Assembly (NCBI GenBank): GCA_017473345.1 | Contig: JAFULL010000014.1 | Location: 1-49,281, forward strand | Origin: Clostridia bacterium | Lineage (GTDB): Bacteria; Bacillota; Clostridia; Christensenellales; Aristaeellaceae | DNA length: 49,281 nt | Direction: 5' to 3' | Shown here: positions 1-49,281 of the stretch, in pieces | Layout: every line of letters begins with the position of its first letter | Position numbering within the stretch: the stretch's first letter is position 1 | Position numbers and translations under genes: made by a program | Notes under the pieces: model-generated | Seen by the model: the letters and a program-made list of their open reading frames with translations, nothing else | What the model was told of the DNA's origin: nothing | Database searches by the model: none

Positions 1-44
1 AATGATAACCCTTTTAAGGGTAAGTAAGTAACAAGCCTATGCAA

Positions 45-480
45 ATGTCAGGCCGTATATGCGTCTGTTAGGACGCAGCTGGTATTCTAGGGCTATGCCC
101 GCATATGCAAAACCCCCGGCTTTGCCGGGGGATACTTATTGTGTATCGAAAGCCATACGCCGGACGTGGTGTTCAGCAGAGCTTACGGGTATAAAAAGAA
201 GAATTCCTTTCCTCAGAATGATGATGCGGCCTGTTCATTGCAACATAAGGGGGCGATTTGAATAGTAAATGACGTGATAAGTCCAGCACGTGCTAAATGG
301 AATGGTAAATATTACAGTGTATTCGCACCGAAATCCCGGAGAAACGTGTTTGGGGGGAGAGAAGAAAAATGGGAAAATTTAATTGGGTAAGTTGAAGGGA
401 GTAGAGATAAGCAAAGCAGAAATTTGCTTAGCTCATGTGCACATGCTTTTCGGTGTTCCAAGCAGCTCTTTCTGCGCTCT
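45..480 (+). mobile_element. IS200/IS605-type element, left-half relic
   Basis: Several small hairpins are seen here (61-76, 90-100 and a strong CCCCCGG/CCGGGGG stem at 113-131), followed by a decayed tnpA reading frame. This arrangement is typical of the left end of IS200-like elements, where subterminal hairpins are recognised by the Y1 transposase. No right end follows. A matching right half is seen at 5230-5540, beyond the hydrogenase maturation operon. The outer boundary is estimated. Confidence 0.6.
268..475 (+). pseudogene. tnpA: tnpA remnant (IS200/IS605 Y1 transposase), N-terminal part
   Basis: Two overlapping plus-strand frames give the N-terminal half of an IS200-type TnpA. The first, from about 268, reads AKWNGKYYSVFAPKSRR, matching the family's TKWNCKYHIVFAPKYRR region. 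It hits a stop after about 370. The second, from 383, continues with KGVEISKAEICLAHVHMLF, matching the family's KGVEI...PDHVHML segment that holds the HUH metal-binding histidines. The frameshift and the missing C-terminal tyrosine half make this a dead gene. The family assignment is from remembered motifs, not a search. Confidence 0.65.
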
Positions 481-690
481 TAATTCTGTCGTTTTTGAAG
501 GGCTTACATCCTTCGTTGTGGCTAAGGTATACCACTCGACGGTCTTCGATAAATCACTTTATCGTATGAGATTGTTATTTTTTGATTTTCTTTCAAATAA
601 ATTTAGAGGAGTGTGCTTGCACTACGTTTTTTGTTGTGTAATAAGCCTTCCCAAAGTGTCATTGGTTTGAAGCCGATCGTCGCTACCATT

Positions 691-724
691 AAGAACACCT
701 TGAGAAATCAAGGTGTTCTTCTTT
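691..724 (+). terminator. hairpin, possible terminator
   Basis: A 13-bp perfect stem (AAGAACACCTTGA, loop AAAT region, TCAAGGTGTTCTT) is followed by a short T-rich tail (CTTTAT). Nothing intact is transcribed into it. The stretch 480-690 shows no convincing gene. Confidence 0.5.
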
Positions 725-800
725 ATGTTGAAAGCGGGATAGGGGAATACGACACTCATACGCTTGAAATAGTGTTTTTCTGCACAAAATAGATTTTGAG

Positions 801-848
801 AAAGCCTTCAAATGCTTATAGAATAAGCGTTTGCGGGCTTTTCTTTTG
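801..848 (+). terminator. intrinsic terminator, plus strand
   Basis: AAAGCC and CAAATGCTTAT pair with ATAAGCGTTTG and GGGCTTT across a 3-nt loop, and TTTTCTTTT follows. This is a strong plus-strand terminator with no intact gene upstream in the window, so it is probably left over from a lost gene. Confidence 0.6.
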
Positions 849-916
849 TGCACGGAATCTGCACAAAACTATCTGAAAATCATGAGATATTTCTACCCAA
901 AATCAACATGAGAAAC

Positions 917-975
917 CCAAAACCCTCCAAAACCATCTGCGATTGGATGCAGAATGATTCGGAGGGTTTCTTTAT
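917..975. terminator. terminator at the end of the hyd operon (bidirectional shape)
   Basis: The outer stem AACCCTCC (921-928) pairs with GGAGGGTT (961-968), and an inner pairing of CATCTGC with GCAGAATG adds to it. Read on the minus strand, the structure lies about 40 nt past the hydF stop and is followed by GGAGGGTTTTGGGTTT, so it can end the hydrogenase maturation transcript. Confidence 0.6.
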
Positions 976-1005
976 TATAAGGTCAGCGCATCAGTTTCAA
1001 ATTGA

Positions 1006-2199
1006 TCAGACTCTGTCCGCTTCAAACAGCGCCAGACTGCGTTTGAGTATGCCATTCATGCCAGCAATGGCGATCCCGTAATTCACGATGGGTACGCCTG
1101 CATCCGCTGCCATCTTCACACGGTGCTGCATTTCCGCCTGGTTGAGCATGCAGCCGCCGCAGTGTACGATGACGCGGTAAGGTGTAAGATCCTGCGGAAA
1201 ATCTCCGCCGGATGTGAAATGATACACAGGCTTGGATTGTGAAATCTTCTCGATCCAACCGGGCATTTTTACGGTGCCGATGTCATTGCACTGGCGGTGA
1301 TGGGTACATCCCTCGGAGATGAGCACCTGATCGCCATCCTTCAATTTTTCCAGCGCGCAATAACCGTCTGTCAGCGCATCCAGTTCGCCTTTGTAACGCG
1401 CCATCAGGATGGAAAAGGAGGTCAGCGGAATGTCAGCGGGGGTGGCCCTGTTCACTTCAGCAAAGGCCTGTGAATCGGTGATGACCATACGCGGTTTCCG
1501 TCCAAGGGAAGCCAGCGTATCTCTCAATTCGGCTGTCTGGCATACGATGGCCATGGCGTGTGCATCCAGCACATCGCGCAAAACCATCTGCTGCGGCAGG
1601 ATCAACCGTCCCTTGGGCGCAGCTTCATCGATAGGTGTGACCAGTACCACCAGGTCCCCCGGCGAGAGCAGATCACGAATCAGAACGCTGGGTTTTTCCA
1701 TCTGCTTCGCAAACTGTCCGAGGCGTTCTTTCAGGTCAGCTACGCCTTCTCCGGTCACTGCGCTTACGTACAGAGAGCCGTCTTCAGACAAGGGTCTTTC
1801 ATCCAAGAGATCAGCCTTGTTCAGCGCGATGATACAGGGGATCCTGCGCTCTTTCAGTTCGTTGATCAGCTGCTTGTCCATGTCCTGCAGTCCTGTATGT
1901 GCATCGACGACAAGCACGGCGATATTGGTCTGTGCCAGTGTCTGTTTGGCTTTCTCAATACGCAGACTGCCCAGATGACCTTCGTCGTCCAGACCGGGCG
2001 TATCAAGGATGACCACAGGCCCAAGCGGAAGAAGTTCCATGGCCTTTTTCACCGGATCTGTGGTTGTGCCCTTCACATCGGACACAATGGAGAGCGCCTG
2101 CCCGGTCACTGCATTCACCAGAGATGATTTTCCTGCATTGCACATGCCGAAAAAACTGATGTGGATGCGTTCTGCTGATACAACACTGTTCAGGCTCAT
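1006..2199 (-). CDS. hydF: [FeFe]-hydrogenase H-cluster maturation GTPase HydF
   Basis: HydF is the scaffold on which the 2Fe subcluster of [FeFe]-hydrogenase is assembled before transfer to HydA. The 397-residue product has a P-loop GMCNAGKSS at residues 18-26, a G2/G3 region with DTPGLDDEG, NKAD for guanine recognition, and the C-terminal cluster-binding signature CTH (298-300) plus HCGGC (346-350), which matches the HydF CxH...HCxxC motif. Length fits the family. The start is preceded by GGAGGAAGAACGAT. It is the last gene of the regulator-hydE-hydG-hydF operon, 15 nt after hydG. No structural hydrogenase gene lies in this window, so the enzyme being matured is encoded elsewhere. Confidence 0.96.
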   Translation of the reverse strand: MSLNSVVSAERIHISFFGMCNAGKSSLVNAVTGQALSIVSDVKGTTTDPVKKAMELLPLGPVVILDTPGLDDEGHLGSLRIEKAKQTLAQTNIAVLVVDAHTGLQDMDKQLINELKERRIPCIIALNKADLLDERPLSEDGSLYVSAVTGEGVADLKERLGQFAKQMEKPSVLIRDLLSPGDLVVLVTPIDEAAPKGRLILPQQMVLRDVLDAHAMAIVCQTAELRDTLASLGRKPRMVITDSQAFAEVNRATPADIPLTSFSILMARYKGELDALTDGYCALEKLKDGDQVLISEGCTHHRQCNDIGTVKMPGWIEKISQSKPVYHFTSGGDFPQDLTPYRVIVHCGGCMLNQAEMQHRVKMAADAGVPIVNYGIAIAGMNGILKRSLALFEADRV

Positions 2200-2214
2200 A
2201 TCGTTCTTCCTCCA

Positions 2215-3669
2215 TCAAAAACGGAAATCACGGCGGTTGGAATGCTTGATATCCTCAATGTTCTGCCGGGCAATCTCCTGAACCTTTTCCTTCGGGATGC
2301 GCTGCAGCTCCTTTTCCACCATCTGATAACCAACAGCTTTGGTTTTCTCTGTGGCGTAATCCTCCAGATACTCGCTCAGCGTCATCAGCGCATTGGGATG
2401 GCAGCAGTTCAGAATCTGTCCGGATTTGCACAGGCTCATAAAGCGGTCGCCGGTACGACCCAGCCGGTAGCAAGCGGTGCAGAAGGAAGGGATGTAGCCG
2501 TTCTCCATCAGCCAGCATACGACCTCATCCAGCGAACGCTGATCGGAGACATCGAACTGCTCGGTGTCGTGAGGACGATCCTCGTTTGAGTAGCCGGCAT
2601 AGCCACCCACAGAGGTGCGCGATCCGCCGGAAACTTGAGAAACACCCAGACGCAGCAGCTTTGTACGGACGGCCTCATTTTCACGGGTGGAAATGATGAT
2701 GCCGGTATAAGGCACGGCCAGGCGAATGCAGGCGGTGATTTTTGCAAAAGTATCATCATCGATGCCGTTGTCGAACTGATCTGGATCAATATCATCTGCG
2801 CGCTTCAGGCGTGGGACGCTGATGGTGTGGGGGCCAACGCCATGCACGGCTTCCAGATGCTCAGCATGCATCAGCAAACCGGCGAACTCGTACTTGTACA
2901 GCTCGAGACCGAACAGCACACCCAGACCTACATCGTCGATGCCGCCTTCCATGGCGCGGTCCATGGCTTCGGTATGGTAAGCGTAGTCATGCTTGGGGCC
3001 GGTGGGATGCAGCTGTTCGTAGCTTTCCTTGTGGTAGGTTTCCTGGAAAAGGATATAGGTTCCGATTCCGGCATCCTTCAGCTTCCGGTAGTTCTCCACA
3101 GTCGTGGCAGCAATATTTACATTCACGCGGCGAATGTCGCCGTTCTTGTGATGTACGCTGTAAATGGTGTTGATGCATTCGAGGATATACTCAATGGGAT
3201 TGTTGACCGGGTCCTCGCCTGCCTCGATTGCCAGTCGCTTGTGGCCCATGTCCTGCAGGGCAATGACCTCGGCACGAACCTCTTCCTGCGTCAGCTTTTT
3301 GCGGGCAATGTGCTTGTTTTTGAGATGATAGGGACAGTACACGCAGCCGTTTACGCAGTAGTTGGAAAGGTACAGCGGCGCGAAAATAACGATGCGGTTG
3401 CCGTAGAAGGCCAGCTTGATCTCCTCGGCGATCTGGTAAATTTTTTCGGTTACCTCCGGAAGTTCGCATGCCAGCAGCACCGATGCTTCGCGGTGGCTGA
3501 GCCCTGCGCAGGTATAACCGGTGGCCGTCTTCTGGGGCTTGGCTTTTTCCAGAATGCTCTCAATGAGGGGCAGATTGTTCTTGTTGGCCTCTGCATAGGC
3601 CAGGGTGTCAAGGATCTCCGCATCAGAAATAAATTCTTCTGCCTTCAGGGATTTGGGATTGTACGCCAT
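2215..3669 (-). CDS. hydG: [FeFe]-hydrogenase maturase HydG (radical SAM tyrosine lyase)
   Basis: HydG splits tyrosine to give the CO and CN ligands of the H-cluster and builds the Fe(CO)2(CN)-cysteine synthon. The 484-residue protein shows the radical-SAM CxxxCxxC motif at C105, C109 and C112 (CVNGCVYC), and the C-terminal auxiliary-cluster motif CxxC...C at C397, C400 and C423 (CTACYRLGRTGDRF). This tail separates HydG from the related ThiH. It sits 57 nt downstream of hydE and just before hydF. Co-transcription is inferred from the spacing and the shared strand. Confidence 0.97.
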   Translation of the reverse strand: MAYNPKSLKAEEFISDAEILDTLAYAEANKNNLPLIESILEKAKPQKTATGYTCAGLSHREASVLLACELPEVTEKIYQIAEEIKLAFYGNRIVIFAPLYLSNYCVNGCVYCPYHLKNKHIARKKLTQEEVRAEVIALQDMGHKRLAIEAGEDPVNNPIEYILECINTIYSVHHKNGDIRRVNVNIAATTVENYRKLKDAGIGTYILFQETYHKESYEQLHPTGPKHDYAYHTEAMDRAMEGGIDDVGLGVLFGLELYKYEFAGLLMHAEHLEAVHGVGPHTISVPRLKRADDIDPDQFDNGIDDDTFAKITACIRLAVPYTGIIISTRENEAVRTKLLRLGVSQVSGGSRTSVGGYAGYSNEDRPHDTEQFDVSDQRSLDEVVCWLMENGYIPSFCTACYRLGRTGDRFMSLCKSGQILNCCHPNALMTLSEYLEDYATEKTKAVGYQMVEKELQRIPKEKVQEIARQNIEDIKHSNRRDFRF

Positions 3670-3726
3670 GTTTTTCTTCCTTTCTTTGAGTCAGATTGCT
3701 CTTCCTCTTCAGATGAAATGTATTGC

Positions 3727-4782
3727 TCACAGCATTGGGAGAATATCTCCTCTGTCTGTAACAACCTCGTAGCCGATCGCGGCCATTCGCCGCGCCAGTT
3801 CCTCGCGGCACTGTGCTGCCTCTGCGCCGTCAGTAGCCTTGTTGTCATAGAGGGCATACTTTTTGCGCACGGACGGCGGCGACAGGTTGGGCATAACCAC
3901 ATTGGCTCCTGCCTGAATGCCCATTTCCCGCCCATATGGATGAATGCTGCCCAGCGCGGTCGTGGAGGGCAAAAGCATGTTCGGTCTGATCAGGCGCAGG
4001 ATGGACAACAGATAGCAGGTCAATTCCAGCGTTCCGGCCTTTTGGGCGCCGAATGGCGTATCATGCTGAGGAATGAAGGGGCCAATACCGCACATATCCG
4101 GCTGAAATTGCTCGATAAACTTTAGGTCTTTGGCAAGCACGTCCGCAGTTTGAAACGGCGATTCCACCATCATTCCGCATCCTACCTGATAGCCCAGTTC
4201 CTTCAGATCCTGCAGACAGCGCATTCTGTTGTCAAATGACATGGCGGCAGGATGGAGCCTGGCATAATGTGCCGCATCAGTTGTTTCATGCCGGAGTAAA
4301 TACCGATCGGCACCGGCCTGCTTCAGCAGCTCATAGCTCTTTCTGCTGCGTTCTCCCAGAGAAAGCGTCACCGCGCACTCGGGATGCTCCGTCTTGATCG
4401 ACTGTACAAGTTCGCAGAGCACATCATCAGTGAAACTTGGATCTTCACCACCCTGAAGAACAAAGGTGCGGAATCCAAGTTCATAACCTTCCCTGCAGCA
4501 GGACAGGATGTCTTCTCTGCTCAGCCGGTAACGCTGGCAATTGCGGTTGCTGCACCGGATGCCGCAATACAGGCAGTCATTTTTGCAGACATTGCTGATC
4601 TCAATCAACCCGCGGATGAAGACGGTGTTGCCATAAACGGCCCACCGGGCTTTCACGGCCAACTCCGCAAGCAGGGATGCGGCTTCCGGCGTGCGGTGCT
4701 CGATCAGAAAGCGATAGTCTTCCTGCGGCAAATGATGCTCCGCAGCCAGTTGCGTGATCAGTTCGAAAAGATGATCATTCAT
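3727..4782 (-). CDS. hydE: [FeFe]-hydrogenase maturase HydE (radical SAM)
   Basis: HydE is the radical-SAM enzyme acting on the HydG product on the way to the diiron subcluster. The CxxxCxxC motif is at C66, C70 and C73 (CKNDCLYC), followed by CSNRNC. LQGGEDP and SLGERS segments are typical of the HydE/BioB-like barrel. The chosen start (MNDHLFEL) gives 351 residues, the family length. A longer upstream reading from 4875 would add 31 unrelated residues overlapping the regulator gene, so it is rejected. The start overlaps the end of the TM1266-like gene by 8 nt, suggesting translational coupling. Confidence 0.95.
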   Translation of the reverse strand: MNDHLFELITQLAAEHHLPQEDYRFLIEHRTPEAASLLAELAVKARWAVYGNTVFIRGLIEISNVCKNDCLYCGIRCSNRNCQRYRLSREDILSCCREGYELGFRTFVLQGGEDPSFTDDVLCELVQSIKTEHPECAVTLSLGERSRKSYELLKQAGADRYLLRHETTDAAHYARLHPAAMSFDNRMRCLQDLKELGYQVGCGMMVESPFQTADVLAKDLKFIEQFQPDMCGIGPFIPQHDTPFGAQKAGTLELTCYLLSILRLIRPNMLLPSTTALGSIHPYGREMGIQAGANVVMPNLSPPSVRKKYALYDNKATDGAEAAQCREELARRMAAIGYEVVTDRGDILPML

Positions 4783-5032
4783 GGGAAATGACGCTGGAAT
4801 AGGCAGTCTTGACGCTGACACCGGGCAGATTGCCGATTCTGCCGGAAAGGGTAGCGATCGTATTCTGCGGTGCATCCAGAGCGATGCTGATGATGCTCAC
4901 ACCTCTCTTGCGGTAAGGGATCCCCATCCTGCCGATGATGTACTCGCTGTATTCATGCAGCAGGGAGTTTGTCTCCTGCACAGAGTCTGCATTCTCCACG
5001 ATAATACTCATGACGGCGATTCGCGTTTCCAT
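4775..5032 (-). CDS. TM1266-type iron-only hydrogenase system regulator (ACT-like)
   Basis: This is an 85-residue protein resembling the small ACT-domain-like proteins known as the putative iron-only hydrogenase system regulator (TM1266 family), which are encoded beside hydE/F/G in many Clostridia. It opens METRIAVMSIIVEN, followed by the NSLLHEYSEYIIGRMGIPY segment typical of the family. The ribosome-binding site AGGAGG (5041-5046) lies 8 nt before the ATG. It is the first gene of the operon, directly after an unusual leader. Its molecular ligand is not established. A regulatory role is inferred from family context. Confidence 0.85.
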   Translation of the reverse strand: METRIAVMSIIVENADSVQETNSLLHEYSEYIIGRMGIPYRKRGVSIISIALDAPQNTIATLSGRIGNLPGVSVKTAYSSVISHE

Positions 5033-5046
5033 ATAGCATGCCTCCT

Positions 5047-5142
5047 AAAAACCAAAACACCGCGTCCATCAGGATGCGGTGATACAAAAGCAGACAGATA
5101 CAACGTATCCGTTCGCATTTTTGGGTTTGTCTCTTCGCATCC
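5047..5142 (-). promoter_or_regulatory. hyd operon leader with terminator-like hairpin and competing pairing
   Basis: On the minus strand a 10-bp hairpin (CACCGCATCC, loop TGAT, GGACGCGGTG; plus coordinates 5058-5081) is followed at once by TTTTGGTTTTT and then AGGAGG. That is the form of an intrinsic terminator placed immediately before the first gene. Upstream in the leader, GGATGCG (5136-5142) is perfectly complementary to CGCATCC in the hairpin's first arm (5072-5078), so an anti-terminator fold is possible. A 23-codon ATG reading frame also runs from about 5139 to the hairpin. Attenuation is inferred; no known riboswitch class was recognised. Confidence 0.5.
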
Positions 5143-5170
5143 TTTCACGCAGCAATAAGCTTAATGTCAG

Positions 5171-5216
5171 GAACGGATATATTATATCATTTTGCGGTTT
5201 GAAAGTAAATCCGTTC
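5171..5216 (-). promoter_or_regulatory. hyd operon promoter flanked by inverted GAACGGAT boxes
   Basis: The minus strand reads TTTACT (5204-5209), a 17-nt spacer, then TATAAT (5181-5186): a good sigma-A promoter for the hyd operon. GAACGGAT overlaps the upstream edge (5209-5216) and its exact inverse ATCCGTTC lies just past the -10 (5171-5178). A third copy, GAACGGATA, is in the leader at 5106-5114. The arrangement suggests operator sites for a dimeric regulator. The regulator is unknown. Confidence 0.65.
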
Positions 5217-5229
5217 TGTTTTAACAAAC

Positions 5230-5457
5230 GAAAGGATGAAGCGATTGCGCCGCTTTGGATGTGCTTTGTTACGCAACCGTCACTTCTGATGCCGCGGATA
5301 TTTTGCAGATACAGTGGGACGCAATAAAACTGCAATCCCAAAGTATATCCAGAACCACTTGAGTAAGGACAAGACAGTAGACCAGATTAGCATGAAGGAG
5401 TTTATTGACCCGTTTATGGGTGAGCCGACAGAAAAGGGCGGCATGCCTGTAACGTAG
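5230..5457 (+). pseudogene. tnpA: tnpA remnant (IS200/IS605 Y1 transposase), C-terminal part
   Basis: A plus-strand frame without a start codon reads RNRHF, stop (TGA at 5287 where the family has Trp), then CRGYFADTVGRNKTAIPKYI and on to KEFIDPFMGEP, ending at TAG 5455-5457. It matches the C-terminal third of IS200-type TnpA (FGNRHFWCRGYYVDTVG...AIxxYIxxQ...DPF). The N-terminal half is missing here and present at 268-475 on the same strand. The in-frame stop and truncation show decay. Confidence 0.65.
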
Positions 5458-5540
5458 GCGCGAATGCCAGGTTTTCAGAGCGTGAAGAGCGCTCGCTGGT
5501 AGCAGGCCCTTACAGGGCCTACTCAAGGTACCTGAACAAA
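5230..5540 (+). mobile_element. IS200/IS605-type element, right-half relic
   Basis: The C-terminal tnpA remnant is followed by short hairpins, among them AGGCCCT/AGGGCCT at 5504-5520 and an imperfect AGAGCG/CGCTC stem near 5479-5496. This resembles the right end of IS200-like elements. The boundary is estimated. The rest of 5033-5560 holds only the hyd promoter and leader. Confidence 0.5.
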
Positions 5541-5560
5541 ATCAAGGAGGAGTACTAATC

Positions 5561-6123
5561 ATGGATAAGGTAAGAGTTGCTATTATCGGTTGCGGTATGA
5601 TCGCCAACCGTCATCACATTCCCTGCTACCTGGCCAACAACGACGTCGAAATTGCCTATTTCTGCGACATCATCCCCGAAAAGGCTGAGAAGGCCGTTGC
5701 CGACTACGGCTGCGGCAAGGCCGTTGTGGACTACAAGGAAGTGCTGGCTGATCCCACTGTGGACGCCGCGGACATCTGCACCCCCAACCTGATGCACTTC
5801 GTGATCTCCATCGACGGCGCCTGGGCTCAGAACATCGACAAGTGCGAAGAGTTTGTGGACTTCATGGGCACCAAGGGCGGCTGCCGCCTGCGCTTCAACG
5901 CCGACTGTACCTTCTTCATTGAGGCAGACGGCAACTTCATCGAGTATGTGCCCGAAGTGCACCACAAGGATCGCTGGAACGGCGAGATCGACGAGTTTGT
6001 CAAGTGCGTGCGCACCGGCGAGAAGATCCGCTCCCACATCGACTACGCCATCCTGACCCCAAGATCATGCAGGGCATGTATGATTCCGCCGAAGCTCACC
6101 GCGAAGTGGTTTTTGAAAAGTAA
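5561..6123 (+). pseudogene. broken Gfo/Idh/MocA family oxidoreductase
   Basis: The N-terminus is a clear Rossmann NAD(P)-binding domain (MDKVRVAIIGCGMIANRHH...CDIIPEKAEKA...ADICTPNLMHF). It then jumps straight to material from the family's C-terminal half (ISIDGAWAQNI...FVDFMGTKGG...RTGEKIRSHID). The central part, including the EKP catalytic motif, is gone in frame, probably well over 100 codons. A second lesion near 6055-6060 shifts the frame: the proper tail (KIMQGMYDSAEAHREVVFEK, stop 6121-6123) is in another frame from the body, which runs on to 6172 with unrelated residues. The RBS AAGGAGG is intact. Codon use is like its neighbours, suggesting recent loss or an assembly error. Next to the isomerase at 6194 it once fitted a sugar or inositol catabolic pair. 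Confidence 0.8.
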
Positions 6124-6131
6124 GCCAATCA

Positions 6132-6167
6132 ATACGGCGCCGCTGATCCTGTCAGGCGGCGCCGTAT
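6132..6167 (+). other. 12-bp GC-rich intergenic hairpin
   Basis: ATACGGCGCCGC pairs perfectly with GCGGCGCCGTAT around a 12-nt loop, between the oxidoreductase pseudogene and the isomerase gene. There is no U-tract after it, so an mRNA-processing or stabilising hairpin is as likely as a terminator. Confidence 0.5.
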
Positions 6168-6193
6168 GTTGAAAAGACGAAAGGAAAAAGCAT

Positions 6194-7018
6194 ATGAACG
6201 TAGGAAGCGTCATCAGGCACAAGGCTGAGGGCATGCGCGAAAACTTTGCCAATGCTGCGAAGCAGGGCTTCCATCACTGCCAGCTGGTCGGCTGGACGCC
6301 GGAGTTGTGGACGGCTGAGAATGCCGAGGAAATCAAGGCGCTGATCGCCGAGTTCAATATTGAAATCACCGCTTTCTGGCGCGGCTGGGCTGGTCCCAGG
6401 TGCTGGAACTTTACCGAAGGCCCCGAAACGCTGGGCATCGTGCCGGTTGCTTTCCGCGCAATGCGCGTGCAGAACCTGCTGGACGGCGCCGCTTACGCCC
6501 GCATGCTGGGCGTTCAGGACGTGATCACCCACATGGGCTTCATTCCTGAAAACATGAGCGATCCCAACTATCTCGGCGTTGCGGCTGCTGTGAAGGTCAT
6601 TGCCACGGAACTGAAAAAGTACGACCAGAACCTGCTGTTTGAAACCGGTCAGGACCCCCCCGTGGTGCTTCTGCGACTGTTCGAGGAAGTCAACACCGGC
6701 AACCTGTTTATCAACCTGGATCCCGCCAACCTGATCCAGTACGGCAAGGCCAACCCCATCGACGCTCTGGACGTGTTTGGCGACTATGTGCGCGGCGTGC
6801 ACGCCAAGGACGGCTTCTATCCCACCAACGGCAAGGAACTGGGCCGTGAGGTGAAGGTGGGCGAGGGCAAGGTCAACTTCCCTGTGTTCCTCAAAAAGCT
6901 CAAGGAACTCGGCTATGACGGCAGCCTGACCATCGAACGTGAAATCAAGGGCGAGCAGCAGCTGATCGATATTATCGCAACGCAGGCTTACCTGCAGAAT
7001 CTGATCGATCAGATGTGA
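6194..7018 (+). CDS. sugar phosphate isomerase/epimerase family protein (xylose isomerase-like TIM barrel)
   Basis: The 274-residue product has the AP-endonuclease-2/xylose-isomerase-like TIM barrel fold common in enzymes that isomerise or epimerise keto-sugars and inositol derivatives. Candidate metal ligands are spaced as in the family: FETGQ near residue 146, NLDPANL near 175, GVHAKD near 205 and TIERE near 248. RBS AAAGGA precedes the ATG. It lies 70 nt after a Gfo/Idh/MocA pseudogene, a common partner in sugar catabolic operons, which supports a role in carbohydrate metabolism. The exact substrate cannot be told. A terminator follows. Confidence 0.85.
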   Translation: MNVGSVIRHKAEGMRENFANAAKQGFHHCQLVGWTPELWTAENAEEIKALIAEFNIEITAFWRGWAGPRCWNFTEGPETLGIVPVAFRAMRVQNLLDGAAYARMLGVQDVITHMGFIPENMSDPNYLGVAAAVKVIATELKKYDQNLLFETGQDPPVVLLRLFEEVNTGNLFINLDPANLIQYGKANPIDALDVFGDYVRGVHAKDGFYPTNGKELGREVKVGEGKVNFPVFLKKLKELGYDGSLTIEREIKGEQQLIDIIATQAYLQNLIDQM

Positions 7019-7039
7019 TTGCACTTGTTCACCCCATTG

Positions 7040-7066
7040 AATGCTCTCCGTAAGGAGGGCATTTTT
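7040..7066 (+). terminator. intrinsic terminator after the isomerase gene
   Basis: AATGCTCTCC, loop GTAA, GGAGGGCATT, then TTTTT. The region 7067-7292 has no gene; it holds only the 5' flank of the symporter gene. Confidence 0.8.
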
Positions 7067-7292
7067 GTATGTGTTTTTTCTTCATATCGGTCCGTCTGCT
7101 TCTTTAGACTCTCCGCCATATTTCGAGTTTCGCAAATACAACATTTTAAAAGGAAAAACAGCAAAAGACAGCGAATTCAATACGGAACGGCGGTCGGCAA
7201 TACGACCGTCCGCGTCTTCCATACCGCCACAGCCGGCCTGAAAAAATGGCCTGAAATACACAAAGCAGAACAAATGAAACGGAGTTGGTTTT

Positions 7293-8726
7293 ATGAATAA
7301 CGCCGCCAGCTGGGATTTTACAATGGCAAACTATGACGCCGTTTGGGGCTTCATGGTGCAGCTGGGCCTGCTGCTGATCTTCCTGATGCTGGGCAATATT
7401 CTCCGGCGTACGATTCCGCTGTTTCGCAAGTGCCTGATCCCCTCTGCGCTTTTGGGCGGCGGCGTATTGCTGATTGCAAATACCGTCTGCAAACAGTTTG
7501 GCTTCATATTGGTTGACAACCAGCTTATGCAGGTGATCACCTATCATTGCCTGGCGATCGGCTTTGCGGCCATGTCCCTGAAAACAGAAAAAAGCACGCA
7601 TAAAACCAACCCCGCTCAGGTGATGGAGTTTGGCGCGCTGCAGGGCGGCGCCTACATGCTGCAGGCGTTTGTCGGCCTTGGCATTACATTGCTTATGTTC
7701 CTGCTGACCCGCTATGGCGATCATGTGATTTCCTATGTATGCGGTCTGATTCTGCCGTTGGCTTACGGTCAGGGCCCTGGAAATGCGCTGAGCTGGGATA
7801 TCAACTTTACCAATATCCCCGCTGCGCAGTTTGCCGGAAACGGCAGCTTCGGCCTGTCCCTTGCTTCCATTGGATTTGTGGTTGCTTCCGTCTTTGGCGT
7901 TTTGTATATCAACATCCATAAGAAGCGCAGCAATCTTTACGTTCGCAGCGGCAGCCCTGTCGAACAGGCGGTTGACCAGACCAATCCCAGCGGCAGCGAG
8001 ATTCCCGACAATGAATCAGTGGATAAATTTTCACTGCAGGTTGGCTTTGCGGCAGTGGCATATGCTCTTTCTTTCGGCTTTATGTATCTGCTGGGCAACT
8101 TGTCCAATTTTACAAACAGTATCGCATGGGGCTTCAACTTCCTGTGGGCGTCCATTGCGGCCATGCTGATCAGGACTGTGGTCCGTCAGCTTCGCAAACG
8201 GAAGATCATGGGGCGCGAATACATTAACAATTATCAGATGGACCGTATCTCGGGCTTCTCTTTTGACCTGATGATCGTTGCGGGTGTGGCGGCTATTGAG
8301 ATCAATGATATCAAGAACTACATTCTGCCGATTGTGATTCTCGGCCTTATCGGTACGGTCGTCACCTATGTTTACATCCGTCTGGTGGCCAAAGAATGCT
8401 TTAAGGGTTTTGAACACGAGTTCTTCCTGATGAGCTTCGGCACGATGACCGGCACAGCCTCCAATGGCATGATCCTGATGAAGGAAATCGACCCCGGCCT
8501 GCGTACCCCCACCTCAAGCCTGTACATCCTTTCCAATTTCCCGGCTATGGTCATGATTGCCCCGCTGCTGTTTCTGCTGAGCTTTGCCGGCAGTTCGCCG
8601 CTGCATGCGGTCATCGCCTGTGCGATATTCTTTGTGCTGTGGCTGGCGTACACTACTTACCTGTTCCGCAGACAGATATTCAAAAAACGGTATGCGGATA
8701 AACCGGTTGAAGTCTGGAAAGACTGA
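7293..8726 (+). CDS. GltS-like sodium/glutamate symporter family protein
   Basis: A 477-residue polytopic membrane protein with about 11-12 hydrophobic segments. It matches the glutamate:Na+ symporter (ESS, Glt_symporter) family: an N-terminal LLLIFLMLGNILRRTIPLF helix, LPLAYGQGPGNAL in the first half, and FGTMTGTASNGMILMKEIDP in the second half. These are the paired glycine-rich reentrant-loop regions of the family. It is slightly longer than E. coli GltS (about 400 residues), with a hydrophilic loop near residues 210-245. The substrate may be glutamate or another carboxylate. It is a single gene ending at a shared bidirectional terminator. Confidence 0.82.
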   Translation: MNNAASWDFTMANYDAVWGFMVQLGLLLIFLMLGNILRRTIPLFRKCLIPSALLGGGVLLIANTVCKQFGFILVDNQLMQVITYHCLAIGFAAMSLKTEKSTHKTNPAQVMEFGALQGGAYMLQAFVGLGITLLMFLLTRYGDHVISYVCGLILPLAYGQGPGNALSWDINFTNIPAAQFAGNGSFGLSLASIGFVVASVFGVLYINIHKKRSNLYVRSGSPVEQAVDQTNPSGSEIPDNESVDKFSLQVGFAAVAYALSFGFMYLLGNLSNFTNSIAWGFNFLWASIAAMLIRTVVRQLRKRKIMGREYINNYQMDRISGFSFDLMIVAGVAAIEINDIKNYILPIVILGLIGTVVTYVYIRLVAKECFKGFEHEFFLMSFGTMTGTASNGMILMKEIDPGLRTPTSSLYILSNFPAMVMIAPLLFLLSFAGSSPLHAVIACAIFFVLWLAYTTYLFRRQIFKKRYADKPVEVWKD

Positions 8727-8749
8727 ACCGGGAAAAATGGATAATCAAA

Positions 8750-8788
8750 AAACAGGATCGCCCGTGCAAAAGCCGGGCGATCCTGTTT
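8750..8788. terminator. bidirectional terminator between convergent genes
   Basis: AAACAGGATCGCCCG pairs perfectly with CGGGCGATCCTGTTT. It separates the plus-strand symporter from the minus-strand MFS gene. Confidence 0.85.
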
Positions 8789-8792
8789 GTCG

Positions 8793-10112
8793 TTATGCCC
8801 TCAGCGCCTCGCGCGTTTGAGGATCGAGTATATGGAACTTGCGGAAGATGAAAACGGGTACCACCACATTGCCCAGCGACTGAATCAGCAGCAGCACCGG
8901 TACGCTGGCAAAGCGCATGCCAAACAGCGTAAGCGTGCTGTCACCGATCCATGCAATCAGCATGGTGCCGCTCATCAGGCCAAGGAATGCACTCAGGCTG
9001 GAGGCCAGCTGATAAAAGGAGATATAGTTGGTTTGATCCTGCTGGGGCAGGTTGACATAACTCACATTGGCATAGGCGGTGTTCAGGGCAACGCCCACCA
9101 CATGCTGGTAAAGCCGCATCAGCGTGTACAGCCACAGATAGTTCGTCGCATTCACACAGGCAAAAGCCGCCCATGACGGTGCGTGCACCAGCATGGATAC
9201 GGCTGTCACCTTAAACCAGCCGTATCGGCTGATCAGCCGGCGCGCCAGCGGTTGCAGGGCGATCAGCACAAAGGGGTAGATCATGTTGATGCCGTAGATG
9301 AAGGTGTATTGAACGCCCACGTCGCTGAGCAGATAATAGTTGACAAACGATACAGGAATGTTGGTAAAGAAGGTGTGCAGCATGATCACGGCCAGCGACA
9401 GCATGAACGGTTTGCAGCTGAATGGCATAATGATGATGTCGCGAAGGCGCGGACGGCTGCGCGTACGCGGATAGGGGTATTCCTTGGGCAGCGCCAGCAC
9501 CACGACCTCCACCAGCGCCAGTACGTAAGCCACATAGCGGAAGGCGATAATGATGGCGTCTGCATAGGGCGAGGCTGAAAGCGCATCAGCCACAACGCCG
9601 GAAATGAGCGAGATGCCAATGCCGATAAAGCTGCTGATGGTGGACTGCTTCAGAATGTAATCGGCACGGACGGATTCAGGAATAAAGTTCAGGTGCCACA
9701 CGGAATAGCCGCTGCCAAACAGGGCGTTGACCAGGTTGGCAAGGAAGATGACCACAATAAAGCACAGGATGCGTTGGGAGGGATCCTGTACCAGCACAGG
9801 TACCAGCGTGATGCCCAGAATGTTGAACGTGTGGTACAAAAGCCGGCCAAGCGCAAGGATCCAGCGGCGGCGGGGGAACCTTTCCAGCAGGCTGGGGCCC
9901 AGCAGCGAAAAGAAGCTGGCAATGTAGGGGATAAAGGTGATAATGCCGATGTTCACCAGATCTATGCCGTAAATCATCAGAAAGCTGGTGTAGAAAATAT
10001 CAGTCGTCAGCCATGCATTGATGGACATGAGGACGGAGCTTGTCAGCATCACGCAGCGGCCTCGGCCGTGCTCCGTTTTGAGGGTAAACAGGCTGTTGTT
10101 CCTGCGCTTCAT
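8793..10112 (-). CDS. MFS transporter
   Basis: A 439-residue membrane protein with about 12 hydrophobic segments and an arginine-rich cytoplasmic loop (LERFPRRRWILALGR) after TM2-3, like the MFS motif-A region. A central charged loop (PYPRTRSRPRLRD) separates the two six-helix halves. The start MKRRNNSLFTLK is chosen because a longer reading from 10157 would run into the promoter. Substrate is unknown. It is transcribed alone from a promoter divergent from the NapH-like gene. Confidence 0.8.
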   Translation of the reverse strand: MKRRNNSLFTLKTEHGRGRCVMLTSSVLMSINAWLTTDIFYTSFLMIYGIDLVNIGIITFIPYIASFFSLLGPSLLERFPRRRWILALGRLLYHTFNILGITLVPVLVQDPSQRILCFIVVIFLANLVNALFGSGYSVWHLNFIPESVRADYILKQSTISSFIGIGISLISGVVADALSASPYADAIIIAFRYVAYVLALVEVVVLALPKEYPYPRTRSRPRLRDIIIMPFSCKPFMLSLAVIMLHTFFTNIPVSFVNYYLLSDVGVQYTFIYGINMIYPFVLIALQPLARRLISRYGWFKVTAVSMLVHAPSWAAFACVNATNYLWLYTLMRLYQHVVGVALNTAYANVSYVNLPQQDQTNYISFYQLASSLSAFLGLMSGTMLIAWIGDSTLTLFGMRFASVPVLLLIQSLGNVVVPVFIFRKFHILDPQTREALRA

Positions 10113-10147
10113 GACTTCGCGCCTCTTTCGTGAGAAATTGCAGGCAC

Positions 10148-10176
10148 AGTATATCACGAACAGCGTGCTCGGACAA
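10148..10176 (-). promoter_or_regulatory. promoter of the MFS gene
   Basis: On the minus strand: TTGTCC (10171-10176), 17 nt, TATACT (10148-10153). It lies 36 nt upstream of the chosen ATG, which supports that start. Confidence 0.6.
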
Positions 10177-10215
10177 TATGAAGAAAACGTAAAGTCATTT
10201 CAGCACATTTCAGCC

Positions 10216-10244
10216 TTTACACCACATTTGAAGCGTGCTATGCT
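10216..10244 (+). promoter_or_regulatory. promoter of the NapH-like gene
   Basis: TTTACA (10216-10221), 17 nt, TATGCT (10239-10244). The RBS AAAAGGGGGAAA follows before the ATG at 10278. Confidence 0.6.
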
Positions 10245-10277
10245 GTAGCTGACGCAGTACAAAAGGGGGAAACCTTC

Positions 10278-11105
10278 ATGAAAAAATACGCGGGCCCGTT
10301 GCTGATGCTGGCTGTTTTTGAAACAGTGGCCGTCACGCTGTGGCTGACGAAGGACAATCTGTTTTACCTGTTCAACTTCAGCTATATCGGCATTTCCATC
10401 GCGCTGGGGCTGTTTTTATTCGCCAATCAGGTCAAATGCGCCAGACGGGTGGTGCAGTTTCTGGTGGGCACATATATGCTGGTGTATCTGGGGCTGATCA
10501 GCAACGAAAACATGCAGATCGAGGGATTCTGGTACTACCTGTTCACCGGCGTGTTTGAGGCGGCCACCATTCACTATGCTGTGGCCAAGATTTTTGGCCC
10601 GCTGTTGTTTGGGCGCGGCTGGTGCGGCTACGCCTGCTGGACGGCCATGATCCTTGATTTGCTGCCGTGGAAGGCGCCGCATGAGCCCCGCAAACCGTAT
10701 GGCTGGCTGCGGTATGTGACCTTTGTGCTGGCGTTTGCCTTTGTGGCGGCGCTGTTTGTGCTGCATGTGGGCCATCTGGAGCGCATCATGTTCTGGTGTT
10801 TCCTGCTGGGCAACGCAGCTTACTATGTCGCCGGTATCGCGCTGGCGTACCTTTGGAAGGACAACCGGGCGTTTTGCAAATATCTGTGCCCGGTTGCGGT
10901 ATTTCTGAAACCGGCCAGCTACTTTTCGCTTTTGCGCATCCGCTGTGACAAGAGCAAGTGCGTTGACTGCGGAAAGTGCAAAAAGGTCTGTCCCATGGAT
11001 GTCGATATGACCGACAACGCCCGGACAAGGCAAAATGGAACGGAATGCATCTTATGCATGGAATGTGTGCAAAATTGCCCTAAAAAGGCACTGGATCTCA
11101 AATGA
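10278..11105 (+). CDS. NapH/CcoG-like 4Fe-4S membrane protein
   Basis: A 275-residue protein with about five or six membrane helices, then a cytoplasmic ferredoxin domain. GRGWCGYACW and CKYLCPV are the paired CxxxC(P) motifs of NapH-type membrane ferredoxins. The tail has two [4Fe-4S] sites: CVDCGKCKKVCP with an extra upstream Cys, and CILCMECVQNCP. Such proteins pass electrons across or along the membrane to reductases. No NapG, reductase or FMN-protein partner is adjacent, so the role is open. The SGNH hydrolase gene follows after 18 nt, probably in the same transcript. Confidence 0.85.
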   Translation: MKKYAGPLLMLAVFETVAVTLWLTKDNLFYLFNFSYIGISIALGLFLFANQVKCARRVVQFLVGTYMLVYLGLISNENMQIEGFWYYLFTGVFEAATIHYAVAKIFGPLLFGRGWCGYACWTAMILDLLPWKAPHEPRKPYGWLRYVTFVLAFAFVAALFVLHVGHLERIMFWCFLLGNAAYYVAGIALAYLWKDNRAFCKYLCPVAVFLKPASYFSLLRIRCDKSKCVDCGKCKKVCPMDVDMTDNARTRQNGTECILCMECVQNCPKKALDLK

Positions 11106-11123
11106 CAATCGGGAGGCGTACCT

Positions 11124-12209
11124 ATGAAGATCAGCGATATCGACAAAAATCTGGCGGTGGATGCAAAGGTCGGCGATGAAAATACTGTGTTTCTGGATGC
11201 ACGGCAGGCGCCGTTTACCATTCACGGCGTGATCCCTGCTGATGAAACCGAAAACTATTACCGCCGCATGCCGCAAACCGTGGCCGACAGCGTGAGCAAG
11301 GGCGTCAGCCAGCTCAACCATCACACAGCAGGCGGCCGCGTGCGCTTCCGTACCGATTCGCCCTATGTGTGCATCCACACGGTGCAGTCCTGCGTAACGC
11401 AGATGTCCCACATGGCGGTGTGCGGCATCGGCGGCTTTGACCTGTACGCCTCGGCTGACGGCGAAGAGCACCTGTACGCAGGCACCTTCCGCCCGGATTT
11501 TCACATGCAGGACGGCTATGACAGCATCGTCAGACTGGGCGACCGCCGCATGCGCACCATCACCATCAACATGCCTCTGTACGGCGGCGTGAATGAGCTG
11601 TACATCGGTCTGGACAAGTCCGCCGCGCTGGAGCCTGCGCCCGCCTACCGCTGGGAAAAGCCCGTTGCTTACTACGGCAGTTCCATCACGCAGGGCGGAT
11701 GCGCCTCGCGCCCCGGTAACAGCTATCAGGCCATCCTTACCCGCAGGCTCGACTGCGACCACATCAACCTGGGCTTCTCGGGCTCCGGCATGGGTGAGCA
11801 GGAGGTGGCGCGCTACATCGCCAGCCTTGAGCTGAGCGCCTTTGTGATGGATTACGACTGCAACTCGCGCACGGTGGAGTCGCTCATGGCTACGCACGAG
11901 CCGTTCTTCCGTACCATCCGCGAAGCACAGCCCGACCTGCCCATCATCTTCGTATCGCGCCCGCCGATGCTCGTGCATGAGTTCTCGGCCCGCCGCTTTG
12001 AGGTGATCGCCCAAACCTACCTCAATGCCCGTGCGGCAGGCGACACCAATGTGTACCTGGTCAACGGACAGCAGTTCTACGACGAATACGCCGGCGACTG
12101 CGCCACGGTGGACGGCCTGCATCCCAACGACTACGGCTTTGTGCTGATGGCCAAAACGCTGGAACCGGTGCTCAAAAAGGCGCTGATGAGAGAAAGCGAA
12201 AAATATTGA
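11124..12209 (+). CDS. SGNH/GDSL-family hydrolase
   Basis: The 361-residue product has two parts: an N-terminal beta-sandwich-like domain with the GxDLY signature (GGFDLYASADG, near residue 108), and a C-terminal SGNH esterase domain. Block I is YYGSSITQGG (nucleophile Ser near 195). The oxyanion Gly/Asn residues are likely in NLGFSGSGMG. The Asp/His pair is DGLHPND near residue 335. Members deacetylate carbohydrates or act as lipases. No signal peptide is seen, so it is probably cytoplasmic. A bidirectional terminator follows at once. Confidence 0.85.
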   Translation: MKISDIDKNLAVDAKVGDENTVFLDARQAPFTIHGVIPADETENYYRRMPQTVADSVSKGVSQLNHHTAGGRVRFRTDSPYVCIHTVQSCVTQMSHMAVCGIGGFDLYASADGEEHLYAGTFRPDFHMQDGYDSIVRLGDRRMRTITINMPLYGGVNELYIGLDKSAALEPAPAYRWEKPVAYYGSSITQGGCASRPGNSYQAILTRRLDCDHINLGFSGSGMGEQEVARYIASLELSAFVMDYDCNSRTVESLMATHEPFFRTIREAQPDLPIIFVSRPPMLVHEFSARRFEVIAQTYLNARAAGDTNVYLVNGQQFYDEYAGDCATVDGLHPNDYGFVLMAKTLEPVLKKALMRESEKY

Positions 12210-12213
12210 TAAG

Positions 12214-12241
12214 AAACGCTCCCGCGGATGCGGGAGCGTTT
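12214..12241. terminator. bidirectional terminator
   Basis: AAACGCTCCCGC, loop GGAT region, GCGGGAGCGTTT. It separates the plus-strand SGNH gene from the minus-strand sigma factor gene; it touches the latter's stop. Confidence 0.85.
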
Positions 12242-12242
12242 G

Positions 12243-13772
12243 CTATGCCATAAAAGTGGTTCTTTCGCCGCAGAACATCATGACCCGTCCTGCAAACAGC
12301 TCGGAAGTCGGTTTTTGCAGATAACCTCTTTCCAGCAGAATTTGACACACCATCTGGATGATGGAACAAAGCTCGGACAGAAACACTCCGCTGATCTGAT
12401 CGTGCAGATGAGGCGGAATTTCCATTTTCATTCGTTCGTAAAGGGTAGACGCAACGGGCAGCAGTTCAGCTGCCAAAGGTGCAGCCGCTTCGCCGAGCAA
12501 CGTGGTCAGCAGCTGTGCTTGATCAGGATGAAAGACCGGAATATTCCATTGCAGCCCGCCTGGTGTGCGTGTGGCCAGGTCACAGCGGATGCAGTCGGCA
12601 ATCAGCAGCTCGTCGGTAAGGGTGAAAGCAGGCCCCTGAATCTGCATGGATTTGAGTCGTGCAAGCAAACTGTGCAGCGTGAGGGTGGAATACAGCTCGT
12701 GCGACCAGTAAGCGCGGAAGCCTTTCTGCCGCAGATAGTCGTAGTGTCGCTCGTAGGCGTCGGAGGTAAGTTCGTACACACAAAGCCATCCGCGTGAGCC
12801 ATCCCTGCGCAGAGGACGCTGAAAACCGGTAAGTTCCGAAAGCTGGTCACGAGCTTCATGGCAGGCCCTGCGAAGAAGTGCCGGCGTCATGGCCCACCAC
12901 AGCCGCTTTTCCGGAAAGCCGCAGCCGTGAAAGCCGATGGCGCGAATTTGAGGCATCAGTCTGCGAAGAATGTCTGCAACGCTTTCGGCCAGCGAAGCGG
13001 CATGACTCAGCAGCAGCTTTTCGGCTTCTTCTGCAAAACGCGCGCGATGGATGATGAGATTTGCGCGGTATTTTTCGCCCTTGCGCTGCAAAAGCTCTGT
13101 CTGCAGCATGTGGGGAATCTCATCTTCGACATACATGGTGGGAATGCCGGTGGCAAGAGACAGCTCGTCCACAGAACGGTACTGCTCATAGCAGGCGGCA
13201 ATGATGGCGCGAACGATCTGCCTGTCAAGAATGGCAGGGTCGACGTCGCCGTTTCGGGTCATCAGCCATTGCTGCTGGTGATAAATATGATTGTCATCCA
13301 TTTTGATCTGCCATCTCTTTCGCAGCTTTTCACGCCCGTAGAACAGGCGCGTACGTACCGTTTTGGGTGGAAGATGATGCTTTTTGGCAATCTCATCGCA
13401 CGACAGACCGTTTACATAAAAATCGATCATGATCTCGCGATGCGAAGCGGCCAGCGTATGCAGCGCAGCAAAGGCGGCCTGACGTTCTTCCTGCGTGCCG
13501 TCCTCGGGCTGCTCGTCGGCAAGGTCGGCCATCAGGCTGTCGCTCAGCGGCACCGGCATGCGTTTCTGCCGGGTGATGAAACGGCAGTAGCGGTTGTGGG
13601 CAACGGTCCAAAGCCAGCTTTCAAAATGGTCAACATGACTGTTTTTTAGCGAGGCAAGGGCTTCGCAAAGAATCTCCTGCGACAGGTCGCGCGCATCCTC
13701 AATGTTGTTGAGACGTTTTATGCAATAGCTGAAAACAGCGTTTGCATATCGCTCAACGTCGGGACTGTCCAT
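12243..13772 (-). CDS. ECF-type RNA polymerase sigma factor with a large C-terminal extension
   Basis: The first 155 or so residues are a sigma-70 family ECF factor. Region 2 is AVFSYCIKRLNNIEDARDLS...FESWLWTVAHNRY. Region 4 is HREIMIDFYVNGLSCDEIAK...TVRTRLFYGREKLR, a helix-turn-helix. About 340 more residues follow. They begin with what looks like a winged helix (IVRAIIAACYEQYRSVDELS...YVEDEIPHMLQTELLQ) and continue as a mostly helical domain I do not recognise. The start MDSPDVERYANAVF is preceded by GGAGG. A reading from 13826 would cover the likely promoter. There is no adjacent anti-sigma gene, so the extension may itself sense or restrain activity (inference). Confidence 0.85.
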   Translation of the reverse strand: MDSPDVERYANAVFSYCIKRLNNIEDARDLSQEILCEALASLKNSHVDHFESWLWTVAHNRYCRFITRQKRMPVPLSDSLMADLADEQPEDGTQEERQAAFAALHTLAASHREIMIDFYVNGLSCDEIAKKHHLPPKTVRTRLFYGREKLRKRWQIKMDDNHIYHQQQWLMTRNGDVDPAILDRQIVRAIIAACYEQYRSVDELSLATGIPTMYVEDEIPHMLQTELLQRKGEKYRANLIIHRARFAEEAEKLLLSHAASLAESVADILRRLMPQIRAIGFHGCGFPEKRLWWAMTPALLRRACHEARDQLSELTGFQRPLRRDGSRGWLCVYELTSDAYERHYDYLRQKGFRAYWSHELYSTLTLHSLLARLKSMQIQGPAFTLTDELLIADCIRCDLATRTPGGLQWNIPVFHPDQAQLLTTLLGEAAAPLAAELLPVASTLYERMKMEIPPHLHDQISGVFLSELCSIIQMVCQILLERGYLQKPTSELFAGRVMMFCGERTTFMA

Positions 13773-13800
13773 CCGCTCGCCTCCTGTTTGTGGTCTGTTT

Positions 13801-13835
13801 TTTATAAAGTATCCGACTTTGGGCAAAGGTTCACA
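13801..13835 (-). promoter_or_regulatory. candidate promoter of the sigma factor gene
   Basis: Between the terminator at 13844 and the ATG, the minus strand reads TGTGAACCTTTGCC then GTCGGATA and TATAAA. GAACCTTT resembles -35 elements of autoregulated ECF factors in Firmicutes, but the spacing is short. TATAAA could instead be a sigma-A -10. Confidence 0.3.
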
Positions 13836-13843
13836 TTGCTTCG

Positions 13844-13869
13844 AAAAAAAGCGCCTTTTTAAGGCGCTT
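13844..13869 (-). terminator. intrinsic terminator overlapping the phosphoesterase stop
   Basis: On the minus strand AAGCGCCTT, short A loop, AAGGCGCTT, then seven T. The stop codon of the phosphoesterase gene is inside the stem. It ends the exporter-phosphoesterase transcript. Confidence 0.85.
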
Positions 13870-14794
13870 CCATGTGCGGATTTTCAATTTCGGCCCATTC
13901 TTCATAAGCGGCTTCCCATGTGTCCGGCGCAAAAGGACGACGCTCGTCGCCGATGCGGCGGGCGTATTTTTCAGCATGCCGCAAAAAGAAAATCACATGC
14001 TCGCGGCAGGTGCGCCATTCGCGGAAGATCACTTCGCTCCATACGCGTGCAGCGTTGTATTGATCCGTTTGCTTTACCTGGGCAATCAGCGCTTCACGAT
14101 CGTAAGGAATGCGGCGCTCTTCCACGCTGCACTGACCGTTTTCAATGGTCAGCAGGGTATAGGGCGCGCCGAAAGCGCCACACTCCAGCGGCAGGCCGCA
14201 GCTGCCAGGGTTGATGAACAGATGGTTGCCAAAGCGTGCATGCCACTGACTGTGCGAGTGGCCAAAGATGTACACGCCTGCGGGCAGTGTGCGCAGCGTT
14301 TCATGAAAGGCAGGGTTTGCATCCAGCGTGCGGTAAATATCCTGCAGCAGATCTTCATGATTAACCGGTCCGTCAGGATAGCGCAAAGGCAGCAGAGAGG
14401 TGCGAAATGGCTCGTGTTCAGCATTGCCGATGAAAACTGCCGAGCTGTGCGTCATGTGGATAGCAACGCCGTCACAGGTGAAATTCACCCTTTCGGGCAG
14501 CGCATCCAGCCAGCTGCGGTTTTCAGCGCTGAGCTTTGAGGCGGACCAGTAGGTGACGGCAAACTGCCCGTCGGTGCCGGGCGGCATGCGCAGATGGTTT
14601 TCCTCGTTGCCGCGTACGCAAAGCGCCGGGAAGGCAGTGCGCAGGGTGGAGACCACCTCGTCGCCCCAAGGGGCGCTGGTGCAGTAGTCCCCTGCAAACA
14701 GAAAGGCGTTTGCACCGCGCTGCAGCGCATCGGCCATCACCAGTTCGAGCGCCGGAAGGTTGCCGTGAATATCCGAAACAATGGCGTATTTCAT
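13859..14794 (-). CDS. metallophosphoesterase family protein
   Basis: A 311-residue protein with the calcineurin-like phosphoesterase pattern: SDIHGN (residues 8-13), GDYCT (36-40), RGNEEN (61-66), a His-rich THSS region, then GHSHSQWH near 179 and INPGSCGLP. These give the two-metal site of YfcE-like phosphodiesterases. The C-terminal 80 residues are helical and not typical. RBS AAGGAGG lies just before the ATG, 9 nt after the exporter gene, so it is the third gene of that operon. Substrate is unknown. Confidence 0.87.
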   Translation of the reverse strand: MKYAIVSDIHGNLPALELVMADALQRGANAFLFAGDYCTSAPWGDEVVSTLRTAFPALCVRGNEENHLRMPPGTDGQFAVTYWSASKLSAENRSWLDALPERVNFTCDGVAIHMTHSSAVFIGNAEHEPFRTSLLPLRYPDGPVNHEDLLQDIYRTLDANPAFHETLRTLPAGVYIFGHSHSQWHARFGNHLFINPGSCGLPLECGAFGAPYTLLTIENGQCSVEERRIPYDREALIAQVKQTDQYNAARVWSEVIFREWRTCREHVIFFLRHAEKYARRIGDERRPFAPDTWEAAYEEWAEIENPHMEAP

Positions 14795-14803
14795 GCTGCC
14801 TCC

Positions 14804-16642
14804 TTATGCAACGGAGTCAAACTGCGCCTCGTACAGCTTGCGGTAGAAGCCGTTTTGCGCCATCAGGCTGTCGTGCGTGCCCTGTTCGACTACCTTGCCG
14901 CCGTCCAGCACCAGAATGTGGTCAGCGGAGCGGATGGTGGACAGACGGTGGGCGATGACAAAGCAGGTTTTGCCCTGCATGAGGGTACGCATGGCGGACT
15001 GAATGCGCTGCTCGGTGCGGGTGTCGACGTTGGAGGTGGCCTCATCCAGAATGAGCATGTGCGCGTCCAAAAGCATGGCGCGGGCGATGGTGAGCAGCTG
15101 CTTCTGGCCCATGGAAATGCTGGTGCCGTTGTCGCTGAGAACGGTGTCATACCCCTGCGGCAGGCGCGAGATGTAGCCGTGAATGCGCGCAGCTTTTGCC
15201 GCGGCGATGACCTCCTCGCGCGTGGCGTTTGGCCGGCCGTAGGCGATGTTGTCGTAGATGGTGCCGTGGAACAGCCATGTGTCCTGCAAAACCATGGTGT
15301 AGGCGCGGCGCAGGCTTTTGCGGGTGAGGGTGCGCACATCCTTGCCGTCCACATACACGCCGCCGCCGTCCACGTCGTAAAAGCGCATGAGCAGGTTGAT
15401 GATGGTGGTTTTGCCTGCGCCGGTAGGGCCGACGATGGCCGTCAGCGATCCGGGCTCGGCGTGCAGGTTCAGCCCATGAATGATGGGCTTGCCCGGCACG
15501 TAGGCAAAATCAACATTGCGCAGCTCCACGTCGCCGCGTACATCGGTCAGTTCGATGGCGTTTTCGTCGTCCGCTCTTTCGGGCTCGGCGTCGATCAGGC
15601 TGAATACGCGCTCGGCGGCGGCAAAGGCGCTTTGCAGCTCGGCGATGATGTTGGCGATCTCGTTGATGGGGCCGGAGAATTTGCGCGAGTACTGCACAAA
15701 GCTGGACAGGTCGCCCAGGCCGATTTCACCCCGCAGAAACAGCGTGGAGCCGAACATGCACACCAGCGCCAGCGAAATATTGTTGATGCAGTTGACCGAC
15801 GGGCCGGTGATGGTGCCGTAGGCTTCGGCCACGGTGTAGGCGTCCACAGCAGCGTCGTTTTTGCGGTCAAACCGCTCAAGCACAGCCGCTTCGCGGTCAT
15901 ACGCGCGGATGGTTTTTTGCCCTGAGAGCATTTCCTCCACAAAGCCGTTCAGTTCGCCCAGCTTTCCGCTGCGGCGGCGAAACAGCGGGCGTACCTTTTG
16001 GGTCAGCCATTTGACGAACACGATGGTGAGGGGAATGGTAAACAGGAAGATGAGGATGAGCCTGGGCGCGATGGTGAGCATCATCACAAAGGAGACGGTC
16101 ACCGTAACGATGCTTTGCAGAATCTGTAAAAGGTCGCTGGACAGGGCCTGATTGACCGTGTCTACGTCGTAGGTGATGGAGGAGATGATGTCGCCTGTCT
16201 GATAACGGTCAAAGAAGCTGACTGGCAGCGCCGTCAGGTTTTCGAATACGTCGTGGCGCATCTGTTTGGAAACCGTGCGCGACAGGCGGATCATGACGGC
16301 GTTGAGCAAAAAGGTCAGTATGGAGGACGCTGTGTAGAACACCGCCATCAGGACGGCACAGCGAATGACGGTGTCGAAGTCAACTTTGCCTGCACCCAGA
16401 TCAATGGCGTTGATGGCCGTGCCCGACAGCTTGGGGCCGTACAGCGCCAGCAGACTGGACGAGACGGACAGAATGAGCGACAGCACCAGCAACAGACGGT
16501 TGCGGCCCAGGTACTGCCACAGCCTGCGCAAAAGGGCGGATTTGCTGACGGTTTTGTTGTCCAGCCTGCGGTGATCGCCGTTGAGGCCCTTGACCTCGGC
16601 GCGTGTGAGGCGTCCGCCGCCGATAAGGTTGGGGTTGGACAT
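14804..16642 (-). CDS. ABC exporter half-transporter, subunit with canonical Walker B glutamate
   Basis: The 612-residue product has an N-terminal six-helix ABC exporter domain (first helices near residues 50-110) and a C-terminal nucleotide-binding domain. Walker A is GPTGAGKTT, the Q-loop is in MVLQDTWLF, the signature is atypical (SISMGQKQL rather than LSGGQ), and Walker B with catalytic Glu is MLILDEATSNVD. The ATG overlaps the stop of the partner gene (TAATG). The pair fits heterodimeric exporters of the BmrCD or TM287/288 type, used for drugs, lipids or peptides. Confidence 0.92.
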   Translation of the reverse strand: MSNPNLIGGGRLTRAEVKGLNGDHRRLDNKTVSKSALLRRLWQYLGRNRLLLVLSLILSVSSSLLALYGPKLSGTAINAIDLGAGKVDFDTVIRCAVLMAVFYTASSILTFLLNAVMIRLSRTVSKQMRHDVFENLTALPVSFFDRYQTGDIISSITYDVDTVNQALSSDLLQILQSIVTVTVSFVMMLTIAPRLILIFLFTIPLTIVFVKWLTQKVRPLFRRRSGKLGELNGFVEEMLSGQKTIRAYDREAAVLERFDRKNDAAVDAYTVAEAYGTITGPSVNCINNISLALVCMFGSTLFLRGEIGLGDLSSFVQYSRKFSGPINEIANIIAELQSAFAAAERVFSLIDAEPERADDENAIELTDVRGDVELRNVDFAYVPGKPIIHGLNLHAEPGSLTAIVGPTGAGKTTIINLLMRFYDVDGGGVYVDGKDVRTLTRKSLRRAYTMVLQDTWLFHGTIYDNIAYGRPNATREEVIAAAKAARIHGYISRLPQGYDTVLSDNGTSISMGQKQLLTIARAMLLDAHMLILDEATSNVDTRTEQRIQSAMRTLMQGKTCFVIAHRLSTIRSADHILVLDGGKVVEQGTHDSLMAQNGFYRKLYEAQFDSVA

Positions 16643-18360
16643 TATACCGCCTCCTTTCCGTCGCCCATCTGCGTCTGGGCAATGATGCGGTATTCCTCGC
16701 AGGTTTGCATAAGCTCATCATGCGTGCCGCTGCCGATGACCTCGCCATCGTCCAGCACGAGGATGAGGTCGGCATGCATCAGCGAGCTTACGCGCTGCGC
16801 CACCAGCACAGTGGTGGTGTGGCGGTAGTGCTGCCGCAGGGCACGGCGCAGGTTGGCGTCGGTGCGGTAATCCAGCGCGGAGGAAGAGTCGTCCAGAATG
16901 AGGATATCCGGGTCGCCGGCCAGCGCGCGGGCGATGAGCAGGCGCTGCTTCTGACCGCCGGAAAGGTTGTTGCCGCGTACCATGACTTCCGCCTGCATGC
17001 CGCCCTCCTTGTGAGGGATGAAGTCAGCCTGCGCATGCTGTGCGGCGCGTTCCAGCGCTGTGTCGTCCATATCACGGAAGAAGCGGATGTTGTCGGCAAT
17101 GGTGCCCTCGGTGACAAAGTCGTTCTGGAACACCACGCCAAAACGGCTGCGCAGTTCGGTTGCGTCCATGGTGCGCACGTCCTGCCCGTCGATGAGGATC
17201 TGCCCTTCGTCGGGATCGTAGAGGCGCATGAGCAGGTTGATGATGGTAGACTTGCCGCTGCCCGTGGAGCCCAGAATGCCCAGAACCTGTCCGCTTTGCA
17301 GACGGAAGCTGAGGTGCTCAAGGTTTTTGCCCACGCCGGTGTAGGAAAAACTGACGTCACGGAATTCGATGTGCGGCGCATTTGGTTCGGCCTCTTTGGC
17401 AGGCTGCTGCTGAAGATCGGCAGGCTGATTGAGCACGTCCGCCACGCGCCGCGCGCTGGCCTCGCCCTTGGACCACATGACAAAAATGCGGGTGATGCCC
17501 AGCATGGCATTCAAAATCATGGTAAAGTACTGTAAAAACGCCACGATCACGCCGGGCGGGCAGTGGCCGCCGTTGACGCGCAGCGCGCCGACAACAACCA
17601 CCAGCGTAAGGCCGAGGTTTAACACCAGCGAGCTTGCCGGGTTTGTGATGGCAGCGACCGTTCCGGCCTTCAGGTCGGTGGCGGTCAGTTCTTCATTTAC
17701 GCTGTGAAAGCGCTGTTTTTCGTCGTCGGTTTTGCTTAATGCCTTGATCACGCGGATGCCGGTAATGTTCTCCTGCACAACGCGCACCACGCGGTCCAGA
17801 ATGGTCTGCTCATGCGTATACAGCGGCACGGTGGTTTTGGTCACGCGGTACACCACCACGGCGATGATGGGCAGCATGGCCACCAGCACCAGTGACAGCA
17901 TCACGTCCATGCCCAGCATCATGATGATGCCGCCCACCAGCAAACTGGGCGCACGAATGCCCAGCCGCTGAATGCGCGCCAGCAGCTGGTTTACATTGTA
18001 GGTATCGCTGGTCAGTCTCGATTCGGCGGAGGCGACGGTCAGCCCGTCCATCTGCCGGGCCGACAGGCTCTGCAGCTTTTCAAACAGGTCATGCCGCACA
18101 CTGCGCGTGATGCGCCCGGAACTGACGGCAGACATGCGGTTGGCAATGACATTTGCGCCCAGGCAGAGAAATGCGCACAAAAGCATCAGCCCGCCGAAAA
18201 GATAGATGCTTTTCACATCGCCCTGCGGCACCTTCACGTCCAGCATGATCTCCATCAGGTAGGGGATCAAAAGCTCCGCCAAAGCGCCCATGAGCTTGAT
18301 GAGCATCGTAAGCACGATGTAGCCCAAATAGGGCCGTATGTATTTCTTCAGTTCAGACAT
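16642..18360 (-). CDS. ABC exporter half-transporter, subunit with degenerate Walker B
   Basis: The 572-residue product has an N-terminal transmembrane domain beginning LKKYIRPYLGYIVLTMLIK and a C-terminal NBD with Walker A GSTGSGKST, canonical signature NLSGGQKQR and Walker B ILILDDSSSALD. Aspartate replaces the catalytic glutamate after the Walker B aspartate. It complements the partner at 14804-16642, which has Glu but a weak signature, so this is one consensus and one degenerate ATP site, as in TM287/288-type heterodimers. The start MSELKKY is preceded by GGAGG. A longer reading from 18669 would span two promoters and is rejected. Confidence 0.92.
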   Translation of the reverse strand: MSELKKYIRPYLGYIVLTMLIKLMGALAELLIPYLMEIMLDVKVPQGDVKSIYLFGGLMLLCAFLCLGANVIANRMSAVSSGRITRSVRHDLFEKLQSLSARQMDGLTVASAESRLTSDTYNVNQLLARIQRLGIRAPSLLVGGIIMMLGMDVMLSLVLVAMLPIIAVVVYRVTKTTVPLYTHEQTILDRVVRVVQENITGIRVIKALSKTDDEKQRFHSVNEELTATDLKAGTVAAITNPASSLVLNLGLTLVVVVGALRVNGGHCPPGVIVAFLQYFTMILNAMLGITRIFVMWSKGEASARRVADVLNQPADLQQQPAKEAEPNAPHIEFRDVSFSYTGVGKNLEHLSFRLQSGQVLGILGSTGSGKSTIINLLMRLYDPDEGQILIDGQDVRTMDATELRSRFGVVFQNDFVTEGTIADNIRFFRDMDDTALERAAQHAQADFIPHKEGGMQAEVMVRGNNLSGGQKQRLLIARALAGDPDILILDDSSSALDYRTDANLRRALRQHYRHTTTVLVAQRVSSLMHADLILVLDDGEVIGSGTHDELMQTCEEYRIIAQTQMGDGKEAV

Positions 18361-18388
18361 GGTCGTCTTCCTCCGTTTCCACTTATCC

Positions 18389-18417
18389 AGTCTAAACCGG
18401 AAAGGCGGATTTGTAAA
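18389..18417 (-). promoter_or_regulatory. promoter of the ABC exporter operon
   Basis: Minus strand: TTTACA (18412-18417), 17 nt, TAGACT (18389-18394), about 29 nt before the ATG at 18360. Confidence 0.6.
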
Positions 18418-18438
18418 GCGTGCAGTTTTGTCTTTGAC

Positions 18439-18468
18439 TTGTATAAATGTAACATGTTCCTGTATAAT
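18439..18468 (+). promoter_or_regulatory. promoter of the S51 peptidase gene
   Basis: TTGTAT (18439-18444), 18 nt, consensus TATAAT (18463-18468), divergent from the exporter promoter. Confidence 0.6.
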
Positions 18469-18498
18469 GATGTCATCATCTTTCCCGGAGGACATGTC

Positions 18499-19224
18499 AT
18501 GACGCTTTTTCTCACCAGCAGCCACTGCATTCCCGACGCAGACCGTGCCATCCTCAACCCCGCCAACGGCCTGGTGGACAAGCTGCGTGAAAACCTGCCC
18601 GACCATCCCCACTGCCTGTTTGTATGCTCGAATCCTGACAGCGCAGAAAAAACCGACTGGATCGCCCATGAAACAGCCGACATCTTTGCGGAAGCGGGCA
18701 TGCCGTTTTCAGGTCTTGACGTACTGGATGGACGCACTGCCGACAAAGCGGCCGAGCTGGTGGCAAAAAGCCAGTTTATCGTGCTGTGCGGCGGCCATGT
18801 ACCCACGCAGAACGCCTTTTTTCAAAAAATTGGTCTACGCCGCCTTTTGTGGGATTATCAGGGCGCGGTGATGGGCATCAGCGCAGGTACGATGAACGCC
18901 GCCGATGTGGTGTATGCCCAGCCGGAACTGCCGGGTGAATCCATCGACCTGCACTATGAGCGTTTTCTGCCCGGGCTTGGACTAACGGAAGTCATGCTGC
19001 TGCCGCATTATCAGAAGGAGCGCCATACCCTGCTGGACGGAAAACGGCTGTATGAGGACATCACCTATGCCGACAGCATGGGCCATACCTTTTATGCCAT
19101 GCCCGACGGCAGCTGGCTGTTTCAGAAGGATGGAAAGGCGGAGATCCGCGGCGGGGCGTACTGCATCCGCAACGGGCAGATCCAGTGCATTGCGCATGCG
19201 GGCGATGTGACGTATGTACGCTGA
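18499..19224 (+). CDS. peptidase S51 (dipeptidase E-like) family protein
   Basis: A 241-residue protein of the class-I-glutamine-amidotransferase-like fold, S51 branch (PepE, cyanophycinase-like). VLCGGHVPTQNAFF is the glycine-rich loop near residue 96. MGISAGTMNAAD is the nucleophile elbow with Ser near 128, and LLPHYQKER carries the likely catalytic His. The family cleaves Asp-X dipeptides or related isopeptide substrates in the cytoplasm. RBS GGAGG precedes the ATG at 18499. A longer reading from 18091 overlaps the divergent exporter gene and is rejected. Monocistronic. Confidence 0.85.
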   Translation: MTLFLTSSHCIPDADRAILNPANGLVDKLRENLPDHPHCLFVCSNPDSAEKTDWIAHETADIFAEAGMPFSGLDVLDGRTADKAAELVAKSQFIVLCGGHVPTQNAFFQKIGLRRLLWDYQGAVMGISAGTMNAADVVYAQPELPGESIDLHYERFLPGLGLTEVMLLPHYQKERHTLLDGKRLYEDITYADSMGHTFYAMPDGSWLFQKDGKAEIRGGAYCIRNGQIQCIAHAGDVTYVR

Positions 19225-19237
19225 ATGGGATTAGCCC

Positions 19238-19266
19238 TTGTCAAGCGGTAGTAAAAAAGGTATACT
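19238..19266 (+). promoter_or_regulatory. promoter of the flavoprotein-recJ-trpS gene run
   Basis: TTGTCA (19238-19243), 17 nt, TATACT (19261-19266). Confidence 0.7.
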
Positions 19267-19311
19267 ATATATGGAGCAGTATGCTCATTTCAATATCCAA
19301 GGAGAACCGTT

Positions 19312-20868
19312 ATGGAAAAGGTTTTGATTATCGGCGCGGGCCCGGCAGGTCTTACAGCCGGTTATGAATTGGCCAAGAAGGGATATGACGTTACGATTCT
19401 GGAAAAGAGCCAGGATATCGGCGGCATCCCCAAAACGGTGCGCTACAAGGGCAACCGCATGGACCTGGGCGGCCACCGCTTTTTCAGCAAGGATCAGCGC
19501 GTGATGAACTGGTGGCATGAGGTGATGCCCATGCAGGGCGCGCCTGCCTATGACGACAAGGTGCTGGGCCGCAGTGTGCCGCTGAGCGAAGGCGGTCCCG
19601 ATCCTGAAAAAGAAGATCGCGTGATGCTCACCCGCAACCGCGTCAGCCGCATCTATTACGACAAGAAGTTCTTTGACTATCCCATCTCTCTTAAGATGGA
19701 TACGCTCAAGACCATGGGTTTTGGCACCACCATGCAGGTGGGCTTCAGCTTCCTGAAGGCCACAGTTTTCAAAAAGCCCAACGACAATCTGGAGAACTAC
19801 TATATCAACAGCTTTGGCAAAAAGCTGTACAGCATGTTCTTCGAAGGCTACACCGAAAACCTGTGGGGCCGCCATCCCAGCGAGATCGACGCCAGCTGGG
19901 GCAAGCAGCGCACCAAGGAACTGAGCATCTTCAGCATCCTCAAGGATATGCTGTCGAAGGTGTTCATGTCCAAGGAGCAGCGCGCCAAGCATGTGCAGAC
20001 CTCGCTGATCGAGGAATTCATCTATCCCAAGTTCGGTCCCGGCCAGCTGTGGGAGACCGTGGCTGCCGACATTGAAAAGATGGGCGGCAAGGTGATCAAG
20101 GGTTCTGAAGTGCTGGGCCTGACCACGGCCGACGGCCGCGTGCAGACGCTGCGCTACCGCGATGAAAATGGCGAACATGAGATGGAGGCTGACATTTTCT
20201 TCTCCTCCATGCCCATCAAGGACCTGGTGGCCGGCATGAACGATGTGCCCGAAAACGTGGCAAAGGTCGCAGAGGGCCTTCCTTACCGCGACTATGTCAC
20301 CGTGGGCCTGCTGGTGGACAAGCTCAACCTCAAAAACGAAACCCAGCACAAAACCCTTGGAAACATCGTGCCCGACTGCTGGATCTATGTGCACGACAAG
20401 ACCGTGAAGCTGGGCCGCATGCAGATTTTCAACAACTGGTCTCCCTATATGGTGGAGGATCCCGAGCACACGGTGTGGATCGGCCTGGAATACTTCTGCA
20501 ACGAGGGCGACGAGTTCTGGAACCTGTCCGATGAAGAAGCCATTCAGCTGGCGGCTAACGAGCTGTGCTCCATGGGCGTCATCAACAGCCCGGACGAGGT
20601 GAAGATGAGCCACCGCGAGCGCGTGCAGAAGGCCTATCCTGCCTACTTTGACACCTATGACGATATCGGCACGGTGGTTGATTACCTCAACACCTTCGAT
20701 AACCTCTACTGCGTTGGCCGCAATGGTCAGCACCGCTACAACAACATGGACCACTCCATGGCCACGGCTTTTGAGGCGGTGGGCAACATCGTAAACGGCG
20801 TGAAGGACAAGACCAACATCTGGAACGTCAACACCGAGCAGGAGTACCACGAGGAAAAGAAGAACTGA
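19312..20868 (+). CDS. FAD-dependent oxidoreductase, UDP-galactopyranose mutase-like
   Basis: The 518-residue protein starts with a dinucleotide-binding [13 protein letters not shown] motif (residues 8-20), an LEKSQDIGG acidic end and the DLGGHRFF segment of the amine-oxidase/UGM-like superfamily. [15 protein letters not shown] near the C-terminus resembles the FAD-binding end region (GR...YxNMD) of UDP-galactopyranose mutase-like and desaturase-like proteins. It is longer than classic UGM (about 380 residues), so the substrate is uncertain: a nucleotide sugar is likely, a polyprenyl or carotenoid-like substrate is possible. It is the first gene of a tight run with recJ 14 nt downstream. Confidence 0.8.
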
Positions 20869-20882
20869 GGAGGCACCTTTCG

Positions 20883-23237
20883 TTGCTTCGTTTCATTCCA
20901 AGAGACACGCGCCCGTTTGACGGGCGCGAAGCCGCCGCGCTGCGCCCCTGCGAAGGAGTGACGGCGCGGCTTTTATACGCGCGCGGCATCACCACGGCGC
21001 AAGAGGCGCAGGCGTTTTTGCATCCGTCGCTTGACCAGCTGCATGACCCTATGCTTATGCATGGCATGGCGCAGGCGGTATCCATCCTGACCGATGCGCG
21101 CGACCGCGCTCTGTCCACCGTTGTGTACGGCGACTACGACGTGGACGGCATCTGCGCATGCTCACTGCTGACGCTGGCGCTGCGCAGGTTTGGCATTGAC
21201 GCACAGCCGCATACGCCGCTGCGCGAGGAGGGCTATGGTCTCAACTGCGACGCTGTGCGCGAACTGGCGAAAACCTACCGCGTATTGGTGACGGTCGACC
21301 TTGGCATCACCAATCACGAGGAAGTACGTCTGGCGCAGAGCCTGGGCATGAAGGTGGTCGTGACCGATCACCATGGTCTGGGCCTGGAAGCCAGCCCCGC
21401 CGACGCCGTGATGAACCCGCTGCTGGGCGATTATCCCTTCCGCAAGCTTTGCGGCACAGGCGTGGCGTTCAAGCTGGCTACCGCTTTGCTTGGGCTGGAC
21501 AACTGCCTTGATTTTCTGGATCTGGCTGCGCTGGCGACGGTGGCGGATATCGTGCCTTTGCAGGACGAAAACCGTGTACTGGTGTCGCTGGGCTTAAAGA
21601 CCATCGCTTCGCGTGCGCGCATCGGCATGCGCGCGCTTTTGGAAGTCAGCGGCGATCCGCAGGATATCGACAGCGACACGCTGGGCTATCGGCTGGGGCC
21701 AAGGCTGAATGCATCGGGCCGCTTGGGCGATGCAGGCAAGGGCGTGCGTCTGATGATGACCGATGATCTGACCGAAGCGCGGGAGCTTGCGCAGGAACTG
21801 GATGAACTCAACACCCAGCGCAAGACCACCGAATCCGAACTAGTGAAGGCGGCGGAGAAAAAAGCTGCAGAGCATGATTTCGTCCGCAGCCGCGCGCTGA
21901 TCGTGAAGGGTACCGACTGGCATGTGGGCGTTGTGGGTCTCGCAGCCGGACGGCTGTGCACGCATTATTACTGTCCCACCTGTGTACTCAGCGAGCACGA
22001 AGGCATGCTGCACGGCAGCCTGCGCAGCATACCCGGCATAAACATCCACAAATGCCTGCAAAAATGCGACGATCTGCTTTTGCGCTACGGCGGCCACGAA
22101 CAGGCTGCAGGCGTAACGCTCGCAAGCGAGCAGTTCGAAGCGTTTTGCGAACGCCTGCAGTCAGCTGTGAATGAGGCGGATGAAAGCTACTTCGTGCCTG
22201 CGCAGGAGTTTGATGCCGTTGTCACCCTGCCTGAATGCACTGAAAAACTGCTGGAAGAACTGGAACAGATGGCCCCCTTCGGCTGCGGAAACCCCGCACC
22301 GCTGTTTCTGGCAAATGGTCTGCATCCGGAGGAGGCCCGCGCCGTTGGAGGAGACGGTTCTCACCTGAAGCTGACCGTTCGGCAGGAGGGGCGCATGATG
22401 GGCGGCATCGCCTTTGGACTGGGCGCGATGGCATCGCGCATGCCTGACCGGATCGATGCGGTGTTTGCCCTTGGCCGTAATACTTTCCGCGGCGTGACCA
22501 GCCTGCAGCTGGATGTAAAGGCCATTCAGGCTGTACAGGCGGCGCGCATGGAACAGCTGCAAAAGCCCGATCCTGCCCGCGAACAGCAGGCGCTGCTGGA
22601 CGCCCTGCTGGATGCTTTTTCGCTCAAGGCAGGAAATGAAGCATCCGACACAGAAATCATACAGGAAACGGATGACGCTGCTTTGCAGTTTGCGCTGCAG
22701 CAAAAGCAGCGCGGCCACCTGCTGGCGTCACGCACGGCTGCATCGGCTCTGCGGGCCCTGCATATGGCCGAGCTGGACGTTTGCACCAATGCGCCCGATG
22801 ATCCGCGCGGTTTTGCCACGCTGGTCACGTCGCCGCTGCTGTCCATGACGCAGGGCCATTGGCGTCACGTGTGGCTGCTGGACGGTGAAATCTGTCCCAG
22901 CGAAGCTGAACTGTGGCGAGCATGTTTGCCTGAGGCACAGGTGCACGTGCTGCCCGTGAGCGCAGAACTGCGCAATATCGCCGCCGCGATCGACGCAGGC
23001 GACGCAGCCTACCGGGTGCTGTACAAGGCGATCCGTTCGGGCGTTTACCGCACGCTGCAGCAAGTGGCTGAAGCCGCGCAGCTGACGCAGGTCCAGACCC
23101 GCGCGGGGCTCCATGCCTTCCGCCAGCTGGGGCTGATCGAACTGACCGAAACGCCCTTCCGTTACACGCTTTGCGCGGCGCAAAAGTGCTCGCTGGGCGA
23201 CAGCCGCATCCTTGCGGCACTTCGGAAACTGGTATAA
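20883..23237 (+). CDS. recJ: single-stranded-DNA-specific 5'-3' exonuclease RecJ
   Basis: RecJ degrades single-stranded DNA in recombination and mismatch repair. The 784-residue product carries the DHH phosphoesterase motifs: YGDYDVDGICA near residue 82, VTVDLGITNHEE near 137, VVTDHHGLG near 160 and RLGPRLNASGRLGDA near 268. The DHHA1 motif YGGHEQAAG lies near 403. A C-terminal extension of about 200 residues looks like the extra domain of Firmicute RecJ. The start is TTG at 20883, 9 nt after AGGAGG; no in-frame ATG is nearby. Confidence 0.94.
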   Translation: MLRFIPRDTRPFDGREAAALRPCEGVTARLLYARGITTAQEAQAFLHPSLDQLHDPMLMHGMAQAVSILTDARDRALSTVVYGDYDVDGICACSLLTLALRRFGIDAQPHTPLREEGYGLNCDAVRELAKTYRVLVTVDLGITNHEEVRLAQSLGMKVVVTDHHGLGLEASPADAVMNPLLGDYPFRKLCGTGVAFKLATALLGLDNCLDFLDLAALATVADIVPLQDENRVLVSLGLKTIASRARIGMRALLEVSGDPQDIDSDTLGYRLGPRLNASGRLGDAGKGVRLMMTDDLTEARELAQELDELNTQRKTTESELVKAAEKKAAEHDFVRSRALIVKGTDWHVGVVGLAAGRLCTHYYCPTCVLSEHEGMLHGSLRSIPGINIHKCLQKCDDLLLRYGGHEQAAGVTLASEQFEAFCERLQSAVNEADESYFVPAQEFDAVVTLPECTEKLLEELEQMAPFGCGNPAPLFLANGLHPEEARAVGGDGSHLKLTVRQEGRMMGGIAFGLGAMASRMPDRIDAVFALGRNTFRGVTSLQLDVKAIQAVQAARMEQLQKPDPAREQQALLDALLDAFSLKAGNEASDTEIIQETDDAALQFALQQKQRGHLLASRTAASALRALHMAELDVCTNAPDDPRGFATLVTSPLLSMTQGHWRHVWLLDGEICPSEAELWRACLPEAQVHVLPVSAELRNIAAAIDAGDAAYRVLYKAIRSGVYRTLQQVAEAAQLTQVQTRAGLHAFRQLGLIELTETPFRYTLCAAQKCSLGDSRILAALRKLV

Positions 23238-23263
23238 CGAACACAGGGAAAGGGGTGATGCGC

Positions 23264-23617
23264 ATGACCAAACCCAAACTGCATGGTATGATGCTTTTGC
23301 ACGGAACGCTGCTGTTGTATTCCGTGGTGAGTGTATTTGCAAAGCTTGCAGGCATTCAGATGGGGGCGGGAAGCTGGCCCCTGACGGTTGTTTATCTTGG
23401 GCTGGAGGTGCTGACGCTGGGTGTGTATTCCATCCTGTGGCAGCAGGTGCTCAGGCGCATGCCGCTCAACTTCGCCTATTCCAACAAGGGCATTTGCACC
23501 CTGTGGACGGCGCTGTTCGGGCTGACCTTCTTCGGCGAAAGCCTTACTTTGGGAAAGACGCTGGGCATCGTGGTGGTGCTCATCGGAGTGCTGCTCGTGG
23601 TGACGGATCATGAATAG
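23264..23617 (+). CDS. small EamA/SMR-type membrane transporter, first of a pair
   Basis: A 117-residue protein with four predicted membrane helices, like small multidrug resistance or ArnE/ArnF-type half-flippases. FAYSNKGICTLWTALFGLTFFGE in helix 3, with Glu after it, is typical of the EamA-like fold. ATG at 23264 is favoured over 23258 because AAAGGGG is 8 nt before it. It overlaps the next gene by 8 nt, implying a heterodimer. It follows recJ closely. Confidence 0.8.
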   Translation: MTKPKLHGMMLLHGTLLLYSVVSVFAKLAGIQMGAGSWPLTVVYLGLEVLTLGVYSILWQQVLRRMPLNFAYSNKGICTLWTALFGLTFFGESLTLGKTLGIVVVLIGVLLVVTDHE

Positions 23618-23948
23618 CGGCGTGCTCATCTACCTCATCACTCCGCTTTTGTCCGCAGTCAGCCAGCTCATGCTCAAAAAAGCGGCGGACAACCCCAAAT
23701 ACACGGGCCTGCGCGCCTACCTCAACTGGCAGGTCATTCTGGCCTACGCGCTGTTCTTCGGCTGCATGCTCTTAAATGTCGTCGCCCTGCGCACGCTGGA
23801 CCTGACCATCGCAAGCGTGCTGGAGGCCTCCGGCTATATCTATGTGATGGCGCTGAGCTTCTTCTTCCTGAAGGAAAAGATCAGCCGCCGCCGTCTCATC
23901 GGCAACATCGTTATCATCGTGGGCATTGTGCTCACGCTCACATTGTGA
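23610..23948 (+). CDS. small EamA/SMR-type membrane transporter, second of a pair
   Basis: A 112-residue four-helix protein paired with the one before it. LLSAVSQLMLKKAA in helix 1 and LEASGYIYVMALSFFFLKEKIS in helix 3-4 are EamA/SMR features. Paired small transporters of this kind include ArnE/ArnF, which flip lipid-linked aminosugar, and paired SMR drug pumps. With a UGM-like flavoprotein in the same run, a lipid-linked sugar role is plausible but unproven. Confidence 0.8.
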   Translation: MNSGVLIYLITPLLSAVSQLMLKKAADNPKYTGLRAYLNWQVILAYALFFGCMLLNVVALRTLDLTIASVLEASGYIYVMALSFFFLKEKISRRRLIGNIVIIVGIVLTLTL

Positions 23949-23979
23949 TCAATCCCATTCTCCAAGGAGGAATGTTCTC

Positions 23980-24996
23980 ATGGAAACTCCCGTCGCCCCT
24001 CAGAAAAAGATTATCTTTTCCGGCATTCAGCCCTCCGGCACGCTGACGCTTGGCAACTACATCGGCGCGCTTCGCAACTTCAAGAAACTCGAGGATGAAT
24101 ACCAGTGCATTTACTGCGTGGTGGATATGCACGCCATCACCGTCCGTCAGGAAGCCGCCGCTCTGCGCAAGCGCTGCCTGGAGCTGGCCGGCATCTACAT
24201 TGCCAGCGGCCTCGACCCCAAGAAGAACGTTATCTACTGCCAGAGCCACGTCAGCGGCCATGCGGAGCTGAGCTGGATCCTCAACTGCTTCACCTACATG
24301 GGTGAGCTCAACCGCATGACCCAGTTCAAGGACAAGTCCGCCAAGCATGCCGACAACATCAACGCCGGCCTGTTCACCTATCCCGTGCTGATGGCGTCCG
24401 ACATCCTGCTGTTCCAGACTGATCTGGTGCCTATCGGCGCTGACCAGAAGCAGCATTTGGAACTCACCCGCGATATCGCCCAGCGCTTCAATGGCGTGTA
24501 CGGCGACGTGTTCACCATCCCCGAGGGCTACTTCGGCAAGGTGGGCAGCCGCATCATGAGCCTGCAGGAGCCCACCCGCAAGATGAGCAAGTCCGATCCT
24601 GAGGATACCTTCATCGCCCTGCTCGACCCGCCGGACGTCATCCGCCGCAAGGTCAAGCGCGCCGTCACCGACAGCGACGCCGAGATCCGCTTCGATCCCG
24701 CCAACAAGCCCGGCGTGAGCAACCTGCTCAGCATCATCGCCGCCCTTAACGACCAGACTCCCGATCAGGTTGCAGCCGAGCTGCAGGGCCAGGGCTACGG
24801 CAAGCTCAAGGAGCGCGTTGCCGACTGCGTCATCGCTACCCTCGAGCCCATGCAGGCCGAGCACAAGCGCCTGATGGCTGACAAGGCCTATCTGCAGGGC
24901 GTGCTTGACGAAAACGCCCAGATCGCCAACAAGATGGCCATGAAGACCCTGCGCAAAGTCCAGCGCAAAGTGGGCTTCGCCGACAGGGGCCGTTAA
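23980..24996 (+). CDS. trpS: tryptophanyl-tRNA synthetase
   Basis: This enzyme charges tRNA-Trp. The 338-residue length fits bacterial TrpRS. The class I HIGH-equivalent lies in PSGTLTLGNYIGA (residues 14-26). The KMSKS loop is exact (RKMSKSDPED near 203), and GADQKQHLELTRDIA is the conserved Trp-binding region. RBS AAGGAGG (23964-23970) sets the start; a reading from 23926 would overlap the transporter gene. No T-box leader is seen in the 31-nt gap, so it depends on upstream transcription. A large palindrome follows. Confidence 0.96.
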   Translation: METPVAPQKKIIFSGIQPSGTLTLGNYIGALRNFKKLEDEYQCIYCVVDMHAITVRQEAAALRKRCLELAGIYIASGLDPKKNVIYCQSHVSGHAELSWILNCFTYMGELNRMTQFKDKSAKHADNINAGLFTYPVLMASDILLFQTDLVPIGADQKQHLELTRDIAQRFNGVYGDVFTIPEGYFGKVGSRIMSLQEPTRKMSKSDPEDTFIALLDPPDVIRRKVKRAVTDSDAEIRFDPANKPGVSNLLSIIAALNDQTPDQVAAELQGQGYGKLKERVADCVIATLEPMQAEHKRLMADKAYLQGVLDENAQIANKMAMKTLRKVQRKVGFADRGR

Positions 24997-25008
24997 GAGA
25001 ACGTAAAG

Positions 25009-25135
25009 GAACGTCAGGAGGCTCCGCCTCCCGAACCCTCCGCCAAAGGGATTTCATCCCTTTGGAATCCCATGATGGGATTCTTAAGGGTGATAACCCT
25101 TAAGCAGGGGTTCGGGGGCGGAGCCCCTGACGTTC
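25009..25135. repeat. cloverleaf-shaped intergenic palindrome
   Basis: The outer arms (25009-25038 starting GAACGTCAGGAGGCTCCG; 25107-25135 ending GAGCCCCTGACGTTC) are near-perfect inverted repeats. Between them are three perfect hairpins: 25043-25065 (CCAAAGGGA/TCCCTTTGG), 25065-25083 (GAATCCC/GGGATTC) and 25083-25104 (CTTAAGGG/CCCTTAAG). The whole can fold as a four-way junction on either strand. It resembles a dispersed REP- or MITE-like repeat and may also end trpS transcription. Copy number cannot be judged from one window. Confidence 0.8.
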
Positions 25136-25143
25136 TCCTGGTT

Positions 25144-25629
25144 TTACGGTATGCACACCACTCTCCCAGCAGTAAAGTCGCCGGGGGCGAGCTGGGGATT
25201 GACGGTGAGGAACAGGCCTGGGGGAAGGCTGAAGAGCTCGGAGAGGGTGGACAGGTCTTCAAACTGACCCATCACATAGCTGGAGGAGCCGCTGGGACAC
25301 AGACGGCGTGTTTGCTGCGGAGGGACGCAGTAGCGCGTGCCGGGAGCAAGACGGGTGGTCGGCAGGGTTGGGTTGGCCGCGCGCATGGCCTGCCAGGACA
25401 CGTTGTGCTGAAGTAGCAGGTCAGTGAAGGTCTGGCCGTTTTGTACAATGGCACTCTGGTAGCCGAGGGGACACAGGCGGATGGGAATGGTCACCTGCGG
25501 CTGACTGGGAAGGCTGGGTGTGGGAAGTTCAACGGGACCTTCGCCGGGCTGCGCAGGCTGATCCACTTCAGGCGTGGGCAAAGTGGCCGGGCCTTCGTCG
25601 GGCTGGGCCGGAACGTCGATCATCGTCAT
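25144..25629 (-). CDS. LysM-domain protein
   Basis: A 161-residue protein. A Pro-rich N-terminal part has a duplicated 17-residue unit (PAQPDEGPATLPTP and PAQPGEGPVELPTP). A LysM-like domain follows (VQNGQTFTDLLLQHNVSWQAMRAANP...PGTRYCVP, residues 60-105), then a weaker second copy (VMGQFEDLSTLSELFSLPPGLFLTVNP...GRVVCIP). LysM binds peptidoglycan or chitin-type glycans. No signal peptide or membrane segment is seen, which is odd for a wall-binding protein, though spore-associated LysM proteins also lack one. The start MTMIDVP has GGAG 8 nt upstream. Confidence 0.75.
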   Translation of the reverse strand: MTMIDVPAQPDEGPATLPTPEVDQPAQPGEGPVELPTPSLPSQPQVTIPIRLCPLGYQSAIVQNGQTFTDLLLQHNVSWQAMRAANPTLPTTRLAPGTRYCVPPQQTRRLCPSGSSSYVMGQFEDLSTLSELFSLPPGLFLTVNPQLAPGDFTAGRVVCIP

Positions 25630-25660
25630 GAAAACACTCCTTTGACAAAAGATTCCGTTA

Positions 25661-26026
25661 TCAGTATACGGAGTCTTTTTCAGTTGGTGCGTTTTCCAGC
25701 GCCTGCCGCAGGGTCTGAGCCTCCAGCCGGGCGGCGGCAAGGGCTTCCTCCAGTGCCTGCGCGCGGCTTTGCTGCAGGGCGACGGCATCGTTGGCTTCCT
25801 GCGAGGAAAGCACGGCGTCGGTCAGCTTTTGGCTCAGTGCGTCGCGCTGCTGGATCGCCTGCTGAAGCTCGCGTTTGCTTTGCAGCGCTTCCAGCGCCAG
25901 CGCATCCTGCTCGGCACGCAGCTTTGCGATCAGCTGGTTTTGTTCAAGACTGGTATGAAGAATAAAACCGGTAACGGTCAAAAGCGACAGGATCAGCGCG
26001 GAGAGGATGGCGACGGTCTGCTTCAT
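25661..26026 (-). CDS. small membrane-anchored coiled-coil protein
   Basis: The 121-residue product has one N-terminal hydrophobic segment (VAILSALILSLLTVTGFIL, residues 4-22), which could be a signal anchor. An almost uninterrupted Ala/Glu/Gln/Leu-rich helix with coiled-coil character fills residues 28-110. No enzymatic motif is seen and I do not recognise the family. It sits between scpB (separated by a terminator) and the LysM gene. An envelope scaffold role is only a guess. Confidence 0.65.
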   Translation of the reverse strand: MKQTVAILSALILSLLTVTGFILHTSLEQNQLIAKLRAEQDALALEALQSKRELQQAIQQRDALSQKLTDAVLSSQEANDAVALQQSRAQALEEALAAARLEAQTLRQALENAPTEKDSVY

Positions 26027-26043
26027 GGAGTACTCCTTTGCAA

Positions 26044-26080
26044 CAAAAATGCGTCCGGCAACAGTTTGTGCCGGACGCAT
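26044..26080 (-). terminator. terminator after scpB
   Basis: Minus strand: ATGCGTCCGGCA, loop CAAACTGT, TGCCGGACGCAT, then TTTTT. Perfect 12-bp stem. Confidence 0.88.
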
Positions 26081-26099
26081 GAAAAGAATGCATATACCA

Positions 26100-26657
26100 T
26101 TACGGTGTAAGGGGTTCCTCCACCTTTTCCACAGGCTGCGGGTCGGGCAGCGGCGGCAGTTCGCGGATGTCGGAAATGCCGAAGTGCTCCAGAAATTTGT
26201 CGGTGGTGGCATAGAGGATGGGGCGGCCGAGAGCTTCCTTGCGGCCCACTTCCTTGATGAGGCCTTTTTGCAGAAGCGACTGCACCGAATAGTCGCACTT
26301 CACGCCGCTCACCTGCTCCACCTCACCCTTGGTGGTAGGCTGACGGTAGGCGATTACAGCCAGCGTTTCCATGGCCGTCTGCGACAGGGACTGGCGCTGC
26401 ACAGGCTGCAGCAGGCGCTCCACATAGGGGGCGAATTCCGGGCGCGTTTCCAGACGCAGGTGATCGCCGTAGCGCCTGACGGCAATGCCGCGCTTCTGAT
26501 CGTCGAAAAGACGCTCCATATGGTCCACGGCCTGCACGGTTTCCAGCTCGCTCAGACCCAGAGCCGCACTCAGGTCACTGATTGACACCGGCTCGCCTGC
26601 GACGAACAGAATGGCCTCGATGATCTGCGGAATCTGGTTCATCTCCATCGTCTCCAT
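26100..26657 (-). CDS. scpB: segregation and condensation protein B
   Basis: ScpB is the winged-helix subunit that with ScpA and SMC forms the bacterial condensin. The 185-residue product has the tandem winged-helix pattern: IIEAILFVAGEPVSISDLS at the start, then SLSQTAMETLAVIAYRQPTTKGEVEQVSG, the most conserved ScpB segment, and GRPILYATTDKFLEHFGI. The start METMEMNQ is preceded by GGAAGGAAA and lies inside scpA, overlapping it by about 83 nt, which implies coupled translation. Confidence 0.94.
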   Translation of the reverse strand: METMEMNQIPQIIEAILFVAGEPVSISDLSAALGLSELETVQAVDHMERLFDDQKRGIAVRRYGDHLRLETRPEFAPYVERLLQPVQRQSLSQTAMETLAVIAYRQPTTKGEVEQVSGVKCDYSVQSLLQKGLIKEVGRKEALGRPILYATTDKFLEHFGISDIRELPPLPDPQPVEKVEEPLTP

Positions 26658-27378
26658 TGGTTTCCTTCCTTCCGGGTACCAGCAAAATGGTGTCAAATGT
26701 GGCGCTCTGCTTCACATGCGCCCTGCCCAGCTTGAGAATTTCCAGCAGGGCAATGAACAGGGTGACCACTTCTTCCTTGCCGGGCGCATCGCTGAACAGC
26801 TCGTCAAAACGCGCCTCGCCCAGCACCAGCCGGCTTTCGATGGCCTCCATGCAGCCTTCCACCGTGTAGTTGTCGCGGCGGATGTCGCGCAGGCGGAACT
26901 CTACCTCGCGCGGCTCTGCCGGAGTGCGGTTCTGCACGCGCAAAAGTGCTTCCCACAGAGCCTCCAGCGTAAGGCCGTCCAGCTCAAAGGTGGGCGGCGG
27001 CAGGGGGTATTCCTCCGGCAGCTTGCCAAAAACCTGCTTTGCGCTTTTTTCAAACGCGGTCATGTTTTCGGCGCTTTCCTTAAACTGCTTGTAGGCGATC
27101 AGTCGTGCGATCAGCGCCTGCTCGGGGTCTTCCTCTTCCTCCTTGGGAGGCTTGGGCAGCAGGTGCCGGCTTTTGATTTCCACCAGCGTGGCCGCCATGG
27201 TAATGAACTCGCTGGCCTCGTCCATGTCGAAATCGTCTGCATTGCGCACGATTTCGATGTACTGCTCGGTGATATCGCTGACGAAAATCTCCTGCAGGTC
27301 GATTTTGGCCTTGCCAATCAGCGTCAGCAGCAGGTCCAGCGGGCCGTCAAACTGTTTGAGATGAAACTGTACAGCCAT
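26575..27378 (-). CDS. scpA: segregation and condensation protein A
   Basis: ScpA is the kleisin that bridges the SMC heads. The 267-residue product starts with FHLKQFDGPLDLLLTLIGKAKIDLQEIFVSDITEQY, the family N-terminal signature, followed by EASEFITMAATLVEIKSRHLLP. The C-terminal winged helix is around VVTLFIALLEILKLGRAHVKQ. About 28 residues at the end are Asp/Arg-rich and come from the region overlapping scpB. ATG at 27378 overlaps the stop of the M50 gene (TGATG). Confidence 0.94.
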   Translation of the reverse strand: MAVQFHLKQFDGPLDLLLTLIGKAKIDLQEIFVSDITEQYIEIVRNADDFDMDEASEFITMAATLVEIKSRHLLPKPPKEEEEDPEQALIARLIAYKQFKESAENMTAFEKSAKQVFGKLPEEYPLPPPTFELDGLTLEALWEALLRVQNRTPAEPREVEFRLRDIRRDNYTVEGCMEAIESRLVLGEARFDELFSDAPGKEEVVTLFIALLEILKLGRAHVKQSATFDTILLVPGRKETNGDDGDEPDSADHRGHSVRRRRAGVNQ

Positions 27379-28175
27379 CAGCTCAACCCCGCAATTGACA
27401 GAAACAGGTTGAGCACAGCGTCCTCCACGGCATTGAACGCGGTGGTGAGGATGTTGCTCAGCCCGCCGCTTAAGCACAGCACGATCAGCGCGACCTGAAC
27501 GATCTGGAATACATTGGGGTTCAGACGCAGACGGCCCCGGAACAGAATATCGTTAAAGATGTGGTAGCCGTCCAGCGGGGGAATGGGCAGCAGATTGAAC
27601 AGGCCAACCGACAGATTCATGCTGCCAAACATCAGCAAAAAGCGCTGCACATACTGCAGCCACGGCGTGCGCATGACCTGAGCATTCTGTCCGCCTGCGC
27701 CGCCCACCAGCACCGCATAGCCGATGCCGTCGGACGACAGCAGCTGCCGCGCGCCGTACATGGCAATGACCTCAGGCTTCCACAAAAGGCTGTTGAGACC
27801 TACGGCCAGACCGAGAGACAGCAGAAACAGCGTGATATTGACCGTGATGCCTGCAATGCTCACCAGAAAATCATCGCGGCGGTAGTTGTCAAAGTTGCGG
27901 GGATTGACCGGCACGGGCTTGGCCCAGCCAAAGCCGAAAAACACCAGAAAAAGCGTGCCCAGAGGATCCAGATGCTTGCGGGGGTTCATTGAAAGACGGC
28001 CCAGCATTTTGGCGGTGGGATCGCCGCACTGCCATGCCACATAACCGTGCGCGATCTCGTGCAGGATCAGCGTCAGAAGAATGGACGCGGCGAAATAGAT
28101 CAGGTAAATGATGAAACCCACCGGGTCGGTCGTCAGCCAGTTGAACCAGCTCTGCAGTCTGCTTACAATGCCCAT
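27378..28175 (-). CDS. site-2 protease family (M50) membrane metalloprotease
   Basis: A 265-residue intramembrane zinc protease. HEIAHG (residues 41-46) is the HExxH site inside the second helix, and NLLPIPPLDGYHIF near 203 carries the conserved Asp ligand (LDG). FGWAKPVPVNPRNF is typical of this compact M50 subfamily, which lacks a PDZ domain and is commonly found with scpA/scpB in Firmicutes. The start MGIVSRLQ is chosen because AAGGAGG is 6 nt upstream. Substrate is unknown. Confidence 0.9.
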   Translation of the reverse strand: MGIVSRLQSWFNWLTTDPVGFIIYLIYFAASILLTLILHEIAHGYVAWQCGDPTAKMLGRLSMNPRKHLDPLGTLFLVFFGFGWAKPVPVNPRNFDNYRRDDFLVSIAGITVNITLFLLSLGLAVGLNSLLWKPEVIAMYGARQLLSSDGIGYAVLVGGAGGQNAQVMRTPWLQYVQRFLLMFGSMNLSVGLFNLLPIPPLDGYHIFNDILFRGRLRLNPNVFQIVQVALIVLCLSGGLSNILTTAFNAVEDAVLNLFLSIAGLS

Positions 28176-28238
28176 ACAAAACCTCCTTGTCAAAGACGCA
28201 CATAATCGCGCCTGTCAAAAGTGTGGGGAATGGTAAAG

Positions 28239-28267
28239 ATTATACCCTGCAAAGCCCAAAATAGCAA
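28239..28267 (-). promoter_or_regulatory. promoter of the M50-scpA-scpB operon
   Basis: Minus strand: TTGCTA (28262-28267), 17 nt, TATAAT (28239-28244). Confidence 0.7.
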
Positions 28268-28273
28268 GCAAAC

Positions 28274-28410
28274 GCATTCAATGACATTCAACGGCAAATT
28301 TTCCATTCATTCAATGGGAGGGAAAATGATTGCAAAAGAAAAAACGGTATGATATAATCGATCCAACTGGTGATTAATCAGATTTTTTCATTTCATGAAT
28401 GAATGACATC
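28274..28410. repeat. CATTCA motif cluster in the divergent promoter region
   Basis: CATTCAATG, CATTCAA and CATTCATTCAATGG occur at about 28275-28316. The inverse form TGAATGAATGACA lies near 28397-28409. They surround both divergent promoters. They could be regulator sites; this is inference from repetition only. Confidence 0.35.
28330..28358 (+). promoter_or_regulatory. promoter of the methyltransferase-rho operon
   Basis: TTGCAA (28330-28335), 17 nt, consensus TATAAT (28353-28358). The leader to the TTG start is about 70 nt. Confidence 0.7.
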
Positions 28411-28433
28411 GTTGAACGGAAAGAGGACTTTGC

Positions 28434-29453
28434 TTGCGTTATGCATTGTTGTTAAAGCCCCATGCCAATATTCGCTATCGTCAGTCGCTTGAAAAACTGG
28501 CGCTGATTGAATTGAAATGCATGCTTGAAGCCTGGGGAATGCAGGATGTTCCGGTCGGAACGCAGACCATTGAAAACGAAAGCTTTATCACCTTTGAAAC
28601 AGACCGGCTGACGGATGCGGCCTGGTGTGAAATTTCGCGCCATTCATCGGTCTGTTTTGCTGCTGAATACATGACGGACGGGCTGATGAGGCCGCTGCGC
28701 CGCCATGTGCAGGGCGTTATGCCGGATGATCTTCCCCATGTGCTCAAGTACAAGGGCAAGACCAATGCCGATTTCACGCAGATGATGCTGCACTGCGCCA
28801 AGGCTGCGTCGGACTTTGCCACCAGCAGCGAAGCGCTTCGTGTGCTGGATCCCATGTGTGGCAAGGGCACCACGCTGTTCTGTGCGCTGTGCGAGGGTCA
28901 TGACGCCGTGGGCGTGGACATGGACCTGAAAGCGCTGCAGGAGACGGACAATTATTTTGAACGTTCGCTCAAGCTGCACCGCATCAAGCACAAGCGCACT
29001 GAGCAGTCGCTTACGCTCAAGGGCGGCAATGCCCGGGCTGTGGCCTATACAGCAGCGCCGGATGCACAGGGCATGAAGGACGGCAGCGCGCTCAAACTGG
29101 AACTCATCGGCGGTGACGCTGCAAGGCTTGGCGAGCTGGTCAAACCCGGCAGCGTGCATCTCATCGCAAGCGACCTGCCCTATGGCGTGCAGCATGCGCC
29201 CAAGGAAAAGGGAGGCCTGTCCTCGCTTGGCCGGCTTGTGCAGCGTGTGGCGCCCGGCTGTGTGCGTGCGCTCAAACCCGGCGGAGCGCTGGCGTTTTCA
29301 TTCAATATTTACACTCTGCGCCGCAAAGAAGTGGAGCAGGTGCTTACAGAAGCCGGCCTGCATGTGCTCAGTGAAGGCCCCTATGCCGATTTTTCGCACT
29401 GGGTGGAGCAGGCCGTGGAGCGCGACGTGGTGGTCGCGCGCAAGGAAAAGTAA
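28434..29453 (+). CDS. TRM11/UPF0020-like SAM-dependent RNA methyltransferase
   Basis: The 339-residue product has a C-terminal Rossmann methyltransferase domain. VLDPMCGKGTTLFCA is motif I (near residue 138), VGVDMDLKA the acidic motif II, and ASDLPYGVQH the motif IV DLPY seen in N2-guanine or amino-group RNA methyltransferases of the THUMP/UPF0020 group. The N-terminal 100 residues may be a divergent RNA-binding domain. The start is TTG at 28434, with AAAGAGGA a few bases upstream. It precedes rho by 31 nt. The target nucleotide is unknown. Confidence 0.8.
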   Translation: MRYALLLKPHANIRYRQSLEKLALIELKCMLEAWGMQDVPVGTQTIENESFITFETDRLTDAAWCEISRHSSVCFAAEYMTDGLMRPLRRHVQGVMPDDLPHVLKYKGKTNADFTQMMLHCAKAASDFATSSEALRVLDPMCGKGTTLFCALCEGHDAVGVDMDLKALQETDNYFERSLKLHRIKHKRTEQSLTLKGGNARAVAYTAAPDAQGMKDGSALKLELIGGDAARLGELVKPGSVHLIASDLPYGVQHAPKEKGGLSSLGRLVQRVAPGCVRALKPGGALAFSFNIYTLRRKEVEQVLTEAGLHVLSEGPYADFSHWVEQAVERDVVVARKEK

Positions 29454-29484
29454 GACGTGTTGTTTTGGGTAAGGAGGGTTTGAT

Positions 29485-31449
29485 TTGCAGATAGAAGAAC
29501 TGCAGGCCATGACGGTGATCCAGCTGCGTAAACTGGCCAAGGAAAACGGCGTAAAGCTCAGCGCCGGTATCGATAAGGCGGGCATTGTGGAACGTGTTGC
29601 ACAGGCGCTTGAAACCAGGACCGAAGCGCCCCAGCCTGTAAAAGAAGAAACGGCAGCTCCTGCGGCGGATCAGCTGCAGCAGGCCAGTCTGTCTGCCGAC
29701 GTTACCAGCGTGGCGCCCGGCGGATACCGCCCGGCCTATCGTCAGGCATGGCAGGCCCGTCCTGCAACGCCGCGCGAAACGCCGCAAAAGCCCACATGGC
29801 AGCGCCCGGCCGGTGCAGTGAACCGTTTTGGTCCGCAGAGCCGCTCCACCCAGCCCATCCAGCAGGAAGAACGCACGCCTGCCGAGCAGCCGCGCCCTGT
29901 GCAGGAGCCGCAGCGCCCCGCGCAGGATAATGCTCCCCGTCTGGACGGCTATCGCCTGGGTTACCGTGCTGCGCCGCAGCGCCAGCCCTATCAGAATCGC
30001 AGCGACTACGGCAGCCAGAACTACGGCGGCTATCAGCAGCGTAATTATCAGCAGAATAACTATGGCTATCAGAACCGCGGTTATCAGCAGAACAACTACC
30101 AGCAGGGCAGCTATCAGCAAAATAATTATCAGCAGAATAACAATTACGGCTACCAGCAGCGCAGCTATCCGCCGCGCACCTATCAGCCACAGCAGTCTGC
30201 TGAAAACAATTTCAATGATGACCTCTACCGTATGCAGCGCGACACGCAGTTTGCCGAGCAGACCGAGGCGGGTCAGCTGCCGGATCTTTTGCAGACGGTG
30301 CCCAGCGAACCTGCTGCGGGCATTCTGGAAGTACTGCCCGACGGCTATGGTTTCCTGCGCAGCCGCACGCTGCTGCCGGGCAAGAAGGATATTTATGTGT
30401 CCATGGCGCAGATCCGCCGCTTTGGCCTGCGCACCGGCGACCGCGTAGAGGGACAGGCCCGTGTGCAGCGCGAAGGCGACAAGTTTGCGGCGCTGCTGGC
30501 GGTGGAAAAGGTCAATGGTGAAGAGGCACAGGAAAATCCCGATCGTTTGTCATTTGAACAGCTGGTGCCGGTCTATCCCGACCGCCGCATCGTGCTGGAA
30601 GATCCCAATGGGAAAACGCCCATGGCTATCCGCCTGGTGGACCTGATCGCACCGATGGGCTTTGGCCAGCGCGCCATGATCGCCTGCCCGCCGGAAAGCG
30701 GCCGGCTTCAGCTGATGCACGATTTGTGCTGCGCCATCAAGCGCAACGACCCCGATGCAGACGTGCTGATGCTGCTCATCGACGTTGCTCCCGAAGAAGT
30801 GACCGAAATCAGCGAAAGCGTGGACGCTGAAGTATTCGCCTCCACATTCGCCGACGCTCCCGAAACACAGACCCGCGTGAGCGAAACCATGCTGGAACGC
30901 GCTCAGCGTCTGGTGGAAATGAATCACAACGTAGTCATTCTGCTGGATAGCCTGAGCAAACTGACCCGTGCCTATCAGGCGGTGCTGTCGCAGGGCGGAC
31001 GCCCCATGACCAACACCATTGCTCCTGCTGCGCTGGTCAAGCCCAAGCGTTTCTTTGGCGCGGCGCGCAATACCCGCGACGCCGGCAGCCTCACCATGAT
31101 CGCCACCATCGCCGTGGATACCGGCTCCCGCGTGGACGATATCATCTTTGAGGAATTCCGCGGCACGGCCAATATGGAGATCACCCTTTGCCCCGAGCAG
31201 GAAAACGATCCGCTGCATCCCATGATCAACCTGCTGCTCAGCGGCACCAAAAAGGACGACATGCTGCTCAGCGCCGAGCAGAAGGAAGGCCTGCGCAGCA
31301 TCCGCAGGGTGCTGGGCTCCGCCACCAACGGCGAGGCCGTGGTGCAGCTGGTGGATATGATGAAAAAGACCAAATGCAACGCCGACCTGCTGGAGCGCCT
31401 GAAGGACTGGATCGCCCTGTGGGAAAAGAGCGGCTATCTGAAACGGTAA
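29485..31449 (+). CDS. rho: Rho-type transcription terminator with degenerate ATPase site and N/Q/Y-rich insert
   Basis: Residues 1-42 are a Rho_N helical domain and 278-345 the cold-shock-like RNA-binding domain (GILEVLPDGYGFLR). Residues 360-645 are the RecA-like core with unmistakable Rho segments (PKRFFGAARN, VASTF-like FASTF, EEFRGTANME). Between them lies about 230 residues of low complexity, with an N/Q/Y-rich stretch at 168-241. The P-loop, APPKAGKT in E. coli Rho, reads CPPESGRL here (401-408), so the lysine is lost. DERPEEV is DVAPEEV, losing the catalytic Glu and the next Arg, and SGTRK is SGTKK at the arginine finger. ATP hydrolysis is therefore predicted weak or absent. Walker B (ILLD, D488) is kept. 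Start is TTG, 6 nt after AAGGAGG. A canonical Rho may exist elsewhere. Confidence 0.9.
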   Translation: MQIEELQAMTVIQLRKLAKENGVKLSAGIDKAGIVERVAQALETRTEAPQPVKEETAAPAADQLQQASLSADVTSVAPGGYRPAYRQAWQARPATPRETPQKPTWQRPAGAVNRFGPQSRSTQPIQQEERTPAEQPRPVQEPQRPAQDNAPRLDGYRLGYRAAPQRQPYQNRSDYGSQNYGGYQQRNYQQNNYGYQNRGYQQNNYQQGSYQQNNYQQNNNYGYQQRSYPPRTYQPQQSAENNFNDDLYRMQRDTQFAEQTEAGQLPDLLQTVPSEPAAGILEVLPDGYGFLRSRTLLPGKKDIYVSMAQIRRFGLRTGDRVEGQARVQREGDKFAALLAVEKVNGEEAQENPDRLSFEQLVPVYPDRRIVLEDPNGKTPMAIRLVDLIAPMGFGQRAMIACPPESGRLQLMHDLCCAIKRNDPDADVLMLLIDVAPEEVTEISESVDAEVFASTFADAPETQTRVSETMLERAQRLVEMNHNVVILLDSLSKLTRAYQAVLSQGGRPMTNTIAPAALVKPKRFFGAARNTRDAGSLTMIATIAVDTGSRVDDIIFEEFRGTANMEITLCPEQENDPLHPMINLLLSGTKKDDMLLSAEQKEGLRSIRRVLGSATNGEAVVQLVDMMKKTKCNADLLERLKDWIALWEKSGYLKR

Positions 31450-31455
31450 TATAGC

Positions 31456-31487
31456 AAAACACCGCAGGAAAGGTCCTGCGGTGTTTT
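31456..31487. terminator. terminator after rho (bidirectional)
   Basis: AAAACACCGCAGGA, loop AAGG, TCCTGCGGTGTTTT. It also serves the convergent deacetylase gene. Confidence 0.88.
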
Positions 31488-31494
31488 GATATCG

Positions 31495-32331
31495 TCAGTC
31501 GATGCGCACGTCATAACCCGAGGGGATCTCGATGAGGGTGCCATTGGCGTTGGCCCACAGCGTCAGCGCGCTGGGATTGTACAGCCGCCTGCCATCGGCG
31601 GAGATGTGCATGCTGCGCCATGCCTCCACATAATCGTGGATTTCGATGTTGGTGGCGTACCAGATATCTTCGCGTCCGCCGACAAACGCGGCAAAGTCCT
31701 CGATGACCTGCCAGTTGTTGTTGGCCTCAAACTCGTAGCTGTGGCCCCAAAGGTAGAACAGCTGCGGCCGGTACGGCTTGCCGGACACGAACTTCTGCGC
31801 CATCTCCATCAGGCGGGGATCGTCATGATGGCAGGTGGCGGGCATCTGCAGCCAGTTTTGCGGCAGATCGAACCGGCGGGTGGATTCCACCGTGCGGGAA
31901 TAGGCGATGCCGCAGCCTTTGAGCGTTTCGGCCAGCTCAGGGGTAACGGTACCGTAGGGGTAGGCCATGCCGCGCACGATGCAGCCGAACATGTTTTCAA
32001 GCTCCTCACGGTCGCGCATGACCTGCCAGATGGCGTGAGCCGGGGGCAGATCGGGCAGATCACCGTGCCACAGCGCATGCACGGCAACCTCGTGGCCGGA
32101 ACCTGCGTACAGGTCGTAGGCGGCCTGACGGGTCATGCGGCGATGAATGTGGCCGTTGGGGAAAACAGTGCCCTCGGGCGAAAACTGTCCGCCGTTGAGG
32201 TTAAAGGTGCCTTTCAGGCCGTTGCGGTTCATGATGGCGATCAGCCGGGCATCCTGCTCCACACCGTCGTCATAGCTGAGCGTAAGGGCCTTCGAAAGGC
32301 CTTTGGGAAATACCATCCAAAGCTGAATCAT
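31495..32331 (-). CDS. polysaccharide deacetylase family protein
   Basis: The 278-residue product shows the NodB-homology motifs: ALTLSYDDGVEQD (catalytic Asp pair, residues 14-26), HEVAVHALWHGD (the H-x-H metal-binding region near 80-91) and GMAYPYGTV (motif 3). It has no signal peptide, so it is probably cytoplasmic or not conventionally exported, which is less common for peptidoglycan deacetylases. The start MIQLWMVFPKG is chosen over a reading from 32451, which would cross the upstream terminator. Confidence 0.87.
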   Translation of the reverse strand: MIQLWMVFPKGLSKALTLSYDDGVEQDARLIAIMNRNGLKGTFNLNGGQFSPEGTVFPNGHIHRRMTRQAAYDLYAGSGHEVAVHALWHGDLPDLPPAHAIWQVMRDREELENMFGCIVRGMAYPYGTVTPELAETLKGCGIAYSRTVESTRRFDLPQNWLQMPATCHHDDPRLMEMAQKFVSGKPYRPQLFYLWGHSYEFEANNNWQVIEDFAAFVGGREDIWYATNIEIHDYVEAWRSMHISADGRRLYNPSALTLWANANGTLIEIPSGYDVRID

Positions 32332-32401
32332 ATGCAGTTCACCTCGCAGAAAATGTGTATAAGGTTTCGTGAAAAAACGGCAAAAAACCTGCTGAAAAGA
32401 C

Positions 32402-32437
32402 AAAAAAGGGCCGGGATGTTTGGAACATCCCGGCTTT
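32402..32437 (-). terminator. terminator after the PII-like gene
   Basis: Minus strand: GCCGGGATGTT, loop CCA, AACATCCCGGC, then CCTTTTTT. It ends the DUF368-DUF1538-PII transcript. Confidence 0.88.
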
Positions 32438-32440
32438 AAG

Positions 32441-33142
32441 TTAGTCCTCAATCTCGCCTGCGGCGGCCATTACGCTGCGAAGGCCCGCCACGCTCTCCAC
32501 AGGCAGGGAGAACATAATCGTGTGGGCCGGGCTCTGCACGCCGGCATTTTCCATGATGGCGCGCATGAGGGTGCTCTTTTGGTTAGCAGCAGTCAGAATG
32601 AGCAGCATCTCCTTCTCATCGGCGATCGACAGGCCGAAGAAACGGTTTTCGCCGTCGGGGTTGGTGCCCTTGGCGTGCAGCACGGTACCGCCCATGGCGC
32701 CTGCGCTGCGGGCGGCGTCCATCACGGTATCGACATGGCCGCGGTTGCAAATAGCGATGATCAGCTCGTAGAGGAACGTCGAGGGCATATCCTTCACCTC
32801 TTCCAGAATGATGTTTTGTCCTTGGGTAAAGTATTTCAGACTGCTGGAGCCTGCGATGCTGGCGATGGGAATGGTGAACGCCACGCCGCTGCCGGGCATG
32901 TTGAGGCCCACTTCGCCGATCAACGCATTCATCAGGCGCTTTGCGCGGGGACGGGTGGTCATTGCGTAAAACAGTTCTTTTTCGGTCTCTTCCAGGCCCA
33001 GCAGGTCCAGCAGTTTCTTTCCGGCTGTGCCCTGGCACAGGAGGCTGGTGACGGTGTTTACGTCATGCTCACTGAAAAAATTGACCAGCTGTTCGTCATG
33101 GTCGCGCTTGACGATCACGCACAGCAGACACAGATCATGCAT
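32441..33142 (-). CDS. tandem P-II-like regulatory protein
   Basis: A 233-residue protein made of two P-II/GlnB-like ferredoxin folds. The first (1-110) includes SGVAFTIPIASIAG. The second (115-233) has LIIAICNRGHVDTVMDAARSAGAMGGTVLHAKGT, where GGTVLHAKGT corresponds to the P-II nucleotide-binding segment. P-II proteins report ATP/ADP or other metabolites and often gate membrane transporters. It lies 15 nt after the DUF1538 gene, with GGAGG before its ATG, so the likely partner is that membrane protein. Ligand is unknown. Confidence 0.8.
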   Translation of the reverse strand: MHDLCLLCVIVKRDHDEQLVNFFSEHDVNTVTSLLCQGTAGKKLLDLLGLEETEKELFYAMTTRPRAKRLMNALIGEVGLNMPGSGVAFTIPIASIAGSSSLKYFTQGQNIILEEVKDMPSTFLYELIIAICNRGHVDTVMDAARSAGAMGGTVLHAKGTNPDGENRFFGLSIADEKEMLLILTAANQKSTLMRAIMENAGVQSPAHTIMFSLPVESVAGLRSVMAAAGEIED

Positions 33143-33157
33143 AGGCGTACCTCCAGT

Positions 33158-34711
33158 TCATTCGATGATGTCTTCCACAGGTGCGGCAGGCTGGGGATGT
33201 GCTTTCTTTTGCTTGCTCTTGAACACAAGGCCCAGAATCTGAATGGTGATCAGCGGCGTCATGGCAACCATGGCCACCACGCCGAAAGCGTCCGTCGCCA
33301 CGTCGCCGCCGACGGCTGTGCATGCGCCCATGGCAAGGGGCAGCAGGAAGGTGGCCGTCATAGGGCCGGACGCCACGCCGCCGGAGTCAAAGGCGATGGA
33401 TGTAAAAATAGGCGGCACAAAAAACATCAGGATGAGCGCAATGGCATAGCCCGGAACCAGCAGCCACAGAATATTGATGCCGGTCAGAATGCGCAGCATC
33501 GACAATCCGACCGAAATAGAAACGCCGATGGACAGGCTCAATCCCAGCGCCTTCTGGGGAATGGCGCCAGCGGTGAGCTCGTACACCTGCTTGCTAAGCA
33601 CATGCACGGCAGGCTCGGCGGATACCACATAGTAGCCGATCAGCATGCCCAGCGGCACCAGCAGCCAGCGCACGCTCAGCCCGCCGAGGGCATGGCCCAG
33701 GAAGTTGCCCATGGGCATAAAGCCTACGTTCACGCCGGTCAGGAACAGCGCCAGACCTGCATAGGTGTACAGAAGACCTGCCACAATGCGCAGCACTTCA
33801 CGCTTTTTGAGGTGCAGAACAAAAATCTGGAACAGGGCGAAGAATGCAGCGATGGGCAGAAGCGCCACAGCTACTTCCTTCATGTAGTGGGGGAAGGAAC
33901 GGGCAAACATCACTGACAGTTCCAGCGTATCCGCCGCATTGGGAATGACGGTGGAGGAATAGGCCGCGCCGTCAGGCTTAAAGATGAAACCCAGCAGCAT
34001 CACGGCCAGAATAGGGCCAACAGAGCACAGGGCGACCAGACCAAAGCTGTCGTTTTCAGCATTGGAGTCGCTTCGGATAGCGCTGACGCCCACGCCCAAC
34101 GCCAGAATAAAGGGCACCGTCATAGGGCCGGTGGTCACGCCGCCGGAGTCGAATGCGACGGCCAGGAAGGAGCCGGGCACGAATTTCGCCAGCACAAACA
34201 CCAGCGCATAACAGCCCAGCAGCAGCCATTTCATGGGAATGCGGAACAGGATGCGCAGAAGCGCCACCACCAGAAACACGCCCACGCCCAGCGCCACCGA
34301 CAGGATGAGCGTCATGTTGGGCACGCCGGGCACCTGCTCAGCCAGAACCTGCAGGTCGGGCTCGGAAATGGTGATGATCACGCCTACCAGAAAAGAGATG
34401 AGCATGACCAGCCACAGCTTTTTGCTGCGCGTCATGGCGGAACCTACATGCTCGCCGATGGGAGTCATGGCCAGGTCGGTGCCAAGGGTGAACAGGCCCA
34501 TACCTACGATCAGCATTACAGCGCCCAGCAGAAAGCCGAGCATCGCGCTTACCGGCGCAGGCACGCACAGGAAGCATAAAAACAATACGATCAGGGTGAT
34601 GGGCAGCACAGACGCATAGGCCTCACGCCATTTTTCCGTCAGAATGCTGTGATGGATCAGGCGGTTCTTCCACAGGCGCCGGGCCTGAAGTTTTCGTTTC
34701 TCTTTGGTCAT
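33158..34711 (-). CDS. DUF1538 membrane protein, two-repeat transporter-like
   Basis: A 517-residue polytopic protein with an internal duplication: AFDSGGVTTGPMTVPFILALGVG near residue 180 and AFDSGGVASGPMTATFLLPLAMG near 445. Each copy is followed by a TDAFG/ENDSFG-like and MLLGF/QILGL segment. This is the two-fold DUF1538 architecture, suggesting an inverted-repeat or tandem transporter fold. No substrate is established. Coupled to a P-II-like gene, it is a candidate metabolite-gated channel or transporter. The start MTKEKRKLQ follows GAGGTGAGGAA; an upstream reading from 34885 is rejected because it overlaps the DUF368 gene. Confidence 0.85.
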   Translation of the reverse strand: MTKEKRKLQARRLWKNRLIHHSILTEKWREAYASVLPITLIVLFLCFLCVPAPVSAMLGFLLGAVMLIVGMGLFTLGTDLAMTPIGEHVGSAMTRSKKLWLVMLISFLVGVIITISEPDLQVLAEQVPGVPNMTLILSVALGVGVFLVVALLRILFRIPMKWLLLGCYALVFVLAKFVPGSFLAVAFDSGGVTTGPMTVPFILALGVGVSAIRSDSNAENDSFGLVALCSVGPILAVMLLGFIFKPDGAAYSSTVIPNAADTLELSVMFARSFPHYMKEVAVALLPIAAFFALFQIFVLHLKKREVLRIVAGLLYTYAGLALFLTGVNVGFMPMGNFLGHALGGLSVRWLLVPLGMLIGYYVVSAEPAVHVLSKQVYELTAGAIPQKALGLSLSIGVSISVGLSMLRILTGINILWLLVPGYAIALILMFFVPPIFTSIAFDSGGVASGPMTATFLLPLAMGACTAVGGDVATDAFGVVAMVAMTPLITIQILGLVFKSKQKKAHPQPAAPVEDIIE

Positions 34712-34724
34712 TTCCTCACCTCTT

Positions 34725-35528
34725 TTATTTTTGCCCCATGATGCGCGCAACGGTCGTGCCGATGACCAGCACTCCCGCTTCGGCCCACAGCAGACGCCCC
34801 GGGCTAAACCCCGGAAACACCAGTGCGACCGATACCAGCAGAAAGCCCAGCACCGCATAGCAGGCGTGACCTGTGTGACGGTCAAACAGCCACTTTACAC
34901 CGCGCATGCAGGCTGCGGCAGAGAGCGCAAAACCGGCGCCGAGCGGCAGCAGCTGCACAATATCAAGCGTGCGGACGGCTGTCAGATAAGCCTGATACCA
35001 GCCCAGCCTCAGCAGCACAAAGGAAGTTGATATGCCTGGCACCACTGTGCCGACGCCTTCCAGCAGGCCGGTCAAAAAAGCCTGCATGGTGGTCAGAACG
35101 GTAAGCTGATCGCTCTGGCCGCCGACCAGCCCCAGCGGAAGCGCCAGCAGCACGCCCAGCAGCAGCGAAAGCAGCCAGCGCGGGCGAAAACGGCTGTTTT
35201 GCTCCGCTTCGTGCAGCAAATCCGGCACGCCTCCCAGAATGAAGCCGGTGAACAAAAACAGCATCAGCGTTTCATAACGGGCCATCACGGTGGACAGGGC
35301 TGCTGCGCCAAGCGCCATGCCCGCAGCGCCGCCTATGGCCAGCGGAGCCAGAAAACACAGGCTGCGCACAGGCGTGCGCCACAGCTGCATCACAGCGTCC
35401 AGCATGGGCCGGTACAGCCCGAAGGACACCGCCATCACACCGCCGCTTACGCCGGGCAGTATACACCCGATGCCAATGAGAAAGCCAGCCAACATCTTTC
35501 GCACAAAACCATTGCGCTGCCGCATCAT
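34725..35528 (-). CDS. DUF368 membrane protein (polyprenyl-phosphate translocase-like)
   Basis: A 267-residue polytopic protein with the DUF368 signature: GFLIGIGCILPGVSGGVMAVSFGLY near the N-terminus and LLEGVGTVVPGISTSFVLLRLG in the second half, a repeated PGxS motif. DUF368 members (PopT) have been linked to recycling undecaprenyl phosphate across the membrane. Three consecutive ATGs are possible starts. The middle one is used, with AAAGG 7 nt upstream. It is the first gene of an operon with DUF1538 and the PII-like gene, so envelope lipid cycling and the PII switch may be connected (inference). Confidence 0.85.
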   Translation of the reverse strand: MMRQRNGFVRKMLAGFLIGIGCILPGVSGGVMAVSFGLYRPMLDAVMQLWRTPVRSLCFLAPLAIGGAAGMALGAAALSTVMARYETLMLFLFTGFILGGVPDLLHEAEQNSRFRPRWLLSLLLGVLLALPLGLVGGQSDQLTVLTTMQAFLTGLLEGVGTVVPGISTSFVLLRLGWYQAYLTAVRTLDIVQLLPLGAGFALSAAACMRGVKWLFDRHTGHACYAVLGFLLVSVALVFPGFSPGRLLWAEAGVLVIGTTVARIMGQK

Positions 35529-35594
35529 CATCCCGCCTTTGATTTGGGTTTTCATGAATATATGCGCGCAGACAGGGGAATCATACACGGTTTG

Positions 35595-35623
35595 AGTATA
35601 CCATAACGCAGCTGTGCAACCAA
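35595..35623 (-). promoter_or_regulatory. promoter of the DUF368-DUF1538-PII operon
   Basis: Minus strand: TTGGTT (35618-35623), 17 nt, TATACT (35595-35600) with an extended -10 TG one base before it. Confidence 0.6.
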
Positions 35624-35658
35624 CCGCTGCAGGGCAAAGTTTGCCGTTTATTTACCGG

Positions 35659-37146
35659 TCAGCCGATGAGATCGGCAACGACCTTTTTGAGATGCGCAAC
35701 ATAATAGGAAGGATTGAATTTTTCGCCTGTGGTCATCTCAAGCAGCTGAGCCGGATCGTAGCGGTCGCCCCAGCGGTGCAGGCGTTCGTTGAGCCATGCG
35801 GTGATGGGAGCAATGTCGCCCGTGCGCAGCAGGCATTCCACGTCCAGATCTTTCTTCATGGCATGCAGGATCTGGCTGGCATAGGCGCTGCCCAGTGCGT
35901 AGGTGGGGAAATAGCCGATCATGCCGCCGCCCCAGTGCATGTCCTGCAGAACACCCAAGGCGTCGGTGGGTACGTCAAGTCCGAGATATTCCTTGTACAG
36001 ACGGTTCCAGGCTTCGGGCAGATCCTTGGTGGTCAGCGTGCCGGCCACAAGCTGCTTTTCCAGCTCGTAACGCACCATGATGTGCAGCGGGTAGGTGACC
36101 TGATCGGCCTCGATACGGATGAGGGAAGGCTCGACATGGTTGGCGGTGCAGAACAGGCTGCGCTCGGTCACATCGGCCATGGCTTCAGGGAAATATTCCT
36201 TCAGTTTGGGAAGCAGGAAGGCAAGGAAGCCTGCATCATGGCCGATGAGGTTTTCATAGAAACGGCTTTGGCTTTCGTGTAATCCGGTGCTGGAAATGCT
36301 GCCAAGCACCGTTCCCTGATAGGTTTCCGATACGCCCAGCTCATACTGCGCATGGCCGCCCTCGTGCATCACGCTGTACACCGACGACAACAGTGCGTCC
36401 TCATAATAATGTGTGGTGATGCGCACGTCCCAGCGGTTCATGCTGATGGTGAAGGGATGCTCGGTCTCAGCCAGCGCACAGCGGGTGCGGTCCACTCCGA
36501 TGATATCCATCAGGCAGGCGGAGAAATCGCGCTGACGGTCGATGGAACAGGCGGCGATGGCCGGCGGAGGGGGAAGGGTGCGCACTTTTTCGATAAGGGG
36601 CACGATCTCGCTGCGCAGCATGCTGAAGAACGGGTCCAGAATGGCGGTACACATGCCCTTTTCATAGCTGTCCAGCATGACGTCGTAGGCGGGACGGGAA
36701 GGGTCCTTGTATGCGGCAAAGCGGCGCTCGGCATCGATCATCTTTGCCAGATACGGCTCGAAGGACGCGTAGTCGTTATTCGCCTTGGCCTGCAGCCAGG
36801 CGCCCAGGGATGCATTGCGCAGACGGCTGTGTTCGGCGACCTCCTCCACGGGAATGCGCGTCATGTCATCCAGATTTTTACGCAGGAGCTCCACTTGACG
36901 AAGCACATCGCCGTCCAGTTCTTCTTTTTGTGCCCACAGGCCGTCCAACAGCTCGCGGGTGTGGTCGCTGACGAGCAGTTCATAGGACTTCTGGTTCAAA
37001 AAGGCCATGGTTTCACCGCGGGCTGCGGCGGAGGCGGACGGCGCGCCGGTTTCGCTGTCGGCGCGCATGACAGCCATGGCGTGTTCGTAGGCGTGCAGCG
37101 AGGATTGCAGCACGGAAAGCTCTTTTTTCATTTCGTGTACTTGCAT
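35659..37146 (-). CDS. carboxypeptidase M32 (thermostable carboxypeptidase 1-like)
   Basis: A 495-residue zinc carboxypeptidase. The active-site HExxH is MHEGGHAQYELG near residue 263, followed by the third ligand in GLHESQSRFYEN, and RIEADQVTYPLH, HWGGGMIGYFPTYALG and the IRxxAD-like region typical of M32. These enzymes remove C-terminal residues from cytosolic peptides and fit peptide use, in keeping with the divergent oligopeptide transporter. The start MQVHEMKK has AAGGAAGGA upstream. Confidence 0.95.
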   Translation of the reverse strand: MQVHEMKKELSVLQSSLHAYEHAMAVMRADSETGAPSASAAARGETMAFLNQKSYELLVSDHTRELLDGLWAQKEELDGDVLRQVELLRKNLDDMTRIPVEEVAEHSRLRNASLGAWLQAKANNDYASFEPYLAKMIDAERRFAAYKDPSRPAYDVMLDSYEKGMCTAILDPFFSMLRSEIVPLIEKVRTLPPPPAIAACSIDRQRDFSACLMDIIGVDRTRCALAETEHPFTISMNRWDVRITTHYYEDALLSSVYSVMHEGGHAQYELGVSETYQGTVLGSISSTGLHESQSRFYENLIGHDAGFLAFLLPKLKEYFPEAMADVTERSLFCTANHVEPSLIRIEADQVTYPLHIMVRYELEKQLVAGTLTTKDLPEAWNRLYKEYLGLDVPTDALGVLQDMHWGGGMIGYFPTYALGSAYASQILHAMKKDLDVECLLRTGDIAPITAWLNERLHRWGDRYDPAQLLEMTTGEKFNPSYYVAHLKKVVADLIG

Positions 37147-37180
37147 GCGTTGACATCCTTCCTTAGGGTTTGCTGGCATC

Positions 37181-37209
37181 ATTATATGAAAGCTGCCGGA
37201 TGTTGTCAA
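37181..37209 (-). promoter_or_regulatory. consensus sigma-A promoter of the M32 carboxypeptidase gene
   Basis: Minus strand: TTGACA (37204-37209), 17 nt, TATAAT (37181-37186): a perfect match to the sigma-A consensus, suggesting strong constitutive expression. Confidence 0.85.
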
Positions 37210-37339
37210 ACAATATGGTTTTTACACTAAATTAGTTGTATATTTTAGACGGTTTATGCTGTTTTTACACGAAAAACAGGGCAAAAACCATACCGTTCCT
37301 GCAAAAACACTCCTTGAAAGATCGAAAAAGGAGGTAAAA

Positions 37340-37420
37340 ATGCAGGATTGTTTTCGAAAAAATGCAAGGATTGTTTTTCTTACAAACGAAATATGTATTG
37401 CATTTTCTTTGTATTTATGA
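37340..37420 (+). CDS. candidate 26-residue leader ORF of the peptide transporter operon
   Basis: AAAAAGGAGGTAAAA leads straight to an ATG, giving one of the best ribosome-binding sites in the window, then 26 codons (MQDCFRKNARIVFLTNE...) ending TGA. The second half is hydrophobic. It lies 98 nt before the binding-protein gene and contains a near-direct repeat (TGCAGGATTGTTTT and TGCAAGGATTGTTTT). It may be a leader peptide, a small membrane protein or chance. No promoter was identified with confidence in 37210-37518. Confidence 0.35.
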   Translation: MQDCFRKNARIVFLTNEICIAFSLYL

Positions 37421-37449
37421 GAAAATGAAATGGCTCAGACGCAATCGGC

Positions 37450-37491
37450 GGCTTTCTTTTTTCAAAAGAAAGCCCAGACACATGTGTCTGG
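37450..37491 (+). promoter_or_regulatory. two adjoining perfect hairpins in the binding-protein leader
   Basis: GGCTTTCTTTT pairs with AAAAGAAAGCC around a 3-nt loop (37450-37474). It is directly followed by the self-complementary CCAGACACATGTGTCTGG (37474-37491). They sit just upstream of the AAGGAGG of the binding protein. A stabilising 5' structure or an attenuator is possible; the palindrome could also be a protein-binding site. Confidence 0.5.
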
Positions 37492-37518
37492 CCAAAAATA
37501 ATCAAGGAGGAAAACAAC

Positions 37519-39435
37519 ATGAAGAAGATGCTTGCTATCGTTCTCGCGATGATGATGGTTCTGTCCATGGTTCCCATGGCTGTGGCTGAAACTGCCGAAC
37601 CCGCTCTGGTCGCTGAGAAGGGTCTGGTCATCTATGGCTCCAGCACCGACATCGGCGGCGACTTCGCCCCCACTGCCTGGTGGACCAACGGCGCCACCGA
37701 CATGATGATCCGCGACATGACCAACGACTACGCCACCGTTACCACCAACCAGGGCGGCGAGTATGTGGTCAACGAGACCATCGTTACCAACATGGAAAGT
37801 GTTGAGAACGACGAAGGCACAAAGACCTAAACCATGACCATCGCTGAGTGCCTGACCTACAACAACGGCAAGGCCATGAACGCGAAGGACTTCGTGTGGC
37901 CCACCGTGCTGGCCTGCTCCAAGGTTCTGTTCGACCTGGAAGGCGCCACCACCACCTACACCTCTGTTGAGGGTGGTCAGGACTACTACGACGGCAAGGT
38001 GCCCTACGTCAGCGGCCTGCGCCTCATCGACGACTACACCTTCTCCGTCACCATCGCTGCTGAAAAGCTGCCCTACTACTACGACCTGGGCTACGCTGCC
38101 TTCACCGCTTTCGACATTGCCTACTGGCTGGGCGAAGGCTATGAACTGAAGGACGACGGCGAAGGCTGCTACATCGCCGGCGATTTCACCGCTGAGGCCA
38201 TCAAGGCTCAGATGGAGTATGCCCGCTTCAACGCCGGCCCCGACCGCGTGTCCGCCGGCCCCTACAACCTGGTTGAGTTTGACAAGGCTGCCCTGCAGGC
38301 TACCCTGACCATCAACCCCAACTACGTTGGCAACTTCGAAGGCCAGAAGCCTTCCATCGAGAAGATCGTGATCGTCAAGGCCGAGGACGCTACCTGGGCT
38401 GACGCCATCAAGACCGGCTCCATGAACTTCTACGACACCATCACCGATGGCGCTCACATCAACACCGCTCTGGACATCATCGAAGAGGGCGGCTTTGACT
38501 ACGTGCAGTTCGACCGTCCCGGCTACGGCATGGTCAACTTCGCCTGCGACTTCGGCCCCACTCAGTTCGTCAACGTTCGTCAGGCTATCGCCAAGCTGCT
38601 GGACCGTGTTGAGTTCGCCAACACCTTCTGCCTGGGCTGGGGCGGCGTTGTGAACGGCCCCTACGGCACCGCCATGTGGCAGTACAAGGAAGCTGAAGAG
38701 TGGCTCAACGAGAACCTCGACGCTTATGCCTACAACCCCGAAGAGGCTGTGGCTCTGCTGGTTGAGGATGGCTGGATCTACAATGCTGACGGCTCCGACT
38801 GGACCGAGGGCAACATCCGCCACAAGAAGGTGACCGCTGAGGAAGCCGGCACCTACGCTCACAACATCACTCTGGCTGACGGCACCATCCTGATGCCCCT
38901 GATCGTGGAATGGTCCTCCTCCGAGGCCAACCCCGTTTCCGACCTGCTGAAGGTCATGCTGGCTGAGTCCGACGCCACCAAGGCTGCCGGCCTGCAGATC
39001 AACCAGAACGTGATGACCTTCACCGAGCTTCTCAACTTCTACTACCGCGATTCTTCCCAGGGCGACAAGTATGCCATCCCCACCTATGGCATGTTCAACC
39101 TGGCCACCAACTTCTCTTCCGCCGTTTACGACATGTCCTATGAGTGGACCGACGATCCCGACCTGGTGGCCCTGGGCTACAACCTCAACCACCTGTTCGA
39201 CGACGTGCTGGATTGGCTGTCCATGGAAATGGTGTACGGCGTCAGCCCCGAAGAGCCCGAAACCTACCTGATCCTGTGGCAGAAGTACATGCAGCGCTGG
39301 AACGAGCTGATGCCTCAGCTGCCCCTGTACTCCAACGTGTACATCACCATGTACCCCGACTGGCTGGAAGGCTACGAGCAGGATTCCTACTGGGGCTTCG
39401 ACAAGGCCATCCTGTACGCTACTGTTGCTGAATAA
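37519..39435 (+). pseudogene. oligopeptide ABC transporter substrate-binding protein, interrupted by one in-frame stop
   Basis: A family 5 (DppA/OppA-type) solute-binding protein of 638 codons. Residues 1-23 are a Sec signal peptide (MKKMLAIVLAMMMVLSMVPM then AVA). No lipobox cysteine is present, which is unusual for a Gram-positive binding protein. At 37828-37830 a TAA replaces what is probably Tyr in GTKTxTMTIAE. The frame continues without shift to 39435 (TYNNGKAMNAKDFVWP, NPNYVGNFEGQKPSIEKIVI, DRVSAGPYNLVEF are typical). A restart at ATG 37834 has no good ribosome-binding site and would lack the signal peptide. The rest of the gene shows preserved codon use, so the stop is recent, a strain variant, read through, or a sequencing error. 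Confidence 0.85.
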
Positions 39436-39473
39436 GCAAAGTATGCAAACCAGAATAAAGTCTCTGTGACGCG

Positions 39474-39506
39474 AGAGGGCGGGCACAACGCCCGCCCTCT
39501 TGTTTC
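39474..39506 (+). terminator. hairpin between binding protein and permease genes
   Basis: AGAGGGCGGGC, loop ACAAC, GCCCGCCCTCT, then TTGTTT. This is a weak terminator or 3'-stabilising hairpin, as often seen after binding-protein genes to raise their level above the permeases. Confidence 0.7.
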
Positions 39507-39533
39507 CACGGAACACAGAAGGGACTACGCCAT

Positions 39534-40556
39534 ATGGGCAAATATATACTCAAACGCTGCGGTTACATCGTGGTGGTTTTTCTCATTATTTCCTTCCTGA
39601 TGTATTCGCTGTACAATCTCATCCCCAACGATCCGGCGCGCGCCCAGCTGGAAGGCCTGCGCTCCTCGCTCAAGCCTGCTGAGTACGAGGCCATGTACCA
39701 GTCGCTGCGCGATCAGATGGGTCTGAACGACTCGCTGATGGTGCGCTATCTGCGGTGGATGGGTCTGTGGACGGATACGGACGGAAAGACCTTCAACGGT
39801 CTTCTGCAGGGTAACTTTGGTTATTCCAACCTGTTCAAGCGCGACGTCATCGACGTGATCGTCGACCCGATGTCCAACACCATCTTCATCAATATTTTCT
39901 CTACCATTCTTTCTCTTGCGATCACCATTCCGCTGGGTATTTACTGTGCGGTTCACAAGAAAAAGAAGTTTGACTCGGCCACGCAGGTGGTCACCATGCT
40001 GGGATATTCTCTCCCGGTATACATTATTGCGCTCGTTTTCATGTTCCTGTTCTGCGTCAACTGGCGCATCTTCCCTGTCATGGGCATCAAAACGGCCGGC
40101 ATTGAATACGCAAACAACTGGGAAGCGTTTACGGACAAGCTGCTCCATGTGACCCTTCCTGTTATTGTTATGACGTTTGGCTCGCTGGGCGGCATGACCC
40201 GCTACGTGCGTTCCGCCATGATCGAAGCGCTGAGCATGGACTACATCCGCACGGCCCGCGCCAAGGGCCTGCGTGAAAAGATCGTCATCTACTCCCACGC
40301 CTGGCGAAACGCCCTGCTGCCCGTGATCACCAGCATTCTGGGCTGGTTCCTCAGCATTTTCTCCGGCTCTGTCGTTATTGAAAACACGTTCTCCTTGAGC
40401 GGCATGGGCGCCCTGTACTGGCAGGGCCTCAACAACAACGACTTTGAGCTGGTGCTGGCCATTCAGATGTTCTATTCCATCGTTTCTCTGGTGGGCTCGC
40501 TGCTGATCGACATCAGCTACGGCCTGGTCGACCCGCGCGTACGCGTTGATAAGTAA
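39534..40556 (+). CDS. oligopeptide ABC transporter permease, DppB/OppB type
   Basis: A 340-residue integral membrane subunit with six helices. YILKRCGYIVVVFLIISFLMY is the N-terminal OppB helix, and EALSMDYIRTARAKGLREKIV is the EAA-loop that docks on the ATPases. The ending VDPRVRVDK is typical of the family. The extracellular loop between TM1 and TM2 is ordinary in size, unlike that of its partner. It starts after AGAAGGGA and is followed 17 nt later by the second permease. Confidence 0.93.
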   Translation: MGKYILKRCGYIVVVFLIISFLMYSLYNLIPNDPARAQLEGLRSSLKPAEYEAMYQSLRDQMGLNDSLMVRYLRWMGLWTDTDGKTFNGLLQGNFGYSNLFKRDVIDVIVDPMSNTIFINIFSTILSLAITIPLGIYCAVHKKKKFDSATQVVTMLGYSLPVYIIALVFMFLFCVNWRIFPVMGIKTAGIEYANNWEAFTDKLLHVTLPVIVMTFGSLGGMTRYVRSAMIEALSMDYIRTARAKGLREKIVIYSHAWRNALLPVITSILGWFLSIFSGSVVIENTFSLSGMGALYWQGLNNNDFELVLAIQMFYSIVSLVGSLLIDISYGLVDPRVRVDK

Positions 40557-40573
40557 GGAAGGAGGAAAAAGCA

Positions 40574-42442
40574 ATGGCAAACAACAAAAAGCAGTTTTTC
40601 CTCGTCCGCTGGTTCAAGCGCATGTTCCTGGGCCACGATCAGGAAGTGAGGGACCTGCTCAAGGAAGAGCAGGTGCAGACCCCCTTCAAAATGATGGCCA
40701 AGAACTTCTTCCACAAGCGCACGGTGCAGGTGGGTCTGACGGTGTTCATCCTCATCTTCCTGTTTGTGACTGTGGGCCCTGTGTTCTTCCCGCTGGACCT
40801 GAGCGATCAGGACTCCACGCTCATCAACCTGCCTCCGGGATACAGCATGATGAAGCTGCCCGCCGCGATCAACGGCAAGGTGGCTGATATCGCCCCCGGC
40901 AACACCTACGGCATCGGCCTGGATACCGATGGCCATGTGCACACCTGGGGCGTGACTCGCATCACCGACAAGATCGACCTCAAGGACATTCCTGAGGAAG
41001 TGCAGAACGCCGATCTGGTTCGTCTGGCTGCCGGTTCCGACCACGCGGTGGCGCTGGACGCCAACGGCCAGCTGTATGTGTGGGGCAACACCCGTCTGTC
41101 GCAGAACAAGTATTCCAGCGACATGACCAAGCACATGAAGAACGCCGCCAAGGGCAAGACCAGCGAGGAATGGGACATCATTCAGCTGGAGGCCAGCAAC
41201 CAGTTCTCCGCGGCGCTGTCCAGCGACGGCACCCTGTATCTGTGGGGCAACGGCAACATGGCCGATATCAAGATCCGCAGCAAGTATCAGGGCAAGGTGG
41301 CCAAGGTCGCCCTGACCAACAACGAATACATCTGCCTGCTCAAGGACGGCACGGTGGCCTACGCCGGCTATAAGGACAAGGGCAGCCCCTTCTCCAACAT
41401 CCCCAAGGATCTGAAGAAGGAAACTATCGTGGACATTGCCGCCACCAGCAGCACCGTTGCTGCTGTGACCGAGGACGGCCGTGTGTACGTATGGGGCAAC
41501 GCAGTCAAGGGTGAAAACAAGATCCCCGAGCTGGCCTCCCCCATCAGCAAGCTCTACGGCGGCCGTTTCCACTACACTGCTCTGCTGGAGGACGGCAGCG
41601 TCGTCAGCTGGGGCAACAACAAGTATCATCAGACGGAAGTGCCTGCCTCCCTGCAGGGTAAAGAGATCGCCTCGCTGTACGTGGGCAACTTCCAGAACTA
41701 TGCCGTTACCACCGACGGCGAAGTACACAGCTGGGGCCTGAAGGGCTTCCTGATGGGCACGGATGAACTGGGCCGCGACATGCTGACCCGCGTCATCAAC
41801 GGCGGCCGCGTCACCATGACCGTCGGCGCCATCGCTGTGATCATCGCCACCATCATTGGTGTTCTGATGGGCGGTCTGGCCGGTTACTTCGGCGGAAAGA
41901 CTGATATCCTGATCATGCGCATTTCCGAGATCGTGGGCGGTCTGCCGTTCATTCCCTTCTCTATGATTCTGTCTGCTGTCATCGGCTCCCGCTTGGACTC
42001 CAACCAGAAGATGTACCTCATCATGGTGGTGCTGGGCGTGCTGAGCTGGGTGCCCACCTGTCGACTGGTGCGTGCGCAGATCCTGGCCCAGCGCGAGATG
42101 GAATATGTAACCGCCGCCAAGGCCATGGGCATCAAGGTAATGACGATCGTGTTCCGTCACATCCTGCCCAACGTTCTTTCCATCCTGCTGGTGAGCATGA
42201 CGCTGGACTTTGCCACCTGCATGCTGACCGAATCCACGCTGAGCTACCTGGGCTTCGGCATTCCGCTGCCTCAGCCCACATGGGGCAACCTGCTCAACGG
42301 CGCCAACAACTCCGTCGTCATCCAGCAGTACTGGTGGCGCTGGGTGTTCCCGGCCGTGGTGTTCGGCCTGTGTACCATTTGTATCAACATGATCGGCGAC
42401 GGCCTGCGTGACGCGGTCGATCCCAAGAGCGCTGAGCGTTAA
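40574..42442 (+). CDS. DppC/OppC-type permease with an inserted seven-repeat RCC1-like propeller
   Basis: The 622-residue product is about twice the usual size. Residues 1-72 are the cytoplasmic tail and TM1 (VQVGLTVFILIFLFVTVGPV). Residues 393-622 are the normal permease core (GTDELGRDMLTRVINGGR, EMEYVTAAKAMGIKVM as the EAA loop, LGFGIPLPQPTWGNLL). Between them, residues about 100-390 form seven RCC1-like repeats, each with a pattern like AxxxxHxxALxxDGxVYxWG: DTDGHVHTWG, DANGQLYVWG, SSDGTLYLWG, LKDGTVAYAG, TEDGRVYVWG, LEDGSVVSWG, TTDGEVHSWG. Seven repeats is one closed propeller. By topology it is outside the cell. Function is unknown; capture of a non-lipidated binding protein or of ligand is an inference. 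Confidence 0.92.
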   Translation: MANNKKQFFLVRWFKRMFLGHDQEVRDLLKEEQVQTPFKMMAKNFFHKRTVQVGLTVFILIFLFVTVGPVFFPLDLSDQDSTLINLPPGYSMMKLPAAINGKVADIAPGNTYGIGLDTDGHVHTWGVTRITDKIDLKDIPEEVQNADLVRLAAGSDHAVALDANGQLYVWGNTRLSQNKYSSDMTKHMKNAAKGKTSEEWDIIQLEASNQFSAALSSDGTLYLWGNGNMADIKIRSKYQGKVAKVALTNNEYICLLKDGTVAYAGYKDKGSPFSNIPKDLKKETIVDIAATSSTVAAVTEDGRVYVWGNAVKGENKIPELASPISKLYGGRFHYTALLEDGSVVSWGNNKYHQTEVPASLQGKEIASLYVGNFQNYAVTTDGEVHSWGLKGFLMGTDELGRDMLTRVINGGRVTMTVGAIAVIIATIIGVLMGGLAGYFGGKTDILIMRISEIVGGLPFIPFSMILSAVIGSRLDSNQKMYLIMVVLGVLSWVPTCRLVRAQILAQREMEYVTAAKAMGIKVMTIVFRHILPNVLSILLVSMTLDFATCMLTESTLSYLGFGIPLPQPTWGNLLNGANNSVVIQQYWWRWVFPAVVFGLCTICINMIGDGLRDAVDPKSAER

Positions 42443-42457
42443 GGAGGTGGATGAAAA

Positions 42458-43436
<979 letters not shown>

Positions 43437-43456
<20 letters not shown>

Positions 43457-44984
43457 GCGCAAGCCTCTGCTTCGCATTTCAAACCTCAAGCAGTATTTCC
43501 CGCTGAAGACCAAGGGCCTCTATGTCAAGGCCAACGACGGCATCACGCTGGATATTTATGAAGGCGAAACGCTGGGTCTGGTGGGCGAATCCGGCTGCGG
43601 CAAGAGCACACTGGGCCGTACGCTGCTGCAGCTGTACCGTCAGACCGACGGACGCACCATGTACTATGGCCGCACGCTGGACGATATGGCCCCCAAGTAT
43701 GTGGGCGAGACCATCAAAACGCTGGCCAAGCGCCGCACCCAGCTCAAAACGCTGGAAGAAAAGCGCGAAGCCGTTGAAAAGGAATACGAAGCCATGCCTG
43801 ACGGCGAGGCCAAGTACGCCAAGTTCAACGACGTGGAGCAGGCCCGCAAGGAAGCCAACGACTGCTTCCTGGATATGGCCAACCTGATCGGCGGCTTTGT
43901 GATGGTGGACGACCTTGCGCCTGTGAGCGAGGCCTTTATGGGCCTGTACAAGCTGTCTGCAAAGCTGCACGAAGCCAACGAAGAACTGCAGGACGCCGAG
44001 CTGGATCTTGCTGACGCAAATTTTGCTGTTGAGCACAGCAAAAAGGCCGAAAAGGCCAAAGCGCAGGCTGCAAAGTTCCAGGCAAAGGTGGACGGCATCA
44101 ATGAGAAGATCGCGGGTATCCGCAAGGAGATCGAGGCGCAGCATGCCAAAATCGACGAGATGCGCAAGCCCTACGCCGACAATGAAGAATTCCAGCGTCT
44201 GGAAAGCTTCCGCGACGACGGCATCGATCTGGCCCGCCTGGAGTATGACGAAATCCGTCAGCTGCGCAAGGATCTGCAGATGATCTTCCAGGATCCCTAT
44301 TCCAGCCTGAACCCCCGCATGACGGTCGGTCAGATCATCAGCGAGGGCATGATCGCTCACAAGTACTTCAAGAAGAACGACGAGCGCATGCAGGAAGAAA
44401 TTCTGAAGGTGATGGAAAACGCCGGTCTGGCTCCGTACTTCGTGCACCGCTATCCGCACCAGTTCTCCGGCGGCCAGCGTCAGCGCATCGGCATCGCCCG
44501 CTCGCTGGCTGTGCGCCCCAAGTTTGTGGTGTGCGACGAGGCTGTTTCCGCCCTGGACGTTTCCATCCAGTCGCAGATCCTCAACCTTTTGCAGGACCTG
44601 AAGGAGCAGCAGAACCTGACCTACCTGTTCATCACCCACGACCTGAGCGTGGTGAAGTACATTTCCGACCGCATCGGCGTAATGTACCTGGGCAACATGG
44701 TGGAGCTGGCCGATTCTGAGGAGCTGTTCAAGCATCCCCGCCATCCCTACACCGAGGCCCTGATGAACGCTATCCCCACCACCGATATGGACAGCGGCAG
44801 GGAGATCCAGGTGCTGGAGGGCGATATCCCCAGCCCCGTGAAGCCGCCCAAGGGCTGCAAGTTCCATACCCGCTGCAAGTACTGCACCGAGATCTGCAAG
44901 CATCAGATTCCTGCGTGGGAAGAGGTTTCTCCCAACCATTTCGTGGCCTGCCACCATATTCTTGATCAGGAGGAAAGCAAGTGA
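43437..44984 (+). CDS. DppF/OppF-type ATPase with an inserted helical domain
   Basis: The 515-residue protein is about 180 residues longer than usual. Walker A is GESGCGKST (50-58). The next core element, RKDLQMIFQDPYSSLNPRM with the Q-loop, appears only at 277-295. Signature QFSGGQRQR (342-350), Walker B FVVCDEAVSALD (363-374) and the Cys-rich tail CKFHTRCKYCTEIC are normal. The insert, about 88-270, is charged and helical (TQLKTLEEKREAVEKEYEAM; ANEELQDAELDLADANF; KVDGINEKIAGIRKEIE), suggesting an antiparallel coiled coil with a more hydrophobic middle. It would project from the nucleotide-binding domain into the cytoplasm. The role is unknown. RBS AGGAAGGAGG sets the start. Confidence 0.93.
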
Positions 44985-45196
44985 TCTTCCAGCGCAAATA
45001 TGAACGGGCGATGAAAAACCTTGAGGAAAAAAACGCCGGTTCTCCCAAGGCGCTTCAGGATGACGACCTTTCCAACAAGGTCGAAAAAGGCGACGTGCTG
45101 GCGATGATCCTGTCGGCACTGATCGTGATTGTGCCGGTGGCGCTGATCTTTCTGCTCATCGCCGTCGGTGCAGGCTACTTCTTTCTGATAAGATAA
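44981..45196 (+). CDS. small single-pass membrane protein ending the transporter operon
   Basis: A 71-residue product from a GTG start that overlaps the stop of the OppF-type gene (GTGA), with AGGAGG 8 nt upstream: strong signs of coupled translation. Residues 1-38 are charged and likely cytoplasmic, and 40-70 are a long hydrophobic helix (VLAMILSALIVIVPVALIFLL). I do not recognise a family. It may be an accessory subunit of the unusual transporter. A strong terminator follows. Confidence 0.75.
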   Translation: MIFQRKYERAMKNLEEKNAGSPKALQDDDLSNKVEKGDVLAMILSALIVIVPVALIFLLIAVGAGYFFLIR

Positions 45197-45197
45197 A

Positions 45198-45232
45198 AAA
45201 ACTGCCCGGTACGCAAAGTACCGGGCAGTTTT
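45198..45232. terminator. bidirectional terminator ending the transporter operon
   Basis: AAAACTGCCCGGTAC, loop GCAAA, GTACCGGGCAGTTTT. Shared with the convergent gene at 45241. Confidence 0.9.
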
Positions 45233-45240
45233 ATTATGCT

Positions 45241-46428
45241 TTACAGGAATGCGCCTGTAACGAAAAGATAAGCGATGTAGTACAGGCCTGAGAGCAGGTG
45301 CCAGCCAAGCAGCACCCAGCCTAGCCAGCGGCGGCGCACGTTTTCATCGCGCAGGAAGCGGATCAGGGCGATCACCCACATCATCAGCGCAGCGCCCATC
45401 ATGCCCCAGCCGAAGTTGCCGTCCTTGGCGCGGCGGCCGCTTTCGCCCAGAATGAGGAACTCCGCAATGGCCACGGCATTGAACACCAGCGTCAGCCAGA
45501 AGCAGGTGTCCTTTTCCTGCTTGCGAGCACTCCACAGCGTGTAGATGGGGAAGGCCAGCATCAGCGCGACGCGGATGGCGACGTCTGCGCACTTGGCCAG
45601 CGAAAACTCCATCACCATGCTGGCCTGCCACGGCACGATGATGCCGAAGTAGTACAGATACTGGATGATCATGAAGACCACCGACGGCAGCACACACACG
45701 ATGATCTGCAGGAAATAGCGGCTGTTCTTGGGGTGGCGGATCCACTGCACCAGGAAGAACAGGCACGCGCCCGGCAGGAAGGCCTGCATGAAGGTGGGTT
45801 TGGCCAGAAGGCTAAAGAACAGCAGGATACCCAGAGCGACAGGTTCACGCCACGGCAGAATGGTCTTTTCGTGGTGGATAGGCTCCAGTTCGCCAAACCG
45901 GTCAAACAGATAAGCTGTGTAAGGCACACAGATGAGCATGAACACCAGCGCGATCAGCTGCGTGCAGCTGTGCCAGGTGTTGGGCGTGCCCGCGCCCAGA
46001 TAAACGGTGGGATTATAGAACGGTACGCATACACAGCTGACCAGCGCGCATACGGCGCTGAACAGGGTAATGGCACTGCGGCTGTACTTGTCGTGCAGGG
46101 CGATGATAAACAGGCGGTGGATCAGCCAGACTTCAGCCACCTTGCAAACGGCTGTAACGACCGCAGAAGCAGTCTTCAGCGGCACGCCGAAGAGCGTGAC
46201 AAACACCACGATGCAGTGCCACAGCGGATGAGCACCGTGGCGCAGGAAGGTAGACAGGTCGCGGAAGTCGCCCTCGCCGGCCCATTCGGTATGAATACCG
46301 ATGTCGCTGGTGGGGTGCTGCAAAAGGCGCAGGAACAAAAGCACCGACAGCACAAACATCGCGCCCATCATCAGCCATTTGCCGGGATCAAAACGCCTGT
46401 CAGGATTGCGGAAGGGTTGTGGCGTCAT
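45241..46428 (-). CDS. polytopic membrane protein, function unknown
   Basis: The 395-residue product has about ten hydrophobic segments, starting KWLMMGAMFVLSVLLFLRLL, then an extracellular region with HTEWAGEGDFRDLSTFLRHG and HPLWH, and more helices to the C-terminus. The layout resembles envelope polysaccharide proteins (EpsG- or GT-C-like), but no clear catalytic motif was recognised. It starts 1 nt after the stop of the upstream gene with AGGAGG before the ATG, so the two are translated together. Confidence 0.7.
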   Translation of the reverse strand: MTPQPFRNPDRRFDPGKWLMMGAMFVLSVLLFLRLLQHPTSDIGIHTEWAGEGDFRDLSTFLRHGAHPLWHCIVVFVTLFGVPLKTASAVVTAVCKVAEVWLIHRLFIIALHDKYSRSAITLFSAVCALVSCVCVPFYNPTVYLGAGTPNTWHSCTQLIALVFMLICVPYTAYLFDRFGELEPIHHEKTILPWREPVALGILLFFSLLAKPTFMQAFLPGACLFFLVQWIRHPKNSRYFLQIIVCVLPSVVFMIIQYLYYFGIIVPWQASMVMEFSLAKCADVAIRVALMLAFPIYTLWSARKQEKDTCFWLTLVFNAVAIAEFLILGESGRRAKDGNFGWGMMGAALMMWVIALIRFLRDENVRRRWLGWVLLGWHLLSGLYYIAYLFVTGAFL

Positions 46429-46429
46429 G

Positions 46430-47920
46430 TCAGTCCTCCTTGGAAATCTGACGATAGAGCTTGAAATCGCCCGTGTCCAGCACGTTTTCATAACCGGTGA
46501 CAGGACACTTGAGCTGGTCAGTCAAAATCCAGCCGCTCCTGCCGGTGGTGTCCGTGCTGAACCAGCCGTGCTGCAGGCCCATGCCGGGGTCGATCTCCTC
46601 CATCAGCGCGTAGGAGTAAACGTCCGTGCGGATGGTGTTGAGGAAGGGGTCTTCTGCATCAGGATCGTAAGCAATACTCTCGACGATCTCGGGCAGGGAT
46701 TCGGGAACGATGGGATCGCTGAAGCGCTCACTGTCAACCAGTGCACCTTCAGGCGAAGAGATCAGCAGGCAAAGCACGGCAAGGCAGGCGGCATAGGAGC
46801 ATACCGGCAGCGTGAAGCGGTGACGCGCGATGAAGAAGGCAATCACTAGCCAAAGATACGGCGCCAGCATGCGGTAATCGCGCCAGTCATAAGCCTCATA
46901 CAGCATCATGGTGAGCGCAAAGGCTGCCACCAGCAGCAAAAAGCACGAGAAGAACGGCGGACGGAAGCCCACGTTCACACGCACAGGCTTCAGGCCCCGG
47001 CGCTCCAGCGCAAGGAAGCTGGCCAGCAGACACAGCACCGTAAGCGTCATGTACATCCAGCGGAAGGCGTTTTGCATGGGGCTGACGGTAGCGTGGAAGT
47101 AGTCCAGCAGGTTGGCCTTGGTGTGGCTTAGCAGCATGTGCCACGCCATGTCAAAGCTTTCCGCGCGGATGAGATGATAGGGGAAGCCCTGCGCATTGGG
47201 GGCTGCTGCCAGCTGGCCCAGATACCAGCAAAGCGCAGACAGCGCAACCGCTGCCAGTGCGGACAGTACCATCCGCCAGCCGAAGCGGTAACGGCTGAAG
47301 AACATCACCACGGGAATGAACAGCACCGCGTACATCGGGCGGTAGATGCAGCCAAATACCACTGTCAGGCAGCACAGCAGCAGCGCCCAGGGACTGCGCT
47401 TTTCCTGATACAAAAGCAGGAAGGTGAGGTACAAAAGCATCAGCGCATAGTTGAACAGCTCGGTCATGGAAGTCACGCTGTACAGAATGATGGGCGCATA
47501 CCCCACGATGAGCGCAGAAAGCCCCAGCGCCACAAAGCGTTTGGGCCTGCGCACCAGACAGAAGACTGCTGCCGCAAGGCTGATCCATACGGCGTTGCCG
47601 AGCATGATGGTGTTGTGGCTCAGGCCCAAGAGCTTGACAAACCAGCCGTAAATGAGAATATGGCCCAGGCCAGAGTTGCCCAGCGTGCCGATGGCGGCGG
47701 TTTCCTCGAACATGCCGTTGAAACCGGTGTCAAAGCCCATGGCATCCCAGCTGTAGAGACTTCGCCAGTAGCACAGCTCGTCCAGCCATACAGGACGTGC
47801 CTCCAGCGTGTTCTGCCCGAGGCAGGCAGACAGGATCATAAGCAGCAGGAAGGGCGACAAAATCAGTACGCCCCAGCTGATATACTGATGCAGTTTTTGA
47901 GAACGGGCCGTTTCTTTCAT
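46430..47920 (-). CDS. GT-C-like polytopic membrane protein (putative glycosyltransferase)
   Basis: A 496-residue protein with about ten or more hydrophobic helices. After the first helix comes EARPVWLDELCYW, with an Asp-Glu pair at the place where GT-C glycosyltransferases of the PMT/ArnT/GT39 type keep the catalytic acidic residues. The C-terminal 110 residues are soluble and extracellular by topology. This suggests a lipid-sugar-dependent glycosyltransferase, but the match is by layout only. It is co-transcribed with the next gene from the promoter at 47976-48004. Confidence 0.65.
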   Translation of the reverse strand: MKETARSQKLHQYISWGVLILSPFLLLMILSACLGQNTLEARPVWLDELCYWRSLYSWDAMGFDTGFNGMFEETAAIGTLGNSGLGHILIYGWFVKLLGLSHNTIMLGNAVWISLAAAVFCLVRRPKRFVALGLSALIVGYAPIILYSVTSMTELFNYALMLLYLTFLLLYQEKRSPWALLLCCLTVVFGCIYRPMYAVLFIPVVMFFSRYRFGWRMVLSALAAVALSALCWYLGQLAAAPNAQGFPYHLIRAESFDMAWHMLLSHTKANLLDYFHATVSPMQNAFRWMYMTLTVLCLLASFLALERRGLKPVRVNVGFRPPFFSCFLLLVAAFALTMMLYEAYDWRDYRMLAPYLWLVIAFFIARHRFTLPVCSYAACLAVLCLLISSPEGALVDSERFSDPIVPESLPEIVESIAYDPDAEDPFLNTIRTDVYSYALMEEIDPGMGLQHGWFSTDTTGRSGWILTDQLKCPVTGYENVLDTGDFKLYRQISKED

Positions 47921-47975
47921 AATAAAGAATGCGTCCTTTCATGCTTCAATGGGATGGACATAACCAACCATTCTA

Positions 47976-48004
47976 AGTATAACACGCCAAAAACAAGGCT
48001 GCAA
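47976..48004 (-). promoter_or_regulatory. promoter of the GT-C-like gene pair
   Basis: Minus strand: TTGCAG (47999-48004), 17 nt, TATACT (47976-47981) with extended TG. The -35 overlaps the terminator of the preceding acyltransferase gene. Confidence 0.5.
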
Positions 48005-48021
48005 GCATTGACTTGCAGCCT
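47989..48021 (-). terminator. terminator after the acyltransferase gene
   Basis: Minus strand: AGGCTGCAAG, loop TCAATG, CTTGCAGCCT, then TGTTTTT. Confidence 0.85.
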
Positions 48022-48024
48022 TTG

Positions 48025-49044
48025 TCAAAACCATGTGCATTTGTTGCAAAGCCGGTTGAGTACCGGCAGGAAGAACCGTTCCGACATTTTGCGCCAGCCA
48101 TAGGTAGCCAGCAGCACCAGTGAAAGCGCCAGCACAAACAGCAGCACATAGCCTGCCGTTGGCGGACGGTGAAGTCCACACACCTGCAGCAGGCTTTCAA
48201 ATACCTGATACACCGGTATGTGCAGCAAAAACATTTCGAATGTGCGCGCACCCCAGAACGGAAGCGGCTGCACGCTCAGCATACGCTGCAGCCACGGCCA
48301 GTTTCCGGCCACCAGCAGGGCAATCACGCAGGCAATGCCGTCCATCAGGTAGGTGGGTTCGCATTCGCCCCGGCGAATCAGCCACGGAAGCAGCAATACC
48401 AGCGCGGGCAGTACAACGGGTTTGAAAGGAATGCGCACCTCCAGCAGGAGCCTGAGCAGCCAGCCCAGCATGCAAATGCCGATCCACAGCCGGTCAAGAG
48501 CAAGCGATGCCGCAAACAGCAGCATGCACACCGCTATGCGCACAAGAAGCGGCCTGTCATGAACCAGCTTCTGGCCGATCATGACTACGATGCCGCCGAA
48601 AATGAAGTCATCCACACACCAGTAGGTCTGCAGCACCTGTGCCTTCAGCAGGAAGGCGTCGCCCAGAATGGCCGGCAGCACGACGGAGGGAGGTTCGCTC
48701 AGGATCAGGCACTGGCGGCTGAGGTAGGAACCCTGCGGCAAAAGCAGCGACGCGGCATAGTACACAAGCTCAATGATAAGGATCTGCACGGCAAAAAACA
48801 GCCAGCGCCTGAGTGCATAGCTGAGAATGGAATGCTGCGAGGGCTTGGAGGCAAAATAGCCCGAAAGCACGCAGAACATGGCCACCATCAGCTTGCCGGA
48901 AATACCAAACAGCAAAAGGCCCAGCGTGCCGGGAAAACGCACGTTGGTGTTGGTGGTGAAAACGGCGATAAAGTGGACGAACAGGATCCAGAACATTGCC
49001 AGACAGCGTACGCCGTCCATCCATTCAATGCGTCTGCGAGGCAT
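48025..49044 (-). CDS. acyltransferase 3 family membrane protein
   Basis: A 339-residue protein with about ten helices of the OafA/YrhL/NRG-1 acyltransferase type. MDGVRCLAMFWILFVHF near the start holds the family's first helix with the catalytic His (VHF). FCVLSGYFASK is the FxxSG[YF] second motif, and ALRRWLFFAVQ follows. Members O-acetylate cell-surface polysaccharides. The start MPRRRIEWMDG is preferred because GGAGGGG lies 8 nt before it; a start at 49065 has no such site. Next to two envelope-type genes, it fits surface glycan modification. Confidence 0.85.
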   Translation of the reverse strand: MPRRRIEWMDGVRCLAMFWILFVHFIAVFTTNTNVRFPGTLGLLLFGISGKLMVAMFCVLSGYFASKPSQHSILSYALRRWLFFAVQILIIELVYYAASLLLPQGSYLSRQCLILSEPPSVVLPAILGDAFLLKAQVLQTYWCVDDFIFGGIVVMIGQKLVHDRPLLVRIAVCMLLFAASLALDRLWIGICMLGWLLRLLLEVRIPFKPVVLPALVLLLPWLIRRGECEPTYLMDGIACVIALLVAGNWPWLQRMLSVQPLPFWGARTFEMFLLHIPVYQVFESLLQVCGLHRPPTAGYVLLFVLALSLVLLATYGWRKMSERFFLPVLNRLCNKCTWF

Positions 49045-49083
49045 GGCAGGATCCCCTCCGTTCATCCAAAATCATACCTAAAC

Positions 49084-49112
49084 ATTATATCAGATGCGCA
49101 AAGGGCAGTCAA
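49084..49112 (-). promoter_or_regulatory. promoter of the acyltransferase gene
   Basis: Minus strand: TTGACT (49107-49112), 17 nt, TATAAT (49084-49089). Near-consensus. Confidence 0.8.
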
Positions 49113-49169
49113 TTGCGCACAGCTCTTGCAGGAAAGGGCTTTGTAGAGCTACAATACATCTTGGACAGT

Positions 49170-49281
49170 AAGAAAAAAAGAGAAGAGACTTGAAAGCCAA
49201 TCTGTTATAGTTGAATTGCGACACAACATAACGAAAGGAGCTTCAAGTCTCATGGATAGTATAACACAAGACATGAAGTAT
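49170..49281 (+). mobile_element. left end of an insertion sequence, cut by the window edge
   Basis: AGACTTGAA at 49186-49194 (stem GAGACTTGAA, 49185-49194) is an exact inverse of TTCAAGTCTC (49242-49251), which lies between the ribosome-binding site and the ATG of a transposase-like gene. The exact left terminus cannot be fixed from one end. Confidence 0.45.
49252..49281 (+). CDS. transposase-like gene, 5' end only
   Basis: Ten codons are visible (MDSITQDMKY) after AAAGGAG. This opening is like that of helix-turn-helix/DDE integrase-type IS transposases common in Clostridia, which begin with a similar D-ITQDM-xR/Y sequence. The assignment rests on a very short match. The gene continues past the window. 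Confidence 0.5.
   Translation, partial: MDSITQDMKY

Follow-up and report, generated by a model that had tools for sequence, protein, structure and literature searches.

The window analysed here, a stretch of 49,281 nucleotides, encodes an OppC-type permease that is predicted to carry a complete seven-bladed RCC1-type propeller on the outer face of the importer. The fused gene lies in an operon-like row in the order binding protein (SBP), OppB, fused OppC, OppD, long OppF and small protein, followed by a hairpin:

37519..39435, forward strand: family-5 SBP gene (PF00496 match), with one in-frame TAA at 37828-37830
39534..40556, forward strand: OppB/DppB-type permease, 340 aa (Pfam BPD_transp_1 and BPD_transp_1_N)
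40574..42442, forward strand: OppC-type permease with propeller, 622 aa (ORF, Pfam, AlphaFold2)
40718..40786, forward strand: TM1 of the fused permease, residues 49-71 (AlphaFold2/DSSP; OppC_N 36-88)
40859..41743, forward strand: seven-bladed RCC1-type propeller, residues 96-390, with blades at 103-126, 148-171, 202-225, 242-264, 285-308, 324-347 and 365-388 (Pfam, AlphaFold2, structural alignment)
41780..42418, forward strand: other TM helices of the fused permease, residues 403-615 (Pfam, AlphaFold2, structural alignment)
42458..43456, forward strand: OppD-type ATPase of ordinary length, 332 aa (Pfam)
43437..44984, forward strand: OppF-type ATPase with a long insert, 515 aa (Pfam, Walker A to Q-loop spacing, structure model)
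43695..44204, forward strand: all-helical OppF insert, residues 87-256, between Walker A and Q-loop (structure model)
44981..45196, forward strand: 71-aa protein with one TM-like stretch, its GTG start overlapping the oppF stop codon
45198..45232, forward strand: terminator-like hairpin of 15 pairs at the operon end (consensus scan)

The C permease has the OppC_N and BPD_transp_1 fold, and a B permease, two ATPases with an oligo_HPY C-terminal region and an SBP_bac_5 protein are encoded in the same operon, as in Opp/Dpp-type (family-5) importers; judging by the family, peptides would be the substrate. A gene for an M32 carboxypeptidase lies divergently upstream of the operon (35659-37209, reverse strand). 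Elsewhere in the window, a HydF-type GTPase gene and two radical SAM genes stand in a row (1006-4875, reverse strand), which we take to resemble the [FeFe]-hydrogenase maturation set HydEFG.

The original prediction, made on this DNA from its letters, gave the coordinates, the length of 622 residues and the reading frame of the permease correctly. Pfam identified OppC_N at residues 36-88 (E 1.7e-8) and BPD_transp_1 at residues 429-618 (E 3.4e-29), and between them WD40_RLD, an RCC1-like domain, at residues 101-390 (E 1.2e-50; 173.3 bits against a curated cut-off of 150), together with RCC1_2 repeats (E 4.6e-34; 115.8 bits against a curated cut-off of 22). Because of these E values, the RCC1-like match is far beyond chance. 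In the AlphaFold2 model, built on an alignment of 75 sequences (mean pLDDT 90.0, pTM 0.83), TM1 covers residues 49-71, the seven blades contribute strands between residues 103 and 388, and the following TM helix spans 403-439, which places the propeller between TM1 and the GTDELGRD segment (395-402), exactly where it had been proposed to be. The propeller fold is confidently predicted, on a short stem; the model of the permease alone contains the strands of all seven blades and aligns over its full length with solved RCC1-type propellers, closure of the ring being judged by superposition. The domain thus passes the curated repeat cut-offs and forms a seven-blade ring in the predicted model, as members of the RCC1-type propellers do. 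The claim that each repeat ends like DGxVYxWG held for six of the seven blades, which have the WG motif, but not for blade 4 (242-264, ending ...DGTVAYAG), which is degenerate in sequence; its strands are nevertheless present in the AlphaFold2 model, the third one placed by register. By homology the propeller is located on the extracytoplasmic side, where the binding protein is predicted to dock, as had also been anticipated.

A search of other genomes, proposed as a check on the fusion, found that it recurs widely, which rules out an assembly chimera as the source of the insertion. With permease residues 85-409 as the query, fusion-type matches (E < 1e-40; next match 5e-13) were obtained in 40 of the 200 genomes of the window's family, and two of the 11 genomes of its genus matched, its own included. 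In the phylum sample, propeller-spanning matches occurred in at least 14 of 398 genomes, own included, a lower bound with at most three candidates scored per genome. At least 80 loci matched in named records and, by our criteria, the fusion was complete in 74 of the 79 with a usable frame among the matches listed; of the other five, L092, L111, L113 and L132 were cut or broken and L156 was a plain OppC; L154 was cut as well. Carriers include Hungatella effluvii DSM 24995 (L086), Butyrivibrio sp. AE2015, Falcatimonas sp. MSJ-15, Clostridium sp. Cult1 (L126) and Anaerococcus sp. Marseille-Q5996, and many of the fusion-carrying Bacillota come from animal guts, going by record titles. A complete fused permease gene was also present on a contig of a Treponema MAG (L109), which reflects either transfer or a binning error. 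The fused gene of G036 ends at the contig end, and the fused permease of G125 (L070 / L037) is split across two frames.

A quick tree was built from the membrane parts of 72 fused permeases (thinned from 126) and 33 plain OppC, rooted at the midpoint and with several plain rows on long branches. In it, one change of label suffices to separate fused from plain (SH-aLRT 90, under the starred 95), so the fusion may have a single origin. The fused rows were gathered by similarity to the query, and therefore other origins may have been missed. Many genomes of the family contain additional RCC1-like matches, weaker ones, in open frames of about 200-1700 residues, from which the propeller domain may have come.

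Our preferred reading, held tentatively and possible rather than probable, is that the fused permease belongs to an expanded Opp/Dpp subtype in which the propeller of C mainly docks and holds the co-encoded SBP, by analogy with MalF-P2. The rigid RCC1-type propeller on the outer face of C would be an added docking or holding platform, one that keeps the matched SBP close to the gate or turned towards it, with the scoop-like TM1-TM2 region of the B permease alongside. That the propeller might hold the binding protein had been suggested at the outset, along with ligand sensing and the binding of a surface partner; the suggestion of holding gains from the constant linkage to the SBP gene, which stands upstream of the fused permease wherever the available sequence reaches far enough, and from correlated divergence, but it is weakened by a subset with short propellers that lacks the signal.

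Among the matches listed, divergence was compared in the 86 of 90 distinct operons that have a long OppF, using the residuals left once distances had been regressed on B, D, the OppF core and the membrane part of C. The propeller-SBP correlation was 0.56, a value to be read with the tendency of distance-matrix tests to inflate significance in mind, and the faster-changing OppF insert gave 0.09 with the propeller and 0.11 with the SBP. The permease N-terminus (cytoplasmic part plus TM1) also correlated, at 0.31 with the propeller and 0.27 with the SBP, so the propeller-SBP signal is not wholly specific. By locus group the correlation was 0.41 in L039-L083 (n=33) and 0.54 from L084 on (n=53); by length, it was 0.79 for long propellers (n=35) and 0.12 for short ones (n=51), those under 300 aa, the class of the window's protein. 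In the short-propeller loci this is no better than the 0.18 between propeller and OppF insert, and the signal thus arises from the long-propeller loci and from differences between groups. Across the whole set, and in the long class, these comparisons support the idea that propeller and SBP are matched, with a correlation of just 0.12 in the short class; shared exposure or joint transfer could also produce the correlation.

The binding proteins themselves were considered for signs of docking or anchoring. Those of fusion operons (95 unique among the matches listed, excluding cut frames below 560 aa) measure 616-802 aa, and the open frames of plain operons 537-602 aa (n=9); other SBPs of the family also attain 641-642 aa, and large size was therefore dropped as a sign of a docking site. 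The window's SBP has a signal-peptide-like N-terminus, no lipobox, and a frame of 668 residues with one TAA inside, where the frame of its relatives is uninterrupted; the TAA is either a sequencing error or a real nonsense change. In the named loci L084-L155, 58 of the 59 unique SBPs from fusion operons among the matches listed have a lipobox match, so these proteins would need no extra holder, which argues against the holding reading. In L039-L083 (L039-L076 being the window's family and L077-L083 close relatives) the pattern occurred in 3 of 36 fusion-operon SBPs, each time within the hydrophobic core. Among 28 other family-5 SBPs of the window's family (26 from the 30 best-scoring loci, L207-L236, and two of its own genome, L188 and L189), three had the pattern, convincingly only in L226; outside the family it was found in 16 of 19, some with uncertain starts. 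Since the family's other SBPs also lack a lipobox and the fusion SBPs of L084-L155 have one, its loss looks like a lineage trait independent of the propeller, and the idea that the propeller stands in for a lipid anchor was rejected on the same observations. Most family-5 SBPs in the window's family are thus without a lipobox although the processing genes exist: Lgt was found in 21 of 22 genomes and LspA in 22 of 22, both in all 17 of this family.

RCC1-type propellers are general binding platforms, and the propeller could instead be a receptor for a partner other than the SBP, such as a peptidase (at the surface or secreted), a component of the cell wall or a polypeptide from host or diet, so that substrate would be produced near the importer. 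We consider this unlikely. It would agree with the absence of a special propeller-SBP correlation in short-propeller loci and with the close structural matches of the propeller, BLIP-II (1jtd, 3qhy, 3qi0), solved with beta-lactamase, and the ACR4/CRINKLY4 ectodomain (7a0j). The divergent M32 carboxypeptidase gene would be a candidate for the partner, but among the 38 loci compared only L039 shares the window's arrangement (1/38). M32 enzymes are, moreover, expected to be cytoplasmic. No constant neighbour was found outside the operon, the largest such ORF cluster being present, on our reading, in 10 of 119 loci among the matches listed. Conservation, scored on 75 sequences (effective number 43.7), also speaks against such a receptor, since blades 4-5 are the most variable: their B strands score 0.43-0.44 and their CD loops 0.22-0.26, and their AB loops 0.39-0.42, compared with 0.55-0.65 in blades 2, 3, 6 and 7 and 0.44 in blade 1, while A strands differ little between blades. 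These two blades are the farthest from the stem and tend toward the lowest conservation.

In most fusion loci the propeller comes with an insert in the partner ATPase. The original prediction had remarked on a long OppF beside the fused permease, and the window's OppF, with 515 aa, is indeed long, as in most fusion loci: 100 of 104 unique OppF among the matches listed are of this type, compared with 0 of 17 controls. In the OppD-like frames of fusion loci the Walker A to Q-loop spacing lies in the 50s in 125 of 128 among the matches listed. The insert is confidently predicted as an all-helical domain (helices 87-94, 96-119, 124-156, 161-200, 204-246 and 250-256; block pLDDT 86-98). In E. coli Dpp the F ATPase is the partner of the C permease (PMC12136057), and for that reason the helical insert would sit under C's half of the transporter, where it might modulate ATP hydrolysis or link it to a partner in the cytoplasm.

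This co-occurrence, the C-F pairing and the helical fold would suit a regulatory device in which the propeller senses conditions outside, such as how much ligand the SBP carries or the presence of free peptide, and the OppF bundle responds or binds a cytoplasmic regulator. We give this a little less credence than a non-SBP receptor, because four propeller loci have a short OppF from which the insert is absent (L060, L102, L123, L127) and the distances of propeller and insert barely correlate. Three of these four are included in the tree, where each falls in a different clade, a spread which indicates that propeller and insert can work apart. In a further reading that we regard as doubtful, the window would represent an undescribed subtype with the C and OppF half rebuilt on both faces, the propeller permanently docking a matched SBP and the inner bundle controlling the ATPase; if true, this would be a pre-assembled, two-sidedly regulated importer, as opposed to one with a freely exchanging SBP.

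It is improbable that the propeller is a mere spacer or shield without a specific partner, one that might hold the cell wall away from the gate or make the permease more stable: its confident fold on a short stem and its lower mean conservation (0.449 against 0.671 for the membrane part) would fit, but full length is kept in complete copies over a deep clade and the SBP gene is always upstream where the sequence extends that far.

The original prediction also tied the small membrane protein to the fusion. It is present in the window after OppF, and has the same position in 104 of 106 informative fusion loci among the matches listed (100 by clustering and L097, L102, L145 and L146 by eye; 12 loci end too early), being absent from L123 and L127. 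Strong matches occurred in 41 of the 200 family genomes, on fusion-operon contigs or on cut contigs with the permease or propeller out of view (G019, G047, G062, G075, G138); two weak matches (G092, G118) were not on such contigs. The tie is not specific, however: plain sister operons (L191, L195, L196, L197, L202, L206, L240) and the second, plain operon of L088 likewise have a small protein after OppF (by profile or eye), which rules it out as a marker of the fusion. For the same reason it seems older than the fusion. No family passed its cut-off for this protein in Pfam (four copies) or NCBIfam (two copies); it would seem to be an accessory protein of this importer group, older and as yet unnamed, and perhaps a subunit that has been overlooked in the fused and plain importers alike.

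How a binding protein is recruited and held is a central question for ABC importers, and this large, naturally occurring domain at the docking face, found in many Bacillota, offers a removable part for testing SBP holding. The RCC1-type propeller is best known from eukaryotes; here it is predicted to be an extracellular module of a bacterial transporter. The parts are known, but their combination appears undescribed in the literature searched: titles and abstract openings on RCC1 or propellers with permease, transporter or architecture did not yield the fusion, most subscription journals and bioRxiv being outside the scope.

Among the proteins with related propellers, BLIP-II is a free beta-lactamase inhibitor outside any membrane protein, and ACR4/CRINKLY4 is a plant receptor kinase whose membrane part is unrelated. 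The C chains of E. coli OppBCDF and DppABCDF (8z21, 8z1v-8z1z) and of M. tuberculosis OppABCD and DppABCD (8j5q, 8wd9) have about 280-290 residues and no propeller, and E. coli OppF, with 328 residues, lacks the insert seen in the window. The nearest named relatives are Opp4-type importers: Opp4C (NF045476) is the best NCBIfam match of the window's C permease and Opp4A (NF045467) that of the SBP of relative L041. Scores nevertheless fall below the cut-offs, with 280.9 bits for the window and 304.2 for L086 against 350 for Opp4C, and 95.6 and 56.4 bits for the two SBPs scored (L041, L062) against 650 for Opp4A; among the models matched, neither the window permease nor that of L086 passed any. 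MalF-P2 of the maltose importer differs from the propeller-bearing OppC in fold, loop position and permease family. The likeness, drawn by analogy, is one of role: MalF-P2, a large region of one permease subunit on the extracytoplasmic side, makes contact with the binding protein (PMC3150292), and the propeller, predicted to lie on that side too, may do the same.
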